This document shows positions 1-64,000 of a stretch of 64,000 nucleotides of DNA, piece after piece (within the stretch, counting starts at the first letter, position 1; the number at the start of each line of letters is the position of its first letter). This DNA comes from Paludibacteraceae bacterium (GTDB taxonomy: Bacteria; Bacteroidota; Bacteroidia; Bacteroidales; Paludibacteraceae), in the NCBI GenBank assembly GCA_024693065.1, contig JAILLP010000018.1, forward strand, positions 1 through 64,000, written 5' to 3'. Below the pieces are notes generated by a model. That model did no database searches, was not told the origin of the DNA, and was given only the letters and a program-made list of their open reading frames with translations. Position numbers and translations under genes: made by a program.

Positions 1-3000
1 CTTCGGGTTAGACTTCGCGATATGTTGCGACAACAGGGATGCGAAGTGTGCGGCGGAATAGCTCACCGCGTTCTCATGCTCCACCGACGCCACCGAAGGC
101 AGCGCCTGCACGGCGTACCAGATAGGGTCCTTCGCGAACTCGAGCTTCAGGAAGCGGGAGGAGAGCGTGGTGGATTGGTTGTTCACTAGGTTATCGAACG
201 TGTAGTTCTTCGTTTGTCCACCCCTTACGTAGAGCGGCAGGGACTGCGTCACGACCATGCGGTCGGAGAGGATAGGAAGCAAGGTCTGCTCCGCATCCGA
301 GAAGTTGCTCGCCACGGCGGAGGTGCGCACCAGCACGGCATCCCTATCACGAGGCACGTCGAACGTCCAAGTAACCGCCGTGTTCTTGCCAGCCTCCACA
401 GCAAACCGGGCATTCAGTTTTGCGACCACCTTCTCCGTCACAGGGTCCAGCAGTTCCATGAGGGCGGTTCCTTTTACCGTTTTTTGGGAGAGGTTAATGA
501 CCTTGGCGGATAGCACGCAACGGTCGCCCTTGCGCAGGAAGCGAGGCAGGTTAGGAGAGATCATGAAATCCCTTTGGGTCACCATCTCTTCAGACATCTG
601 TCCGAAGAAGAGGTCCTTGGTATGCGCCAAGGCCCGGAATCTCCAGCGGGTGAGGCTCTCCGGCACCTCGAAGGAGAACTGCACATTACCCTTCTTGTCC
701 GTATAGAGCTGCGGGTAGAAGAAGGCGGTCTCGGAGAAGTTCTTGCGTACCTGCAGATTTTTCCCCATAGAGACATCACTCTGCGACGATAGCGCAGTAA
801 GTCCTTTCATTTTTACACCATAAGCGGCCTCGACCATAAGATTAGAGGGATTGTTATTGCTATCGAGAGGATGTAAAGAGAGAAGACTGCTTGTGGAGCC
901 TGTCAGATCCCGCTTTTTCGGCCTATTGTACTCACCTGTCACGACAAACTCATAGGGTGAGTGCTTTGCTCCATCAGGCAAGGAGATAAAATGGGCGAAT
1001 GACCATTTTGGTTTAGTTATAAAATCTACTTCAGCTGTCAAATAACCATCCAAAGGTATGAACGTCTCCGCCCATCTGCACGCTTCCCATTTCGGAAATA
1101 CGAACCAGGATCTCGGTTCAAGATCGAACACCCATTCCCCATAATAATTATAACGCCCTAATTTATCCACTGAGGCGTCATACATGGATGCCAACACTTC
1201 CGCTTGTTTCCCCTTCGGCAGAGTGAGAGTCCAAAACTCTTGCGCACCCGGCAGCATCTTATCCCTGAAGGAGGAGAGTTTGATAGGCATCTTCTTGTTC
1301 TCCTTCTTTTTAGTGATGGTGAATTCCCTACTATAGAGTTTTCCTTTGCTTACCAGGAAAAACTTAACATTCAGGTTCTCACCATTTTTCTTTTTTAGAG
1401 AGAAAGAGAAATCCTTAATTTCATCGTTCAGTTGAATCCAACGCTTCTCCACCACATCCTGCTCATCCGACACCACCATCAGCAGATGGCCCGTCTTTAG
1501 GGAGGAACCGACACGGACGTTGTACGATTCCCCGAAGGACAACTCCACATTCTTTATGTTCTCGCTCCAAAAAGCCGTCCACAAAGGAGGGCGTCTATCG
1601 TTCCCCCTGGAAAGTACCAGTTTATAGGAAGAGGCGTTTTCAGTCCCTTTTTTATCCATCGCCTTCAACGTCAGCTCATATTCCCCGGAAGCCCACTGCT
1701 TAGTATTCAAAGGGAGTTGGAACATACCCTCTTCATCGGACCGGACATTGCCGGAGGCAACTATATCCGTCCCGTGCGACACTTCATACGAGACCATCGT
1801 CTCCTGCCCCATCCCATACAGATTTGTGATCCTGTATTTCGCGCTCTGGAAGTTTTCCATCCGCACAGGGTCAGCGTCAGTTTTTTCGTCAAGGAAAGGC
1901 GTTGTGAAGTAAAGGGAACGGTCGCTCACCCTGACAAAAAGTTTTTCCTCATGCGTCTCTCCTTTCTCATCCGTCACCTTCGCGTAGACGTTGTAAGTGT
2001 AAAACGTTTCATCCCTCCTGCCATCCACTTTTCTTTGAGCCACAAAAGGAATCATGAATGAGCCATCAGCCGAGGCCCTACACGAATCTTGCGCCACATC
2101 ATCCGTCTTCCAACCATACCCACCGTTGCGCCTTGATACGCGTTCAACACGGTACTCCACTTTCACTCCCGACAGCGGTGCGCCCAACAGGTAATCGGCT
2201 TGTCCCCTCACTTGAATCGTATCGCCAAAAGAGAAGTCTTCTGCCGGGCAAGTCAGTTTCACTTCGAACGTCGGACGTTTATACTCCGCGACCTCGATGA
2301 AGACCCTCTCTCTTTGTTTGAAATATTCAACACGTATCTGATACCTGGCGGGTCGCACATTCTCTGGCAAGGCAAAAGAGGAAGACGCCGAACCGAATAT
2401 GTTCGTCACCAACTCCTTTTCATCAACTATTTCGCCTCTAATACTTTCCAACTTGACCGTAACCTTCTCATCAGTTATCAGTTTAGTCTGCCCCTGAGAA
2501 ATCTGATACAGAATAATTTTAAAATTAACCTGCTGGGAAGGCCGATAAACAGTGCGGTCCGTGTAGATGTTGGCATATATATGCACATCCTCCACAATCC
2601 CATACCGGTTCCATCGTCTGCCCGGAGAATAGAAATAACGCACATAGTCTCTCCAATTATAATCCGGAGAGAGAAACACATCATCACCATCCACGAAGCA
2701 AGTCCGGACTTCATGTTGGTCAGTATAATCATGAATTGTGATATTCGCAAAACCGGATGGGTCAGTGGTCTGCTCACTAATGGTTTCGTATGCTTTACCC
2801 GCATCTGAGGAGTAAGATCTTTTTTGGGCAATTAATTTCACATCCGACTTGGGTGCACCAGTATTCGCATCCATTACAACATAATCCTTGGAAGATTCAT
2901 TTCGATTCCTTTTGCCAGTTGCCAAGCAAAAAAGATCAGAGACCTCAAATGCCATGAACTTATCGGTTGTGTCAACCCTAAGTCCGTACAAACCATAGGG

Positions 3001-4302
3001 GAGAGTCGATAAATTAAGCACCGTATCACGTAAGACGCAATAGTTCGTCTTTGAGAGGTCAAAAAGAAAAGATTGCAATAGGGTAGTCGAAACATCATGG
3101 GGGTTCCTGCTATATAGATTACGAGGAGAATAACAATAATGCCTCCCAAAAACGTCATGGATGTCGTAATCGCCTGCGGAAGAGTAGTTTATGCGGGAAA
3201 GATTCAGTTTTAGCTGATTCATGTTCGCATAGGAGACTTTCACCTTTACCGTATCCGATGTATGAATTTTCGTATTCACCAAAGAGATGGATAGCCTTGG
3301 TTCGTTTAACAATTCGGAGAAGTCTTGTAAAACATATGTTTTCTCATGGTCAGGGAAGGATTTGATACCCTCTTCGCAAATATCCATCAATCGTTGAGGC
3401 AGCTTTGAATCCTCCGGCAAATCCTCCCATGAAACGTTCTTTCCCAGTTCCCTGAGTAAAGATATGCGAACCAGGATGGAGGCGCGATGATCCTTCACCT
3501 CCTCTAACAGGGATTCCAGCTGGTGTATGATCGCAGACCTCTCTCCATTATCTTTGAACTTGAACTCCAGCAACATCAGTTTTGTTTTCACGTATGCGTC
3601 ACGCTCCTTGTCGTTCGCATGGAAGTCCACCCAATCCGCCATCAGTTTCCCTTTTTCCCTAGCGTTAAAAATGCTATCCTTCACCATCCAATGATAGGGA
3701 GACTCCCTTTCCAGCATATTGGACAAGAAAAAGTCATAGAGTGTGGGATAATAGATGCGGCTGCCCTCCCCAAAGTTCAAGATGAGTTCGTATTGGGAGG
3801 AAGGTGTACTTTTCATTTTTTCGTTGGAGATGGCTTCAAGCCAATTATCACGGATGTTTTTGATAAACAGACGAGCCGTCCATTCGCTGATATCCTCCGG
3901 CACATAGTCGTCCAGGTCTGTGCGTCTAGCGATGTTATCGATATTCTCCTGGTAATAACTCCGATACAATTCCCCGACCATGAAAGTGGCGACGGAGCGG
4001 GCCACATCGTCCTTCGTTCTTTGCCGGAACTTCTTCACCTCGGATAGGCAAGTCACGAAGGAGGAATCACCGATAAAGCTCCTCGCATTCGCCCGTTTGA
4101 TGATGCAACATAATTCCTGCGGCGCATTCCTTTCCGCCTTCGCATGTTTTTCGATGGCGCTGATTTTGGCCAACGCCTTCTTAGGCTCGGTGTATATCAG
4201 TTCATCCATGGACTCCCACTCCTTGGCATAGTCAAAAGAGGAGAATAGTCCCCAAACAAGCACTATACCGATTATCGTTAAACAAAAAGAGCCTCTCTTC
4301 AT
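1..4302 (-). CDS. Alpha-2-macroglobulin family protein, 5' part (3' end beyond the window)
   Basis: The frame is open from an ATG at 4302 to the left edge, giving about 1434 residues with no stop, so the gene continues outside the window. The N-terminus has a signal peptide (MKRGSFCLTIIGIVLVWGLF). Residues from about 550 show the macroglobulin MG2-like signature (an 'Y-DRTVYRPSQQVNFK' stretch). Near residues 1260-1300 is the A2M core motif 'TEAFFYPQL...SLTRWRF'. Family members are periplasmic or surface protease traps, and many Bacteroidetes forms carry a CxEQ thioester. Here the region at about 34-120, normally of the type WYAVQALPYL..ECxEQ, reads WYAVQALPSVASVEHENAVS, so the Cys and Gln positions are Asn and Ser. 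Trapping by covalent thioester is therefore unlikely. The family call is firm. The domains after the edge are unseen. Confidence 0.9.
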   Translation of the reverse strand, partial: MKRGSFCLTIIGIVLVWGLFSSFDYAKEWESMDELIYTEPKKALAKISAIEKHAKAERNAPQELCCIIKRANARSFIGDSSFVTCLSEVKKFRQRTKDDVARSVATFMVGELYRSYYQENIDNIARRTDLDDYVPEDISEWTARLFIKNIRDNWLEAISNEKMKSTPSSQYELILNFGEGSRIYYPTLYDFFLSNMLERESPYHWMVKDSIFNAREKGKLMADWVDFHANDKERDAYVKTKLMLLEFKFKDNGERSAIIHQLESLLEEVKDHRASILVRISLLRELGKNVSWEDLPEDSKLPQRLMDICEEGIKSFPDHEKTYVLQDFSELLNEPRLSISLVNTKIHTSDTVKVKVSYANMNQLKLNLSRINYSSAGDYDIHDVFGRHYCYSPRNLYSRNPHDVSTTLLQSFLFDLSKTNYCVLRDTVLNLSTLPYGLYGLRVDTTDKFMAFEVSDLFCLATGKRNRNESSKDYVVMDANTGAPKSDVKLIAQKRSYSSDAGKAYETISEQTTDPSGFANITIHDYTDQHEVRTCFVDGDDVFLSPDYNWRDYVRYFYSPGRRWNRYGIVEDVHIYANIYTDRTVYRPSQQVNFKIILYQISQGQTKLITDEKVTVKLESIRGEIVDEKELVTNIFGSASSSFALPENVRPARYQIRVEYFKQRERVFIEVAEYKRPTFEVKLTCPAEDFSFGDTIQVRGQADYLLGAPLSGVKVEYRVERVSRRNGGYGWKTDDVAQDSCRASADGSFMIPFVAQRKVDGRRDETFYTYNVYAKVTDEKGETHEEKLFVRVSDRSLYFTTPFLDEKTDADPVRMENFQSAKYRITNLYGMGQETMVSYEVSHGTDIVASGNVRSDEEGMFQLPLNTKQWASGEYELTLKAMDKKGTENASSYKLVLSRGNDRRPPLWTAFWSENIKNVELSFGESYNVRVGSSLKTGHLLMVVSDEQDVVEKRWIQLNDEIKDFSFSLKKKNGENLNVKFFLVSKGKLYSREFTITKKKENKKMPIKLSSFRDKMLPGAQEFWTLTLPKGKQAEVLASMYDASVDKLGRYNYYGEWVFDLEPRSWFVFPKWEACRWAETFIPLDGYLTAEVDFITKPKWSFAHFISLPDGAKHSPYEFVVTGEYNRPKKRDLTGSTSSLLSLHPLDSNNNPSNLMVEAAYGVKMKGLTALSSQSDVSMGKNLQVRKNFSETAFFYPQLYTDKKGNVQFSFEVPESLTRWRFRALAHTKDLFFGQMSEEMVTQRDFMISPNLPRFLRKGDRCVLSAKVINLSQKTVKGTALMELLDPVTEKVVAKLNARFAVEAGKNTAVTWTFDVPRDRDAVLVRTSAVASNFSDAEQTLLPILSDRMVVTQSLPLYVRGGQTKNYTFDNLVNNQSTTLSSRFLKLEFAKDPIWYAVQALPSVASVEHENAVSYSAAHFASLLSQHIAKSNPK

Positions 4303-4368
4303 AAATCAGATATTTTATTGTCCTAAATTATAAAAAAATTACAATTTGGCAACCTAATGCAATTTACG

Positions 4369-4433
4369 ATTTAACGATTTACGATTTGTGGGGTTCGTGG
4401 GTATTTACGATTTTATGATTTACGATTTACGGG
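4369..4433. repeat. AT-rich tandem heptad repeats (TTTACGA type)
   Basis: The spacer between the A2M gene and tamL holds several imperfect copies of ATTTACGATTT. Comparable heptads (TTTACTA) occur at 46691-46743, and related TTAAGAATTA runs occur at 61026-61085. Function is unknown. Confidence 0.6.
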
Positions 4434-4466
4434 GGAACATTCATATATGGGCATCCCCCGCCAAAA

Positions 4467-4537
4467 ACAGGGGTTGACACCCCTGCCTGTGATGTGGTCG
4501 CCCCATTGGGGCTCAAGGTGTACGCATCATATGGGGA
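4467..4537. repeat. Dispersed intergenic palindromic element, copy A
   Basis: A 71-nt block matches 61181-61251 at about 62 of 71 positions. It opens with the perfect inverted repeat CAGGGGTTGACACCCCTG and continues with a second imperfect GCCCC/GGGGC hairpin. Several differences lie in the loops or are transitions, as expected for a structured repeat. It lies 38 nt downstream of tamL, so it could also serve as a transcript end. Confidence 0.75.
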
Positions 4538-4575
4538 TCACTCCCCAAGCAACTCTTAATTCTTAATTCTTAATT

Positions 4576-6882
4576 CTAGAACGGGTATCCCACCGCAAAG
4601 TGCAGTGCGAAGTTATCCTTCAGCCTAGGGTGCGTGACCACCCACTTGCTCTTCCCCACATTCCCTCCCGAAGGGTTTTCAGGGTTGTACAATTGCATGC
4701 CCGCATCGAAGCGCAGGACGAGGAAGCTGAGGTTCGGACGGACACCCATGCCCCACGAGAGGCCAAACTCCTTGTAGAAATCCGCTATGTTGAATTGCCC
4801 GTAAGGCTGGTTCTTGTAGGCCATGACCGTCCAGATGTTGCCGGCATCGAGGAAGGAAGCTAGCTCCAGGAAGGAGGAAAGCTTAAGTCTGTGCTCGATG
4901 TTGAAGACCAGCTTCACGTCGCCCGTACGTTGGAGGAAGTCTGAATTCACATTTGAATGGTAACGGCCTGGCCCTAGGGTACGGGTGCTCCATCCCCTGA
5001 CAGTGTTCGCCCCGCCCGCAAAGAAACGTTGCTCGTACGGCAGAATGTCGGAGTTGAGGTATGGGCAGGCGAAGCCGAAATCAGCGTGCAGCACCACCTG
5101 GTTGTTCCGCTTGGTCAGGAATACCTTGGAGACGTCGAAGGTAGTCTTCACGTATTGGGCGAAAGGGGTATCGAAGATCATGTACTTGCTATTGCTACCC
5201 TCGTCGGAGCCCTCGACAGGCTTCTTGTCGACGCCCACCAGCGCACAAACCGCGAAAGGCAACGTGCCCGCCATGTCGATTCCCCCACGCAACGTATAGC
5301 CACTACCGGCGGCGCTTCCCTTCCGGTGGCTCGAATAGGAGAACGAATAGGAGGTGCGGGTAATGAACTGGTCCATGTAGCTCTCCTTCAGCAAGGCGTT
5401 CTTCCCTCGCTCCAGATAGGCCGCGAACCAGTCGGACATATCCCTCGTGATGACATAGTTGATGTTATAGAGATCGAACGTGTGCGACATGCGTTGGCGG
5501 TGGCTCTTCCAACCATACCCCCAATCGAGCCCCACGAAACGTCGGTTATACTCCGGACGGTTCTGCCAATTGATGCTGGCGGAAAAATTGGTCGAGGACC
5601 CCACCTGCTTCTTGTACTTCTCCGGCAAGAGTCCGAAGATGATGCGCGGATAGGAGATCGAAGCCTCCACACCATACTCGTAGAAGTTGTTCGAGAGGAG
5701 TTGGACACCCTCTTCACGGCTACTGATATGCTCGTAGGCGCCATTCAGCTTGATGCGGAAGGTCTCGGAGCCCTTGAAGATGTTCTTGTTGGAGAAGGAG
5801 ATGTAGCTCGCCACACCCAGGTCGCCCGCATTGTTCGTGCCGTCGACACCGAACTGGAAGTAGTAGATGTTGGCGGGGGAGAGGTTGACATGCGCATCCA
5901 GCAAGGCGCTATCGCCCGGCACAGGCGTGAAACTAATGTTCACCTGCTCTACCGCGCTCAGGGAATTGAGCGAGGAGTGGGTCTTCTCAAGCAATAGGTC
6001 GCTGTAGTAACGCCCGGAACGAATGAAGTTGTTGTAGTAGATGATGGATGGGCGGATGAAGGTCTCCTCGCCACGAACTACCTTAATTCGTTTATAATCA
6101 AGTGTATCGACACCCCTGCTATAGGAATTGTTGACGATGACATTCCTGACACGGTAACGCACCAAGGAAGGGTCCACGCCCGTCAGCGAGTCGATGGCCT
6201 TCGTCGGACGGTATTTTAGGGCGATATCCACCTGATGGTTGCCCACCGTCGTGTCCACCAGGAAGTAGAGGTTATCCTTGCTGATGTTATAGTAGCCTTG
6301 GTTGCGGACATGGGAGATGATGCCTGCGGTCGACTCGTCCAGTTTGGCGGCGACGAAAGGCTCGTCCTTGGCGAACTCCAGCCAGCGGTGCACGATCTTA
6401 TAATCCACGATATTCCGCAACTCGGAAGAGTCTATTGCGTTCTCAGAGTTGCGTATGGTGTATTGGGTGTTCTCTTTCAAGCAATAGGTGAGGTAGGCCT
6501 TCTTGCCCTTCTTCGATAGGCAATGCCCGACTTGCGCGTTCAGGTAGCCTAAGTTATTCAGTTCCTTGCGCATTTGGGTCTCCGTCTTGAGCGTCAGATC
6601 CTCCGCATAGATGACAGGTGCGCTACCGATTTTCCGCAGGAGTCTGTTCATCCATTTCGTGGAGTCCCTGCCGGAGAGGGAGTAGATGCGTAGACCTAGG
6701 CGGGAGGCAGGTTTTTGGCGCAGGAGGTTCCCGAATTGTCCGGGATAGACCTTCCCGTCAAGCGATTCGATCTCCACGTCCCTGAGCAGGTATTCACCCT
6801 CCGGTACATACTTCGTGGAGCGGCAGGCCGAAAGCGTCAGCAACACAGCAATGGACCAAACAATCACCCTACTATTCACCAT
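4576..6882 (-). CDS. tamL: TamL, lipoprotein form of TamA (Omp85/BamA superfamily)
   Basis: A protein of about 768 residues with POTRA-like N-terminal repeats and a C-terminal 16-strand Omp85 barrel. The FxAGGANTVRGW region matches the conserved barrel motif of the family. The N-terminus MVNSRVIVWSIAVLLTLSAC carries a lipobox (LSAC), which marks the Bacteroidetes TamL form anchored by lipid in the outer membrane. I chose the ATG at 6882 because AGGAGG lies 7 nt before it; longer in-frame starts would run deep into tamB. The start overlaps the end of tamB by 11 nt, so translation is probably coupled. Together the two proteins form the TAM complex between inner and outer membranes, involved in outer-membrane assembly and lipid transport. 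Confidence 0.88.
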   Translation of the reverse strand: MVNSRVIVWSIAVLLTLSACRSTKYVPEGEYLLRDVEIESLDGKVYPGQFGNLLRQKPASRLGLRIYSLSGRDSTKWMNRLLRKIGSAPVIYAEDLTLKTETQMRKELNNLGYLNAQVGHCLSKKGKKAYLTYCLKENTQYTIRNSENAIDSSELRNIVDYKIVHRWLEFAKDEPFVAAKLDESTAGIISHVRNQGYYNISKDNLYFLVDTTVGNHQVDIALKYRPTKAIDSLTGVDPSLVRYRVRNVIVNNSYSRGVDTLDYKRIKVVRGEETFIRPSIIYYNNFIRSGRYYSDLLLEKTHSSLNSLSAVEQVNISFTPVPGDSALLDAHVNLSPANIYYFQFGVDGTNNAGDLGVASYISFSNKNIFKGSETFRIKLNGAYEHISSREEGVQLLSNNFYEYGVEASISYPRIIFGLLPEKYKKQVGSSTNFSASINWQNRPEYNRRFVGLDWGYGWKSHRQRMSHTFDLYNINYVITRDMSDWFAAYLERGKNALLKESYMDQFITRTSYSFSYSSHRKGSAAGSGYTLRGGIDMAGTLPFAVCALVGVDKKPVEGSDEGSNSKYMIFDTPFAQYVKTTFDVSKVFLTKRNNQVVLHADFGFACPYLNSDILPYEQRFFAGGANTVRGWSTRTLGPGRYHSNVNSDFLQRTGDVKLVFNIEHRLKLSSFLELASFLDAGNIWTVMAYKNQPYGQFNIADFYKEFGLSWGMGVRPNLSFLVLRFDAGMQLYNPENPSGGNVGKSKWVVTHPRLKDNFALHFAVGYPF

Positions 6883-9800
6883 CCTCATTCCTCCTTTCTT
6901 CCTTGGAAACCGTGTCACGAGGCGCCAATAGGTTGTTACCGTAAGCATCCTTGCCGAAAGGCAGGAGCCCACGGAAGGTCTTCGCCTCCTTGACAAAGAC
7001 CACACCGACCCCCTGCGTATTGCCGGAGGCGCGGTAAAAATCATTGTTCGTATGGTTAAAGGCTTTGAGCCTGACCACCTTTTTCTTGCCCAAGAGATAT
7101 TCCGCATCGAAGTCTCCCAAGAACGACGACCCGCTCTCCTCGTCGGCCGTCGCCTGCCGCTGATAGCCTAGGTTGGTGCTGAGCAACAGCCTGTCGTTGA
7201 ATAGTTTCGTGGAGACGGAGACATTCATCTCCATGTCGGAGAAATCCTCCTGCGAGGAGGTAAAGCCCGTACCGATGGTCACCTTATCGCCCAAGACGGA
7301 GGAGAGTGCGTTGTTCAAGGCGGAGGAGAGGGACGAGGAGGCCAATGAGGTGAGCATATCGCCCTGCGCCTGCTCATCCGGTGCATAGAACATGCCCAAA
7401 CCGATCAAGTAGGCGAACTCACGGATCCGTATCTCATCGGTCGTGATGATGCTGTTCACGTTCTGCGTCACGTTGTTGTCCGCCTTCGGCAGGGAAATGT
7501 CGTAGGTGAGGTTCATCTGCGAGAGCGATCCGGAGGCATGCACGCCGCAACGCACCGGCTGGCGGGTGGTGCTCAGACCCATGCTCGAGAAGGTGCTGCT
7601 GAGCGTGGCGAGGTCGGCCGTCAGGTCATACGAGGCGGTGGCATCGAACTTCAGTTTCATCGGGTCACCGTTGAACTCCACATAGGCGCCCCGCTGGATG
7701 GTGAACTTCTTGGCGGGGATCTCGCTCAGCTTGACCTTCACGTAACCGTTGTTCACCGTGTATCGGTTATAGATGGAGACGATTCCCTCGCTATAGGTGA
7801 CATGGAGGTTACCGTTTCCGTTGACCATGGCGCCATCCGCCACGTTGACGAAGAAGGAAGCCTGGTCGGTCAGTCCCACCATGATGTCCGCCTCAATGTT
7901 CAACGGAGGCTCCTTGTCAGCATTGGCAGAGTCCGCCTCCTCCGCACCGGCAGGCTGGACATAGACGATATTGTCGTAGGTCTGCACCTCCGTCACCGTC
8001 TCCGGCAGGACAATATTCAGCGAGGTCTTGTCACCGTTGCTGAACTCACCCGTCACCTTCATGTGCGTGTCCGTCCAGTTCAGGCGTAAGTCCTTGGCGT
8101 TCGCGTAGAAGACGCCATAGACCGTGTTCGACTTAGCCTTCGGGTTGTTCAGCAACAGGAAGTTGTCCATGTTCACCAAAAGATTGTATTTGAACGATTG
8201 GAGCCTTTCGTGGGAGATGTTACCCCTGATCGTCAGTTTGTTTCCGTTGTCGTCTTTCACAGTGAAGCGGTCCATCCTCAGTTGGTTCTTTTTGAACTTA
8301 ATGCTATCTGAGATAGAGTAGCCCACTCCCGTGTAGTTGACCCGCATATGGGAGTTCTTCAGGAAGAGGAAGCCGTCGAGCTCCGGGTCGGATATACTAC
8401 CCTCCGCCAAGATGCTGGCGCCCAAGAAGCCACGTATATCGGTCACGTAGTCCGAGGCGAACGGCAGGAAGGTCTCCAGCGGTAGGGAATCCATGGAGAT
8501 CACCATTTTCATCGTGTTTTCGGCAGGCATCACCACGCCCTGCACCTGTGCCAGGCGTTTGCCCCTATCGCTCAGCGATATTCGGGACAACACACCTTTC
8601 CGTTCATTGTGCCAGCGCATGTCCGCCACCAAGTCGCCGATACGTATGCCATCGTAGACAATGCTGTCGAGCCGCAAGCCATTGGTCTGGAAGCGCATCT
8701 TCTCACCCGTCAAGGCGGAGGCGCGCACCACACCGTTCAGGGAGCAGCGTAGCGGGATATGCTTTCGTGCGAATGCGGAGAGGATAGGCTCCAGATCCAC
8801 ATGGTCGAAACGGGCGCTCAACGTGTCGCTCAGTTCGTCGGAGATGACGCCGGCGACATCCATGAGGAGGTTGCCGTCTAGGGAGACACCCACGTTCTTC
8901 ACACCTATTTTCTGGCCCATTTGTCGTACGACGGCCGGGGATAATCCGAAATGATGCCCCGTTAATATCCATTCAGACTGTAGGGTGGAGAGGCACATGT
9001 TGAACCCGTCGGCACCCCACTTCTCGGAATGGATCACGAAGGGAAGCATACCCCTCAGCATCGCAGTGTCCGGCAAGGTGGTGAGTGCCAACCGACCGTC
9101 CATTCTATTCTGCGCGATGGAGGAGCGCAGATGCATATCCAGCATGGCGGCTCCGTTGGAGGCGGATGAGTCGGCCACCAAATCAGCATAGAGGCCCATC
9201 TTCTTGCCATCCGCATCCACGGCCAATTTAATGTCACGTAGTGTGGAGGTTCCGCTGCGGAAGTAGGGCAGTTCCAGTTTCATGTCCAATGAATTGTCCG
9301 GGGCGGAAAGCTTACCCGAAAGGGAAGCGCCCTCCTTCAGGGAGATATCTTGTCCGATGAAACGCATGAGGTCCTCCACCTCCTTCACCTTCACATGGAA
9401 GGCGAAACGGTCCTCCTTGCTTCCCTCCGGCACCTCCATCTTCAGGAAGAGGTGCGGCCAATAGGAGCGCACGACACCCAATACCGAAGGGTAGATATCC
9501 GCGAACTCATAGCGTCCCTTCAGGTCTACGTCCAAGGCGGGCGAAGAGAAGAAGAGGTGTCTCGTGCCATCCGCTAGGGTCACATGACGGGCGACGGATG
9601 GTTTGCTCCAGATGATGCTAGCGGAGTCACCGCTCAGGTTAAGGCTATCGATGGACACCTCGCCCAGGAGCGTATTGAGGTCCGTCACACGGGCGGAGAG
9701 CGCCACGTCGATCCGTGCATTGCCGAGCGAGTCGGCGAGATGGGTGGCCTGGGGCGAGAAATTGCGGATCACCGTCGACACAGCGAAACGGGGCACCTCA

Positions 9801-11314
9801 TCCGACAGGTTAGCCGCCTCCACCTTCGCGTTGCAGAAAAGGTTAGGGTCGCGGACCTCCACGAAGGAGGAGAGCGAGTCCGTCTTGAAATAATGGGCGT
9901 TGAGCCTCAACGTGTCGTAGGCATAGCCCTTATAGGAGAAATCAGGGAGGCGGGCAATGAGGCGGGCGTCAGGCAAAGCCTCCATCTTCCAGTCTAATTG
10001 GAGGTCCGCCGTCATCGATAAACGTTTGAAATCATTCGAATGGAGGATGGAGTCCAGCGCCACGTCCGTGAAGGAGGTGGAGAGGTCGCACCCTAAGTAG
10101 TTCTCCCGGTTCACATACCGCAGCGTTCCATCCAAGGCGAGGGAGGCCAGCGTGGAGGCGAGGTCTCCCTTCAGTTTCGCATTCGACAGCGGACCGTCGA
10201 ACTGGAGGGCCAGCCTCATCGGCAGATACTCGGAGAGCGTAGGGTTAGGCTCCTTGCCGACCATCGTCATGATTCTATCCATGCCCTCTTTCGCCAGAGA
10301 GAGTTCGTCTATGCGTAGCACATAGGCGGTGGAGTCCCATGCCAGACAATCCTCCATCTTCACAACAGGAGCGGAGAGCCGGAGCAGGGATGGGTAGTTG
10401 ATTTCCAGGTTCTCCACATTCACGGCGGGGAACTTCCCGGAGGCGTGGAGTGAGAGGGCTGTTGAATCCTTCATGCAGGCGAACATCGGCACGAAGCACC
10501 GCAGGTCCGCCAAGGAGAAAGAGTCGGAGGAGAGGATGACATCGTAGGTGAGGTCGTCCAACGAACCCTCCCCCTTCAAGGCAAGTTGGCTCTTCGGCAA
10601 GGAGAGCGCCAGCGAAGGCAGGGAGAGCTGGTTATCCTCCAGCGTAGCCTCCAGCTCCAGGTTCTCCACCCGCAGTCCGGACTTTTCGGAGAGGGAAAGC
10701 GCCTCCACCTCCACCTCGATAGCCCCTTTGGGAGACAAGGCGAAGGAAGCGTCCAAGCATAGGTTGGAGCAATCGATATGCGAGGCGTTGAAGAGATCGG
10801 GCGTCTCCTCGGCGGAGCGCACGTCGTAGGTTACACGGCCGTTCTTCAGGACAACCGATTTGATTGTCATGGCGAATGGATCAGCCTGAGGTTTCTCCTC
10901 CTTAGGCTCATCACTCGCGAAAGCGTCGATCAGGAACTGGAAATTGAAGGCGGAGGAATCCGTCTCCTTGTGGATATGGGCGACGAAGTCATCCAATTCC
11001 ACTTTTTTGATTTTCAAGTTATTAATATTCAGGAGGGCATGCAAGTTGATGTCCGCCTTGATTCTATCCGCGAAGAGCAGCGTATCCCCCTGCTGGTCCT
11101 CCACGTAGAGCCCCTCCACGAAGAATCCGTTGAGGAGGTCGAAGCCTATATAACCGAGGGAGAGTTCCGTGTTGGTCCTCTCCCTCAGCCAGTTTTCTCC
11201 GTATGAAATCAGCGATTTCTGCACACTCTTGTTGCTCAGCAAAGCCACCACGACGATATTCAAGACTAGAATAACAGCGATGACCAGCAAGAATATGCGG
11301 AACGCCTTTTTCAC
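6872..11314 (-). CDS. tamB: TamB, translocation and assembly module inner-membrane protein
   Basis: 1480 residues. One N-terminal membrane anchor (about residues 5-28) is followed by a very long beta-rich region that would span the periplasm as a groove. The C-terminal third holds the DUF490/TamB domain, with the typical pattern of alternating residues and the 'ITTDEIRIREFAYLIGLGMF' type segment near residue 1290. The start is GTG (no ATG is suitably placed), giving MKKAFRIFLLVIAV, 11 nt after the stop of the lipoprotein gene upstream. The length and the adjacent tamL match the usual Bacteroidetes arrangement. Confidence 0.9.
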   Translation of the reverse strand: MKKAFRIFLLVIAVILVLNIVVVALLSNKSVQKSLISYGENWLRERTNTELSLGYIGFDLLNGFFVEGLYVEDQQGDTLLFADRIKADINLHALLNINNLKIKKVELDDFVAHIHKETDSSAFNFQFLIDAFASDEPKEEKPQADPFAMTIKSVVLKNGRVTYDVRSAEETPDLFNASHIDCSNLCLDASFALSPKGAIEVEVEALSLSEKSGLRVENLELEATLEDNQLSLPSLALSLPKSQLALKGEGSLDDLTYDVILSSDSFSLADLRCFVPMFACMKDSTALSLHASGKFPAVNVENLEINYPSLLRLSAPVVKMEDCLAWDSTAYVLRIDELSLAKEGMDRIMTMVGKEPNPTLSEYLPMRLALQFDGPLSNAKLKGDLASTLASLALDGTLRYVNRENYLGCDLSTSFTDVALDSILHSNDFKRLSMTADLQLDWKMEALPDARLIARLPDFSYKGYAYDTLRLNAHYFKTDSLSSFVEVRDPNLFCNAKVEAANLSDEVPRFAVSTVIRNFSPQATHLADSLGNARIDVALSARVTDLNTLLGEVSIDSLNLSGDSASIIWSKPSVARHVTLADGTRHLFFSSPALDVDLKGRYEFADIYPSVLGVVRSYWPHLFLKMEVPEGSKEDRFAFHVKVKEVEDLMRFIGQDISLKEGASLSGKLSAPDNSLDMKLELPYFRSGTSTLRDIKLAVDADGKKMGLYADLVADSSASNGAAMLDMHLRSSIAQNRMDGRLALTTLPDTAMLRGMLPFVIHSEKWGADGFNMCLSTLQSEWILTGHHFGLSPAVVRQMGQKIGVKNVGVSLDGNLLMDVAGVISDELSDTLSARFDHVDLEPILSAFARKHIPLRCSLNGVVRASALTGEKMRFQTNGLRLDSIVYDGIRIGDLVADMRWHNERKGVLSRISLSDRGKRLAQVQGVVMPAENTMKMVISMDSLPLETFLPFASDYVTDIRGFLGASILAEGSISDPELDGFLFLKNSHMRVNYTGVGYSISDSIKFKKNQLRMDRFTVKDDNGNKLTIRGNISHERLQSFKYNLLVNMDNFLLLNNPKAKSNTVYGVFYANAKDLRLNWTDTHMKVTGEFSNGDKTSLNIVLPETVTEVQTYDNIVYVQPAGAEEADSANADKEPPLNIEADIMVGLTDQASFFVNVADGAMVNGNGNLHVTYSEGIVSIYNRYTVNNGYVKVKLSEIPAKKFTIQRGAYVEFNGDPMKLKFDATASYDLTADLATLSSTFSSMGLSTTRQPVRCGVHASGSLSQMNLTYDISLPKADNNVTQNVNSIITTDEIRIREFAYLIGLGMFYAPDEQAQGDMLTSLASSSLSSALNNALSSVLGDKVTIGTGFTSSQEDFSDMEMNVSVSTKLFNDRLLLSTNLGYQRQATADEESGSSFLGDFDAEYLLGKKKVVRLKAFNHTNNDFYRASGNTQGVGVVFVKEAKTFRGLLPFGKDAYGNNLLAPRDTVSKEERRNEDGE

Positions 11315-11325
11315 CCGATGTAGTA

Positions 11326-11943
11326 TTATTTCCTATTCTCGAAGTTCCCTCTTCCGATAACCACATCGAACCAGCCCTTTACCTCTCTCGGGAAGTAACT
11401 ATAACCATCATACGGCACGTGGTCATAACGGGAAGAATCAGGATATATCAAATGGATATCACCCGCAAGGATAACTGAATTACGATCTCCGTCGACGCCA
11501 ATCAATCTTGCGCGGGTGAAATTTAGCACACCTGACTTGATGTTCAGCGTGTCCACATGGAAATCCTGCTTCCACAATACGAGAACACTGTCCTCCTCGA
11601 AATCCAGGGAGACTTTGTCCAAAGCCGTCACATCGCTGAATTTTTCAATCTTCATGGAGTCCAACGGGAAGATGAATGACAGCGTGCGGCGATTTCTCTT
11701 CTTTTCCCATGATTGGTAATGTCCGTCCATATCTCCATGCAAGGAGAAGCATATCTTGCCATCCTCAACGACCAAACTAGAAGGGGCGTAGGCATCCCCC
11801 TCCGTGAATTTTCTATAATTCAAATCAATGTCGAACACATCTTTCCCGATCTCCGTTCTTTCCAACTCTTCATCCTCCGGCTCGTAGCAGGAAAAAGGCA
11901 AAAGGAGAAGTGCCGCCAAAAATATTTTATTGAACTTATTCAT
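11326..11943 (-). CDS. Hypothetical lipoprotein
   Basis: 205 residues that I cannot assign to a family. The N-terminus MNKFNKIFLAALLLLPFSC ends in a lipobox (PFSC), followed by an acidic YEPEDEELE linker. The acidic residues close to the lipidated Cys could act as a surface-export signal of the kind described in Bacteroidetes, but that is inference. The rest is beta-rich, with many alternating hydrophobic residues. It sits 11 nt before tamB and 19 nt after the beta-barrel gene, so all four are probably one transcript. Confidence 0.7.
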   Translation of the reverse strand: MNKFNKIFLAALLLLPFSCYEPEDEELERTEIGKDVFDIDLNYRKFTEGDAYAPSSLVVEDGKICFSLHGDMDGHYQSWEKKRNRRTLSFIFPLDSMKIEKFSDVTALDKVSLDFEEDSVLVLWKQDFHVDTLNIKSGVLNFTRARLIGVDGDRNSVILAGDIHLIYPDSSRYDHVPYDGYSYFPREVKGWFDVVIGRGNFENRK

Positions 11944-11962
11944 AACTTACAATGTTTAAAAA

Positions 11963-12802
11963 TTAGAAATCCTCGGAAGGCATAACATTTTCCTTCTGAA
12001 TATCAGAACTATAAGAAGTGTTCACCGAAGTAACGTCACCTTTCTTTTTTGCCCCCAAAGGGAACATAAACGAGAGCTTCATGCCTGCAGTGACGAACAA
12101 TTGATCACTGTCAATGAAGGAGATTGGGGAATCAGACATCTCGAATATTGGCAAGACAAGTTCGGGAGAGACGTAAAACTTCCTGCAATTGATGCGGACA
12201 CCGATAGCCGTGGCAGCGGATATCTGGAGATTCTTCGGTTCGCCCAACTGGTCCTCGATGCGCTCCTCATAGAGGTAGCTCATATGATTGTTGTAGATAT
12301 CCGCACGATTGACGGTAGCGACCTTGAAATCGAAGCAACCCTCAAGCCTCAGGTAAGGACGTACCCAACGATCCTGGGAATTGAAGAAAACACGGAAATT
12401 GAGCGGAATGCCAAGGTAACAGTTACGCTGAGAAAAAGAGCGCAGTGTGATATAATCGCTCACCTTATCCTCCTCGTTCACCAACCAGTACATATGTTCC
12501 CACGGCTTATCAACCACTGCGTACCGACTCGTGAAACGTAAACCCGCCGAGAAGGAGATCTGTTCCCTCGCCGGAAGAAAGTCTGAAATAAACTCCAAGT
12601 ACCAAGAAGAATAGGTGGCAAGCACCTCATCCGACCCACGATACATAAAGTTCTTCAGGTTCACCTCATTCATGTCATTAAAGGAGAAACCACCAGCCAC
12701 TCCTAAATTCACCTTAAGTCCGTCGGACGATTCACCTTCCTGCGCGAATGAAGGAAAGTGGAATGCGGCCAACAAGGCAACCCATACTAATAACTTTTTC
12801 AT
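11963..12802 (-). CDS. Outer-membrane beta-barrel protein (PorT-like fold)
   Basis: 279 residues with a clear signal peptide (MKKLLVWVALLAAFHFPSFA, cut before QEG). The body alternates short amphipathic strands with turns: 'LKVNLGVAGGFSF', 'ISFSAGLRF', 'LGIPLNFRVFF' and 'ATAIGVRIN' are typical of the small OMP_b-brl family. The last strand ends near 'LFVTAGMKLSFMF', followed by a polar tail. The role is unknown. It is probably co-transcribed with the lipoprotein and tamBL downstream. Confidence 0.7.
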   Translation of the reverse strand: MKKLLVWVALLAAFHFPSFAQEGESSDGLKVNLGVAGGFSFNDMNEVNLKNFMYRGSDEVLATYSSWYLEFISDFLPAREQISFSAGLRFTSRYAVVDKPWEHMYWLVNEEDKVSDYITLRSFSQRNCYLGIPLNFRVFFNSQDRWVRPYLRLEGCFDFKVATVNRADIYNNHMSYLYEERIEDQLGEPKNLQISAATAIGVRINCRKFYVSPELVLPIFEMSDSPISFIDSDQLFVTAGMKLSFMFPLGAKKKGDVTSVNTSYSSDIQKENVMPSEDF

Positions 12803-12827
12803 ACGATATAGATTTATATAATTAAAT

Positions 12828-13700
12828 TTACACTCTAACCTTCAGGGAGAGCGGATCGATCTCCACCTTGATTTCCTTGCCCATCATCAGCGGATCTCCG
12901 TCGATGTGGAACTCGCCCTCCATGTCACGGATGAGCGTCACTTCCTTCGCTCTGAGGGCGGTCACGTGACGACTCTTGTCGAACGTGCCCAAGAAAAGCC
13001 TCATCGCAAGACCTAATGCGGAATATACGGGGAATTTACCCAAAACACAGATATCCATTACACCATCACAGACACTTGCGTGCGGAGCGATATATGCCTT
13101 GTTCCCCCATTGCGCCGCATTGGCGAAGGTGACAAGGAACGCTTTTTTCTTTACGCTAGGGAACGAGGAGCTCTCCAATTGGTAAACCCTCGGTTCGTAC
13201 GTTTTATACTCCCGGAGGATAACCTTCAGGTAGGTGAGGAAACCACGCTTGCCCTCCTTGGAGAAGGAGTGGCTCACATGGGCGTCGAAACCCGTACCAC
13301 ACGTGCAGAAGAATCGCTTGCCATTCGCCAAACCGCTGTCGACACTGCGCTCCTCTCCGTTCAGTATCTGTTCCAAGGCCTCCTTCGGATGCATGGAGTA
13401 GCCTAAATGTCTGGCGAAGCCATTGCCCGAACCGTAGGGCACGATCGCAAAGGCCGTGTCGGTATGTACAAGCGCGGAGGCCACCTCGTTCATCGTGCCG
13501 TCCCCACCACAAGCCACCACAACATCATAGCCATCCGCCGCAAATTGGCTTGCCATCTCTTTCCCATGACCGGCGTGTTGGGTTTCCGCAATTGTGACAT
13601 CCCATCCCTCCGTGAAGGTCTGTTTAATCAAGTCAGGCAAGTCCTTCTTGTCGCTCGTGCCAGAGATGGGATTGATGATAAAAGCAATTCTTTTTGGCAT
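12828..13700 (-). CDS. Diacylglycerol/lipid kinase family protein
   Basis: 290 residues from the ATG at 13700 (MPKRIAFIINPISGT). Upstream in-frame codons extend over the promoter and are not used. The catalytic-domain signature 'VVACGGDGTMNEV' (GGDGT, nucleotide binding) lies near residue 65, followed by 'PYGSGNGFARHLG', the second conserved loop of the DAGK/YegS family. A C-terminal beta-sandwich ends in 'FHIDGDPL', which is also typical. The enzyme transfers phosphate from ATP to a lipid such as diacylglycerol or undecaprenol-type substrates; the exact lipid cannot be read from sequence. The gene is divergent from the DUF2851 gene. Confidence 0.88.
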   Translation of the reverse strand: MPKRIAFIINPISGTSDKKDLPDLIKQTFTEGWDVTIAETQHAGHGKEMASQFAADGYDVVVACGGDGTMNEVASALVHTDTAFAIVPYGSGNGFARHLGYSMHPKEALEQILNGEERSVDSGLANGKRFFCTCGTGFDAHVSHSFSKEGKRGFLTYLKVILREYKTYEPRVYQLESSSFPSVKKKAFLVTFANAAQWGNKAYIAPHASVCDGVMDICVLGKFPVYSALGLAMRLFLGTFDKSRHVTALRAKEVTLIRDMEGEFHIDGDPLMMGKEIKVEIDPLSLKVRV

Positions 13701-13728
13701 AAAAATACGTTTAAACATTGCAAAGTAA

Positions 13729-13736
13729 CAAAAATA
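13729..13736 (-). promoter_or_regulatory. -7 box of the lipid kinase promoter
   Basis: On the minus strand TATTTTTG matches TAnnTTTG exactly, 29 nt before the kinase ATG. No convincing -33 box is seen. Confidence 0.45.
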
Positions 13737-13780
13737 TTTACGATATTTGCCACGCCTGTTGAATTTTAACGTTAACAATT

Positions 13781-15064
13781 ATGAAAGAAGACTTGTTGCA
13801 GTATGCATGGCAGTACCGCCTCTACGACGGAAGCCGCCTTCTCACCGTGGATGGTGAACCAATCTCTGTGATCAATGTGGGGGAATTAAACCGGGACGCT
13901 GGACCTGATTTCTTCAACGTGAAGGTGAAAATCGACGAGACAATTTGGGCCGGAAACGTGGAGGTCCATGTCACCGCCTCCGACTGGTACAAGCACCACC
14001 ACGACGAGGACCCTCGCTACGACTCGGTGGTCCTGCATGTGGTGGAACGCTCCGACACGCGCATCCGGCGCACCAACGGAGACCTTATTCCCCAAATGGA
14101 ACTACGCGTCGATGTGGCAACACTCGCCAAATACGAGGATTTCAAGAAACCCCACCACTGGATCCACTGCGAAAAGCATTGGGAGCGAATCTCCCATGAG
14201 TTCCTCCAACTACAACTCTGCAGGATGCTGCATCTACGCCTGAGCCGTAAAACGGAGGAGATCTTCGCACTCCTGAAACAGAACCGCAACAACTGGTCGG
14301 AGGTATTCTACCGCCTGCTCGCCAAAAGCTTCGGCATGCACACCAACGCACAACCCTTCGACCAACTGGCGCAATCCTTGCCCATCCCTTGCCTCGCCAA
14401 ACACAAGGATCATCCCGAACAGGTCGAGGCGCTCTTCTTCGGGCAAGCGGGACTACTGAAAGAGACCCCATCAGACGATTACGAGGCACTCCTGCAACGG
14501 GAATACAACTTCCTCCGCCATAAGTTCGGACTGACCCCCATCGACCCCTCGCTGTGGAAATTCGCAAGAATGCGCCCCAACAACTCGCCTTACGTGCGTA
14601 TCGCACAATTCACCACATTGGTGCACCACTCCAACAATCTATTTTCCAAAATACTGGAGATGAAGGACCCATCGACTATCCGCCAAGCCCTGCAAACAGG
14701 CGTTTCCCCTTACTGGCATACCCACATGAAGTTCGGCGCGGAATCACCCTACTCCACGAAAAAAATGTCGGACACCACATTGGATCTCCTCATCATCAAC
14801 GCAGTCAGCCCAGCCCTCTACGCCTACGCTATCCAAAAAGAGGACGAGCAGACACAAGACCGGATGATGACAATATTGGAACAAATTCCAGCGGAAAAGA
14901 ACCACACCATCGAAGGTTGGAAAAGATTCGGAGTATGCGCGGAGAACGCTTTCCAGAGCCAAGCCCTCATCGAACTGAAGACCCAATACTGCGATACGCA
15001 CAAATGCCTGCAATGCTGCATCGGACACACATTACTCGCCAAGGAGAAATTCATATGCAGGTAA
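13781..15064 (+). CDS. DUF2851 family protein
   Basis: 427 residues. The N-terminal pattern (LLQYAWQYRLYD, then GEPISVINVGELNRDAGPDF, then WAGNVEVHVTASDW) is the signature of the DUF2851 family, which is conserved through Bacteroidetes and has no established reaction. The blocks with invariant Asp, Glu and His resemble those of nucleases (DAGPDF ... GNVEVH), so a nuclease-like role is possible but unproven. The protein has no signal peptide and ends in a Cys-rich tail (CDTHKCLQCC), which might bind metal. A weak promoter (TTG, 21 nt, GATATTTG) lies in the divergent spacer. Confidence 0.85.
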   Translation: MKEDLLQYAWQYRLYDGSRLLTVDGEPISVINVGELNRDAGPDFFNVKVKIDETIWAGNVEVHVTASDWYKHHHDEDPRYDSVVLHVVERSDTRIRRTNGDLIPQMELRVDVATLAKYEDFKKPHHWIHCEKHWERISHEFLQLQLCRMLHLRLSRKTEEIFALLKQNRNNWSEVFYRLLAKSFGMHTNAQPFDQLAQSLPIPCLAKHKDHPEQVEALFFGQAGLLKETPSDDYEALLQREYNFLRHKFGLTPIDPSLWKFARMRPNNSPYVRIAQFTTLVHHSNNLFSKILEMKDPSTIRQALQTGVSPYWHTHMKFGAESPYSTKKMSDTTLDLLIINAVSPALYAYAIQKEDEQTQDRMMTILEQIPAEKNHTIEGWKRFGVCAENAFQSQALIELKTQYCDTHKCLQCCIGHTLLAKEKFICR

Positions 15065-15086
15065 ATGCTATTGCTTTATTTTTTTT

Positions 15087-16076
15087 TCACTCTTTGTCGT
15101 CAATCTCAGGGAACTTGCGATTACGATCATATTCGAAAAACTGATAATAGGATGCTCCTGACATGTCTCCAGCAGAGTATGAGTATTGAATTTCGTCTTT
15201 GACCAGCGAAGAGAAGATACTATTTATCATGTCCACATTCTCCATGCTGTTCTCAAGACGAAGAATCCCCTCCGCCGCATATATCCTGCCTGCCGGATTA
15301 TCCCCCTTCAACAAGGAAATAAAAACATTCATGTCGTTTAGCTTCAGCAACTTTTCCATAGCGTTTCTACCTTTAGGCTTTGCTTTACAATAACGTGATG
15401 ACCTTGAACTGATATACGTAATGGTTGTATCCGCACTATACAGACAATCATAATAATTCTTATATCCTTGGGAGACTACCATAGCCTCGCATTCGCCCAC
15501 TAATTCTTTTTTATAGCTCTTGTATTTTTCATAGTTAGTGGCATTCTCATATCTGTATTCATTGTTGCTCGAAATGATTTTGGAATATCGTTCCCGCAGA
15601 TCCGCCTTGATATTGTCCTTAATACGGTCGTAGCCTTGTATTGAAATGATGAACTTAATTGGTTGTTCCTGAAACGCGATTTGGGTAGAACTCGTGGAAC
15701 CTCTCCAAATCTTCTTTTCGTATTGCTCCTTAAATACAGTATAGTATGAACGGATAGTCAGATAGCTACCAGAATATGTCTTGCAATACTTTTGCAATCT
15801 GAAACCGAACTGAATCGGTGTATCATTATTCCGAGCGGAAGTAATATTCCGAATGGCGTAATTGTATTTCCGAATAGAGTTATCCGTAAAATCATTTTTC
15901 TCTATGAAATCCAATGTGGAACGAAGAATCGCCTCATCGATATTAGGATCCCAATCTCTTTTCTCAGGAAAGGTATTAGGATCCCAGTCCATTCCCTCGG
16001 AAAAGTCCGTTTCCTCAGAAAAGGAATTGAAGACTGAGCATAAAAGCAGTAAAATAGAGAATAATTTCTTTGTCAT
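15087..16076 (-). CDS. Hypothetical secreted protein
   Basis: 329 residues, not recognised. I chose the ATG at 16076 over an upstream TTG. A signal peptide (MTKKLFSILLLLCSVFNSFS) precedes a short tandem of DWDPN motifs. The middle is rich in Tyr, Lys and Ser. Near residue 245 the segment 'LLKGDNPAGRIYAAEGILRL' resembles a HEAT-like helical repeat of the kind seen in proteins that report on 'ability to tolerate loss of an item', but this is weak. It converges with the DUF2851 gene with 22 nt between stops. It is lower in GC than its neighbours. Confidence 0.6.
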   Translation of the reverse strand: MTKKLFSILLLLCSVFNSFSEETDFSEGMDWDPNTFPEKRDWDPNIDEAILRSTLDFIEKNDFTDNSIRKYNYAIRNITSARNNDTPIQFGFRLQKYCKTYSGSYLTIRSYYTVFKEQYEKKIWRGSTSSTQIAFQEQPIKFIISIQGYDRIKDNIKADLRERYSKIISSNNEYRYENATNYEKYKSYKKELVGECEAMVVSQGYKNYYDCLYSADTTITYISSRSSRYCKAKPKGRNAMEKLLKLNDMNVFISLLKGDNPAGRIYAAEGILRLENSMENVDMINSIFSSLVKDEIQYSYSAGDMSGASYYQFFEYDRNRKFPEIDDKE

Positions 16077-16115
16077 ATACAATGTTTTTCAGATTCTATT
16101 TACATGTTGATTGTA

Positions 16116-19100
16116 TTATTTCACCAACACCTTTCCCCCCTTGATGATATACACTCCCTTAGGCATATCCTCTAAATTTTCAGGGCTTTCGCGAACGAAA
16201 CGTCCCTGGAGATCATAGACACAGTCGCTGCCGGAAGGGTCGGAACTGATGTCTTCCACGTCTGTCGTGCCTCCCTCATAACGGAGTTGGAAGTGGTCGT
16301 AAGCTACCCAGTCGGAGGAGACGATCGCTTGCTTGCGAAGGCCCAACCGTAAAGTCTCTCCCTCGTTGAGGTCAATGCTCACGGAGACGGGCGCATAGGC
16401 GCTTGCGTCATTGAGCGCGGAGGAGGCTTGTTTGAGGTTGTCTGGGTAGGTATAAGGGTTGTACGTGTAGGCGGATGAACTGAACAGATTAGGCACTGTG
16501 GTGGCGACATCGTTCATATAGAGTTGTGCGTTTTGTGTCGAACTGCTGTTGCTTCGCCATGCTTGATAGCCTGCTTCGATTGAGCCTGCCCGATAGAAGG
16601 CTTTGCACGTGAGGGTGTAGGTGCCTGCCGGAAGTCCTTGGAGCTCCTGCCAGATATCAAACGGACGGGAGAACTGTTCCGCCGTCTCGTTGGCATAGCC
16701 ATTGTAGGCGACACTGAGGTCCGCCCCCTGCCATCCCACGTTGTAGCGTGTGAAGGAACTGTTGGTGATGAGGAAGGTGAGGTTGGCTGGCCGACCGCTT
16801 CGTGCAAGCGCCAACTGACCCTGCTGATAGGCGGCTACCGCTTCCTTCAAGGTCTCGTATGCATTATTGATTGCGGAGGCGGAGGAGCTTGACGAGTTGA
16901 GGACTCGTGACGCCGAATTGTATGCCTGCTTGAGATTATCATCCCCGCAGTCGTTGACATAGTTTTTCACCTCCTTCACTAAGTTCTTGAACTCCTGACG
17001 CTCGGCATCTGGATTATCGTAACCTTCGGTGTACTGCATTGCGGTCGCGCGTCGTCCCAGCTCCATCACCTGCTCGGCTGAGAGGGCGGTGTCGAAGATG
17101 AGGAAGTCGTCGAACAGGGCATTCTCCATGATCGCATCAGAGGTGAATGGCGAGTGACCGATAGTGAAACGTGTGATGTCATTGATGAACGATGATGGTT
17201 TAACTGTCATGTTCACTTCGTTTTTGAGGTGACCATCGACATAGATGCGACCGACATTGCCCTGTTGCGTGTAGGTGATATTATGCCAGTCGCCGATGCT
17301 GACGCCCGCATATGAGTGCGCTCCCTCGGTGCTTCCACCCTTGATTTCGTAGTACCAATCGCTGTTACCTCCCTTGTTGACAAGTCCGATGTAGTGATCG
17401 GTACCCTGTTCCATAGAGTATGCCCAGCAGAATTTGCCCGTATTGTTTCCGACACGTTGCAACATATTGATACTTATGGTATAATCCTTTGCATTGGCGA
17501 ACGTCTGTTTGGCGGCGTCCACAGGTATGTTCATATAACTGCCTTCACCCTTACTGCCCGTGGCAAGCACATGGTTACCGTCGTCGAGGGTGACGATGGA
17601 GGCCTTCCCCATCAGTTCGCAGGTGTAGGTTTCGCTATCGTCTATGGCTTTCCCCTTTTCGAAGCTAAAGCTCAGGACAGGCTCCGGCAACGGGTCAGCC
17701 TGTGATGGCGTGAGATCATTCACCTGCACACGTATCACGCCTACGGAATAGGCGGGACATGTATAGGCTATCGTGTTATCGCTCTCGACGGAGAGTTGTT
17801 GTGTGCGAGGCACGATGCGTTTAGGATTCGAAGTGGTGTTCTCGTCGGTACCTCTGGAGGCGGAGAGTATTTCCGCTTCAGCCGTCTCGGCGTGGCCACC
17901 CGTGAGGGCAAGCGTCACATTCCTTTGGGTACCGGAAGGATTGACTATCTTAACGTACATCATGCCAGTCTCATCGTCGATGCTGGCTGAGGTGTAAACA
18001 GTACGGGCACCGTATGTACGGAGATTGGCTTCGATGATCACCTCACCGTCGAGGTAGCAGCGCACATGCTGACCCTCCTTTTGGATACGGATGGCGTAAT
18101 CCTTCCCTGTAGTAAGCGTTCCTGCCTTCTCTCCGAGGACGCTCTTGAAACCGTTTTGGCACTGCTCCACGGCATGTTTCGAATTGCTCCACCCACCGAG
18201 GTTGAGCCATGCATAGTTGTTTTCATCGATATAGTTGAAGATGATGAGAAAGCCCTCCGAACCACTTTGCTTCGTGGCGTGAACGGTCATGTCGAGGTTG
18301 GTCAGGTCATAGGCGTTCTTCAGCCAGCAGCGGACATCCGTCTGTGAGGCATTGGTCTGTCGGAAAGTACCATTGCTGATGCTCCATGAACCTTGTGACG
18401 TTGACCAGTCTGACGAGGCTGTTCTACTGCCCGTGATGACGGTGCCATCCGCGATCTTCGCCTGCAGGTCGGTGAAGGTGGCGGCGGTGGCCCATGTGGC
18501 GAAACCGATGGAGCCTTGGTTGGCGTTGAGGTTGGTGCCATTGTTCTTCTCCGTCCAGCGGATATTCTGTTTGCCTATGTTGTTTGAGAACATTTTTTGG
18601 ACGTGGTACGAAGGCGTGCCGTAGCTCATAGAGCTGTTGAAACGTATCATATCGGGACGCCAATTGAAGTTGTCCTCATGGGTGAAGATCGGCGCGTAGC
18701 TCATCATCCTGACCGCCTCGCTATTGTTCTCGCAGCCCTGCATGAAGACGGCCTCGCCAATGGCTGCGTTCATGTTTCCAAGCGTTCCGTAGTCCTTCGT
18801 CACGGCATATTCGCCCACATAGATATGGGTGGTGGATTTGGACTGGTTGTCATAACGTCCGTATTGGCTGATGAAGAATTCAGGGGATTCGTAGTAGTGC
18901 TCATCCTTCAGTTCCACAGGTTCCGTGATGTCGTCGAACAAGTAGCTGTCGGCGATGAGGTGCAGGTCGGGCCAGCGCATCTTGATGGCGTGGTAGAACT
19001 GCATATAACGCTTCATGTAGTCGTTGCGGTTGAGCATGAACTCCTGCTCGTTACCGATCTCCAGGTATTTCAGATTGAATGGCTCCGGGTGACCGTTTTG

Positions 19101-20168
19101 GGCACGCAAGCGACCATAGAAGGTCTCGGTGCTACCGTTGGCATACTCGATAGCGTCGAGCGCCTCCTGGATGAACGGGTCGATGTCGTTTTCATCCACC
19201 CTCCAATCATGTCCGATACCCATGTTCACCACGAACATAGCGTTGGCGCCGAGGTCTTCGGCCAGTTCGAGGTATTCGTGGTAACCCTGTCCGTCGGTCA
19301 CCTTATAATCCCAGTTGCGGTTCATGTGGCCCGGACGCTCCTCGATGGGACCGATGGTTTTCTTCCACTCAAAGCGGTTGGTTTGTCCGTCGCCCCACGA
19401 GCCCTCGATGTAGCAACCACCCGGGAAACGCATGAAACGAGGATGCATGTCGGCCAGCATCTGAGCCAGATCAGGGCGGCAACCATTTTTGCGACCCTTG
19501 AACGTAGGAGGGAACAGACTGACGACATCCAGGAAGATGACACCCTTCTTGTCGCCCTTCAGCGCCAGATAGCCTTGGGCATCCGAACCCGTGGCAGTGA
19601 TTTTGGCGGTATATTTCTGCCATTCCTGAGTAGCCTTGACGCTGATGGTCGCGCGACCTAAGTTTTGTCCATTACCATTTTGCAGTTCAGCGACGATATT
19701 ACCATCGTAGCTATCCTCGGCGCGGAGCCAGAAGGAGAGGTCATATTCACGACCGTTGACGATATTGATACCCCAGTACCCCTCGTTGCGTACGCCTGCG
19801 TTGTCAGATTTCAGGTTAACTTTCAGTGCGCGCAACTGAACAGCGTTGAGCAGTTTATCCGTCGTAAGGCTCATCTCCGCATTCCCCACGGAGCTCCAGC
19901 CAATAAGTTTGCTCATATCCTCCTCGAAGGAGCGGTTGCGAACCAGCTCGGCATAGAGTCCGCCATCCCCGGCATGGTTTATCTCCTCGTAGAAGATACC
20001 GTAGTGATCTTCCGTAACGAGGTCACCACGGTTGTTCAGGTCAAATTTAAGTTCTATCTGCGCCTGCACCGATGTAACGCAGAGAGCCAGAAGGAGTAGG
20101 CACATAAGCCGATGCCCTACACTTGTGATTCTTGAAATATGAAGTCTCATTTTTATTTTGTTTTTCAT
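16116..20168 (-). CDS. GH51 alpha-L-arabinofuranosidase, multidomain, secreted
   Basis: About 1350 residues from the ATG at 20168. Signal peptide to 'CVTSVQA'. Order of domains: a carbohydrate-binding-like sandwich (about 45-215), a GH51 catalytic barrel (about 220-560), an inserted LamG/DUF1080-like sandwich (about 580-720), the GH51 C-terminal sheet, a LamG domain (about 850-1050), a helical FIVAR-like stretch (about 1070-1130), another binding sandwich, and a T9SS-like C-terminal tail (YDLQGRFV ... KGVYIIKGGKVLVK). The acid/base Glu374 (EIGNEQ) and nucleophile Glu453 (VGEYA) are both present, so it should be active. It removes arabinofuranosyl side chains from arabinoxylan, arabinan or similar polymers outside the cell. 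Confidence 0.9.
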   Translation of the reverse strand: MKNKIKMRLHISRITSVGHRLMCLLLLALCVTSVQAQIELKFDLNNRGDLVTEDHYGIFYEEINHAGDGGLYAELVRNRSFEEDMSKLIGWSSVGNAEMSLTTDKLLNAVQLRALKVNLKSDNAGVRNEGYWGINIVNGREYDLSFWLRAEDSYDGNIVAELQNGNGQNLGRATISVKATQEWQKYTAKITATGSDAQGYLALKGDKKGVIFLDVVSLFPPTFKGRKNGCRPDLAQMLADMHPRFMRFPGGCYIEGSWGDGQTNRFEWKKTIGPIEERPGHMNRNWDYKVTDGQGYHEYLELAEDLGANAMFVVNMGIGHDWRVDENDIDPFIQEALDAIEYANGSTETFYGRLRAQNGHPEPFNLKYLEIGNEQEFMLNRNDYMKRYMQFYHAIKMRWPDLHLIADSYLFDDITEPVELKDEHYYESPEFFISQYGRYDNQSKSTTHIYVGEYAVTKDYGTLGNMNAAIGEAVFMQGCENNSEAVRMMSYAPIFTHEDNFNWRPDMIRFNSSMSYGTPSYHVQKMFSNNIGKQNIRWTEKNNGTNLNANQGSIGFATWATAATFTDLQAKIADGTVITGSRTASSDWSTSQGSWSISNGTFRQTNASQTDVRCWLKNAYDLTNLDMTVHATKQSGSEGFLIIFNYIDENNYAWLNLGGWSNSKHAVEQCQNGFKSVLGEKAGTLTTGKDYAIRIQKEGQHVRCYLDGEVIIEANLRTYGARTVYTSASIDDETGMMYVKIVNPSGTQRNVTLALTGGHAETAEAEILSASRGTDENTTSNPKRIVPRTQQLSVESDNTIAYTCPAYSVGVIRVQVNDLTPSQADPLPEPVLSFSFEKGKAIDDSETYTCELMGKASIVTLDDGNHVLATGSKGEGSYMNIPVDAAKQTFANAKDYTISINMLQRVGNNTGKFCWAYSMEQGTDHYIGLVNKGGNSDWYYEIKGGSTEGAHSYAGVSIGDWHNITYTQQGNVGRIYVDGHLKNEVNMTVKPSSFINDITRFTIGHSPFTSDAIMENALFDDFLIFDTALSAEQVMELGRRATAMQYTEGYDNPDAERQEFKNLVKEVKNYVNDCGDDNLKQAYNSASRVLNSSSSSASAINNAYETLKEAVAAYQQGQLALARSGRPANLTFLITNSSFTRYNVGWQGADLSVAYNGYANETAEQFSRPFDIWQELQGLPAGTYTLTCKAFYRAGSIEAGYQAWRSNSSSTQNAQLYMNDVATTVPNLFSSSAYTYNPYTYPDNLKQASSALNDASAYAPVSVSIDLNEGETLRLGLRKQAIVSSDWVAYDHFQLRYEGGTTDVEDISSDPSGSDCVYDLQGRFVRESPENLEDMPKGVYIIKGGKVLVK

Positions 20169-20222
20169 GGTATAAATAGTAATCGTCCACGTATAAACCG
20201 AGGCCTGTTGGCATGAGAGCAA

Positions 20223-20608
20223 CGCACCGTGCCGCCTCGTTTTCCTATCAGCTAGATGTAGAGACAGGAAGAGAGTGCAATATTAATAAAAAAGAGGAAG
20301 AAATAAGAAACGTCCGATACGATATGTGCTTTCTCCCCTTGATTTAATAGAAGATAATATTGTAAAGTGGAATTTTTGGGGGCACATTCACCACTGGCAA
20401 CCCGTTTTCAGAAGAATTGATAGCGTCAAAAATTTCTGAGTAAGTATTTTCGTTTTTATCTCTTGTACATTAATAAATTTTTTCTATAATTTTACTGATT
20501 ATCGGTGAGATTTATTGGGTAATTTGTCGTATTCTTTTCTTTACTATAAAGATACAAAAAATAACTATATATCAAATTGATAATCAATTATTTAATTGCC
20601 AATCAGAA
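20223..20608. other. Divergent intergenic region, AT-rich
   Basis: 386 nt between the GH51 gene (minus) and the Nmad2 gene (plus). It grows steadily more AT-rich toward the Nmad side, marking the border of an AT-rich island. I see no match to TAnnTTTG and no RNA gene. Confidence 0.5.
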
Positions 20609-21382
20609 ATGGGAAAGAATTTATTATGTAGGACATATTTTCAGACAAACGATACAGGTTTTGCCCCCAATCCTTGTCATGGATTTCTAACATTAGCAAA
20701 CTGTATGAAAAGGATTAGGAAAACCACACCCACTCTGTTAAAAGACAATGATGAAGTTTGGATAGCTGGCTTTTGTGGAATAGAACTAAGCAAGAAAGTA
20801 TGCAAAGGGCAAATGGATAATGTTCAAAAATTGATTTATTTAGCCAAGGTGACAAAGCATGTTGATTACAAAACATATTGGAATGCCCCTGAATACCAAT
20901 GTAAAAAGCCGTTGTCAGAAGAAGCATTTGAAAAGAAATACCATTCAAAGAGCATAAAAGAAATAAAAGAACAGATAGAAAAAAATGTTATAGACATAAC
21001 AGACCTTTCTTATCAAGAAATTTGTGGCGATAATATATGGTCAGGAATTGATGAAAATACGGATATGACTACAATAAAAAAAAACGGTTGTGGAGGAGTG
21101 AAAAAGATTCCTACTAAACCAGTAAAAAATCTTGATATCTGGAATCATAATGGACTCTGGGGGAATGATAAAAGAGGCGAAAACGTTTTAATTTGTAATG
21201 AGTTCTATTATTTCGGAGCTGATAATGCGTTAGATATTCCACAAATCAAAATTGCCCTGCATCCTAAATACAGACATAAAGATATTTATAACCAAACACT
21301 TATAAAAGAGTTAATTGAATTTGTTAGAAATAACAAACAACATCTCAAAGAACTAAAAAACAACGGAGTTTATGAAGGTTAG
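20609..21382 (+). CDS. Nmad2-domain protein (nucleotide-modification associated)
   Basis: 257 residues. The N-terminus holds the Nmad2 pattern: 'TGFAPNPCHGFLTLANC' followed by 'KRIRKT' and 'DEVWIAGFCG' (about residues 15-57). The family was defined by genome context as predicted to act in DNA base hypermodification; no reaction is established. The C-terminal half is Lys-rich with a Trp-containing segment (NHNGLWGNDKRGENVLICNEFYYFG), also seen in family members. It overlaps the next gene by 11 nt, so the two are co-translated. Base composition is far more AT-rich than the flanking genes, which suggests transfer. Family assignment rests on recalled motifs. Confidence 0.72.
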   Translation: MGKNLLCRTYFQTNDTGFAPNPCHGFLTLANCMKRIRKTTPTLLKDNDEVWIAGFCGIELSKKVCKGQMDNVQKLIYLAKVTKHVDYKTYWNAPEYQCKKPLSEEAFEKKYHSKSIKEIKEQIEKNVIDITDLSYQEICGDNIWSGIDENTDMTTIKKNGCGGVKKIPTKPVKNLDIWNHNGLWGNDKRGENVLICNEFYYFGADNALDIPQIKIALHPKYRHKDIYNQTLIKELIEFVRNNKQHLKELKNNGVYEG

Positions 21383-22169
21383 TCTAAGTAGAAAAGGGTT
21401 TGATTCTGGTTACGGAAGAATACCTAGCCCAATTTTGCCAGACGGCACATTATTGTCGTTTCCTATTCCTGATTCTGGATCTTCAGGAAATCCATTTGCC
21501 AGTTTAGTATTTGAGGATAAATCATACTATGACATCATTAAAGAATTGTCGCCCAAAACAAAGATTATGCCGCAAGACACATGTCATTTGGATCCTGACC
21601 TAAATGAATATTGTAAGCCAAGGGAATCTGGATGGAAGCCATCTTTTGGACAAACAGGTGCGGCACTATCCCATCTAAAAAACAATGATTTTGGAATAGA
21701 TGATCTATTTCTATTCTTCGGATGGTTCAGACAAACCGAACTATACAATGGTCGGTTAAGATACTGTAAAGGTGCACCTAGTATTCACGTAATATTTGGA
21801 TATCTGCAAGTAGGAGGAATCATTGACAAAAAAGACAATGTGCCATCATGGCTAGAAAATCATCCACACGCAGATGACAGGCATTGGGAAAACGATAACT
21901 GCATATTCACTCCAAAACAGAATCTTACATTTATAAACAACACATCAGGAGCTGGACTCCTAAAATTTGACCCCAAGAGAGTTCTTACAAAAACTGGATG
22001 TTCACGTACGATATGGGATTTGCCAGATTTCTTCAAAGAAATTGAAATAACATATCATACCCAAAATTCATGGCAGGTAAATGGTTTTAAATCAGCGTGT
22101 AAAGGACAAGAATTTATATTTAGTCCAAATGATAACGCAATGGAATGGATAAAAAATATTCTTAAATAA
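21372..22169 (+). CDS. Nmad3-domain protein (putative DNA base hypermodification)
   Basis: 265 residues. The opening 'SLSRKGFDSGYGRIPSPI' followed by 'PDGTLLSFPIPDSG' is the hallmark of the Nmad3 family. Further conserved blocks are 'CHLDPDL', 'GQTGAALSHL', 'LFLFFGWFR' and 'NDNCIFTP'. The family is predicted to act in base hypermodification. Its pairing with an Nmad2 gene at an 11-nt overlap supports a shared job. No glycosyltransferase, methyltransferase or nuclease is attached within the cassette, so it may act alone or with genes elsewhere. AT-rich like its partner. Confidence 0.75.
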   Translation: MKVSLSRKGFDSGYGRIPSPILPDGTLLSFPIPDSGSSGNPFASLVFEDKSYYDIIKELSPKTKIMPQDTCHLDPDLNEYCKPRESGWKPSFGQTGAALSHLKNNDFGIDDLFLFFGWFRQTELYNGRLRYCKGAPSIHVIFGYLQVGGIIDKKDNVPSWLENHPHADDRHWENDNCIFTPKQNLTFINNTSGAGLLKFDPKRVLTKTGCSRTIWDLPDFFKEIEITYHTQNSWQVNGFKSACKGQEFIFSPNDNAMEWIKNILK

Positions 22170-22200
22170 ATAGAGATAAACCAAAATTTGAAAGGTATCC
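22170..22200. repeat. 31-nt direct repeat, copy 1 (after Nmad3)
   Basis: Starts at ATAGAGATAAACCAAAA and matches 22491-22521 at 30 of 31 positions. Copy 1 starts within the stop of the Nmad3 gene; copy 2 lies inside the 3' end of the membrane-protein gene. A duplicated gene end is what site-specific insertion at a gene 3' end leaves behind. Confidence 0.8.
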
Positions 22201-22464
22201 ACAGAAATAAGAAATTTCATATAGGTTAACTATTGAAATTAAAAACCACCTTATCCATGTTTTAGACTTTACCATATCGTAAAATTTCCTTTATTGTCGA
22301 GGGACTGTAACTACAACAAAGAAGATTTTTGAGTTACTTGCAATAATATCACACACTTAACTCTATGAGTATCAACACTCCTTACAATTTAAAATCCGAT
22401 TTTAAATTTGTAAAAATATATATTCCCTCAAAATATCAATACAAAAACCATATGCTCACATAGT
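22201..22464. other. AT-rich noncoding spacer
   Basis: About 260 nt between two direct repeats with no gene that I can support. It lies at the end of the Nmad island. No clear terminator or RNA structure was found. Confidence 0.5.
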
Positions 22465-23010
22465 CTACCCATAAAAAAACTCATTCGATAATAGAGATAA
22501 ACCAAAAATTGAAAGGTATCCGCTGTAACAAGAAGATAGCTTTATGTAGGTGAGCAAATCCGCCCGTTCGTCCATAGAAAAATAGGCCAAGAGCAAAGGA
22601 ACCAACAAGAGCGAAAGAGAATAGACCTTCAAAGTTGAACCACCATCCGAGAAACATATCGCTCCACAAAGGAAAAAATTGCACACCCAAATGAAAAGGA
22701 ATATCAACGACAAGATAGAAAATGTAGTGTCATGACCCTTGTAGTACGACCTAATCCCCCAAAAAGGAAGCAAATACAATAGAGCGAACATGGGAAGGGA
22801 AAAAGTTAAGACAAGAGCGATGGCCAAGACGAACAATGAACCGGGGAAAGTGAACCCGGAAAAATCGGAAGTAGATAAATTGGAAAAAGGGGAAAAAAGG
22901 GGAATATCACACAAGACTTTATACAAGAAGGAAACTCCCAACATACCAACATAGGATATGAGAGGGACCCATTGTCCATTGTTCAACCTTATTTTAAAGA
23001 AATCACTCAT
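22465..23010 (-). CDS. Hypothetical integral membrane protein
   Basis: 181 residues with four to five hydrophobic segments (about 17-35, 55-85, 97-115, 126-142 and 160-178), most likely an inner-membrane protein with no large soluble domain. I do not recognise the family. Its last codons include the 31-nt repeat copy 2 (22491-22521), so the C-terminus may have been rebuilt by the event that placed the Nmad cassette next to it. It follows the DUF4375 gene with a 27-nt gap and is probably co-transcribed with it. Confidence 0.6.
   Translation of the reverse strand: MSDFFKIRLNNGQWVPLISYVGMLGVSFLYKVLCDIPLFSPFSNLSTSDFSGFTFPGSLFVLAIALVLTFSLPMFALLYLLPFWGIRSYYKGHDTTFSILSLIFLFIWVCNFFLCGAICFSDGGSTLKVYSLSLLLVPLLLAYFSMDERADLLTYIKLSSCYSGYLSIFGLSLLSNEFFYG
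22491..22521. repeat. 31-nt direct repeat, copy 2 (inside the membrane-protein gene end)
   Basis: Matches 22170-22200 at 30 of 31 positions and then continues with weaker similarity for about 20 nt. It encodes the C-terminus of the membrane protein on the minus strand. Confidence 0.8.
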
Positions 23011-23037
23011 TTTATAAAACCTTAATTACGTAACAAA

Positions 23038-23625
23038 TTATTTTATATACTTCTCCACCAACTCCCTAAACTGCTCCTTGTTTTCCTTGGCATACTGCAC
23101 ACTAAGGCCAGTGATGTAATCCTCGGAAGCATAGAAGGCATCATCACATGGGTTTAGTTCCTCGATGACACTATCCTCTTCCACATGTTTCGCATAAATC
23201 GCCAACGCCTTTTTGCATATCTTCGCAATACCATAGGCTTTAATCGCCTCGGCTGACGGGACAAGAATATCATTGTAATGACCGTCTGTATTGTCGAAAA
23301 ACTGGTCGAAACCACCGTTGTTCACCTCCATATCCAGTTTATCCATCACAAGAAAAACTTTCTCATACTCACTGAGTTTGGAGAACTCCTCCCCATAATT
23401 GCTTTTTTCACAAAGCGCATTGGAGATGTGATATTGGATGATTCTATCTTCCTGCTCCCATATATCGCCCTGAAAAGCATAAGCGGAGTCGAGGGAAGAA
23501 CGCATATTATCTATCGGGGATCCTGTGGTCTCGTTGGATGCGGCTGAAGACTTCTTTTGGAAAAACATGTACAGAATTCCTGCCACGACAACAGTCGCCA
23601 CTATCATAATTAATTCGGTTCTCAT
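23038..23625 (-). CDS. DUF4375 (DMP19-like) protein with N-terminal membrane anchor
   Basis: 195 residues. One N-terminal hydrophobic helix (about residues 4-22) is followed by a Ser-rich linker and a helical domain. The block 'LDMEVNNGGFDQFFDNTDG' (about residues 98-116) is the core of DUF4375, a helical family named after the DMP19 protein, whose general role is unknown. The C-terminal helices continue to 'FRELVEKYIK'. It is probably expressed with the membrane protein downstream. A perfect hairpin lies 16 nt before the start codon. Confidence 0.78.
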   Translation of the reverse strand: MRTELIMIVATVVVAGILYMFFQKKSSAASNETTGSPIDNMRSSLDSAYAFQGDIWEQEDRIIQYHISNALCEKSNYGEEFSKLSEYEKVFLVMDKLDMEVNNGGFDQFFDNTDGHYNDILVPSAEAIKAYGIAKICKKALAIYAKHVEEDSVIEELNPCDDAFYASEDYITGLSVQYAKENKEQFRELVEKYIK

Positions 23626-23640
23626 ATCATATCAGTTTTT

Positions 23641-23659
23641 GTCGCACCAGTGGTGCGAC
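23641..23659. promoter_or_regulatory. Perfect palindrome or hairpin upstream of the DUF4375 gene
   Basis: GTCGCACCAGTGGTGCGAC forms an 8-bp GC-rich stem with a 3-nt loop, or a symmetric operator, 16 nt before the start codon. It lacks a T-run in the sense direction of the gene, so it is not an obvious terminator. The rest of the 196-nt spacer to the GH94 gene holds nothing I can name. Confidence 0.55.
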
Positions 23660-23821
23660 AATTTTATTATTCAAGTCGGTTGTACTCATTTCATAGCTAT
23701 TATTAATTGTTTCTTTTCTTCTAGTCACTCAGCCTATTTGATCATACTACAAAAAGGAGCAAGAAGCCTCAGCCCCTTGCTCCCCTATCATATCCACTAA
23801 GAATTAAACTCTTAACTCATT

Positions 23822-26218
23822 TTATCCCATCGTCACCACCACCTCGTTCACATTCTTCATCTTGCTGAATGGAACGACGTTGCCTTCGATGGCCTTTCCG
23901 TTCAAAGTGACGGAAACAACACCCTTCTCCACCTTCTTAGGGTTCTTAACGGTGATGTTGACCGTCTTGCCACGGAAACGACGGGTAGCTGTGAAGCCTT
24001 TCCAGCCTGGGATACATGGATCGATCATCAATCCATCGTAGTCAGGACGGATACCCAAGATGTATTGAGCCGCTGTGAAGTATGCCCAAGAAGCTGTACC
24101 ACTCAACCATGGGCAACGGCTTTGTCCTGCACGCATGTTGTAAGTTGAGCAGGTCGTCTGCGCATATACGTAAGGCTCGATCTGACGTACCTCAGCACGC
24201 TCGTTGTATGCTGCAGGCAAGTAGTTCTTGTAGTTCTTGAAGGCACGCTTACCGTGACCCAAGATACAATCCGCCATGATACCCCATCCTTGCGTGTGCT
24301 GGAATACAGCCGCATTCTCCTTCATACCCTTGATGAACAAAGGTGCCTTGATCACAGATGCCTCAGTCTTCTCATACGGAGGATCGCAGAGCACCAAACC
24401 GTACTTGATGGCCAAACGCTTCTCGATACTGTTCATGACCGTCTCGGCACGCTCGCCTGTAGCCTGACCTGAGATGACTGACCATGAGTTAGGGTTCAAC
24501 CAGATGGTACCTTCGTTGTTAGGATCCTTCTTCGTACCGAACACGTAACCATCTTCCTTGATGGCACGCACGTACCATTCGCCATCCCAAGCTGCCTTGT
24601 CGATGTCTTTGGTCAACTGAGTCAAGTGACCCTGTGCCCACTTCACCTCATCAGCCTTGTTGAGACGTGTACAGATATCGATGTAAACCGTCAACGCATA
24701 ACGCAACTGCATTGCTACGAAGACAGTCTCACCCTTCGCACCCAATACCAAGCAGTCGTTCCAGTCTGCCTTCAAACCGCAAGGCAAGTTGTTCTTGCCA
24801 CGACGGTCGAGGTTGAATTGGATGGCACGTTTCAAGTGGTCGAGGACAGTACCCTCGCCCTTGTCTGAGTAAGGCAATACTTTATTATAGTAATCCAAGT
24901 TACCCAACTCCTTCACGTAGGTTGGTACCGTGTTGAAGAGCCACATACAGTCGTCTGAACGGAACTCGTTCTCTGGTGTAGGAGCCTCATGACCCGGATT
25001 GTGGGCAAATGGCTTCACAACCGGCATCGCACCACCGTTGGAGTTCTGACCCGTCAACATCAACTCAAGGCGTTCTACCACCTCTTCAGGAATGTTGTGG
25101 ATCACACCCAACATATCTTGGATTGTATCACGATAACCCATACCGTCACGCTCACCACGGTAGATCAAAGAAGCCGCACGGCTCCATGCGTAGGTGATGA
25201 GGTTGTTGAATGGGTTCCACATATTGATCATGCTGTTGAACGCAGCGTCTGGAGTCTTTGCTGAGAGTCCCTCGATACGTCCATGCCAGTATTTCACCAC
25301 CTTGTCGAACTCAGCCTGAACCTTAGCAGGAGTAGCCACCATCTTAGCGGCCTTCTTACCCTCTACCCAAGCCTTACCGATACCAAGGACAACGGTGAAC
25401 TCTTTTGTCTCGCCAGCCGCAAGGTCCAAATCCACCTGCAACGTACCGCAACCGTTGTCACCCTCTGTCACTGTGTTACCGCACTGACCGTTGACTACTG
25501 AAAGCGGATTAGCGTAAGTATGGTAAGGACCGATGAACTTATCACGGTCGCTATCGTAACCTGTCACCTTCTGACCCACTACACCGATGAAGGAGTGGCG
25601 AGCCTGGTCTTTGTTTTGGAAGTTCTCAGGTTCCTCAGGCATATAGAGGTTGTTACCATGGTCGATGAAACCGTTCTTGTAGGCGGTCTTCACGATGTAC
25701 TGCGTATATTGCAAGTTGTTGCTATCGTCGTTCATGTTCCAGTTGGAAGCGAACTCAGCATAGGTGAAAGCACGAAGTTTACGAGCCTTCTTGCCCATGT
25801 TGGTCACCTTCACGTGCCATACCTCGAACTCCTGACCCTTAGGCACGAAGTAGAGAGTCTCGGTTTTGATATCGCTATACTCGGAAGAGATCTTCGTATA
25901 GGCGGAACCGTGGCGGCACTCGCTCTTGTATTGGTCGAGCGGTTTGCCCACAGGTTGCCAAGAGCCAGACCAGAAGTCTTTCGACTCGCAGTCGTGCAAG
26001 TAGATGTAACGACCCGGTTGGTCCAGTGGCACGTTGTTGAACTTGATTCTTAGGAAGCATCCTTGAACTGAAGAGCGGAAGAACGAATAACCTCCCGCGT
26101 TGTTGGTGATGATAGCGCCGTAGCGAGTATCACCCAAGTAGTTACTCCAAGACTTCGGAGTGTCTGGTTTGGTGACGACATATTCCTTGTTTTCGTCGTC
26201 GAAAAATCCGTATTGCAT
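23822..26218 (-). CDS. GH94 disaccharide phosphorylase (cellobiose phosphorylase-like)
   Basis: 798 residues with no signal peptide, so cytoplasmic. The opening MQYGFFDDENKEYVVTKPDT, the N-terminal sandwich and the 'GYRDTIQDMLG' motif identify GH94. The catalytic region 'LKADWNDCL' (Asp485 to Asp488) carries the general acid. The enzyme splits a beta-linked disaccharide with phosphate to give a sugar 1-phosphate and a free sugar, saving ATP. Length and C-terminal blocks fit both cellobiose and chitobiose phosphorylases. Cellobiose is the better guess beside GH5 and mannanase genes, but specificity cannot be proven here. Codons look highly biased, as in strongly expressed genes. Confidence 0.88.
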   Translation of the reverse strand: MQYGFFDDENKEYVVTKPDTPKSWSNYLGDTRYGAIITNNAGGYSFFRSSVQGCFLRIKFNNVPLDQPGRYIYLHDCESKDFWSGSWQPVGKPLDQYKSECRHGSAYTKISSEYSDIKTETLYFVPKGQEFEVWHVKVTNMGKKARKLRAFTYAEFASNWNMNDDSNNLQYTQYIVKTAYKNGFIDHGNNLYMPEEPENFQNKDQARHSFIGVVGQKVTGYDSDRDKFIGPYHTYANPLSVVNGQCGNTVTEGDNGCGTLQVDLDLAAGETKEFTVVLGIGKAWVEGKKAAKMVATPAKVQAEFDKVVKYWHGRIEGLSAKTPDAAFNSMINMWNPFNNLITYAWSRAASLIYRGERDGMGYRDTIQDMLGVIHNIPEEVVERLELMLTGQNSNGGAMPVVKPFAHNPGHEAPTPENEFRSDDCMWLFNTVPTYVKELGNLDYYNKVLPYSDKGEGTVLDHLKRAIQFNLDRRGKNNLPCGLKADWNDCLVLGAKGETVFVAMQLRYALTVYIDICTRLNKADEVKWAQGHLTQLTKDIDKAAWDGEWYVRAIKEDGYVFGTKKDPNNEGTIWLNPNSWSVISGQATGERAETVMNSIEKRLAIKYGLVLCDPPYEKTEASVIKAPLFIKGMKENAAVFQHTQGWGIMADCILGHGKRAFKNYKNYLPAAYNERAEVRQIEPYVYAQTTCSTYNMRAGQSRCPWLSGTASWAYFTAAQYILGIRPDYDGLMIDPCIPGWKGFTATRRFRGKTVNITVKNPKKVEKGVVSVTLNGKAIEGNVVPFSKMKNVNEVVVTMG

Positions 26219-26317
26219 AAAACTAATCTATAATAAATTTCGTTATTAGATATTTTTTCAAATATAGTGAAACTTCGAGATAATGGGAATTTTTTCGGAG
26301 GAATTTCGCTAAAATAG

Positions 26318-26347
26318 TTGGCGAATCGAAAAAAAGCAGTACCTTTG
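26318..26347 (+). promoter_or_regulatory. Promoter of the abiF RNA and gene
   Basis: TTG at 26318-26320, 19 nt, then TACCTTTG at 26340-26347, a near-perfect Bacteroidetes sigma-ABfr promoter. The start site should fall a few bases before the structured RNA. Confidence 0.8.
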
Positions 26348-26350
26348 CAT

Positions 26351-26405
26351 CACCAGAACCCGCCAAGCCTCTCAACGATGCTCAAATGTGCGGGTCGTTT
26401 TATTT
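26351..26405 (+). ncRNA. abiF-type structured RNA
   Basis: Immediately after the promoter, ACCCGC (26358-26363) pairs with GCGGGT (26390-26395). An inner AGC (26366-26368) can pair with GCT (26380-26382), leaving loops that could form a pseudoknot. The stem is followed by a T-rich run (TCGTTTTATTTAT), so most transcripts may end there. Position, size and the CCCGCC...GCGGG layout fit the conserved abiF RNA described upstream of AbiF/Abi_2 genes, where related RNAs act as antitoxin. I recalled the motif from memory and have not scored it with a covariance model. Confidence 0.7.
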
Positions 26406-26415
26406 ATGAAAAAAT

Positions 26416-27315
26416 ATGAAAATACCGTTTTGTAAACCCTACACAAGTCCGCCTGATTTGGTTGAACTCCAACAATCACGTGGTTTGACAATTGAAGATG
26501 CCGCAAAAGCTCAGCATTATCTTCAACACATTGGATATTATCGTCTATCCGCCTACATGTATCCCTTTTTACGAATCCCCAAGAAACAACATCGATATAA
26601 GCCAGAAGCAACATTTAGAAAAGTGATGATGCTATACCGCTTTGACAAGAAGCTTCGTCTTTTTATATTCAATGAGATCGAAAAGGTTGAAGTTGCCATA
26701 CGTTGTGCCATAGTTAATGTGGGGTGTGAAATTACTGGAGATCCTTTTTGGATGACTGACAGCCAAAATTTCACGAATCAAACAAAGTACCTTCAAACCA
26801 TGCGATTGGTTAATGATGAACTTCGACGTTCACGAGAAGACTTCATCAATCACTTTAAGCAAAACTACACGAACGATTATCCTCCTGCATGGATGCTTTC
26901 AGAAATCCTTCCTTTTGGTGTCATGACCAATCTCTATGACAATGTCAGGAATATGCGCATAAAGAAGAAGGTGGCTCAGAAATTCGGACTTCAAGTCGCT
27001 CCATTCGAATCCTGGATGACAATCATAACCCTTACACGTAACTCATGCTGCCATCATGCCCGTGTGTGGAATAAGCAAAATACGATTCGTCCGATGTTAC
27101 CTAATCGAATAAACCATCCGTGGATAAACTTGTCAACAGACCTGCTACGTGTCTATTTTGATTTATGTATCATCAAATATTTTCTTAACATCATATCACC
27201 GATGAACGACATGACAAAGAAATTAAAATCCTTGCTGGCTGAATATCCTGATGTTGACACATGTGCAATGGGATTCCCTATGGGGTGGCAGACTGAACCA
27301 CTATGGGGATATTGA
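26416..27315 (+). CDS. AbiF/AbiD-type (Abi_2) HEPN RNase-like protein
   Basis: 299 residues. The N-terminal block 'RGLTIEDAAKAQHYLQHIGYYRLSAYMYPF' (about residues 23-52) is typical of Abi_2 proteins. The C-terminal half holds a HEPN motif, R208-N-S-C-C-H213 (R-x4-H), the expected RNase active site, in a 'TLTRNSCCHHARVWN' context. Abi_2 proteins cause abortive infection by RNA cleavage or growth arrest. The gene starts 21 nt after the structured-RNA stem, so toxin and RNA share one promoter, and the RNA end may limit read-through into the toxin. It is AT-rich relative to GH94 upstream. Confidence 0.85.
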   Translation: MKIPFCKPYTSPPDLVELQQSRGLTIEDAAKAQHYLQHIGYYRLSAYMYPFLRIPKKQHRYKPEATFRKVMMLYRFDKKLRLFIFNEIEKVEVAIRCAIVNVGCEITGDPFWMTDSQNFTNQTKYLQTMRLVNDELRRSREDFINHFKQNYTNDYPPAWMLSEILPFGVMTNLYDNVRNMRIKKKVAQKFGLQVAPFESWMTIITLTRNSCCHHARVWNKQNTIRPMLPNRINHPWINLSTDLLRVYFDLCIIKYFLNIISPMNDMTKKLKSLLAEYPDVDTCAMGFPMGWQTEPLWGY

Positions 27316-27504
27316 GAAGATGTGCTTTTTTACCTGTTATATTAATAGAAATGCAATATGCTCTTCTATGTGTCAAATGGCATTTTCTAGTGATATATTT
27401 TATCATATAGAAAATATTCAACATCTTTGTATGCAATATGACATGAATTACAAAGTCTGGAATATTGCTTTATAACAAAAACGGTTGAACAAAATAAAAG
27501 CGAT

Positions 27505-28137
27505 ATGGAATACGGAATAGTTTATCTTCTAACCAACCCAGTAATGCCAGGACTTGTTAAAATTGGTATGACTGCGCAAGAAGATATTGATAAAAGGATG
27601 AAAGAACTCTACACAACAGGCGTGCCTGTGCCTTTTGAGTGTCAATTTGCTTGCCGAGTGAAAAAATCAGACTGCGTAAAAATTGAGAAGGCCCTTCACA
27701 CAGCTTTTGAACCACAAAGGATCAATGCTAATCGGGAGTTCTTTCGAATCCAAGTTAATCAAGCGAAGGCTATTCTAGAACTATTCCACCACACAGACGT
27801 GACAGAAGAAGTAACAGATGAAATACAAAACGATTTAACTGAAAATGACAAAGCCGCATCAATTAAAGCTCAATCCAAACGCCCTGCATTAAACTTTTTT
27901 GAGATGGGCTTGCAAAAAGGTGACGTCCTTAGATGGAAAGAGAACCCTTCAATATCTGTAACCATTGTGTCAGAGCGTAAAATCGAATATGAAGGAGAAG
28001 AAACTTCCATCAGTTCACTTTCAGCAAAACTGAAAGGATATAACACAAAACATATCGCTCCTGGCGCATATTGGTTATTCAATGACAAATTGCTTGGCGA
28101 TATATACGATGAAACATATCCTTTTGAAGCAGAATAA
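27505..28137 (+). CDS. GIY-YIG nuclease family protein with C-terminal RAMA-like domain
   Basis: 210 residues. The N-terminal domain (1-90) is of the T5orf172/MUG113 type: 'GIVYLLTNPVMPGLVKIGMT' supplies the GIY and YIG elements in modified form, with Arg (DKRMKEL) and a Glu (EKALHTAF) in the expected catalytic places. From about residue 125 the segment 'FFEMGLQKGDVLRW ... EYEGEETSISSLSAKLKG' followed by 'YWLFNDKLLGDIYDETY' resembles a RAMA-type domain often linked to restriction proteins; this part is an inference. It may recognise or cut modified DNA. It lies 189 nt after abiF. Confidence 0.7.
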   Translation: MEYGIVYLLTNPVMPGLVKIGMTAQEDIDKRMKELYTTGVPVPFECQFACRVKKSDCVKIEKALHTAFEPQRINANREFFRIQVNQAKAILELFHHTDVTEEVTDEIQNDLTENDKAASIKAQSKRPALNFFEMGLQKGDVLRWKENPSISVTIVSERKIEYEGEETSISSLSAKLKGYNTKHIAPGAYWLFNDKLLGDIYDETYPFEAE

Positions 28138-28236
28138 ACAAAATAAACATTTAGTCAGGAGGAAAATCATTGACTGAACTTGGATTGCAAATCCAAACAT
28201 CTAGACTTAGTTGAACTACGTCAATGAAAACATCAC

Positions 28237-28275
28237 TCGACATTTCTGTGTCTAGACACACTTTTCTCGACTGGA
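28237..28275. repeat. 39-nt direct repeat with TGTGTCTAGACACA palindrome, copy 1
   Basis: 37 of 39 bases match 30482-30520. The perfect 14-nt palindrome TGTGTCTAGACACA is at 28247-28260. The copy lies about 64 nt upstream of the -33 box of the GH5 promoter. Confidence 0.85.
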
Positions 28276-28323
28276 CTCCACCGAAACGTGATCGATAAAG
28301 GCTCGTTATTAAACAAAAAAACC

Positions 28324-28354
28324 TTGCAATTCCTGTTCCGTTTGTATAACTTTG
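28324..28354 (+). promoter_or_regulatory. GH5 promoter
   Basis: TTG at 28324-28326, 20 nt, TAACTTTG at 28347-28354. It leaves a leader of about 100 nt before the ATG at 28465. Confidence 0.7.
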
Positions 28355-28464
28355 TAAGTGGCAGACAGAAAGAGAGTGGTATTTATTGCGTTAGTGTGTT
28401 CCAAAACAGGGCCTTTCTCTTCCGTCCGATTAAGGATTATCTAACTATTTTGAAATTTATACAG

Positions 28465-30345
28465 ATGAAAAAATTTTTTACACTAATTGCTCTATTTGCG
28501 TTTGCATTCTCGGCTTATGCATTGGAAGGATTGAAGTTGGTAGGTACCCAATTGTGTACGGAAAGTGGGAAGCCCATTCAATTGAGAGGATGGAGTACCC
28601 ATGGCTCATGGTTTAAGGAGTGCTATGACGAGGAGGAGGATTTCTCCGCCATGAAAAGGAAAGGCGCTAATGTGGCGCGTATTGTCACGTACTTCAACGA
28701 AGGTGAGGGCGTAAATGAAGCGTGGGTTAAGAATTGCATCGATTTTTGCGCCAACCAGAACATGTATTGCATCGTCGATTGGCACTTGACAAAAGATCGA
28801 GAAGAGTTGAAAGGTAACCCGATGACCAGAGTGGAAGACGCGAAGAACTTCTTCCATGACATCTCCGAATACGTCAGCGAAAAGGATTACAATCATGTGT
28901 TGTACGAGATATGCAACGAACCTGTCTACGATTCCATATCGGATGGTTGGGGGTCGAAGGATCCTTATGAAGTTGGGAAAGAATATGTATGGGGTTGGAT
29001 AAAGGATTATTGCAAGGAAATCCTTCCGGTCATCAAAGCGAACGACTCCACCTCGATCGTATTGGTAGGCACGCCGCAATGGGACCAAGCCTTAGTATTC
29101 CCTTTCCTGGATCCGATCGACGAGATGGGCATGAACGTGATGTACAGTTTCCACTATTACGCGTATGACCAGGAAATATATCTGGGCGAGCTGAGCAGCG
29201 CATCGGCTTTTATCCCTTTGTTCGTAACGACATGGAGCCTTTCCAGCCAAGAAAATGGCACAAAGATATCGACAGAAAACGCTGATAAGTTGATGACCGT
29301 ATGCAACGGAAAGAATATCGGCGGACAAGTCATCAGTTGGGTCAACTGGAGTTGGAGTTACCTGGATTCACCAGAAAATTCTTTCAGCTCAATAGAGAAT
29401 TACGACAAGAAAAACTTTTCAGAGGCTGGGAAATACGTTGTGAAGCAATTGGCGAAAGGCGACAACTTTGCCTTTTGTGAATCTCAAGCGTATGATAGCG
29501 CGCAAGTGTTCGACGGTGTGAACGACTTCTATTTGGCACTGGAAAAATTCGACAAGGGAGGAAACAACAATGCCTACTATGACTTTGACGAGGATTGGGT
29601 GGAGTGCTATCCTGTTCCATGTAATAGCGGACATGCGGGAATGAGCGGTGTCCGTGGCGACGATGCTGTAGACATAGGTTACACCAATGAGGAGAATCTG
29701 GACAGCAGCTACTATAGCTTGGGCTACATCGGTCGAGGCGAATGGGTGAAATATACCATCGACGTGAAACATGCTGGCGACTATGAATTCGAGACCTACA
29801 CGAACAACCATATAGATCACAACATCATCGCATTCACGGTTGATGGCAAGAACGCGCTTGTCGATGAGGATGGGAAGGAGATATACCGCGCATTGGAATT
29901 GCAAACCAGTGGCGAAGGTGAAAAAATGGATGGTTACAATGATTGGGGATGGACGAAACCTATATGCCCATACGCACCAGAGAAAAAGTTCCGTTTGCGT
30001 TTCAATGAGACGGGTGAACATAAATTAGGCATTGTCTTCATGACAAACGGTTCCGGGTTGGGTTCCCTTAAGATCATTGGCAAACCTGAAAATACGGTGA
30101 ATGTTGAGGATGTGAACAACCTGGTCGTTCGGTTGTGGCCTAACCCATCCGAGGACGGTTCCCTGAGCGTCTCCGTCAACTACGATTCCGACGTCACCAT
30201 CTATAGCGCACAAGGAGTTGCCGTATTTTCCAGAAGAGTAGCCGCCGGTGTGACAACATTGAACACCTCATTGGATGCAGGCGTCTACTACGTGAAGGTG
30301 CAAAATGAGAACGGTGTTTTCACAAATAAATTCATTGTGAAATAA
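28465..30345 (+). CDS. GH5 (subfamily 2-like) protein with CBM and T9SS signal; nucleophile missing
   Basis: 626 residues from the ATG at 28465 (MKKFFTLIALFAFAFSAYA signal peptide). The GH5 barrel spans about 20-320: 'VDWHLTKD', acid/base Glu152 (YEICNEP), 'SFHYYA' and 'QVISWVNWSWS' are all family features. At the nucleophile site GH5_2 enzymes have FVTEWG; here it reads FVTTWS, with Thr256 (codon ACA) in place of Glu. Two base changes separate the codons, so a reading error is unlikely. A CBM6/CBM35-like sandwich (about 370-540) and a T9SS type-A C-terminal domain (WPNPS ... TNKFIVK) follow. It is likely surface-bound and binds rather than cuts beta-glucan, unless another residue takes over. 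Confidence 0.85.
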   Translation: MKKFFTLIALFAFAFSAYALEGLKLVGTQLCTESGKPIQLRGWSTHGSWFKECYDEEEDFSAMKRKGANVARIVTYFNEGEGVNEAWVKNCIDFCANQNMYCIVDWHLTKDREELKGNPMTRVEDAKNFFHDISEYVSEKDYNHVLYEICNEPVYDSISDGWGSKDPYEVGKEYVWGWIKDYCKEILPVIKANDSTSIVLVGTPQWDQALVFPFLDPIDEMGMNVMYSFHYYAYDQEIYLGELSSASAFIPLFVTTWSLSSQENGTKISTENADKLMTVCNGKNIGGQVISWVNWSWSYLDSPENSFSSIENYDKKNFSEAGKYVVKQLAKGDNFAFCESQAYDSAQVFDGVNDFYLALEKFDKGGNNNAYYDFDEDWVECYPVPCNSGHAGMSGVRGDDAVDIGYTNEENLDSSYYSLGYIGRGEWVKYTIDVKHAGDYEFETYTNNHIDHNIIAFTVDGKNALVDEDGKEIYRALELQTSGEGEKMDGYNDWGWTKPICPYAPEKKFRLRFNETGEHKLGIVFMTNGSGLGSLKIIGKPENTVNVEDVNNLVVRLWPNPSEDGSLSVSVNYDSDVTIYSAQGVAVFSRRVAAGVTTLNTSLDAGVYYVKVQNENGVFTNKFIVK

Positions 30346-30365
30346 TCGACCATATCCGCTTTCGT

Positions 30366-30440
30366 CCACCAATAGGAGGGAAAGGGTGGCATCTATATCA
30401 TAGATGGCATCGCTTCCCTCTTGTTGGTGGTTCGTTTTTT
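30366..30440 (+). terminator. Terminator after GH5
   Basis: CCACCAA at 30366-30372 pairs with TTGGTGG at 30424-30430, enclosing further stems, and a T-run lies at 30435-30440. It is unusually long for a rho-independent terminator. Confidence 0.65.
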
Positions 30441-30481
30441 GTACAATCATTTGAATATCATGCTATTTCTCTATATCCCAT

Positions 30482-30520
30482 TCGATATTTCTGTGTCTAG
30501 ACACACTTTTCTCGAATGGA
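30482..30520. repeat. 39-nt direct repeat with TGTGTCTAGACACA palindrome, copy 2
   Basis: Second copy, palindrome at 30492-30505. It lies about 60 nt upstream of the toxin-antitoxin promoter, a position similar to that of copy 1 relative to the GH5 promoter. Confidence 0.85.
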
Positions 30521-30581
30521 TCAACCACGCATTTTCTTTAACTCCTAATAGAACCAAATTTTTAATATTAAAAGTTATTTA

Positions 30582-30589
30582 TAACTTTG
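30582..30589 (+). promoter_or_regulatory. -7 box before the toxin-antitoxin pair
   Basis: TAACTTTG matches TAnnTTTG and is the same word used in the GH5 promoter. The -33 region is AT-rich without a clear TTTG. Confidence 0.5.
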
Positions 30590-30616
30590 TATGTAAGAAC
30601 CAATTATAATAGAATT

Positions 30617-30829
30617 ATGACAACAGCTTTCAATCCAATACAGATACACTTGTTACAGATGTTCTCGCTCGACAAGAGTCAAGACGGTCTCAAGGAACTG
30701 AAAGATGTACTTTACCGTCATTACTCGGCTCGCATGGAAGAACGGCTTGACACGCTATGGCAGTCGGGCAAGCTAGACCAGCAACGGCTTGACGAAATAA
30801 ACCAGATGGATCTTCATCAACTGAAATAA
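30617..30829 (+). CDS. Putative antitoxin of a PIN toxin pair
   Basis: 70 residues from the ATG at 30617. An upstream in-frame GTA/TTG-type start falls between the promoter and this ATG and is less likely. The helical, charged sequence 'GLKELKDVLYRHYSARMEERLDTLW' resembles small antitoxins that precede COG1569 PIN toxins in Bacteroidetes. It ends 6 nt before the toxin. No DNA-binding fold is obvious. The call rests mainly on the neighbour. Confidence 0.7.
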   Translation: MTTAFNPIQIHLLQMFSLDKSQDGLKELKDVLYRHYSARMEERLDTLWQSGKLDQQRLDEINQMDLHQLK

Positions 30830-30835
30830 TCTGCC

Positions 30836-31240
30836 ATGAAGATAGTCTTAGACACTAATAGTCTTATTCAGTGTGTACCACGTCAAAGCCGATATCACAT
30901 TGTATGGGAATCTCTTACAAGAGGTGAGCATGTGCTTTGTTTGACGAACGAGATACTAGAAGAGTATGTTGAGATTCTACAACGACTGACCGATTATGAG
31001 ACAGCAGAATTAATCGTGAAAACCATTGTCAACAGTCCATTTGTTGAACTCATCACTCCCTACTATCACTTCCAGCTAATAGAGGCGGACCCTGATGATA
31101 ATAAGTTTGTAGATTGTGCTATTGCAGCTGGTGCCCGTTATATTGTCACCAATGACAGACACTACAATGTACTTAAGGAGATATCATTCCCTCATGTCGA
31201 TGTGATTACTTTAGCCGATTTCTCTGAATTGATGAAATAA
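30836..31240 (+). CDS. PIN-domain toxin (COG1569 family)
   Basis: 134 residues. The acidic residues of a PIN RNase are in place: Asp6 (VLDTNSL), Glu41/Glu42 (EILEEYVEIL), Asp92 (DDNKFVDCAI) and Asp111 (IVTNDRHY). Such proteins cut RNA, often tRNA or translating mRNA, and are held in check by the antitoxin encoded just before. The pair lies directly after the 39-nt repeat, so it could stabilise the neighbouring segment. Its composition is lower in GC than the hydrolase gene that follows. Confidence 0.85.
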   Translation: MKIVLDTNSLIQCVPRQSRYHIVWESLTRGEHVLCLTNEILEEYVEILQRLTDYETAELIVKTIVNSPFVELITPYYHFQLIEADPDDNKFVDCAIAAGARYIVTNDRHYNVLKEISFPHVDVITLADFSELMK

Positions 31241-31261
31241 GTCCTCGAAAGATTACATTTG
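31229..31261 (+). promoter_or_regulatory. Promoter of the alpha/beta hydrolase gene
   Basis: TTG at 31229-31231 and TACATTTG at 31254-31261, with 22-nt spacing. It begins inside the toxin gene end and lies 27 nt before the ATG at 31289. Confidence 0.6.
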
Positions 31262-31288
31262 CAATTACTGCGCCCAAAAATATTACCC

Positions 31289-32629
31289 ATGAAAAAGCAT
31301 CTTATTTTAGTCATTTTTTCTCTTATTGGTGGTTCGCTATTCGCCCAACCGTTGGACAAAGAGGCTGCCGAGTCGTCCAAGGAGCAGGTCATCGCGGAAT
31401 GGAAAGCCCAGATGTCCGCTATATATGACCAAGCATATCAAGAACATATCATCCGTCGTGACGGGTTACAGTTAGGATTGGGATACTTCATCCGAGGCGC
31501 GGAACCTGCAGGGGGACGTAGCCTTTGGATCTCCATGCACGGCGGCGGAAACGCCCCCAAGGAAACGAATGACCAACAGTGGGAGAACCAAATATACCTT
31601 TACCAACCGCAAGGCATCTACGTGGCGCCGAGAGCTCCATGGGATGATTGGGACATGTGGTTCAAAGCGCCTATCGACTCCCTCTTCCAGGACTTGATCA
31701 CCATGATGATCGTCAAGGAGAATATCAACCCTGATAAAGTGTATATCATGGGCTATTCCGCCGGAGGTGACGGTGTCTGGCGATTGGCGCCTCGCCTCGC
31801 CGACCATTGGGCCGCCGCCGCCATGATGGCCGGTCACCCGGGCGACGTGGGACTACGTAACTTGGTTAACACTCCTTTCACCATTTGGGTGGGCGCCCTC
31901 GACTCCGCCTACGACCGCAACAAGGAGGTACAGAAGAGAGGGAAGGAAATGGATGAACTTAGCCAGTCTGTGCCAGGGAAATATATCCATGAGACCCATA
32001 TCGTCGCAGGGAAAGGTCACTGGATGGACCAGGTGGACACCGCCGCCGTCAGCTGGATGCAACGCTACACCCGCGACGCACATCCCCAACAGATCATCTG
32101 GACGCAGGAGGAATGTTTGCGGAACGCTTTCTATTGGGTCTCCTTGCCCCCTTCCGTGAAACCCGTGCGGGGCAACACCTTCGACGCGAGAATCGAGGGA
32201 AACACTATCACCATCGATAAGATGGATTATGATGAGGTGGTCATCTGGCTGGACGATGACATGGTGGACCTCTCTCAGCCCGTCACCATCCAATACGACG
32301 GGAGGACGCTCTTCCGGCAAGTGGTGGAGAGAACAGAAGAGAGCATGCGGCAATCCATCTACGAACGCAAAGACCCATCCTTCTGTTTCCCTGCCAACGT
32401 CACTATCTCAAAAGACATGACAGCGGAAGACACTGGTGTAGAGGAGATTGAAGCCTCCCTATTGTGGCGTGATGATATCCGGAGGATCGAAGCCTATGAC
32501 CTGCAAGGACATATCCTCTGCACCACCACGCAACGGGACGAATACCTGAGATTCGCACAAGGATGGAACCGTATCCATGTCGTAAAGATATACTTCGACA
32601 CATTCTGTTCGGTCGGATTGCGGAAATAA
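31289..32629 (+). CDS. Secreted alpha/beta hydrolase (esterase-like)
   Basis: 446 residues from the ATG at 31289. Signal peptide MKKHLILVIFSLIGGSLFA. The alpha/beta hydrolase fold is shown by 'SLWISMHGGGNAP' (oxyanion region) and the nucleophile elbow 'YIMGYSAGGDGVWRL' (G-Y-S-A-G). His of the triad is likely in 'VAGKGHWMDQ'. The shape resembles predicted peptidases or feruloyl-type esterases of the LpqC/COG4099 group. The C-terminal part from about 300 is a beta-rich region with an 'AYDLQGHILCT' tail similar to T9SS-linked ends. In this setting an esterase removing ester groups from hemicellulose is plausible, but the substrate is not shown. Confidence 0.75.
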   Translation: MKKHLILVIFSLIGGSLFAQPLDKEAAESSKEQVIAEWKAQMSAIYDQAYQEHIIRRDGLQLGLGYFIRGAEPAGGRSLWISMHGGGNAPKETNDQQWENQIYLYQPQGIYVAPRAPWDDWDMWFKAPIDSLFQDLITMMIVKENINPDKVYIMGYSAGGDGVWRLAPRLADHWAAAAMMAGHPGDVGLRNLVNTPFTIWVGALDSAYDRNKEVQKRGKEMDELSQSVPGKYIHETHIVAGKGHWMDQVDTAAVSWMQRYTRDAHPQQIIWTQEECLRNAFYWVSLPPSVKPVRGNTFDARIEGNTITIDKMDYDEVVIWLDDDMVDLSQPVTIQYDGRTLFRQVVERTEESMRQSIYERKDPSFCFPANVTISKDMTAEDTGVEEIEASLLWRDDIRRIEAYDLQGHILCTTTQRDEYLRFAQGWNRIHVVKIYFDTFCSVGLRK

Positions 32630-32698
32630 TGCAGCATATTCCTAGCATATTTTTCCAAAAAACGGTAAAAGTTTTATTATAAATGCGAAAAATATTGC

Positions 32699-32706
32699 TA
32701 TATTTG
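32699..32706 (+). promoter_or_regulatory. -7 box of the giant repeat-protein gene
   Basis: TATATTTG matches TAnnTTTG. An in-frame ATG at 32683 lies before it, which argues for a later start. Confidence 0.5.
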
Positions 32707-32787
32707 AACGAAAAGGCAACGTGTCCTTTCCGAAGGGGAGGGTGCATGCGCAACTGTTTGTCAACGAAAAGAATAACACCCGTCTGT

Positions 32788-35700
32788 ATGAGGTTAGAGA
32801 AGTATATAATCGGATGTATATGTGCGATATTACTATCGTTAGGCGCCTATTCCCAGGAGATTTTTATCGACGGAAGGGTGAAGGCGCTGAGTAACTTCTC
32901 ATGCGGTGAGATGCACACCCTCCGCTTATCCGACCCTTCCACATGGAGTTTAACTTTCCCATCACCGTATTGTTTATGGCAACGTTCGGACAACGACGGA
33001 ACGACGTGGCAAAATATCCTTGAGAGCGGTACGGAGGTCTATTCCCTCAATGTGGTGAATCATGACGGAACGAAGCAACTCTACCGCGTCATCATCGCAG
33101 ATTCGCAAAGCGATGCCACCAACTATGCCTTGAGCGGGAATGCGACGGGGCAATCGATATTGGTGTCGGACGAGGTCTCCATACAATGCGACCTCACCAT
33201 CTGCAACGAGAAGGAGAACCGTCTCGTGGTCTGGATGGAGGATTTCAAGAGCGTGCCGAGGGGCGAAAGGAGAGAGTGCGACAACCTCGTGGACAAACGT
33301 TTTGCGGGAAGGTATAATGAATCGTATAACACCAACGTGAACAATGGTATGTATGCCGTGGTTTCGCACGTTGAAGATGGTTCCACATCTGAATATAACT
33401 GGTTTTCAGGAGGAACAGACCATACGGGGAACAAAGACGGTGGCTTTTTGATTATCAATAACAAGGATGATCAGGCCTCCGCTAATAAGTTAATGTTCGA
33501 AAAGAAAATCGAATTCGACTTGTGTGCGGACACCTGGTACTATTTCTCCATCTATGCGATGTGTATCACTGGTGGGGCTGCTGACAATCCAACAAGGGCT
33601 TATGCTCCGTGTAATTTCACGTTTGAAATCATCGGTGAAGATGGTGTGACTATATTAGCCAAAGATCAATCGGGCGATGTCCCCGTTACCCCTCGTGGTA
33701 TCTCGACGTGGTATAATTATGGGGTAAGCTTCAATTCCGGTAATAATAAGAATGTTCTCTTACGTATCTATGACAGTGCGATTAAAGGAGTGTCCGGAAA
33801 CGACATGGCCGTTGACGACATCTCACTGATCGCCTGCGAAAAACCGATTCCGGAGACTACCCTTGGTGTGGGGCTGGAGAAGGACAAGGAGGGAATCTGC
33901 GGCGAAACCGCACAGCTGACGTTATCAGACATGTCACAATGGGAGAATGAGTTGCCAAGCGTTTACTGTGTCTGGCAAACCTCCGATGATGGCGGGGCCA
34001 CATGGACCAACATGCCAGAAAGCGGCGAGAAGGTCTACTCTGTCAAGGTGCCTTTCCAAAAGTCGGTCGAAGGCATCCGCTACCGTGTGATCGTCTCGAA
34101 GGACCAAGCCTCCGGAGAGTTCATCGCGGAGCATGGTTACTCGGACGACGCCTGCTCCATCTACAAAATCAGCAACGTCTCCACGCTCACTTGCCGTTGC
34201 GCGACGCCTCAAATCTTCGTCACCGCCAGCAGCTCATTTTTCTGCACGGACCCGGTAGAACTCTCCGCCATAGTGAACAATGGTGTGACGGCGGATAGCA
34301 TCTCATGGAGACAACAGGACGTCAGCACAGGGGATTGGGTCGCTATCGCAGACCAGCAAGGGTCTTCCATCTCTGTTTTCGACCAAATAGAAAGACACTA
34401 TTGCGCCGTGGCCTGGAATGACATCTGCCATTCCGACTCGGTGTTCATCACGATAAAGGAGAACCATACGGATAGTGTGCCGCTAAAAATCACAGGAGAT
34501 GGAACGATCTGCGAGAATGGCTCGACGACGCTCATCCTGACGGGCAACGCTCTCGACCAAATCACTTGGATGAAGAGGGAGGAGGGGGAGAGTGACTTCT
34601 CTCCTTTGGGTGCCGCTGACGCTCCGCAGGCAACGGTCAGCCCAAGTAAGACCACCTACTACCGCGCAGAGACCGCCGTTCTTCCCGGCCAGTGCATCCA
34701 AGGCATCTCCGACACGTTCACCGTGAAGGTGGATGCCCCTGCCACACTCACCCTCGCATCATCCGCCAATGCGGTCTGCGAGAACGATAACGTGACCCTC
34801 TCGGCAAGTTATGGCACGGCCACCGCCATCGTCTGGGAGAAGAAGGAGGAGGGTGAAACCGCCTTCGCGGACTTCTCCACCGACCTTGCCCAACAGCAGG
34901 TAGTCAACCCTGCGCACAAGACCACCTACCGTATCCGCTCCGCACAGAACAATGCCTGTCCGGAGAGCGTTTCGGACGAGGTGACCGTCTCCACGGAAGA
35001 CTCCCTGCGGGTCTCTGTAGAGCCTATCGAAACTACACTATGTGAAGGCACGGCAGTGAGCCTAAAAGCATCCGTCACGGGTACGCCCGCATCCATCACG
35101 TGGGAGAAGCAAGTGGGCGGACAGACCTCCGTTTTGGCCAATGACAAGGAGGTCACAGACACGCCTGCCCAATCTTGCGAATACACGGTGACAGCAGCCG
35201 GACAGCTTTGCCCGGACGCTACCCAAAGCCTCTCCGTCACAGTGGACAACCAAGCATCGCTAACCTTGAGCGCCTCCGCCAATGCGGTCTGCGTGAACGA
35301 TAACGTGACCCTCTCGGCAAACTATGGCACAGCCACCGCCATCGTCTGGGAGAAGAAGGAGGAGGGTGAAACCGCCTTCGCGGACTTCTCCACCGACCTC
35401 ACTCAACAGCAGGTGGTCAACCCAACGCACAAGACCACTTACCGCATCCGCTCTGCGCAGAACAACGCTTGTCCGGAGAGTTATTCGGACGAGGTGACCG
35501 TCTCCACGGAAGACTCCCTGCGGGTCTCTGTAGAGCATATCGAAACAACTCTCTGCGAAGGCACGGCGGTGAGTCTAAAGGCTTCCGTCACGGGTACGCC
35601 CGCCTCCGTCACGTGGGAGAAGCAGGTGGGCGGACAGACCTCCGTTTTGGCCAATGACAAAGAGACCACAGACACACCTACCCAGTCTTGCGAATACACG

Positions 35701-38298
35701 GTGACGGCAACCGGACAGCTCTGCCCGGACGCTACCCAAAGCCTCTCCGTCACAGTGGACAACCAGGCGACACTGACGTTGAGCGCCTCCGCCGATGCGG
35801 TCTGCGTGAACGATAACGTGACCCTCTCGGCAAACTATGGTACAGCCACCGCCATCGTCTGGGAGAAGAAGGAAGAGGGCGAAACAGCCTTCACGGATTT
35901 CTCCACCGACCTCACCCAACAGCAGGTAGTCAACCCTGCGCGCAAGACCACCTACCGCATCCGCTCCGCACAGAACAATGCTTGTCCGGAGAGCTATTCG
36001 GACGAGGTGACCATCTCCACGGAAGACTCCCTGCGGGTCTCTGTAGAGCCTATCGAAACAACACTCTGCGAAGGCACGGCGGTGAGCCTGAAAGCATCCG
36101 TCACGGGTACACCAACCTCCATCACGTGGGAGAAGCAGGTGGGCGGACAGACCTCCGTTTTGGCCAATGACAAGGAGACCACAGACACGCCTACCCAGTC
36201 TTGCGAATACACGGTGACAGCAGCCGGACAGCTCTGCCCGGACGCTACCCAAAGCCTCTCCGTCACAGTGGACAACCAGGCATCGTTAACGTTGAGCGCC
36301 TCCGCCAATGCGGTCTGCGTGAACGATAACGTGACCCTCTCAGCAAGCTATGGCACGGCCACCGCCATCGTCTGGGAGAAGAAGGAAGAGGGCGAAACCA
36401 CCTTCACGGACTTCTCCACCGACCTCACCCAACAGCAGGTAGTCAACCCTGCGCACAAGACCACCTACCGCATCCGCTCCGCGCAGAACAACGCTTGTCC
36501 GGAGAGCGTTTCGGACGAAATGACCGTCTCCACGGAAGACTCCCTGCGCATGAACCTTCAACCTATTGCGGAGACAGTCAAGGAAGGGAATAGTGTTAGC
36601 CTCAAGGCAACCATTGCCCAGGGCACCCCGACATCGTTCACATGGGAGAAGGAAACCGACTCAGGGAAGAGCACGTTAGGCACACAATACGAGGCGACTG
36701 ACACGCCAAGCGAAAACAGCACCTACATCGCCACCGTCCATGCGACGTATTGCCCTGAGGTGACCCTTAGCCAAAGCATCATCTTCAAGCCACTGATTAT
36801 CCTTAGCCTATCGTCCGCAGTGGATACGATATGCGAGGGCGAGGAAGTGGTGCTCACCACCAGCTATGGAGTGGCAGAGGGTATTGCATGGGAAAAACAG
36901 GAGGAGGGATCCTCTGGTTACGAGGAATTCGCCACTGACCTCACCACACAGAAGAATGTGACGCCTATGGTGACGACCCGCTACAGAATACGCCACACAG
37001 GAGACGATGTGGTCTACTCCAATGATGTCACCATCCATGTGGTGAAACCAGTTGAAGTCGAACTTACAGGAGATGAGTCCACATGCAAGGGAAGTGACTA
37101 CACCATTAACTTCCGCATAAAGAACGGGCAGGATGTATCATCCGTCACCCTATACGAATCCGTCAATGGAGAGATCGTCAACCGGGAAAAGATTGAAGGA
37201 TATAGTTCGGGCGACTACAACGGGGCCTCCCTCTATACCCTCATGGAAGAGACCTCCTTCAGCATGAAGGCCATTTCCAACCATTGCCATGAGGTGGAGG
37301 CCACCCACACCGTAACAATCGACACGGTCCCTGACCACTATGAACTGACTGCTTCGTCAGACTCGATCTGTAGGGGTGACCTTGTGGAACTCTCCACAGA
37401 CTTCCCGTTCTCGGCGAACAATCTGTTGTTATCCGCGACATCCGTCACAGCGGGTCACCCGGAGGAGATCTACATGGCTTCCGACAAGGAGAGTTTCAAT
37501 CCAGATGAGACCACCAACTACACCCTTATCCCACGCACGGAGAAGGGGTGCATAGGGGAAAAGAAGGAACTCACCATCCATGTGTTCGAACCAACGGAAG
37601 GCACGACGAAGGACACGATGGTCTGCATCGGGGAGCGCGCCTTCCTGCGTGTGAATGATGGTGCTGCTGACAACCGATATGTCTGGTCCACCTCCCCTGA
37701 CTTCACCGACACCATTGCCATAGGCAACAGACAGGAGGTGTTCCCGGAAGAGACTACCACCTACTACGTGAAGGCGACAAACGGTACGTGCGAAAAGCAA
37801 CTAGAGCAGACGATACACGTTGCGCCGCAGCCTAATATTATCGTGAATCAGGAAGAGGCGCAGATCATCACCCTCGAAGGGGAGGGCGGAACAGCCCCTT
37901 ATCTCTTCGACTTGGGCTCAGGATTCGAACAGACAAACACAATCACACCAGTGGTTCCCGGCTGGACCTATACCGCCAAGGTCAAAGACGAGAAGGGCTG
38001 CGTCGGCGAAATGACCTTCGTGGCGGAACGTCATGATCTGATTATCCCTGAATACTTCACACCTCAGGGCGATGGAACCAACGACACATGGAAGATCATT
38101 AACTTGAATAGATATGCTAACGTGAAAGTATCCATTTTCGACCGACATGGCAAGAAGCTCTTCGAATCAACAGATCCGGAACAAGAGTGGGAGGGTACCT
38201 ACAACGGATATGCCTTGCCATCGGAAGATTATTGGTATATCATCAACATTGACGATATAAGAGCTATCTTTACGGGACATTTTACATTAATACGTTGA
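32788..38298 (+). CDS. Giant Ig-like repeat surface protein with T9SS type-B C-terminal domain
   Basis: About 1836 residues from the ATG at 32788 (MRLEKYIIGCICAILLSLGA signal peptide). Two N-terminal repeats of a 'WQ(T/R)SDDGGATW' sandwich flank a binding-like jelly roll (about 140-350). There follow many Ig-like/PKD-like domains. The central part is a tandem array with a period of 171 residues, each unit made of two domains (SLTLSASANAVC... and ...TLCEGTAVSLKAS). The C-terminus 'YFTPQGDGTNDTWKI' to 'FDRHGKKLFES' is a gliding-motility-type CHU_C domain, the type-B T9SS signal. It is most likely an adhesin or surface scaffold; no catalytic domain is visible. Confidence 0.88.
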   Translation: MRLEKYIIGCICAILLSLGAYSQEIFIDGRVKALSNFSCGEMHTLRLSDPSTWSLTFPSPYCLWQRSDNDGTTWQNILESGTEVYSLNVVNHDGTKQLYRVIIADSQSDATNYALSGNATGQSILVSDEVSIQCDLTICNEKENRLVVWMEDFKSVPRGERRECDNLVDKRFAGRYNESYNTNVNNGMYAVVSHVEDGSTSEYNWFSGGTDHTGNKDGGFLIINNKDDQASANKLMFEKKIEFDLCADTWYYFSIYAMCITGGAADNPTRAYAPCNFTFEIIGEDGVTILAKDQSGDVPVTPRGISTWYNYGVSFNSGNNKNVLLRIYDSAIKGVSGNDMAVDDISLIACEKPIPETTLGVGLEKDKEGICGETAQLTLSDMSQWENELPSVYCVWQTSDDGGATWTNMPESGEKVYSVKVPFQKSVEGIRYRVIVSKDQASGEFIAEHGYSDDACSIYKISNVSTLTCRCATPQIFVTASSSFFCTDPVELSAIVNNGVTADSISWRQQDVSTGDWVAIADQQGSSISVFDQIERHYCAVAWNDICHSDSVFITIKENHTDSVPLKITGDGTICENGSTTLILTGNALDQITWMKREEGESDFSPLGAADAPQATVSPSKTTYYRAETAVLPGQCIQGISDTFTVKVDAPATLTLASSANAVCENDNVTLSASYGTATAIVWEKKEEGETAFADFSTDLAQQQVVNPAHKTTYRIRSAQNNACPESVSDEVTVSTEDSLRVSVEPIETTLCEGTAVSLKASVTGTPASITWEKQVGGQTSVLANDKEVTDTPAQSCEYTVTAAGQLCPDATQSLSVTVDNQASLTLSASANAVCVNDNVTLSANYGTATAIVWEKKEEGETAFADFSTDLTQQQVVNPTHKTTYRIRSAQNNACPESYSDEVTVSTEDSLRVSVEHIETTLCEGTAVSLKASVTGTPASVTWEKQVGGQTSVLANDKETTDTPTQSCEYTVTATGQLCPDATQSLSVTVDNQATLTLSASADAVCVNDNVTLSANYGTATAIVWEKKEEGETAFTDFSTDLTQQQVVNPARKTTYRIRSAQNNACPESYSDEVTISTEDSLRVSVEPIETTLCEGTAVSLKASVTGTPTSITWEKQVGGQTSVLANDKETTDTPTQSCEYTVTAAGQLCPDATQSLSVTVDNQASLTLSASANAVCVNDNVTLSASYGTATAIVWEKKEEGETTFTDFSTDLTQQQVVNPAHKTTYRIRSAQNNACPESVSDEMTVSTEDSLRMNLQPIAETVKEGNSVSLKATIAQGTPTSFTWEKETDSGKSTLGTQYEATDTPSENSTYIATVHATYCPEVTLSQSIIFKPLIILSLSSAVDTICEGEEVVLTTSYGVAEGIAWEKQEEGSSGYEEFATDLTTQKNVTPMVTTRYRIRHTGDDVVYSNDVTIHVVKPVEVELTGDESTCKGSDYTINFRIKNGQDVSSVTLYESVNGEIVNREKIEGYSSGDYNGASLYTLMEETSFSMKAISNHCHEVEATHTVTIDTVPDHYELTASSDSICRGDLVELSTDFPFSANNLLLSATSVTAGHPEEIYMASDKESFNPDETTNYTLIPRTEKGCIGEKKELTIHVFEPTEGTTKDTMVCIGERAFLRVNDGAADNRYVWSTSPDFTDTIAIGNRQEVFPEETTTYYVKATNGTCEKQLEQTIHVAPQPNIIVNQEEAQIITLEGEGGTAPYLFDLGSGFEQTNTITPVVPGWTYTAKVKDEKGCVGEMTFVAERHDLIIPEYFTPQGDGTNDTWKIINLNRYANVKVSIFDRHGKKLFESTDPEQEWEGTYNGYALPSEDYWYIINIDDIRAIFTGHFTLIR
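34741..36540 (+). repeat. 513-bp tandem coding repeats
   Basis: The marker GCGGTCTGCG recurs at 34771, 35284, 35797 and 36310, exactly 513 nt apart. Three full units and a half unit are nearly identical in DNA, which indicates recent duplication and possible length change by recombination. Confidence 0.9.
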
Positions 38299-38319
38299 TA
38301 TAAGTAGAAGATCATTATT

Positions 38320-38715
38320 ATGGAATATATTTTTGAATACGAATTTGAGGTGCGCGACTACGAGTGCGATGTGCAGGGGATTGTCAATAACGCTAATTAT
38401 CAACACTATATGGAGCATGCTCGGCACCGCTACATCCAGACCATCGGTTTGGATTTCATGGAGCTGACCAATGCTGGGGTGATCCTCGTCGTCGCGAAGG
38501 CTGAGCTGCAATACAAGCAACCGTTGAAGAGCAACGACAAATTCGTCTGCCGCCTCAACGTGAAAAAAGAGGGTATCCGTTATGTTTTCTATGAGGATAT
38601 ATACCGTCTATCCGACAATAAGCTTTGCACACAAGGTAAATTCGACATCGTCTCCGTCATCAATGGCAGACTAAAGACTTCGGAGATCGTTGATAAGGCA
38701 CTCTTCGGAGAGTAG
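38320..38715 (+). CDS. Acyl-CoA thioesterase, hotdog fold (YbgC/FadM-like)
   Basis: 131 residues. The motif 'VRDYECDVQGIVNNANYQHYMEHARHRYIQ' fits the 4HBT hotdog thioesterase family, with Asp17 as the likely catalytic residue (usual form RxxDxDxxGHVNNxxYxxYxExAR). Members hydrolyse acyl-CoA or acyl-ACP in the cytoplasm. The start codon follows the giant gene by 21 nt, so read-through expression is possible. It converges with the regulator gene with a 28-nt gap. Confidence 0.85.
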   Translation: MEYIFEYEFEVRDYECDVQGIVNNANYQHYMEHARHRYIQTIGLDFMELTNAGVILVVAKAELQYKQPLKSNDKFVCRLNVKKEGIRYVFYEDIYRLSDNKLCTQGKFDIVSVINGRLKTSEIVDKALFGE

Positions 38716-38743
38716 ACCGACAAAGCCATTCAAATATTTGGGG

Positions 38744-41497
38744 CTATTCCTTCTCCTTCTTCTGCGAAGGAGGATAGCCGAAGTATTCCTTGTACTTACG
38801 GCTGAAGTAGTATGGGCTGCTGAAGCCTGTCGTGAAGGCCACCTCTTTGACTGGCAGGTTCGTGGTCCGCAACATCTCGTCCGCTTTCTTCAAGCGATGG
38901 ACACCGATCATCTCCACCGGTGTCTGCTCCGTCAGCGGTTTCAGCCTACGGATGAGGGTGGATTTGCTGGTGGACATCTCCTTGGCCAGCTCCTCCACGG
39001 AGAATTCAGGGTTCATGTAGTTGCGCTCTATGACCTCCATCACCTGCGCCATGAACGGGTCGACGGCTGGTTCCTGCGTTGCATCATCCTCCTGTCCTTG
39101 GGACTCCGTCGCATGCGCTGTAGCATCCTCGGATGTGTTTGCCACTGGTTTTTCCACATAGACCACCTTGTGCCTCTTCCTTCCGTACATCCAATATAGG
39201 AAGGCCAATAGGGCAAGCACCACCAGGTTGATGAACCACCATGATCTCCACCAAGTCGAAACGACGGTGATTGGCAGCATCAAGTGGGTGGCTTGATCCT
39301 CGTCCCCTAACTCATAGACAGATAGTTCCAGTTCGTATTTCCCTGCGGGAAGATGGTCCAGAACCACCTCCCTCCTGCCGTTCAGATTCTTCCATGTACT
39401 ATCTACCCCCTTGAGGCGGTAGGTGCAAACAACATCCAGTCCCGAAAGGGAGACCACATCGAAGGCGATATGCGTCTCCAAGTTGCTCTCCTTCAGGCGG
39501 AGCTTGCCATCCCGCAAAGATAGTCTGAGGGATTGTCCATCGCCCCCTTTCCCGGTCACGTCAGACCATGCCAAGAACCTGATGGTTCCGGAAGAGCCCA
39601 TCTGATTAGGGTTCAGCATGATGAAACCATTGGAGCACCCGAAGAACATATTGCCCTTCGAACTCTCATAAATGGCGCGGGACTGGAAAAAGAGCTTCCC
39701 GTATTTGTCCATCGGGAGCGGAATGGTCCTGTAAGTTTTTTCCTTCAGGTTGACCCTATAGATGCCCGCCGTACCGTCGCACCACAGGAACCCCTGTTTG
39801 TCGAAGTAGACGGAGACGTATTTCGCGGTAGGCAGATAGTCCAAAAGGCTCATCGTCCCATCTTTCTTGGAGACACGGAAGACACCGTAGTTGGAGGCGA
39901 CGTAAAGGTTCCCCTCCGCATCGCAGTGCCCGTCGACGAATATGCATGGTTCCGTCGTGTTAGGGGGAGTTTCCCATGAGAAGAAATTCATTCCTGTGCT
40001 GTCGCAACGCCAGACGTTATAAGGGGAAAGCACCCACATCATACCATCCGGTGCCTCCTCCATATCGTCGATCCAACGATCGATGATATCCTCATTCACC
40101 ACGAAAGATTTCTTCTCCCATGAGCCGTTCGTGTGGCGCACATAGACACCGTCTCCTTGTGTGGCGACCCAGATCTCTCCATTACGCAAGTGGCGCACGC
40201 ATTTAGAGCTATTGACCGTATTCTCCAATCCGTTGTACCTGAGGGGTGACACCCTTCCTTCCTCCGAGACGATACCGATGCCTCCGAACCAGGAGGAAAC
40301 CAGCGATTCGTTCCCTCTCCAATGACAAAAGGAGAGGATGCTCCTTCCCATGCAAGAGAAGCCATCCAAGTATTGCATGAACTTGCCTTCGCCTGTCACC
40401 AGATAAGCGCCGGAGCCATCCGTCCCCACGAATATATTGCCGTCGGGACGTTCCATGAAACAGGAGGCGTCCACGTTCGGGTAACCCATTTCAGACGAAT
40501 GGAAAATCTTAGAGCTGTTCTCCGCTTGATAACGGAACAGACCATTCACCTGTGTGCCGATCCAAATGCTATGGTCTGAATCCTCGAACAGGGCATGAAC
40601 TTTCTTCAGGTCCTCATCCCCCTCATAGGATTTCACCTCGACAAATTTCCCGAAGTGGTCCATCCGCCACAAACCATCTCCCCACGTGCCCAACCAGACA
40701 CGCTCCTTTGTGTCTTTCAGCATGATGGATACATTCTTGAATGGCGTATTCAGTTCTTTGGCGACAGGCAATCCTTCCCCAGGAATTTCAAATAGCCAAA
40801 CACCCCCCATGTTGGTGGAGACCAGAACGCGGGCAGAGTCCAGCTCTAGAATCGAGGAGACTGGCGCCTTGTCCTTGGAGAGCGAATAAAGCTTCAGTTC
40901 CTCCCCTTGGGAAGAGAAGAGATGAAGCCCGTCGAAAGAGCCTACCCAAAGATTACCTAACCTATCTTCATAAAAGGATTGTACGAGCAACTGACTCGTG
41001 GTGCCTGTCAAAAGCGAGTCCTCCGAAAAACGATTCCGCAACGTGTCATACGGGAAGATGCCGCTTGTGGTCAAGAGTAGACTCCTTCCATCCCGCAATC
41101 GGGAGAAACCTGTCACGGACTTCACGTACTTCTCCATCAATTCAGGGAAACGTCGGTTTAGGAACGTATCGGCAGCGATCTCGTAAGTCTGCAACATGCC
41201 ATGATCCCCACCAAAGAGAATCTCTCCCGATATGGAGCTCGTCAGGCAACTCACGCTATTCTGCATCAAACCTCCTCGTTTCTTGGAGTAGTTCTTGAAA
41301 TATGTGCCGTCGAACCGGCTCACCCCGTCTTGCGTGGCGACCCATATAAATCCGTTGCGGTCTTGCCCGATGTCTAAGACAAAGTCACAGCACAACCCAT
41401 CCTTTGTCCTATAATGGTCAAAACACAAATGCTCACTCGCACACAGCATGTGGCAAAAGAAAAGCATCGAAAAAACTATAAGCAACCTAAAACACAT
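38744..41497 (-). CDS. One-component membrane regulator: propeller sensor, TM helix, AraC-type HTH
   Basis: 917 residues. After a signal-anchor sequence there are many two-component-regulator propeller repeats (for example 'DRNGFIWVATQDGVSRFDG', 'EDRLGNLWVGSFDGLHLF') across about 25-640. A Y_Y_Y-type sandwich (about 680-750, 'TYRLKGVDSTWKNL') and one TM helix (about 768-788) follow. The cytoplasmic end is an AraC HTH domain (about 815-912, 'SVEELAKEMSTSKSTLIRRL', 'VAFTTGFSSPYYFSRKYKEYFG'). Unlike the common hybrid two-component systems it has no histidine kinase and no receiver, so it should sense a periplasmic oligosaccharide and bind DNA directly. Likely targets are the nearby glycan genes. 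Confidence 0.88.
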   Translation of the reverse strand: MCFRLLIVFSMLFFCHMLCASEHLCFDHYRTKDGLCCDFVLDIGQDRNGFIWVATQDGVSRFDGTYFKNYSKKRGGLMQNSVSCLTSSISGEILFGGDHGMLQTYEIAADTFLNRRFPELMEKYVKSVTGFSRLRDGRSLLLTTSGIFPYDTLRNRFSEDSLLTGTTSQLLVQSFYEDRLGNLWVGSFDGLHLFSSQGEELKLYSLSKDKAPVSSILELDSARVLVSTNMGGVWLFEIPGEGLPVAKELNTPFKNVSIMLKDTKERVWLGTWGDGLWRMDHFGKFVEVKSYEGDEDLKKVHALFEDSDHSIWIGTQVNGLFRYQAENSSKIFHSSEMGYPNVDASCFMERPDGNIFVGTDGSGAYLVTGEGKFMQYLDGFSCMGRSILSFCHWRGNESLVSSWFGGIGIVSEEGRVSPLRYNGLENTVNSSKCVRHLRNGEIWVATQGDGVYVRHTNGSWEKKSFVVNEDIIDRWIDDMEEAPDGMMWVLSPYNVWRCDSTGMNFFSWETPPNTTEPCIFVDGHCDAEGNLYVASNYGVFRVSKKDGTMSLLDYLPTAKYVSVYFDKQGFLWCDGTAGIYRVNLKEKTYRTIPLPMDKYGKLFFQSRAIYESSKGNMFFGCSNGFIMLNPNQMGSSGTIRFLAWSDVTGKGGDGQSLRLSLRDGKLRLKESNLETHIAFDVVSLSGLDVVCTYRLKGVDSTWKNLNGRREVVLDHLPAGKYELELSVYELGDEDQATHLMLPITVVSTWWRSWWFINLVVLALLAFLYWMYGRKRHKVVYVEKPVANTSEDATAHATESQGQEDDATQEPAVDPFMAQVMEVIERNYMNPEFSVEELAKEMSTSKSTLIRRLKPLTEQTPVEMIGVHRLKKADEMLRTTNLPVKEVAFTTGFSSPYYFSRKYKEYFGYPPSQKKEKE

Positions 41498-41515
41498 AAA
41501 CTAAAAGAAGCGCTA

Positions 41516-41523
41516 CAAAAATA
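41516..41523 (-). promoter_or_regulatory. -7 box of the regulator gene
   Basis: TATTTTTG on the minus strand, 18 nt before the ATG at 41497. No clear -33 box. Confidence 0.4.
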
Positions 41524-41634
41524 ATTTTTTTCTTTCTCTTTTCCACGCCCCAACTTCCTATTTTTGAGAAATCAAGGCACAAAACGGAAACATTTTTTAG
41601 CGGTTCGGACGCTTTGGTTTTGCTATCTATGTGT

Positions 41635-42825
41635 CTACGATGATAAATCCTCCATCATCAGAAAATCTTTGAGGCGGATGTGTTGCACGGTGCTCGTCGA
41701 ATAATCGTTCTCATCGTTGGTGATGAGGATCTTCTTACGGGAATTGTCGAGTTCATTGAATGGTGCGAATTCACGCTTGTAGGTGCTCTCCTCAACCACG
41801 CTGTAGGCCACTTGCACAAGATACTCATGTCCGTTCTTTACGGCGAGGAAATCAATTTCTTTGTTGTTCATGTTGTACACCTTGAGTTGGTAGCCCATGT
41901 AGACAAGCTCGTTATATACCACATTCTCAAGGTTATGCGTGATATCAAAACGATTATTGGGCTGACGGATGGAGTTGAAGGCCACATCCTCATCATATAG
42001 TTTCGTGTAGAATTCGAGCTGTTTCTTCGCCTTGGTTGAGTATTGCTCGACCTTTCGGATAACGTATGCCTCTTCCAGGTAATCGAGGTATTTCATCACC
42101 GTATTTACCGAACAATCAGTCTTTTGTGATTTCAGATAATTGTGGACGGAGTTGGAACTGAAGATACGTGCGTTCGATATGAGCACATAATTCACCAGCT
42201 TTGTGAATATTTCCTTCTTGCGGATGTTATAACGGTTGATGATGTCGTTCAATACAATCGTCTCGTCCAAGTCGTTCAGGTAACGGAGCATCTCATCTTC
42301 TCCTTTGAATTCTATCCTTTTAGGAAATCCCCCATATATCAGATAGTCGTTTATGGATACTGTGCGCCCGAGTTCTTGGGCATATTCCACAATCTCCTTG
42401 TACACGAACGGACGTATGGTGAATGAGACATAGCGCCCGCTCAGCTCCTTCGTGAACTCGCACGAAAGCAGTTTTGAGTTCGATCCTGTAATAAAAAGAG
42501 AGATGTTCCGCAGACGGAGCGAACGGCACGCGAGATTCCAGTCCTTCACCATTTGTACCTCATCAAGGAAAACGTAGACCTTCTTTTCTGAAACAATCTG
42601 TTTTTCAATGTATTCAATGAGTTCGATGTCATTGGTGATTTGGGAAGAAATATGCCTGTCCTCGAAGTTCAGGTAGATAATATCCTTCCCCTGCGCAGTG
42701 AGTTCGCTTTTTATCTGTTCCAGCACTACCGATTTGCCACATCGACGAATGCCGGTGATAACTTTTATTAGATCGCTTTCATAAAACGGTCTGATTTGTG
42801 AAATGTATCTTTCCCTGACTATCAT
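41635..42825 (-). CDS. AAA ATPase with DUF4143 domain
   Basis: 396 residues. The N-terminal AAA_14 domain has Walker A 'GIRRCGKS' (about 25-32) and Walker B 'VYVFLDEVQ' (about 83-91), with 'FITGSNSKLL' as sensor 1. The C-terminal DUF4143 domain ends in a PD-(D/E)xK-like core, 'KEIDFLAVKNGHEYLVQVAYS', where Asp and a Gln (often Glu or Gln) with a missing Lys suggest a degenerate nuclease fold. This family is widespread, often mobile, and of unknown function. The upstream region carries paired inverted repeats. Confidence 0.85.
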   Translation of the reverse strand: MIVRERYISQIRPFYESDLIKVITGIRRCGKSVVLEQIKSELTAQGKDIIYLNFEDRHISSQITNDIELIEYIEKQIVSEKKVYVFLDEVQMVKDWNLACRSLRLRNISLFITGSNSKLLSCEFTKELSGRYVSFTIRPFVYKEIVEYAQELGRTVSINDYLIYGGFPKRIEFKGEDEMLRYLNDLDETIVLNDIINRYNIRKKEIFTKLVNYVLISNARIFSSNSVHNYLKSQKTDCSVNTVMKYLDYLEEAYVIRKVEQYSTKAKKQLEFYTKLYDEDVAFNSIRQPNNRFDITHNLENVVYNELVYMGYQLKVYNMNNKEIDFLAVKNGHEYLVQVAYSVVEESTYKREFAPFNELDNSRKKILITNDENDYSTSTVQHIRLKDFLMMEDLSS

Positions 42826-42833
42826 ACGCTTCC

Positions 42834-42913
42834 TACTGAAAACTTTTTACAAATATAGCAAAAGTTTTCACTATACTGAAAACTTTTTCAAAAATCGGCA
42901 AAAGTTTTCAGTA
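42834..42913. promoter_or_regulatory. Paired inverted repeats before the AAA/DUF4143 gene
   Basis: TACTGAAAACTTTTT at 42834-42848 and 42874-42888 alternates with the inverse AAAAGTTTTCA at 42860-42870 and 42900-42910. Two hairpins or two operator sites result, starting 9 nt upstream of the start codon. Autoregulation is plausible. Confidence 0.7.
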
Positions 42914-43124
42914 GAGGGTCGCCTCCGACAAAATCCATATCATTTCCTGCTATCGATAGAGCCCACCAATTCTAATGTCATGCCTAAACGATGAAAATGG
43001 GCCTAAATGCAACAAATGTATATCTTTTTGCCACACACAGATAACCTACAGAATGCTTTATTTCTCGACATTTGCAGAGTAAGTATTAATGAAGCATATG
43101 TATTTTATTAAAACAAGAGTTATC

Positions 43125-45836
43125 ATGAAAACAACAAAACTTGTATTACTATTTTGCGCACTGTTTTGGATCGTAGGAGAGTCGACAGCGGCGATTTCCA
43201 CCCAACCCGTCACAAAGGACGCTACGGAGGGGGCTACACTATTGTATAAATTTCTGTATGATCATTTCAAGAAAAACACGATTTCAGGGGTTATGTGCGG
43301 CGACATGGACAATGGGGCAAGCTACAAGACCCAAGTGGATGTGGCTTACCTCTATTCCATCGACGGTAATAAGTACCCCGCATTGGTGGGCGTTGACCTC
43401 CTGAACGCCACGGGCGCGCAATCGGACGAGGCATGGTTCAAGACCTACACACAGTCGGGCATCAGCCTCGCCAAGGAGCTTTGGAAGGATGGCGGAATAC
43501 CTTCCTTCAACTGGCACTGGAAGGTGGGCTCGGAAAATGCCTTCTACGCAAAGGGGGCGAACGACAGCTACACGGACTTCGACTATACCAAAGGCTTCAA
43601 GGCTGGCACCACCGAGTGGGACACCTCCTCGGAGACCTACCGACTGCTCATCGCGGACATCGACCATGTGGCTGACCTCTTCCTGGAACTGCAGGTATCA
43701 GGCGTGGCAGCCATCTGGAGACCTCTCCACGAGGCTTCCGGCGGATGGTTCTGGTGGGGCACGAAGGGCGCGAAGAGCTACGTGGCGCTCTATAGACTGA
43801 TGTATGACCGCATGGTGAACGTCAAGGGCGTCAAGAACCTGATATGGGTCTGGAACCTCGAAAAGGACCCTACCCAAGGCTATGCCTACAACGAGGCTTG
43901 GTACCCTGGCGATCAATATATCGACGTAATCGGTGTCGACATCTACAACGGAGCGAATAATACCCAATCTAATATTAACACCTGGAACACCATCATATCC
44001 AAGATGGGTAGCGATAAGATCCTCGCCCTCACGGAGAACGGTCCGATCGTGGACCCTGCCGAAGCGCAGAAAAATGGTGACATATGGTCATGGTGGATGC
44101 CTTGGTACAACTCATGGAGCGGTGGTTTCATCGATCAAACCAGCGCTAGCCTCTGGAAGAGCGCCATGAGCAGCGACCTCATCATCACCCTCGACGAGAT
44201 GCCGGGATGGGGCACTTACCAAGAGGTGGAGGATCCCTCCTGCGCGGAATCACTCAAGAAGAATATCTACGAGGCGGAATGCTCCGCGGACTATGTGGCG
44301 TCCGTTGAGTCGGTGAACAAGGTGTCCGGGAGCGGTGCGCTGAACCTCAAGGAGAGCACCGACTACATCAATATCAACATTCCCTTGGAGAAAAAGGGCT
44401 CTTATAAGGTATATGTGGGCTACAACTCCGTCTACGGATTCAAACAGATCGACTGCGCGGTGAACGGTGTGAGCGGAACCGCTAACTTAGGAGAAAACAA
44501 GGATGACGAGAGCGTGGACAAGATGGGTGAGACCCTCGTGGGCACGTTCGAATTCGCCGCTGGCGAGAACGTGGTGAAACTCACGCCTATCTGGACATGG
44601 GCGGTGGTCGACTACGTGCGCATAGAGAAAGACGATGACGCACCCGTATATGAATTCAAGGTGTCGGACGTGGACGGATTCAAGGTGAACGGTAATAAAC
44701 TGCTCGACCGTTGCGACAACGAGTTCGTAATGAGGGGCGTCAACATGGCCTACACATGGTACAAAGGGTCCGCCTACGATCAGCTGAAGGCGATTTACGA
44801 CAACAAGGCGAACACGGTCCGCATCGTCCTGACCAACGGCAACGCCTATGGCTCGCCAGCGGACGACGCGGCTTCCGTCAAGAAGCTCATCGACGCTTGC
44901 AAGGCGTATGGCATGGTGGCCATCCTGGAGGTGCATGATGTGACAGGAAGCGATAAGATCAGCGACCTCGAAGGAGCGGCGCAATACTTCGCCAACCTCG
45001 CCAGCACGCTGAAGGGAACGGAACACTACGTGATCATCAATATCGCCAACGAGTGGCACAACTCCTCCTCCGCGGCCAACTGGAAGGATGGTTATGTGAA
45101 GACCATCCCGATCATCCGTAAGGCAGGCTTGCGTCACTGCATCATGGTCGATGCGGGCGGATATGGACAGAGTGCGGCCACCATCCACACCTACGGAAAG
45201 GATGTCTTGGCGGCAGACCCTGAGAACAACGTCCTCTTCTCTATCCACATGTACGGGACAGCGGGAAACAAGAACCGTGTGAAGAGCAATATCGACGGAG
45301 TCATCAATCAAGGACTCGCCCTCTGCATCGGAGAGTTCGGTTGGTACCATAGCGATGGGGATGTGGACGAGGACCAGATCCTCTCCTATTGCCAAGAGAA
45401 GAACGTGGGTTGGCTGGCATGGTCATGGTATGGCAACGGAAGCCCGGTGGAGTACCTCGACCTCGTGAAGGACGCTTCGTCCACCCCAACCCTAGCCACA
45501 CAGTCTGCGGAAGGAAACTCCTGCGCATGGGGGAAAAAGATAGTGGACGCATGGAAGGCGGAGAGTAAATACGCTAAGTTAGATACATGTCCGGGAACAG
45601 GGCTCAATGATGTCGCATCCTACGGAGAGAAATCGATGCTCTATTACGCACAGGCGGAGAAGACCCTGTACGTGAATACGGAAGAGGGTGGTACCCTGCG
45701 GATCATCGACCTCAAGGGCACGACCATCGACACGAAGCACATCAGTCCGAAGGAGAGCGTCATCAGTTTGGAATGGCTCCCCAAGGGTCTATATATCGCC
45801 CATTTTGAGGGCTTAAGCGTAAAAATAGTAAGGTAG
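43125..45836 (+). CDS. Bifunctional GH26-CBM-GH5 mannanase, secreted
   Basis: 903 residues from the ATG at 43125 (MKTTKLVLLFCALFWIVGES signal peptide). The GH26 domain (about 25-365) keeps acid/base Glu203 (WRPLHEASG) and nucleophile Glu304 (LTENGP). A CBM35-like sandwich (about 380-510, 'YEAECSADYV ... KVSGSGALNL') follows. The GH5 domain (about 525-815) has acid/base Glu643 (ANEWH) and nucleophile Glu737 (IGEFGW). All catalytic residues are intact. The C-terminal tail (about 830-903) ends 'LPKGLYIAHFEGLSVKIVR', a T9SS-type end. Two different mannanase folds in one chain would attack mannan or glucomannan together. Confidence 0.9.
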   Translation: MKTTKLVLLFCALFWIVGESTAAISTQPVTKDATEGATLLYKFLYDHFKKNTISGVMCGDMDNGASYKTQVDVAYLYSIDGNKYPALVGVDLLNATGAQSDEAWFKTYTQSGISLAKELWKDGGIPSFNWHWKVGSENAFYAKGANDSYTDFDYTKGFKAGTTEWDTSSETYRLLIADIDHVADLFLELQVSGVAAIWRPLHEASGGWFWWGTKGAKSYVALYRLMYDRMVNVKGVKNLIWVWNLEKDPTQGYAYNEAWYPGDQYIDVIGVDIYNGANNTQSNINTWNTIISKMGSDKILALTENGPIVDPAEAQKNGDIWSWWMPWYNSWSGGFIDQTSASLWKSAMSSDLIITLDEMPGWGTYQEVEDPSCAESLKKNIYEAECSADYVASVESVNKVSGSGALNLKESTDYININIPLEKKGSYKVYVGYNSVYGFKQIDCAVNGVSGTANLGENKDDESVDKMGETLVGTFEFAAGENVVKLTPIWTWAVVDYVRIEKDDDAPVYEFKVSDVDGFKVNGNKLLDRCDNEFVMRGVNMAYTWYKGSAYDQLKAIYDNKANTVRIVLTNGNAYGSPADDAASVKKLIDACKAYGMVAILEVHDVTGSDKISDLEGAAQYFANLASTLKGTEHYVIINIANEWHNSSSAANWKDGYVKTIPIIRKAGLRHCIMVDAGGYGQSAATIHTYGKDVLAADPENNVLFSIHMYGTAGNKNRVKSNIDGVINQGLALCIGEFGWYHSDGDVDEDQILSYCQEKNVGWLAWSWYGNGSPVEYLDLVKDASSTPTLATQSAEGNSCAWGKKIVDAWKAESKYAKLDTCPGTGLNDVASYGEKSMLYYAQAEKTLYVNTEEGGTLRIIDLKGTTIDTKHISPKESVISLEWLPKGLYIAHFEGLSVKIVR

Positions 45837-45855
45837 TAAGGAGAGTAATCGCGGA

Positions 45856-46650
45856 TCACACGGAGACCTTGCCTGCGATGTGCGGGTGGGGGTCATAATT
45901 CTCCAGGGTGAAATCCTCGTAATCAAAGGAGAAGATATCCTTCTTCTCAGGATTAATCCGCATTTGTGGCAGCTGGCGAGGTTCCCTTGTCAGCTGCAAT
46001 TTTACTTGCTCCAAATGGTTCGTGTAGATATGCGCGTCGCCTAACGTGTGGACGAAGTCGCCCGCCTTGAGGCCCGTCACCTGCGCCATCATCTGGAGGA
46101 GCAAAGCGTAGGAGGCGATGTTGAAAGGAACGCCCAAGAAGATATCCGCGCTGCGTTGGTAGAGTTGGAGGCTCAGTCGGCCATCCGCCACGTAGAACTG
46201 GAAGAAGGCGTGGCAAGGCGGCAGGTTCATCCGTTTGAGGTCCGCCACGTTCCAAGCGCTGACGATGATACGGCGCGAGTTCGGGTCCTCCTTGAGGGTC
46301 CGCACCACCTCCGCTATTTGGTCTATATGCCCGCCGTCATAGTCCGGCCAGGAGCGCCACTGGTATCCGTAGATATGTCCGAGGTCACCGTCCGGGTCCG
46401 CCCATTCGTTCCAGATACGCACGCCATGCTCCTGCAGGTACTTCACGTTCGTGTCGCCCTTCAGGAACCAGAGCAGTTCATAGATGATGGATTTCAGGTG
46501 AAGCTTCTTCGTCGTGAGCAGGGGAAAACCCTCCTCCAGATTGAAGCGCATCTGATGTCCGAAAACGCTGATAGTACCCGTACCTGTGCGGTCGCCCTTC
46601 TGCGTGCCCTCGTCCAGCACACGCTGCAAAAGATCCAAATATTGTTTCAT
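45856..46650 (-). CDS. thyA: Thymidylate synthase
   Basis: 264 residues, the usual length for the ThyA family. The active-site Cys lies in '[12 protein letters not shown]' (about residue 146), and folate- and dUMP-binding blocks '[18 protein letters not shown]', '[18 protein letters not shown]' and '[12 protein letters not shown]' are present. It converts dUMP to dTMP using methylene-tetrahydrofolate. In many Bacteroidetes dihydrofolate reductase follows; here the gene converges with the mannanase instead. A -7 box lies upstream at 46677-46684. Confidence 0.97.
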
Positions 46651-46676
46651 GCCAGTTCAGTCAATCAATTTGAAGA

Positions 46677-46684
46677 CAAAGGTA
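46677..46684 (-). promoter_or_regulatory. -7 box of thyA
   Basis: TACCTTTG on the minus strand, 27 nt before the ATG. No TTTG is found at the -33 distance. Confidence 0.5.
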
Positions 46685-46690
46685 AGAAAA

Positions 46691-46743
46691 TTTACTATTT
46701 GGCTATTTACTATTTACTATTTAACGATTTACTATTTACTATT
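46691..46743. repeat. AT-rich tandem heptad repeats (TTTACTA type)
   Basis: Seven or so imperfect TTTACTA/TTTAACGA units lie between thyA and a small secreted-protein gene. They resemble 4369-4433. Confidence 0.6.
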
Positions 46744-46801
46744 CGAATTTCACTATCTTTACGGCGAAACTTTATCAAGTGTCAAAATAGATGATATCAA
46801 T

Positions 46802-47251
46802 ATGAGAAATTTTGTATTTGTGGTGATGGTTTTATTGAGTGCAAATTTATACGCTCAGATCCTCAAATTTAGTGAAATACCGAATGAAAACATATCCCAA
46901 TTGGATAAAATGGGGGTTGATGATTCTCCATTCCTGAATGAATGTGAAAGTGCTTACCTTGGTATAATTTACAAAGACAGTACAAAGATAGTCCGCAAAG
47001 GCAGTCTGAATGGATTTAATTTTTCAGGGAAGAAAATCGGATTTATTTACGGCGGAGCAAGAAGCAATAAAAAGGAATATTTTGACATGGAGAAAGGAAG
47101 ATTTAAACATGGAGAAACTCCTAATTCTGGTACGCTGTATATCTTTGATGAAGCCCAAAAGGAAGAATCGGGAGGATATGACGCTGTAATTGTTTATTGG
47201 AGCAAATTTCTTTATACCAGGGAACAGGTTGCGAAAAAGATGAAAGATTAA
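46802..47251 (+). CDS. Small secreted hypothetical protein
   Basis: 149 residues from the ATG at 46802. The signal peptide is MRNFVFVVMVLLSANLYAQ. No family was recognised. Charged segments alternate with Gly/Ser turns ('GKKIGFIYGGARSNKKEYFD'). A near match to the -7 box (TATCTTTA, 46754-46761) lies upstream. Longer in-frame starts cross the heptad repeats and thyA promoter and are rejected. It is AT-rich, like the restriction genes after it. Confidence 0.6.
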   Translation: MRNFVFVVMVLLSANLYAQILKFSEIPNENISQLDKMGVDDSPFLNECESAYLGIIYKDSTKIVRKGSLNGFNFSGKKIGFIYGGARSNKKEYFDMEKGRFKHGETPNSGTLYIFDEAQKEESGGYDAVIVYWSKFLYTREQVAKKMKD

Positions 47252-47360
47252 TTATATATGGATTTGCAAATCATATCATAGAAATCTTCTATACATTGTG
47301 TGTTGTAAAAATCACATTTCAACCTTAATTTGTTCACATAAATGAGTATTTATAGGAAGT

Positions 47361-48887
47361 TTAAATATATCGTTTTATGCTATTATTTAAGCTTGAAATT
47401 TCATTATTTTCATAATAGGATAATAACTGCTGAACATCATCTGCAGGGATAGAACTCAGTTTTGGAATTTTCAATTTCCTTAAATGCTGGCTCTGCCATC
47501 TCAGATAACCACCATTCATCTTGTTTGTGACGGATGAGAGCTGGTTGCGCACGAAATCGGACATAAGGAATGCTGCCAACAGGCGTAGCTGTACCGAAGA
47601 ACTGCCAATAATGTAGTAAATATTGTGCAAAGGATAGTAATTACCATCGTCCACAAATACATAAGTATTCCCCGACATATCTGGAAGCAGAATCTTCGGT
47701 TTTGAGAGAAGGGCAGGGCTTATGCGATCAATGGTCTTATACCATCTAGAAGGAGATTTCTTTGCTATGTGACGAGAGGTAAGTCTCTCCCTGTGTTCTT
47801 CCAAATAGGCACTTGCACGAGGATACTTCTCTAAATTCACAAGCGTGCCGTCTGCATTATAGGGGTTTAGCAGATACTCTCCCTGCCACTGGAACTTGTC
47901 GCCTCGCAAGTCGCGAGCATTGATACCTGGCATAATCAAGTCTGCTTCCACTTTTGCAGGCAGGTCGGGTGAGATAAAGACTGAGTCTGCACCTGTTGCC
48001 ACACCAATGCCTATTTTGAAGCCCTGCTGCTCAATAGTCAGGAATCTGGAATCGGCGGATACTTTGCTGAAAGCCTCTGTCCAATCATCTTCCCGCGGCA
48101 TACGCTTTTCTTCTGTTTTATGACTATTCAGCTCTTCCACACTCGCATATTCGGCATATTGGAATGTAAATGCCGGAAAGTCAGAAGAGATAATTGTAAT
48201 GGCTGGATAGGCAAGGACTTCTTCTTGAAAAGCATTGGCCTGTTCCAAATTGATGATTGTACGTAATTGGTAATACCTAGCAACCATTCGACGTAGTTTC
48301 TTACCATACTTGTTTTTCAACCATCGGTTGGAGCAGATGAAACAGTGCAGCCCCCCGGGAGAAAGTGCATTGAGCGACTTCTCGAAGAAAGGCACATATA
48401 AATCGCAGCGATAATGGAATGTTGGGAAAGTCCGCTTACAATAATCCAGCATCTCCGCTGGGATATTCTCGTAGCGTATGTATGGCGGATTGCCGACAAC
48501 AATATCGGTATCTTCGACCTCTGCTTTTAGGAAGTCGGCCGTCTGAATGTTCTCGTCACATTGGTTGATTCCTAATTCACCGATGCGTTGTCTGCAACGT
48601 GCAGTTTTATTTGAATCTATGTCGTAAGCCCTGACATTCTGTTGGAATGCTTCGCTTGCATCAAAGCCAAAAGTGATAGCTGATAATAATAGCCTGCGGG
48701 CAATCTCAACAACGAACTCACCATCGCCGCACGATGGCTCAAGGATGCGCACGTGAGCTAAATTGCGGTCGGCAGAATAGTTCACGCTGTCGAGAATAAA
48801 ATTAACAACAGCGGGTGATGTGAAAACATCGCCATGCTGTCCGCCACTCTGACGTTCGCCATAGAGAAAATCCTTACTTGAACTCAT
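47361..48887 (-). CDS. N6-adenine DNA methyltransferase of a PaeR7I/XhoI-type system
   Basis: 508 residues. Motif I 'RILEPSCGDGEF' (about residue 48-59) binds S-adenosylmethionine, and motif IV 'VVGNPPYIRYENIP' (about 130-143) is the N6-adenine catalytic site (NPPY). The C-terminal half is a target-recognition region typical of the Eco57I/PaeR7I-like gamma class. It overlaps the endonuclease gene by 14 nt. With that partner the expected target is CTCGAG, methylated on the internal A. Sites for this sequence exist in the window (for example 139-144, 7584-7589, 56376-56381, 57658-57663), so the enzyme must protect them if the nuclease is active. Confidence 0.85.
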   Translation of the reverse strand: MSSSKDFLYGERQSGGQHGDVFTSPAVVNFILDSVNYSADRNLAHVRILEPSCGDGEFVVEIARRLLLSAITFGFDASEAFQQNVRAYDIDSNKTARCRQRIGELGINQCDENIQTADFLKAEVEDTDIVVGNPPYIRYENIPAEMLDYCKRTFPTFHYRCDLYVPFFEKSLNALSPGGLHCFICSNRWLKNKYGKKLRRMVARYYQLRTIINLEQANAFQEEVLAYPAITIISSDFPAFTFQYAEYASVEELNSHKTEEKRMPREDDWTEAFSKVSADSRFLTIEQQGFKIGIGVATGADSVFISPDLPAKVEADLIMPGINARDLRGDKFQWQGEYLLNPYNADGTLVNLEKYPRASAYLEEHRERLTSRHIAKKSPSRWYKTIDRISPALLSKPKILLPDMSGNTYVFVDDGNYYPLHNIYYIIGSSSVQLRLLAAFLMSDFVRNQLSSVTNKMNGGYLRWQSQHLRKLKIPKLSSIPADDVQQLLSYYENNEISSLNNSIKRYI

Positions 48888-49590
48888 CCTTTACTCCGTT
48901 TAGATAGCTTGCGAATGAAGAAATATAACGTTGAATGGAAATATCATCAGCTAAATTCCCATAAGTTTTTTCATCACTTGTCCAAATGAGAGCCACAGCT
49001 GTATAGTGACGTTCTAGAATAAGTTTCTGACAAAGAATACGGTAGCGATCGAGATAGTTTGCCCCCTCAAACTCGGGACGAACAGGAAAATAAGGTTCGT
49101 AGTTGCGTACTGTGCGTTCCGATGCACTATCGCGTCCAACAACCATCAGCCAACCCACCCATGGAGCCTGTTGACCAGGGAACTGACCCTCACGAAACGC
49201 CGTCCATAGGTCAACAGCTGACCCTATAGCTTCTTCTGTACGATTATTAAAATTGTTACCATAGCTTCCAACTTGTGATTTTAATTCTACAGCAGCAATC
49301 AACTTGCCAGATGGAGCAATGATAAGCATATCCCAATCTTTTGATGAACGAAAATATCCAGGCAGATAGTTTTTGTCTGTGATAATGTTGTCTGCGGGAA
49401 TGCCTGTATCTATAGCCACCTTTTTCAGCAGATTAACAAACCCATCCATCTGCTTGCCACCGACAACAGCACCGCGATTCGAGGAGTCGCCGCTATCTTT
49501 TTGCTGTCGTTTCTTTGTATTCCAAAAGAATTTGACTGCCTTGGAAACTATACCGGTGTAATCTATTTTATTTACAGTAATCTTATTCAT
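48874..49590 (-). CDS. PaeR7I/XhoI-like type II restriction endonuclease
   Basis: 238 residues, close to the 246 of PaeR7I. The central blocks 'GGKQMDGFVNLL', 'LPGYFRSSKDWDMLII', 'IAAVELKSQVGSYGNNFNN' and 'AVDLWTAFREGQ' match the XhoI/PaeR7I family as I recall it. The nuclease site is D (DWDML) with E-L-K (AVELKSQ), a PD-(D/E)xK pattern. Predicted recognition is CTCGAG. The gene precedes and overlaps the methyltransferase, an order that would make the nuclease first; timing control is not visible. The pair is more AT-rich than thyA and rpsO, consistent with acquisition. Confidence 0.9.
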   Translation of the reverse strand: MNKITVNKIDYTGIVSKAVKFFWNTKKRQQKDSGDSSNRGAVVGGKQMDGFVNLLKKVAIDTGIPADNIITDKNYLPGYFRSSKDWDMLIIAPSGKLIAAVELKSQVGSYGNNFNNRTEEAIGSAVDLWTAFREGQFPGQQAPWVGWLMVVGRDSASERTVRNYEPYFPVRPEFEGANYLDRYRILCQKLILERHYTAVALIWTSDEKTYGNLADDISIQRYISSFASYLNGVKDEFK

Positions 49591-49782
49591 TATTTTTCAT
49601 ACGAAATTCCCATGAACTTTTAAATGCCATGAGGTTTGGGGCATGAAATTAAACTTTGCATACAAAATTAAAACATTTCTGGCAAAACATGTAAGAAATG
49701 ACACTCTTTAACATGCTATATCGTAGATTTAATTGCATAAACACAATTACTGACATTCTTACTGTCAATTGTCCTGAATTGC

Positions 49783-49798
49783 ATTTCAGTACTGAAAT
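49783..49798. promoter_or_regulatory. 16-nt perfect palindrome
   Basis: ATTTCAGTACTGAAAT is a symmetric site, about 190 nt upstream of the endonuclease start and 130 nt before the rpsO promoter. A regulator site is possible. Confidence 0.4.
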
Positions 49799-49927
49799 AC
49801 AGTACCTTCTCATCTTTATGTTACAATAGCGGCACAAAACACCCTGGTTTGCCATCTTGTCTATCCACTTTTGATCGACAAGAAAGCCCTTGTTTTTGCT
49901 CAGCAGAAAATTATTTTCTGTAATCGA

Positions 49928-49957
49928 TTGCAGTATCGGAAAATATCCTTACCTTTG
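49928..49957 (+). promoter_or_regulatory. rpsO promoter
   Basis: TTG at 49928-49930, 19 nt, TACCTTTG at 49950-49957. This matches the Bacteroidetes consensus and the abiF promoter. Confidence 0.85.
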
Positions 49958-49990
49958 CGGTCGATTTTTAAACATTAAAATTTAAACATT

Positions 49991-50260
49991 ATGTATTTAG
50001 ATGCTGCTAAGAAGCAAGAAATCTTCGGTACATACGGGAAGTCGAATACCGATACTGGCTCACCTGAGGCTCAGATAGCGTTATTTTCATACCGTATTAC
50101 TCATTTGACTGACCACATGAAGTCAAATGCGAAGGATTATAGTACGCAAAGATCATTGAAGGCCTTGGTAGGTAAGCGTCGTCGTATGCTTGACTACTTG
50201 AAGGAGATCGATATCGAAAGATATCGTGCCATCGTTAAGGCGCTCAATCTTCGTAAGTAA
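49991..50260 (+). CDS. rpsO: Ribosomal protein S15
   Basis: 89 residues, the standard S15 size. The motifs 'TGSPEAQIALFSYRITHLTDH', and 'KALVGKRRRMLDYLK' are the conserved S15 signature that contacts 16S rRNA helices. It sits alone behind a strong promoter and before a terminator. It may repress its own mRNA, as in other bacteria, but no leader structure is evident in the short 5' region. Confidence 0.98.
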   Translation: MYLDAAKKQEIFGTYGKSNTDTGSPEAQIALFSYRITHLTDHMKSNAKDYSTQRSLKALVGKRRRMLDYLKEIDIERYRAIVKALNLRK

Positions 50261-50279
50261 TCTCGAAGGAGAAAAGGTA

Positions 50280-50313
50280 AAAGGGTGGATCCGATGGGTT
50301 CACCCTTTCTTTT
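50280..50313 (+). terminator. Terminator after rpsO
   Basis: AAAGGGTG (50280-50287) pairs with CACCCTTT (50301-50308), followed by CTTTTT. Confidence 0.8.
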
Positions 50314-50361
50314 TCCCGAAAAGGAAGATAACTTTGCATTTTTAGTTGTATTTTTGCGGAT

Positions 50362-50808
50362 ATGGAAGAAAAATCAAACGAAAAAAGGCATCAATTCGAC
50401 CTCCGCTACATGCGCATGGCCAAGATCTGGGCGGAAAACTCCTACTGTGAGCGCAGGAAGGTGGGCGCCCTCATCGTGAAGGAGAGGATGATCATATCCG
50501 ACGGATACAACGGCACACCGTGCGGCTTCGAGAACGTGTGCGAGGACGAGAACAACAAGACTAAACCTTACGTCCTACACGCCGAGGCCAACGCCATCAC
50601 GAAGGTGGCCCGCTCCTCCAACAGCAGCGAGGGCGCTACCCTCTACGTCACCTCCTCCCCCTGCATCGAGTGCGCCAAGCTCATCATCCAAGCGGGTATC
50701 CGCCGCGTGGTCTACGAGGAGGAGTACCACACGCCCGACGGAATAGACCTGCTGAAAAGGGCAGGCGTGGAGATCGAACACCTGGAAATCGACAACAACA
50801 AAGACTGA
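50362..50808 (+). CDS. dCMP deaminase family protein
   Basis: 148 residues. The zinc site is given by 'VLHAEANAI' (His, Glu) and 'TSSPCIECAKLI' (two Cys), with 'GTPCGFENVCED' as an upstream conserved loop. The enzyme deaminates dCMP to dUMP, the substrate of ThyA encoded about 4 kb away. It ends 6 nt before the S41 protease and is co-transcribed with it. Candidate -7 boxes are TAACTTTG (50329-50336) and TATTTTTG (50349-50356); the first gives the better leader. Confidence 0.9.
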   Translation: MEEKSNEKRHQFDLRYMRMAKIWAENSYCERRKVGALIVKERMIISDGYNGTPCGFENVCEDENNKTKPYVLHAEANAITKVARSSNSSEGATLYVTSSPCIECAKLIIQAGIRRVVYEEEYHTPDGIDLLKRAGVEIEHLEIDNNKD

Positions 50809-50814
50809 CATACC

Positions 50815-52410
50815 ATGCAAAAAATATTCAACCCTCTATTCGTGGCGATCGCAGCCATCTGCGGAATCCTAGCGGGCTCCATCATCACTGAAAGGCACAA
50901 CGAGCGCATCACCCGCACCCATAAAAAACTGGACAACAAAATCGACATGCTGCTGAACCTCGTCAACCTACAATATGTCGACAAGGTGGACATCGACTCC
51001 CTCGTGGAGCAGTCTATCCCTAAGATCTTGGAGGAGCTTGACCCGCACACGGTCTATGTACCTGCCAAAGACCTCCAGATGGTGAACGATGAACTGGAGG
51101 GCAGTTTCTCAGGCATCGGTGTTCAATTCAACATACAGAACGACACGGTGATGATCATCAGCGTCATCAGCGGCGGACCCTCCGAGAAACTCGGTATCCT
51201 GCCGGGCGACCGTATCGTGAAGGTGAACGACACCCTCTTCGTGGGCGAATCCATCAACAATGAGAAGGTGATGCACAAGCTCCGCGGACCCAAGGGAACG
51301 CACGTGACGCTCGGCATCAAGAGACAAAGCTCCGACTCGCTACTGTCCTTCGACATCACCCGCGGGGACGTGCCGGTCAACAGCGTGGACGCCCATTTCA
51401 TGATGGGAAACCATACGGGATACGTCAAAGTGGGCAAGTTCGGCGCCACCACCTATAGCGAGTTCGTCCATGCATTGGAGGAACTGCAGGGAAAGGGGGC
51501 CAATGAGTTCATCGTCGACCTTAGGGGCAACTCGGGCGGATTCCTGGAGGCCGCCAGCTACATGATCAACGAGTTCCTGCATGCGGGCGACATGATCGTC
51601 TACACCGAAGGGAAAGCCCAGAAACGCCAAGACATCAAGGCGGACGGACGAGGAATGTTCCAGCAATATCCTTTGGCGGTCCTCATCGACGAATGGTCCG
51701 CCTCCGCCAGCGAGATTTTCGCAGGGGCCATGCAAGACAATGACAGAGGCACCATCATCGGCAGACGCTCTTTCGGAAAGGGATTGGTGCAACAACAGAT
51801 CACCCTGAACGACAGCTCCGCCATCCGCCTCACCGTGGCGCGCTACTACACGCCTTCGGGACGTTGCATCCAAAAGCCATACGGGGATAAAAGCAAGTAC
51901 CAACAGGAGGTGTTCGACCGCTACTCCAGCGGAGAAATCTACAACCAGGACAGCATGAAGACTTCCGGCGACACAGTGAAATACTATACCGTAGGCAACC
52001 GCGTGGTTTACGGCGGCGGTGGAATCATGCCGGACATCTTCGTCCCTTACGACACCGCCTACAATTCGGCCTACTACACCAAGCTAGTCAACTCCGGTAT
52101 CCTCTATGATTTCGCCTTCAGGTACTCCGACGAGCACCGTCAACTGTTCAACAGCTTCGGAAGCTACAAAGCGGCGGACGAATACCTGAAGAAAGAGCCT
52201 CTCTTCAATCAGGTGCTGGATTTCGCCGAGGCGAAGAACATCAAGAGGAACCTATCGCAGGCAGAACATTCGAAGAGGAAGATCACGCAATTGGTCCGTT
52301 CCTACATCCTGCGCAATATCTACGGGGAAAATGTCTTCTACGAGGTGTTCCACGAAGACGATCCTGTCGTCAAGGAGGCGTTGAAGGCGTTGAAGAAGGG
52401 TTCGAAGTAG
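50815..52410 (+). CDS. Carboxyl-terminal processing protease (S41 family, PDZ)
   Basis: 531 residues. An N-terminal membrane anchor (about 5-22) is followed by a PDZ domain (about 90-165, 'GIGVQFNIQNDTVMI', 'GILPGDRIVKVND') and the S41 protease core. The catalytic Ser is in 'DEWSASASEIFAGAM' (about residue 297) and the Lys in 'GRRSFGKGLVQQQ' (about 322). Such enzymes trim or degrade periplasmic proteins from their C-termini. Placement directly after the dCMP deaminase is usual in Bacteroides relatives. Confidence 0.92.
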   Translation: MQKIFNPLFVAIAAICGILAGSIITERHNERITRTHKKLDNKIDMLLNLVNLQYVDKVDIDSLVEQSIPKILEELDPHTVYVPAKDLQMVNDELEGSFSGIGVQFNIQNDTVMIISVISGGPSEKLGILPGDRIVKVNDTLFVGESINNEKVMHKLRGPKGTHVTLGIKRQSSDSLLSFDITRGDVPVNSVDAHFMMGNHTGYVKVGKFGATTYSEFVHALEELQGKGANEFIVDLRGNSGGFLEAASYMINEFLHAGDMIVYTEGKAQKRQDIKADGRGMFQQYPLAVLIDEWSASASEIFAGAMQDNDRGTIIGRRSFGKGLVQQQITLNDSSAIRLTVARYYTPSGRCIQKPYGDKSKYQQEVFDRYSSGEIYNQDSMKTSGDTVKYYTVGNRVVYGGGGIMPDIFVPYDTAYNSAYYTKLVNSGILYDFAFRYSDEHRQLFNSFGSYKAADEYLKKEPLFNQVLDFAEAKNIKRNLSQAEHSKRKITQLVRSYILRNIYGENVFYEVFHEDDPVVKEALKALKKGSK

Positions 52411-52437
52411 GTTTCCCAAAAGGTTATTATCCAATAA

Positions 52438-53166
52438 TCATTTCGTCAGTAGTCCCAGTTCCCGCTGGATCAGGGGAACGTTGTCGATGAAGGAGCGCAT
52501 GTCGTTGTAGATGTAGCTCTCCTCGTACGTTGTCTTCCGTATGCCCTCCTCATTGAGGTGGTAGATCACCGCCCCGGGATAGGCGAGGAGCACGGGTGAG
52601 TGGGTGCTGATGATCAACTGGCTACCCGCATCCACAGCCCGTTTCATCCAAACGAGGAACCTCAGCTGGTTCTGGTACGACAGGGCGGCCTCGGGCTCGT
52701 CGAAAAGATAGAACCCACGCCTCAACCGATTCTCGAAGAAGAGGACCATCCCCTCCCCATGGCTATACTCGTGCAAATCCACGCCACCGTATGACCGGAA
52801 GGGATCGTCGTCGAGGCTGGCGAGGTAAGAGATAGCGTTGTAGAAACTCTCCGCACGATAGAAGAACATATCGCTGAGACGGTAGGCCGTTTTAGCCAGA
52901 CGAAGGGATTCGTTGAGGTTCGAGTGGGTCTCCTTGGTGCTGAAGCGGAAGTTCTGTCCGCCCCCCTCCGCATTCATTCCCATGTTCACGGCGATGGCCT
53001 CCATCAGGGTCGATTTGCCGCTACCGTTCTCCCCGATGAGGTAGGTCACGTCCGACGTGATCTCCAACGTCTTCAGCGCTTTTATCGCGGGGATGGAGAA
53101 TGGATACTGGTCGTCCTCGCAGGGAACGTGGGTGTTGGTGATGCGGGAAAGAAAGATATTGGCCAT
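52438..53166 (-). CDS. AAA family ATPase (ABC-type, COG3910-like)
   Basis: 242 residues from the ATG at 53166; an upstream TTG in frame is less likely. Walker A 'LIGENGSGKST' (about 45-55), the ABC-like 'YSHGEGM' and Walker B 'GFYLFDEPEAALS' (about 160-172) with 'IISTHSPVLL' as the switch His are present. These single-domain ATPases resemble the heads of OLD/RecF-like proteins. The role is not known. It lies 17 nt after the helicase gene and is likely in the same transcript. Confidence 0.85.
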   Translation of the reverse strand: MANIFLSRITNTHVPCEDDQYPFSIPAIKALKTLEITSDVTYLIGENGSGKSTLMEAIAVNMGMNAEGGGQNFRFSTKETHSNLNESLRLAKTAYRLSDMFFYRAESFYNAISYLASLDDDPFRSYGGVDLHEYSHGEGMVLFFENRLRRGFYLFDEPEAALSYQNQLRFLVWMKRAVDAGSQLIISTHSPVLLAYPGAVIYHLNEEGIRKTTYEESYIYNDMRSFIDNVPLIQRELGLLTK

Positions 53167-53183
53167 AGGACGTTGTGATTCGT

Positions 53184-54569
53184 TTACCAATTGATTAGAT
53201 AGAGCTTTTTCGTCGCGCGGGTAAAGGCGGTGTAGAGCCAGCGGAGGTACTCGGCGTTCACCATATCGTCCGTCACGTAGCCCTTATCGAGGAAGACGTT
53301 GCTCCACTGCCCGCCTTGCGCCTTGTGGCAAGTGACCGCATAGGCGAACTTCAGCTGCAGGGCGTTCAGGAAAGGGTCTTCCCGCATCGCTTTCAGGCGG
53401 TCCCTTTTGTTGCCGATGTTCATGTAATCCTCCTGGACGGCGAGGAAGAGGCGGTTGCTCTCCTCGTAGGTGAGGGAAGGCGATTCGCTCCGGAGGGTGT
53501 CCAACAATATTTTCGCCTCTATTTCAACCTCATAATCAGGGAAATAGAGTGTCGCTTCGGCGAAGTGGAAGCCATAGACCTCCGTACGTCGGCGCACACG
53601 GCGCACCTCCGCGATATCACCATTTGCGATGAAATCCAGCTTACCGTCCGTCTGTCTGGACCAGAAGTAGTTATTCTTCACCACCATGACCCAATCGCCC
53701 GAAGAGAAATCCTCCTCACGGTACAAGATCCTGTTGCGTATCCCCTCGTTGAAAATATTGGTGCGTTTGTTAGACCGGGAGACGATGATGGTCTCGTCCA
53801 TCCCCTCACGGTTATAGGCGGAGGAGATCTCCTCGATCAGGTCCTCGCCCGAGACCCTTTTGATGTCGGGGAAGTCCATGTCCACCGTCGGGAAGGCACC
53901 CTCCGCACCTTGCATCAGGAGGAGACGGAGAGCGGTCGCGTTGTAGAGGATGCCCGATTCGTTCGCTTGGCGCACCACATCCGTCAGGAGAAACTCGTCG
54001 ACAGGGAAGCCATATCCCTTCATGTACTCCGCGCACAAGGCAGGGCTCTCTTCCTGTCCCACAGGCGGGAGCTGCGCCGTATCGCCCACCAGGATCATGC
54101 GGCAACCATCCCCGCCATAGACGTACGACATCAGGTCGTCCAGGAGGTTACCGGTGCCGAAGACGGAGTCGCCCGCATTCGCGAGCATGGAAGCCTCGTC
54201 CACGATGAATAGCGTATGCTTATGAAGGTTCACGTTTAGGGAGAAATCCGCCTCTAGGCTACCACCCACCCGTTGGCGGTAAATCTTCCGATGCACCGTG
54301 GAGGCGGGATGTCCCGAATAGGAGGAGAGCACCTTGGCGGCACGTCCCGTGGGGGCCATCAGGACGACAGGCTGTTCCAGTTCATCCATCACTTTAATCA
54401 AAGCCGAAACGACCGAAGTCTTTCCCGTACCCGCATATCCCTTCAGGAGGAAGATATGGTCCAGTCCATCCACCACGAATGCGCTCAACAAGTCAATCAG
54501 GGCCTGTTGTTGCGAGGTGGGTTCATGTTCGAACGAGGCGATTATTTTATCCGACAAGAATCGTTTCAT
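53184..54569 (-). CDS. RecD-like SF1 DNA helicase
   Basis: 461 residues from ATG at 54569 (the longer GTG start adds one codon). Walker A 'LLKGYAGTGKTSV' (about 39-51), motif Ia 'LMAPTGRAAKVL', Walker B 'LFIVDEASML', motif III 'LVGDTAQLPPVG' and the C-terminal 'YAVTCHKAQGGQW' with 'LYTAFTRATKKL' are the SF1B (RecD/Dda/Pif1) set. It would unwind DNA 5' to 3'. It has no N-terminal RecD2 extension, so it is a short form. Confidence 0.88.
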   Translation of the reverse strand: MKRFLSDKIIASFEHEPTSQQQALIDLLSAFVVDGLDHIFLLKGYAGTGKTSVVSALIKVMDELEQPVVLMAPTGRAAKVLSSYSGHPASTVHRKIYRQRVGGSLEADFSLNVNLHKHTLFIVDEASMLANAGDSVFGTGNLLDDLMSYVYGGDGCRMILVGDTAQLPPVGQEESPALCAEYMKGYGFPVDEFLLTDVVRQANESGILYNATALRLLLMQGAEGAFPTVDMDFPDIKRVSGEDLIEEISSAYNREGMDETIIVSRSNKRTNIFNEGIRNRILYREEDFSSGDWVMVVKNNYFWSRQTDGKLDFIANGDIAEVRRVRRRTEVYGFHFAEATLYFPDYEVEIEAKILLDTLRSESPSLTYEESNRLFLAVQEDYMNIGNKRDRLKAMREDPFLNALQLKFAYAVTCHKAQGGQWSNVFLDKGYVTDDMVNAEYLRWLYTAFTRATKKLYLINW

Positions 54570-54622
54570 CACTTTTTTGCAAAATAACTTTCGTTAAAAG
54601 CCCATGTTAAAACCTTTTTTTT

Positions 54623-54630
54623 TATTTTTG
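54623..54630 (+). promoter_or_regulatory. -7 box of the 54675-57088 operon
   Basis: TATTTTTG in a T-rich spacer, 45 nt before the first ATG. No clear -33. Confidence 0.45.
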
Positions 54631-54674
54631 TGCACCAAAAAGAATAGAGAACAAAAATAATTATTAAAAACGAT

Positions 54675-55358
54675 ATGAGAAACGTATTAAAAGCCCTTTT
54701 GATTGTCGCCTCCGTATTATTGGCGTACATGTGCTATAGAAGCGTAATGAACCCTATTGAATTCGAGGAAGAAAAGGCAGCCCGTGACAAGGTAGTCATC
54801 GAGAAATTGATAAACATCCGAAAAGCCCAAATCGCCTACAACGAGGCAAACGAGAAGTATGCGAGCAACATGAAGGATTTGATTGACTTCATCAACACGG
54901 GTGTGATTCCAAAGGTCGCTAAGAAGGGAGAGTTGACAGATGATCAAATGAAGGCGGGCTTAACAGAGGAGATCGCCCTCCACCTCACACCAGAGGATGC
55001 AGCCAAATATGGTATTGCCAATTATGATTCCTTCATGACCAATTTCCGTCGTGATACGAACTATGTGAGTGTGAAGAGTTCCGTATTCGGGGAGAATTTC
55101 GATGTGTCTGACTTTGATGTTGTGCCTTTCACCAACAATCAGGCAAAGTTCGATTTGAAGAGTACGATGTTCCTCACCAAATCCAACGTCGAGGTGCCTT
55201 TGTTCGAGGCAAGTGTTCCTTACGACGTATACTTGAATGGTTTGAACAAACAGGAGATCATCAACCTCAACGAGAAGGCAAAGACTTTGAAGAAGTTCGC
55301 CGGATTGAAGGTGGGTGATATCAGTTCTCCAAATAACAACTCAGGAAACTGGGAATAA
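54675..55358 (+). CDS. Membrane-anchored hypothetical protein
   Basis: 227 residues. One N-terminal TM helix (about 5-22) followed by a region with a pilin-like charged start ('RKAQIAYNEANEKYASNMKDLIDFI'). That shape, a hydrophobic helix then an alanine-rich amphipathic stretch, recalls type II-secretion pseudopilins, but no prepilin cleavage site is seen. The C-terminal part ends in low-complexity Asn/Ser. It is the first gene of an operon with DUF3822, rsmD and folB. Confidence 0.65.
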   Translation: MRNVLKALLIVASVLLAYMCYRSVMNPIEFEEEKAARDKVVIEKLINIRKAQIAYNEANEKYASNMKDLIDFINTGVIPKVAKKGELTDDQMKAGLTEEIALHLTPEDAAKYGIANYDSFMTNFRRDTNYVSVKSSVFGENFDVSDFDVVPFTNNQAKFDLKSTMFLTKSNVEVPLFEASVPYDVYLNGLNKQEIINLNEKAKTLKKFAGLKVGDISSPNNNSGNWE

Positions 55359-55362
55359 TCTT

Positions 55363-56199
55363 ATGGTAGAAATAGCGGAGTCATCTTTCGACCCGGCGAA
55401 TTCGCCAGACCATACACTATCCATTCGGTTTTTGCCGGATGGATTTTGTTTTGTCGTCGCCTCTCTTTCCGAGAAGCGGCCACTTTATTTCTGTCATGTG
55501 GCAGAGGCGGGCAAAAGCGTCACACAGCTATTCTCCGAGCAATTGAACAAACTAGACTCCCTACGCCGCAAGTACAGCGAAGTGATTTTCCTGAACGACG
55601 ACAAAGCGTACACATTAATGCCATCCGCCGTCTTCAATGAATCGGACAAAGCAGCCTACTGGAAATTCTGCGCCAATGGTGACCCAACCAGCGCCAAGGT
55701 CATACAGGATGCCATGGAGTTATGCGATGCCGTACTTCTCCACAGCATTCCGGCATCACTAGCCAACCTTTTGGAGGAGAGATTCCCCTCCATCCGATAC
55801 ATCCATAGGCAAAGCATTCTCTCCACCCGGACGATGATGCGAAGCAAAGAAACGGGAGAGGAGTCCGTCGGCATCCTGATGGGACGCGACTTCTTCGACC
55901 TCGCAGTCGTGAAAGAGAACACCCTGCAGATGGTCAACACCTTCCCCCGCAAGGACGATGAAGGATTCCTTTACTTCACCCTCAACGTATTCGATCAACT
56001 GAAGATAGACCCTTACAAGGCGAAAGTGACCATACAGGGAGAGGTGACGGAGAAAACTCCAGCGATAACCAAACTGGGCAAATACGTCAGCGACATAAGC
56101 ATCCTCAACCGTCCAGCCGTCGAATTAGGCAAACAATTCGCCAAATCCGACATCTGTAACAAACAAACCATACTTTTCGACTTGCCAACATGCGTATAA
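55363..56199 (+). CDS. DUF3822 family protein
   Basis: 278 residues from the ATG at 55363, 4 nt after the preceding stop. The blocks 'LSIRFLPDGFCFVV', 'DDKAYTLMPSAVF' and 'LMGRDFFDLAVVKENTLQ' with 'YFTLNVFDQLKIDPYK' follow the DUF3822 pattern: an ASKHA-like (actin/hexokinase) fold is often suspected for such proteins, but function is unknown. It overlaps rsmD by 10 nt, and this DUF3822-rsmD pairing is common in Bacteroidetes. Confidence 0.85.
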   Translation: MVEIAESSFDPANSPDHTLSIRFLPDGFCFVVASLSEKRPLYFCHVAEAGKSVTQLFSEQLNKLDSLRRKYSEVIFLNDDKAYTLMPSAVFNESDKAAYWKFCANGDPTSAKVIQDAMELCDAVLLHSIPASLANLLEERFPSIRYIHRQSILSTRTMMRSKETGEESVGILMGRDFFDLAVVKENTLQMVNTFPRKDDEGFLYFTLNVFDQLKIDPYKAKVTIQGEVTEKTPAITKLGKYVSDISILNRPAVELGKQFAKSDICNKQTILFDLPTCV

Positions 56200-56732
56200 T
56201 CAGCGGAAAATATAAGGGAAAACGATTCTCTCCTCCCAAGAACCTGAAGGCACGTCCAACGACGGATGTGGCCAAGGAGGCATTATTCGACATCCTCAAC
56301 AACCGTATCGACTACGAAGAGACAAGGGTACTGGATATGTTTGGGGGTACAGGAAGCATCAGCCTAGAGTTCGCCTCGAGAGGTTGCCCGAATGTCACCC
56401 TGCTGGAGATGAACGCCACCAACTACCTATTCATCAAAAAAACCATCGCCGAGCTGAAAGCCGATGAGATCAGCGCCATCAAGGGAGATACATTCAAGTA
56501 CGTGGAACGATGCGCCTCACAGTTCGACCTGGTATTCGCCGATCCGCCATACGACCATCCCCGCCTCCAGGAGATTCCAGACATTGTTTTCCAACACAAC
56601 TTGTTAAACGATGAAGGTATCCTCATATTGGAACATCCAAAGGATTTTAATTTCGAATCGCACCCCTACTTCCTCGAACATAGGAAATACGGGCATGTGA
56701 ACTTCACCTTCTTTAAAAATTCGGCAGAATGA
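56190..56732 (+). CDS. rsmD: 16S rRNA (guanine-966 N2)-methyltransferase RsmD
   Basis: 180 residues. The N-terminal 'MRIISGKYKGKRFSPPKNLKARPTTDVAKE' is diagnostic, and 'VLDMFGGTGSISLEFASRG' is SAM motif I. Motif IV is 'VFADPPYDHP'. It methylates G966 of 16S rRNA during 30S assembly. It overlaps folB by 4 nt (ATGA). Confidence 0.95.
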   Translation: MRIISGKYKGKRFSPPKNLKARPTTDVAKEALFDILNNRIDYEETRVLDMFGGTGSISLEFASRGCPNVTLLEMNATNYLFIKKTIAELKADEISAIKGDTFKYVERCASQFDLVFADPPYDHPRLQEIPDIVFQHNLLNDEGILILEHPKDFNFESHPYFLEHRKYGHVNFTFFKNSAE

Positions 56733-57088
56733 ATTACCTCATAGTAGACAACCTGCAGATCTACGCCTACCACGGCGCGATCCCCACGGAGAACAAAGTG
56801 GGCGGTGAATACAGCATCTCGCTGAAAATCGGTTACGACTTCCTGAAGGCCGGCCAAACGGACTCTCTCCAGGACGCCATCAACTATGCGGAAATCTGCG
56901 AACTGATAAAAAAGGAGATGAAACAACCCTCCCAACTGATCGAAAACGTGGCGTGGAGGATACAACAGACCATCCTATCGAAATACCCGCAGATAGAGAC
57001 GATGGAGACCACCATCCGCAAGATGCACCCACCCGTACCTTTCCCTATGGAGGCGGCCACCGTAGTGCTCAACTACACGAAGGAGTGA
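56729..57088 (+). CDS. folB: Dihydroneopterin aldolase
   Basis: 119 residues, typical for FolB. 'LQIYAYHGAIPTENKVGGEY' contains the conserved HG and substrate-binding Glu, and the C-terminal 'IRKMHPPVPFPMEAATVVL' closes the family pattern. It makes 6-hydroxymethyl-dihydropterin for folate synthesis, supporting ThyA indirectly. Last gene of its operon. Confidence 0.93.
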   Translation: MNYLIVDNLQIYAYHGAIPTENKVGGEYSISLKIGYDFLKAGQTDSLQDAINYAEICELIKKEMKQPSQLIENVAWRIQQTILSKYPQIETMETTIRKMHPPVPFPMEAATVVLNYTKE

Positions 57089-57157
57089 CCCAAACGTAGG
57101 ATGATCGCAGAGGGAACAAACAATCCGCGGACGTCCCAAAAATTTCCACCAAATTAT

Positions 57158-57188
57158 TTTGCGCATAAGAAAAAAATAATTTCCTTTG
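57158..57188 (+). promoter_or_regulatory. trpB2 promoter
   Basis: TTTG at 57158-57161, 19 nt, TTCCTTTG at 57181-57188 (one mismatch to TAnnTTTG). The start site would lie just before the leader peptide. Confidence 0.7.
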
Positions 57189-57216
57189 TGAAAGATAAAC
57201 ATAGATGATTTTATCC

Positions 57217-57264
57217 ATGAACAATTCGAAGAATAACAACAAACGTTGGTGGCGCAGATTCTGA
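57217..57264 (+). CDS. trpL: Trp leader peptide
   Basis: A 15-codon ORF reads MNNSKNNNKRWWRRF followed by TGA. The tandem Trp codons (57247-57252) sit where a ribosome starved for tryptophan would stall. It lies between the promoter and an attenuator and has no other plausible role. The size and WW pair are typical of attenuation leaders. Confidence 0.88.
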   Translation: MNNSKNNNKRWWRRF

Positions 57265-57350
57265 TTCAAACGGAGGGTCTGCAACTAGCGTATGAGACAT
57301 ATTCAAACAAGATAGTGAAACCGCAAGCCTCCGAGGTCTGCGGTTTTTCT
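57254..57350 (+). promoter_or_regulatory. Trp transcription attenuator (antiterminator and terminator)
   Basis: Three exclusive pairings can be drawn. Region 1 GCAGA (57254-57258, just after the Trp codons) with region 2 TCTGC (57278-57282). Region 2 CGGAGG (57271-57276) plus TGC (57280-57282) with region 3 GCA (57323-57325) plus CCTCCG (57328-57333): the antiterminator. Region 3 AAACCGCA (57318-57325) with region 4 TGCGGTTT (57339-57346) followed by a T-rich tract: the terminator. When Trp is plentiful, the ribosome covers 1 and 2 and the terminator forms. When the ribosome stalls at WW, region 2 is free and the antiterminator forms. Confidence 0.85.
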
Positions 57351-57390
57351 TTTGCTTTTTAGAAAACAATATTTTTAATAATATATCAAA

Positions 57391-58758
57391 ATGGAAAAAC
57401 AAAAAAGATTCTTTTTGCAAGAGAACGAGATACCACGGAAGTGGTATAACATCGTAGCGGATATGAAGAACAAGCCGCTTCCTATGTTGAACCCACAAAC
57501 AAAGAAACCTATCACCGTCGATGAGATGTGCGGACTTTTCAACCGCGCATGTTCCGAGCAGGAGTTGAACACGACGGACGCATGGATTGAGATACCTGAG
57601 GAGGTACGTGACCTCTACAAGAGCTATCGTTCCACGCCTTTGGTAAGGGCTTACGGGCTCGAGAAGGCGTTGGACACGCCAGCGCACATCTACTTCAAGA
57701 ACGAGAGCGTCAGCCCTGTCGGCTCACACAAACTGAACTCCGCTTTGGCGCAGGCTTACTACTGCAAGAAGGAGGGTGTGACCAACATCACGACGGAGAC
57801 CGGCGCAGGACAATGGGGTGCCGCCCTCTCTTACGCCGCGAAGGCATTCGGACTGGAGTTGGCTGTCTTCATGGTTAAGGTCAGCTACCACCAAAAGCCA
57901 TACCGTCGCTCCATCATGCAGACATTCGGTGCGCAGGTGATCGCTTCCCCAAGCATGAGCACACGTGCCGGTAAAGATATATTGACCGCCAACCCTAGCT
58001 ACCAAGGTAGTTTGGGTACCGCTATCTCGGAGGCGGTGGAGCTCGCCATGCAGACACCTAACTGCAAATACGTGTTGGGTAGCGTCTTGAACCACGTAAC
58101 CCTCCACCAGACCATCATCGGTTTGGAGGCTGAGAAGCAGATGGAGATGGCTGGCGAATACCCTGACATCATCATCGGTTGCTTCGGTGGTGGTTCCAAC
58201 TTCGGCGGACTCTCCTTCCCATTCATGAGACACAACATCTTGGACGGCAAGAACACGCAGTTCTTTGCGGCGGAGCCGGCTTCCTGTCCTAAGTTGACCC
58301 GTGGTGTCTTCCAATATGACTTCGGTGATGAGGCAGGTTACACACCAATGTTGCCTATGTACACGTTGGGTCATAACTTCGCACCAGCCCACATCCACGC
58401 CGGCGGTCTCCGCTACCATGGTGCGGGAACCATCGTCAGCCAGTTGATCAAGGACGGCATGATGAAGGGTGTGGACATCCCTCAGTTGGAGACGTTCGAG
58501 GCGGCTACGTTGTTCGCCCGCACAGAGGGAATCATCCCTGCTCCAGAATCCTCCCACGCCATCGCCGCCGCTATCCGCGAGGCGAAGAAAGCCAAGGAAG
58601 AGGGCAAGGAGAAGGTCATCCTCTTCAACCTTTCCGGACACGGATTGATCGATATGACCGCTTACGACCAGTTCATCGAAGGCGACCTCGTCAACTACGA
58701 CTTGCCGGATGAGGTGATCAAGGCGAACGTGGATAAATTGGAGAAGATCATCAAGTAA
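57391..58758 (+). CDS. trpB: Tryptophan synthase beta chain, TrpB2 type
   Basis: 455 residues, longer than standard TrpB and matching the TrpB2 class. The PLP lysine is in 'VGSHKLNSALAQAYYCKKEG' (about residue 113), with the phosphate-binding glycine loop 'GCFGGGSNFGG'. The 'TETGAGQWGAAL' block is conserved. It condenses serine with indole to make tryptophan. TrpB2 enzymes are often found without trpA and may salvage indole. Here the gene stands alone, behind its own Trp attenuator and before a terminator. Confidence 0.95.
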   Translation: MEKQKRFFLQENEIPRKWYNIVADMKNKPLPMLNPQTKKPITVDEMCGLFNRACSEQELNTTDAWIEIPEEVRDLYKSYRSTPLVRAYGLEKALDTPAHIYFKNESVSPVGSHKLNSALAQAYYCKKEGVTNITTETGAGQWGAALSYAAKAFGLELAVFMVKVSYHQKPYRRSIMQTFGAQVIASPSMSTRAGKDILTANPSYQGSLGTAISEAVELAMQTPNCKYVLGSVLNHVTLHQTIIGLEAEKQMEMAGEYPDIIIGCFGGGSNFGGLSFPFMRHNILDGKNTQFFAAEPASCPKLTRGVFQYDFGDEAGYTPMLPMYTLGHNFAPAHIHAGGLRYHGAGTIVSQLIKDGMMKGVDIPQLETFEAATLFARTEGIIPAPESSHAIAAAIREAKKAKEEGKEKVILFNLSGHGLIDMTAYDQFIEGDLVNYDLPDEVIKANVDKLEKIIK

Positions 58759-58784
58759 GTATACTTCACATTCTCATTATAACG

Positions 58785-58818
58785 AAGGAGGCGAGCCATT
58801 AGGTTCGCCTCCTTTTGT
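58785..58818 (+). terminator. Terminator after trpB2
   Basis: AAGGAGGCGA (58785-58794) pairs with TTCGCCTCCTT (58804-58814), followed by TTTG. Confidence 0.85.
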
Positions 58819-58868
58819 CATATTATCATCTTAACACTTATGGCCTAAACATCCATGTCTCGATTCAC

Positions 58869-60803
58869 CTATTCACCCACAAATTTGATGCCCTCCTTGT
58901 AGGTTGACGGAACTGCGATATAGCACTTGTTTCTCTGCAACTCTTTTCGTTCCACCTGCTTCCCCTTCAAATCATAAAACAGCGCCCCTTCGAGGGTGTT
59001 GATCTTGTCACCCTTCAAATTAGAGATGGAAGAGGGATCTGAGACCGCAAAGTTCAGCCAGTCCACATTCACGTAGTTGCCCTCTATGAGCAGTTTGAGG
59101 GTATGCTCGCCCTTCTCCAGTTGCGCGGTGGCGACACGAACCTCCTCGTAGGTGCTCCAATCCTCGCTGGTCTGGGCAATGGTGTACGCCTCCGTGATGC
59201 ACACCCCGTCAATGTAGAGTTGGAATCCATCCACCTCGCCACCGTTGGAGACGTTGGCCGTGATATCGTATGTGTTCGATTCCTTCACGTCGACCGTATA
59301 CTCCATCCATTCGCCCTTCTCCGTGTAGCCTACCGCGAAGCCGTCACCCGCCTTCACGACGTCCACTCCCTCATCCGTACGAAACTCACCGTCGCCTCGG
59401 TTCTTCTCCTCGTTATCGTAGTAGGAGAAGCCTTGTCCCGCCACGTCGAAGTGCTCCGCCTCGATACGTCCGGGGATGCTGGCAGTCTCGTTCTTATAGG
59501 GCGTTTGGGGCACGTCCAACGGGGTGATGTAGATGCGGTAGCCGTAGAGTTCGCTTTCTATCTTCACAGGGACGGTAAGGCTACCACCCTCGACCACCAT
59601 GTCCGATTCGGAGATGAGGTCGGTACCGTTGACCGGCGTGTTGATGCTCTTCCAAGTGACACGCTCCACCCTCACTCTAACGACGCCGCTGAGGAAGTCC
59701 GGCATCTTTTGGAATACGACGTTCACGTCGCCCACCGACTTACCGCCCAGCACGAGGCTGGCGCAGTGGTGTTTCCTATCCACGGAAGCGAAACCGTCCA
59801 CGCCCTCGCTTCTGTCGTTAGGCGGGGTCACGCTCGCCATGTAGCCATCCATGTCGCCGTACCATTTGTAGAGCCACCATCCGCCACCCTTCTGACCATT
59901 GTCAGTCAGCAGGCTACCCAAGCGGCCTGGGTGCGGAACGTGCCACCAGGAGATGGTAGCGCTCTCCACGTTGTAGCGCTCGAACTTAGCGATGAAAGGC
60001 ACGGAATAGCCCGGGCAACCCTCGTACTGCTGCTTGTCCGAGTCCGAGCCCGCACAATACTCGTTGATACAGTACGGGCGCTCCGGGATGCCCAGCTCCT
60101 GCTGTAACTTGCGCACGCTCTTCACAGCGTCCGCGAAGCCCGCGCTTCCCCATTGGTGCCAACAGATCAGGTCTGGGAGGCAGTTGTTTTGCTTACAGAA
60201 GGTAAGGAAAGACCTCATCCTCGACTCGTTGTAGTAGGACATGCCTGGGCCGACGATCGGCGTCTCAGGGTCCAATTTACGTAGGAGTTCGTAGGTAGGT
60301 TTCCATACCGTAGTGTTAATGTCTCCGTTAGAGGTGTTCCAAGTACCATCCGGTTCGTTCCAGATCACATAGCTATGGATGTTGGTCAACCCTTCGGAGA
60401 ACTTTTTCTTCACAACCCGCTCCACGGAACTCAGCCAACTCTGCTGTCCCGGCCAACGGTAGGGCCAGTTCGGAAGCAGGTCAGCCAGCGTGATCTGCAC
60501 TTGGGCGGTAGTGTTTTTCAGTCTACCCGCCACGATGTAACCATCCCCGAAATTGTGTTGGTTGCCGTTCTTGCCCTCAGGCGGTTGGCAGAACATGTGC
60601 GGTTTCAGGGGAGCTACCAACTCATCTATGTTAGCCGGCTCATTCTCCGTCATTCCATAGAGGGAACCTGACGCACAGTGGGTCACAGGACGGATGCTGT
60701 CCGTCAGATCCACCTTGAGCGTCTCCGCCGCATGCGTGACCTGAGGAGTTGCGATGACCCAGGAAGTCATTAGTAATAGAATGTTTTTACGAATGTGTTT
60801 CAT
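58869..60803 (-). CDS. Secreted clan GH-A glycoside hydrolase with C-terminal CBM6
   Basis: 644 residues from the ATG at 60803 (MKHIRKNILLLMTSWVIATP signal peptide). A GH39/GH5-like barrel spans about 30-390: the acid/base Glu is in 'SYVIWNEPDGTWN' and the nucleophile Glu in 'YCINEYCAGSD'. 'ICWHQWG' supplies a conserved His. The opening 'ASGSLYGMTENEPANIDELV' is shared with uncharacterised GH39-like enzymes. A CBM6 domain (about 450-590, 'IEAEHFDVAGQGFSYYDNEE', 'YTEKGEWMEYTVDV') and a T9SS-like tail ('LFYDLKGKQVERK') follow. The exact family and substrate are uncertain; a plant or algal polysaccharide is likely. Confidence 0.75.
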   Translation of the reverse strand: MKHIRKNILLLMTSWVIATPQVTHAAETLKVDLTDSIRPVTHCASGSLYGMTENEPANIDELVAPLKPHMFCQPPEGKNGNQHNFGDGYIVAGRLKNTTAQVQITLADLLPNWPYRWPGQQSWLSSVERVVKKKFSEGLTNIHSYVIWNEPDGTWNTSNGDINTTVWKPTYELLRKLDPETPIVGPGMSYYNESRMRSFLTFCKQNNCLPDLICWHQWGSAGFADAVKSVRKLQQELGIPERPYCINEYCAGSDSDKQQYEGCPGYSVPFIAKFERYNVESATISWWHVPHPGRLGSLLTDNGQKGGGWWLYKWYGDMDGYMASVTPPNDRSEGVDGFASVDRKHHCASLVLGGKSVGDVNVVFQKMPDFLSGVVRVRVERVTWKSINTPVNGTDLISESDMVVEGGSLTVPVKIESELYGYRIYITPLDVPQTPYKNETASIPGRIEAEHFDVAGQGFSYYDNEEKNRGDGEFRTDEGVDVVKAGDGFAVGYTEKGEWMEYTVDVKESNTYDITANVSNGGEVDGFQLYIDGVCITEAYTIAQTSEDWSTYEEVRVATAQLEKGEHTLKLLIEGNYVNVDWLNFAVSDPSSISNLKGDKINTLEGALFYDLKGKQVERKELQRNKCYIAVPSTYKEGIKFVGE

Positions 60804-60836
60804 AGTGCTCCGAATCTTTTGGTTTAACAATCATCG

Positions 60837-60844
60837 CAAAAATA
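60837..60844 (-). promoter_or_regulatory. -7 box of the clan GH-A gene
   Basis: TATTTTTG on the minus strand, 33 nt before the ATG. Confidence 0.45.
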
Positions 60845-61025
60845 GAGGAGGTAAAAAGATTCGCCTATGAGAATAATTTCAAATTTCATTAAAAACGATT
60901 CTGCTTTTTCGGAGGGGAACGAATGATTTTGTCACAGGTAAGAAAATTGGCTCACATCGCATGGAAAATAGGTGCATTTATTTTGCAAATATCTGATAGC
61001 CAGTTTGATAAAAGACGCAACGGGG

Positions 61026-61085
61026 AGTTAAGAATTAAGAGTTAAGAATTAAGAGTTAAGAATTAAGAGTTAAGAGTTAAGAATT
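61026..61085. repeat. TTAAGAATTAAGAG tandem repeats
   Basis: About five units of AGTTAAGAATTA. The reverse-complement type (TTAATTCTTAA) occurs at 61471-61500 and at 4551-4575, next to the two dispersed elements. Confidence 0.65.
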
Positions 61086-61141
61086 GGTATGCACATCCTC
61101 CGCTAATGTCTAATGTCTAGGGTCTAACGTCTATATTGTTG

Positions 61142-61369
61142 TCACCCCTTCGGGGTTCATGTCACACGCACGTTCATCAAACAGGGGTTGACACCCCTGC
61201 CTGTGATGTAGTCGCCCCTACGGGGCTTAGGGTGTGCGCATCGTGTGGGGATTTATGATTTACAATTTACAATTGGCAGGAGAACCCCGAAGGGGTGATC
61301 ATAATACAGGCACGGGTGATAACCCGTGTGTGTTCGATGCAGATATGGTCCGGAACCCCGAAGGGGTGA
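61142..61369. repeat. Cluster of GAACCCCGAAGGGGTGA palindromes
   Basis: The 17-nt unit occurs at 61282-61298 and 61353-61369, and inverted at 61142-61158. Between the two direct copies is the hairpin CACGGGTGATAACCCGTG (61311-61328). Confidence 0.75.
61181..61251. repeat. Dispersed intergenic palindromic element, copy B
   Basis: Matches 4467-4537 over 71 nt with about nine differences, starting with the same CAGGGGTTGACACCCCTG inverted repeat. Confidence 0.75.
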
Positions 61370-61496
61370 CACCTAGATAATTTAGAATTAAGAATTTTGA
61401 ATTATGGTAGTCAATTTGACAATCTATGTGATTTACAATTTCACATCCATGTATGCACATCACGTGCATTAACTCTTAATTTTTAACTTTTAATTC

Positions 61497-61973
61497 TTAA
61501 TTCCAACGTTTCATCCCCCAATCCACAGGCGTTTCCTTGAGTTGGAAGATGAAGGGGAGTTTGTAGTAGGAGGCGCATGGTTTGCCACGTTTCAGCGCAG
61601 GCTTCCATTTCGGCATTATTTTCAGGAGGCGGAGTACCTCCTCCGTGAAGAGCGGATGGGAGCTGCAGATGATTTCAGGGTCGGTGACGCTACCATCCTT
61701 TTGGATGATGAAGCGGACGACTACGGTGGTTTGTAGTCCGGAGGCTTTTGCCACCTCCGGGTATCTGTGGTTCTTGGCGAAGAAGGCCTCCCAGGCGGAT
61801 GTACCTCCCGGGTAAATCGCCCTGCGGTCCGTCTGCACCTGCGAGTAGATCGTGTCTTGCGCGGCGGGCATGGTCGTCTTCCCCTTCGCCGCGGTCGCGC
61901 CTTGCTGGGCGGAGAGGTTAGCGGAGAGGAGGACGAACAGAGTCCATGTACAATATTTCAGCAGTGCCTTCAT
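61497..61973 (-). CDS. TonB C-terminal domain protein with signal peptide
   Basis: 158 residues. The TonB_C domain covers about 65-145: 'HRYPEVAKASGLQTTVVVRFIIQKDGSVTDP' and 'MPKWKPALKRGKP' are typical. Instead of the usual N-terminal inner-membrane anchor and Pro-rich spacer, the protein begins with a cleavable signal peptide (MKALLKYCTWTLFVLLSANL, then SAQQG). It should be a free periplasmic TonB-like domain, perhaps binding a TonB-dependent partner. It is 22 nt after the DUF4139 gene. Confidence 0.85.
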   Translation of the reverse strand: MKALLKYCTWTLFVLLSANLSAQQGATAAKGKTTMPAAQDTIYSQVQTDRRAIYPGGTSAWEAFFAKNHRYPEVAKASGLQTTVVVRFIIQKDGSVTDPEIICSSHPLFTEEVLRLLKIMPKWKPALKRGKPCASYYKLPFIFQLKETPVDWGMKRWN

Positions 61974-61995
61974 CTTTTATGGGGATCGTCTCAGA

Positions 61996-63894
61996 TTAGT
62001 CCACCGTGAAACCCCTGCCCTTGGATTTGACGGAGTAGGAGAACTTCAGTTCCTTCTTCTCGTTCGGATTCAGGTTCAGCTTCCAGGTGAGTTTACCCTC
62101 TTTCTCGTCCACTTCGGCTCCACCGTTGTCTATCAGTACGACCTTGACGTCGTCCGATGTGGAGACAGGGAATTGGTCCTCCACCGTGATCTTCACCTGC
62201 TTCGATTTGTTGTTCTTCACCGTGATCAGCCATTCACGCTCCACCTTGTCGGATGTTTTTATCAGTCCCTTGGAGGCGTAGGTCTTCAGGTCCTTGCGGT
62301 CCACCGCCAGCTCCCTGTCCTTTCCGATGGAGAGGTTCAGCGTGTCCTCCACCTGTCTGGCGTTGATGAAGCTTTCACCCATGTAGACGTTATTGAGGTA
62401 TATCTTCACGTTTCCGTCGATCAAGTCCAGCTTTTTCCAGTTCGGGATGGAGGCCACCATGTAGACGTCCTTCGAGAGTTTTGGGACGGCGAAGTAGTTG
62501 TATTCCGCATCGACAAGGATATCCTTCACCATCACCTCATGGTCCGCACCATCGTCCGGAATCGTGTTCTTTCCAGGCACATTGTCCGTAACGTTGCGGA
62601 TAATCATGAGCGGGATGTCCGATTCGATGCCGCTCTTGGGTTTATGCTCGATAGGGATAACGACAAGGGCGTTCGACGATCTGTTTTGGTCAATATAGTT
62701 CAGGTACTTCTTGTCCATTCGGTTCTCCATCACCTTGGAGGAGTTGGTCTCCATATTGACATTCTTGATGACCGCATTTTTCCCGTCGACTGAGCTTTGG
62801 GCAGTCTTATAGCCTGTATAGTCATATTTCACGGTACTATTTTTCGGCACCAGCAACTCGTAGTAACCGTTGGCGTCGGTCTGGGTCTTACGGTCTTCGC
62901 CGCAGGTCACCAAGGCATCCTTCAGCGGACCTTTCTTGTCACGCACCACACCCATCACCTTCACATATGGATTGTCGTTTGAGACGGAGTGGATTTTTTT
63001 TCCGATATATTGGCCGGAAGGGATATTATAGCGTCCCAGCTCAGGTTTCTCGTTGCTCACACTCGGGTCGTTTTGCGACAGGATGAGGTCCACGTTCGGC
63101 CACATCTCCTTGCTACCTTGGCTGATGTAAGCTTTCTGTACCAGGTGCAATTTCGTGTCGTTTCTGTCGATGCGGGCTTCGTAGAAGGGCATCCAAGCTG
63201 CGTTCTTCACGAAATAGCTGATCTCCAGCTCACAGTTCGTACCATAAGGTGCGTCCAGGGTGACCAGCACGACGCTCATCGGCTCCATCTGCTTCTCGTA
63301 GAGCAGGTTGACCTTCTGCTCGTTCACTACCAGTTCGTCCTGGCACTTCCTGATCTTCTGTTGGTAGGCATATTGCATGTTGATGATCTCGTTGAGGTCT
63401 TTGCGCACATACGAAGTGATGCCTTGCAGGGTAGGGGCCGTGAAACCGTTGTCACCACCGATGTTGTTGCTCTTCAGGATCAGTTCACGTTCCTTGTCGA
63501 GCACACCGCTCTTGCCCATCAGTATGTCGATGGAGTCCCGTAGCGCGGCGGAGCGTCTCGTCAGGTCCTCCACCTCCTTGCCGATCTGCTTGCGGTCAGG
63601 AATCTCCACGTCGTACTTGATAGAGGCGAGCGTCACGCTACCCCCCCTCACGCCCACCTGTATGGAGTTTTGTTCCAGTAAGGGAGTCAGCAGAGGAATC
63701 TTCACCTCCGTCGTGCCGCTCTTAGCGTTCACGTTGGCGGTACGTTTCACCATGGCGCCTGTGGCATATACCATCACTTCCTTGATCTGTGACCGTGCCT
63801 CGGTGGCGGCGGCTACCCCGTCAAAGGCATGGAATGAGAGACATCCCAACAATAGGAAACTATAAACCTTCATGCGTTTCATCGTATGTTTCAT
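61996..63894 (-). CDS. DUF4139 (mucoidy inhibitor A-like) protein
   Basis: 632 residues from the ATG at 63894. Upstream ATG at 63909 overlaps the previous stop and is also possible. A signal peptide (MKHTMKRMKVYSFLLLGCLS) precedes the DUF4140 N-terminal domain ('EVMVYATGAMVKRTANV'), a coiled coil (about 105-230) and DUF4139 ('CELEISYFVKNAAWMPFYEARI'). A CarboxypepD_reg-like sandwich ('KVMGVVRDKKGPLKDALVTC') is inserted near 315-385, an extra feature. Function is unknown; it is probably periplasmic or surface-bound. Confidence 0.85.
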   Translation of the reverse strand: MKHTMKRMKVYSFLLLGCLSFHAFDGVAAATEARSQIKEVMVYATGAMVKRTANVNAKSGTTEVKIPLLTPLLEQNSIQVGVRGGSVTLASIKYDVEIPDRKQIGKEVEDLTRRSAALRDSIDILMGKSGVLDKERELILKSNNIGGDNGFTAPTLQGITSYVRKDLNEIINMQYAYQQKIRKCQDELVVNEQKVNLLYEKQMEPMSVVLVTLDAPYGTNCELEISYFVKNAAWMPFYEARIDRNDTKLHLVQKAYISQGSKEMWPNVDLILSQNDPSVSNEKPELGRYNIPSGQYIGKKIHSVSNDNPYVKVMGVVRDKKGPLKDALVTCGEDRKTQTDANGYYELLVPKNSTVKYDYTGYKTAQSSVDGKNAVIKNVNMETNSSKVMENRMDKKYLNYIDQNRSSNALVVIPIEHKPKSGIESDIPLMIIRNVTDNVPGKNTIPDDGADHEVMVKDILVDAEYNYFAVPKLSKDVYMVASIPNWKKLDLIDGNVKIYLNNVYMGESFINARQVEDTLNLSIGKDRELAVDRKDLKTYASKGLIKTSDKVEREWLITVKNNKSKQVKITVEDQFPVSTSDDVKVVLIDNGGAEVDEKEGKLTWKLNLNPNEKKELKFSYSVKSKGRGFTVD

Positions 63895-63898
63895 TATC

Positions 63899-64000
63899 TT
63901 ATAAATCATTATTGTTCGATATGATATATTGGTAGTAGTTATTCTTTATGGAGACCTCGTATTGGAGGTTGATGACCTTTTTCTCCCCTGGCGCAAGTTT
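63899..64000 (-). CDS. C-terminal fragment of a second DUF4139-type protein (cut by the window edge)
   Basis: The open frame entering from the right edge gives 33 residues (KLAPGEKKVINLQYEVSIKN then YYQYIISNNNDL) and stops with TAA at 63899-63901. 'L-PGE+K-I-L-YEVSI' is the ending of DUF4139 proteins, so a paralogue probably lies directly upstream. Its stop overlaps the possible ATG at 63909. Confidence 0.7.
   Translation of the reverse strand, partial: KLAPGEKKVINLQYEVSIKNNYYQYIISNNNDL

Follow-up and report, generated by a model that had tools for sequence, protein, structure and literature searches.

A predicted tryptophan attenuator upstream of a stand-alone trpB2 gene in Paludibacteraceae

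The enterobacterial trp leader encodes a peptide with adjacent Trp codons, followed by RNA segments that can form 1:2, 2:3 and 3:4 pairings. In this layout the Trp codons precede segment 1, the stop codon lies between segments 1 and 2, and the terminator overlaps segment 3. To our knowledge, the role of TrpB2 in bacteria is not settled. Indole salvage by TrpB1 and TrpB2 is described for Thermococcus kodakarensis (as cited in PMC11085991), and passages in two further papers mention a trpB2 in Bacteroides as well as trpB2 genes that are unlinked (PMC1854888; PMC2395257). The Bacteroid-trp RNA (RF01692) is a probable cis-regulatory RNA of Bacteroidetes (PMC2864571, Table 1), and Trp attenuators have been predicted on single genes of Actinobacteria, such as trpS in some Streptomyces (PMC1262725). 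A comparative attenuator survey (Lopatovskaya et al., 2010, as cited in PMC4833913) may also cover Bacteroidetes. Our search of the open-licence literature returned no paper on leader-peptide attenuation in Bacteroidetes or Bacteroides that dealt with trpB, with tryptophan synthase or with the biosynthesis of amino acids.

Here we analyse the leader of a trpB2 gene in a Paludibacteraceae genome of 3.48 Mb, 100% complete by the tool's estimate. The window is the whole stretch of DNA that was analysed, 64,000 nt in length. Among the best 80 of 586 trpB2 loci, the closest named relatives are rumen MAGs labelled Paludibacteraceae, with 99% identity to the window TrpB2. We argue that a classic ribosome-mediated transcription attenuator very probably controls this gene.

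The trpB2 locus and its leader

The features of the locus are as follows.

56729-57088, same strand as trpB2: folB, the upstream neighbour of the leader region
57157-57188, + strand: candidate Bacteroidales-type promoter, TTTTG at 57157-57161 and TTCCTTTG at 57181-57188, read directly
57217-57264, + strand: leader peptide ORF MNNSKNNNKRWWRRF, 15 codons, ending KRWWRRF, predicted from sequence
57247-57252, + strand: adjacent Trp codons 11 and 12, proposed stall site from alignment invariance
57254-57282, + strand: 1:2 hairpin, 57254-57262 with 57274-57282, from fold and pair counts
57271-57333, + strand: predicted 2:3 antiterminator, 57271-57276 with 57328-57333 and 57280-57282 with 57323-57325, from fold and pair counts
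57317-57360, + strand: 3:4 intrinsic terminator and T-rich tract, stem 57317-57325 with 57339-57347, inner stem 57327-57330 with 57334-57337
57391-58758, + strand: trpB2, stand-alone TrpB-like PLP synthase, 455 aa, above the NF009057 and TIGR01415 cut-offs
58784-58816, + strand: terminator-like hairpin followed by Ts, 3' of trpB2 (-26.5 kcal/mol in a 60-nt stretch, from energy alone)

Because the enzyme scores above cut-off against NF009057 (696.8 bits, cut-off 366) and TIGR01415 (603.3 bits, cut-off 518.85) and below cut-off against TIGR00263 (150.4 bits, cut-off 392.45), we class the gene as trpB2 type. It carries HKLN at residue 113 and ETGAGQ at residue 136, motifs that we take to have catalytic roles. 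The closest solved chains, which it resembles as a TrpB2 (COG1350, TIGR01415), are 6hul, 4qys and 6hte, aligned over most of its length. The next large ORF past trpB2 (58869-60830) is on the opposite strand, and the trpB2 unit is probably monocistronic since a strong hairpin with Ts sits after the gene. Elsewhere in the window, an abiF RNA (RF03085), presumably associated with Abi-type genes, lies at 26359-26395 (+ strand; 58.5 bits, above cut-off); a second copy was seen downstream of trpB2 at another locus (L012, 2548-2584, - strand).

The first-pass annotation had described a complete Trp attenuator here, with a promoter, a leader peptide containing WW and three mutually exclusive pairings. 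The 15-codon WW ORF and the terminator are present in the sequence. The promoter is less certain. Bacteroidales promoters carry the motif TAnnTTTG, and the window's TTCCTTTG has one mismatch to this consensus, so the promoter stays a candidate. At the same place in 10 leaders of the genus, five have TAnnTTTG and five have TTCCTTTG. A generic promoter and terminator scan reported no sigma-70 promoter in the leader region and, under its stricter criteria, no terminator.

All three pairings can be drawn. One base separates the second Trp codon from segment 1, and the leader stop codon occupies 57262-57264. Predicted energies are -12.1 kcal/mol for the 1:2 hairpin and -16.6 kcal/mol for the 3:4 terminator, which spans 57317-57347 and leads into a T-rich run; in each case 1 of 200 shuffles was equally stable. 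The whole 144-nt leader folds more stably than all 200 of its shuffles (z -3.55). The 2:3 alternative, which pairs CGGAGG with CCTCCG, is unexceptional in duplex energy (17 of 200 shuffles equally stable). At equilibrium the full leader folds as 1:2 plus terminator, and when segment 1 is omitted (57270-57360) the minimum-energy fold remains the terminator and not the antiterminator. On this folding analysis the antiterminator would therefore have to be in place by the time segment 4 is transcribed, and the predicted switch must be kinetic, as in any such attenuator.

Conservation in the genus and the separate trp operon

A (K/R)RWWR leader lies upstream of trpB2 in ten of the 14 genus regions. 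The N-terminal half of its peptide is variable, and both Trp codons are invariant columns in the alignment of the 10 leaders (A1). Pairing was counted over the nine distinct leader sequences, with 500 column shuffles as control. In the 1:2 stem, 95.1% of 81 cells are paired, a percentage reached by no shuffle, with two doubly changed pairs, a number reached by 41 of 500. The 3:4 stem is paired in 92.3% of 117 cells; it has two doubly changed pairs (reached by 287/500 shuffles) and six doubly changed cells (0/500), and two of its inner pairs are broken, in five and three of the nine sequences. Jointly, the two stems are paired in 93.4% of 198 cells and hold nine doubly changed cells. Their percentage, doubly changed cells and covariation score were each unreached in 500 shuffles, their doubly changed pairs were matched by 29 and their pair types by 429. 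Slid versions of the two stems are 38.9-55.1% paired, a comparison tilted towards the proposed structure, which was itself derived from the window sequence.

The case is weakest at the 2:3 pairing. Overall it is 91.4% paired with one doubly changed pair, and 81 of 500 shuffles reach that percentage; its core is 98.1% paired, with one covarying pair and five invariant pairs, and its outer part 77.8%. These controls are weak because most of the 2:3 pairing never varies. Of the three pairings proposed at first pass, 1:2 and 3:4 thus covary and 2:3 is not separated from shuffles; lack of conservation, which had been named as grounds for abandoning the attenuator, was not borne out, given the compensatory changes in 1:2 and 3:4 across nine leaders.

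The earlier view that trpB2 lies outside a trp operon held up. On a separate contig of the same genome, trpE-G-D-C-F-B-A stand in a row. Genes trpG/pabA, trpD, trpC, trpB (TIGR00263, 584.2 bits) and trpA each exceed an NCBIfam cut-off, and trpE (TIGR00564, 407.4 of 517.7 bits) and trpF (179.7 of 215) are best names below cut-off. This trpE is itself preceded by a leader with YWWRPSLFQSRR and a GC-rich hairpin with Ts. Since the operon is unlinked and has a WW leader of its own, the genome holds two separate Trp leaders. A model built from the 10 trpB2 leaders (R1) points the same way: with 150 of 2083 candidates scored in this genome, it gave 147.0 bits to the trpB2 leader and 45.9 bits (E 1.9e-7) to the operon leader, and found no third place at E <= 0.1. 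R1 matches the trp operon leader in seven of 16 genus genomes, this one included. It also gave 18 more weak matches in other genomes of the genus (E 3.8e-4 to 0.098).

Across the genus, trpB2 was found in 14 of 16 genomes (all except G001 and G006), and a Trp leader precedes 12 of these 14 genes. Besides the ten (K/R)RWWR leaders there are two with WWW, in G002 and G008, which stand at a greater distance upstream of the gene. No trpB2 leader was found in G012, nor in the 200 nt upstream of the gene in G013. Four of the 16 genomes (G002, G004, G008 and G011) have neither a strong trpE match nor a trpB1 match, and all four keep the trpB2 leader. Genes absent from these MAGs may be assembly gaps in G004 (88% complete) and G011 (93%); G002 and G008 are each 99% complete. 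In G009 (89% complete) there is no trpB1 match and trpE is split into two pieces. The operon also varies: in four other genomes of the genus (L119, L121, L122 and L123) trpB adjoins and precedes trpE, and their operon leaders differ (YWWWQ, YWRWQ), so both operon order and leader vary within one genus.

Tryptophanase was searched for with TIGR02617, which matched none of the 16 genus genomes; among 14 control genomes it matched four, E. coli among them, one over cut-off, and was silent in the Bacteroides ihuae control, so its reach in Bacteroidota is uncertain. It replaced PF01212, which discriminated poorly, being over cut-off in all 16 genomes at no more than 34.9 bits. The absence of TIGR02617 matches agrees with indole coming from neighbours or from outside.

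Recurrence before trpB2 in relatives

The first-pass annotation had suggested a search for the same leader before trpB2 in relatives, and a Trp leader is there, in the 12 genus genomes given above and in 33 of 79 genomes of the family. We used two criteria. The strict one, a short W.?W ORF and a terminator within 450 nt upstream of trpB2, was applied to 80 named loci (the best 80 of 586, in which related loci are not independent). It was positive at 21 of the 80, compared with four places elsewhere in that DNA (2,405,110 bases with both strands counted, 1.2 Mb). L058 (NWQGW) and L100 (one Trp, GTG start) stand outside these 21, as do all loci of Bacteroides and Parabacteroides in the set. The looser criterion, a W.{0,2}W ORF and a terminator, gave 22 positives on the same loci against 53 other places, a background of about 0.01 per 450-nt stretch.

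The family survey applied the looser criterion to 120 genomes, of which 80 had trpB2 at E <= 1e-150 and 79 had readable upstream DNA (G067, with no upstream DNA, was omitted; G178, G143 and G099 had less than 600 nt). The 33 positive genomes fall in 14 of 25 genera. About 0.8 chance positives would be expected in 79 stretches, given the 53 background places among 80 loci. Some rows are distant TrpB2 proteins (52-55% identity) that may form another subgroup. No W.{0,2}W leader with a terminator was found in the other 46 genomes, and one genus (g4) has the leader in none of its four genomes, though TrpB2 there is 91-94% identical. On this distribution, the predicted leader control of trpB2 is dispensable in the family. 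In two of the loci (L014 and L048), about 250 nt lie between the attenuator terminator and trpB2.

This background bears on a rival account of the locus. The upstream gene, folB, is co-directional with trpB2 and ends at 57088, so a terminator between folB and trpB2 is unsurprising; it could belong to the folB transcript, with the WW ORF present by chance and trpB2 transcribed from a start of its own downstream. We consider this very unlikely, because trpB2 is preceded by a WW ORF and a terminator together much more often than background predicts, and because segments 1 and 2 between the two covary.

The patchiness of the leader, for which 46 of the 79 genomes of the family were negative, suits a relic of a trp operon attenuator, in which peptide and terminator persist without responding and trpB2 is expressed by partial read-through. 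The one-Trp leaders with hairpin and Ts upstream of trpB2 in L213 and L242 resemble decay and are perhaps decaying attenuators, and R1, a trpB2-leader model, also matches the operon leader. Such a relic would hardly keep both Trp codons unchanged in all 10 leaders of the genus alongside a variable N-terminal half, or retain compensatory changes in the 1:2 and 3:4 stems, and we regard it as unlikely.

Positives cluster on the TrpB2 tree. On a tree of 81 TrpB2 rows, WRW leaders require one change, WW two and WWW three, with the 59 rows in no leader group not counted. A single origin of all leader classes is a candidate reading of this tree. A tie between leader and de novo pathway was considered and set aside: in 50 of the 80 genomes, by the strict criterion, the leader occurs in 15 of 41 with indole-glycerol-phosphate synthase and in four of nine without. 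A missing synthase may be a gap, since one genome without a synthase match (G058) has an RF01692 leader before trpB1. The genome of L048 likewise gave no match to this synthase.

We also examined the 2:3 pairing in a wider set, 20 of the 21 positive loci (L046 omitted), as the duplex that the sequence following the Trp codons forms with the 5' arm of the terminator, with 200 simple letter shuffles each. The duplex was matched by at most four shuffles in seven loci (L043, L051, L054, L069, L082, L090 and L106) and by more than 50 in eight (L034, L039, L042, L045, L047, L048, L066 and L085). The whole fold of the stretch from Trp codons to terminator was matched by at most 10 shuffles in two loci only (L054 and L085). 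Leaders of other sequence retain the order of Trp codons, spacer and terminator. This constancy is relevant to the proposal of a hairpin element that binds a ligand or protein, with a peptide that acts other than by ribosome stalling; a Trp leader peptide of Sinorhizobium meliloti, reported to act in trans (PMC7298713), offers a precedent. Such an element is highly improbable here: the leader classes differ widely in sequence, yet the order of parts is constant, and no Rfam family reaches its cut-off at the window leader.

Mechanism and relation to known tryptophan leaders

Of the readings considered, ribosome-mediated attenuation is much the most probable. In its favour stand the anatomy of the leader, the conservation and covariation of its parts (weak for 2:3), how often it recurs before trpB2, and the second leader at the trp operon. 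The proposal of a Trp attenuator on a lone trpB2 thus fits the comparative tests. In the predicted mechanism, the short leader RNA that RNA polymerase makes first would carry the reading frame of a peptide in which two Trp codons stand side by side. With ample charged tRNA-Trp, the ribosome would reach the stop codon and make segment 2 unavailable, and the 3:4 terminator would end the transcript short of trpB2. Under a shortage of Trp-tRNA, the ribosome would stall at 57247-57252 and mask segment 1 (57254-57262), so that segments 2 and 3 could pair (CGGAGG with CCTCCG) while segment 4 is still untranscribed; no terminator would then form, and trpB2 would be expressed. TrpB2 would join indole, probably external, to serine or phosphoserine to yield tryptophan. 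We infer translation of the peptide, stalling, Trp-dependent read-through and the use of these substrates and of free indole from sequence comparison, and the salvage role of this TrpB2 is likewise putative.

We lean slightly towards the view that, in Paludibacteraceae and neighbouring Bacteroidales, indole salvage by TrpB2 is a separate unit under starvation control, with an attenuator of its own alongside that of the trp operon, kept where the rest of the pathway has been lost and running there on indole from neighbours. If so, TrpB2 gains a physiological signal, tryptophan starvation sensed apart from the trp operon, and one could predict which of the Bacteroidales are able to use community indole, apparent tryptophan auxotrophs included. 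Since the mechanism depends on a ribosome that follows RNA polymerase closely, it would also make transcription-translation coupling directly testable in Bacteroidota. The 33 trpB2 leaders of this one family and the 24 W-rich ORFs at RF01692 matches described below could serve such tests.

Among described systems, the enterobacterial trp leader (RF00513, Trp_leader) shares with the window a peptide with adjacent Trp codons and the order of pairings. No Rfam family matched the window leader at its gathering threshold. RF00513 was the sole Trp family among the matches below threshold, and the window aligns over its full model at 24.6 bits (E 0.0056 in a 311-nt search). The genome's own trp operon leader scores 30.0 bits, and both lie below the gathering score of 41 bits. 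Other sub-threshold matches (Atu_C9, BSnc120, mir-1303, rliE, SSRC34_2 and ctRNA_p42d) were set aside by judgement as likely hairpin look-alikes. The window leader differs from the enterobacterial one also in its target, a single unlinked trpB2, and in its phylum.

At E <= 0.001, Bacteroid-trp (RF01692) matched none of the 16 genus genomes (gathering score 49 bits). In 50 relatives, searched with stricter filters, it gave 25 matches at E <= 0.001 in 23 genomes, 19 of them above cut-off. Nineteen matches precede trpB1, four precede trpE, two have no trp gene found alongside, and none of the 25 was seen before trpB2. Six RF01692-positive genomes carry a separate trpB2 leader by the strict criterion. 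A WW or WWW short ORF occurs at 24 of the 25 matches (the exception is L148), as in the window leader. RF01692 thus sits at trp operons, whereas the window leader precedes trpB2 in a genus without RF01692 matches, and we reject RF01692 as its identity. One relative has a second, sub-threshold match of 45 bits (L166, G048:C39:114978-115120), about 5 kb after the match preceding trpB1 and 1.2 kb before indole-glycerol-phosphate synthase; it is perhaps an internal attenuator.

Among the attenuators of Actinobacteria, those on trpS in some Streptomyces are likewise predicted to be classical and to act on a gene outside the trp operon; they differ in serving a tRNA synthetase gene in another phylum (PMC1262725). 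The passages on Bacteroides and unlinked trpB2 genes (PMC1854888; PMC2395257) name no attenuator for trpB2, whereas the window trpB2 has a predicted one. By sequence and score, the window element appears to be the same kind of device as RF00513 and RF01692 and a member of neither. That kind of device is well known; of moderate interest are the gene it acts on here, how widely it occurs and the fact that genomes seemingly without the pathway carry it.
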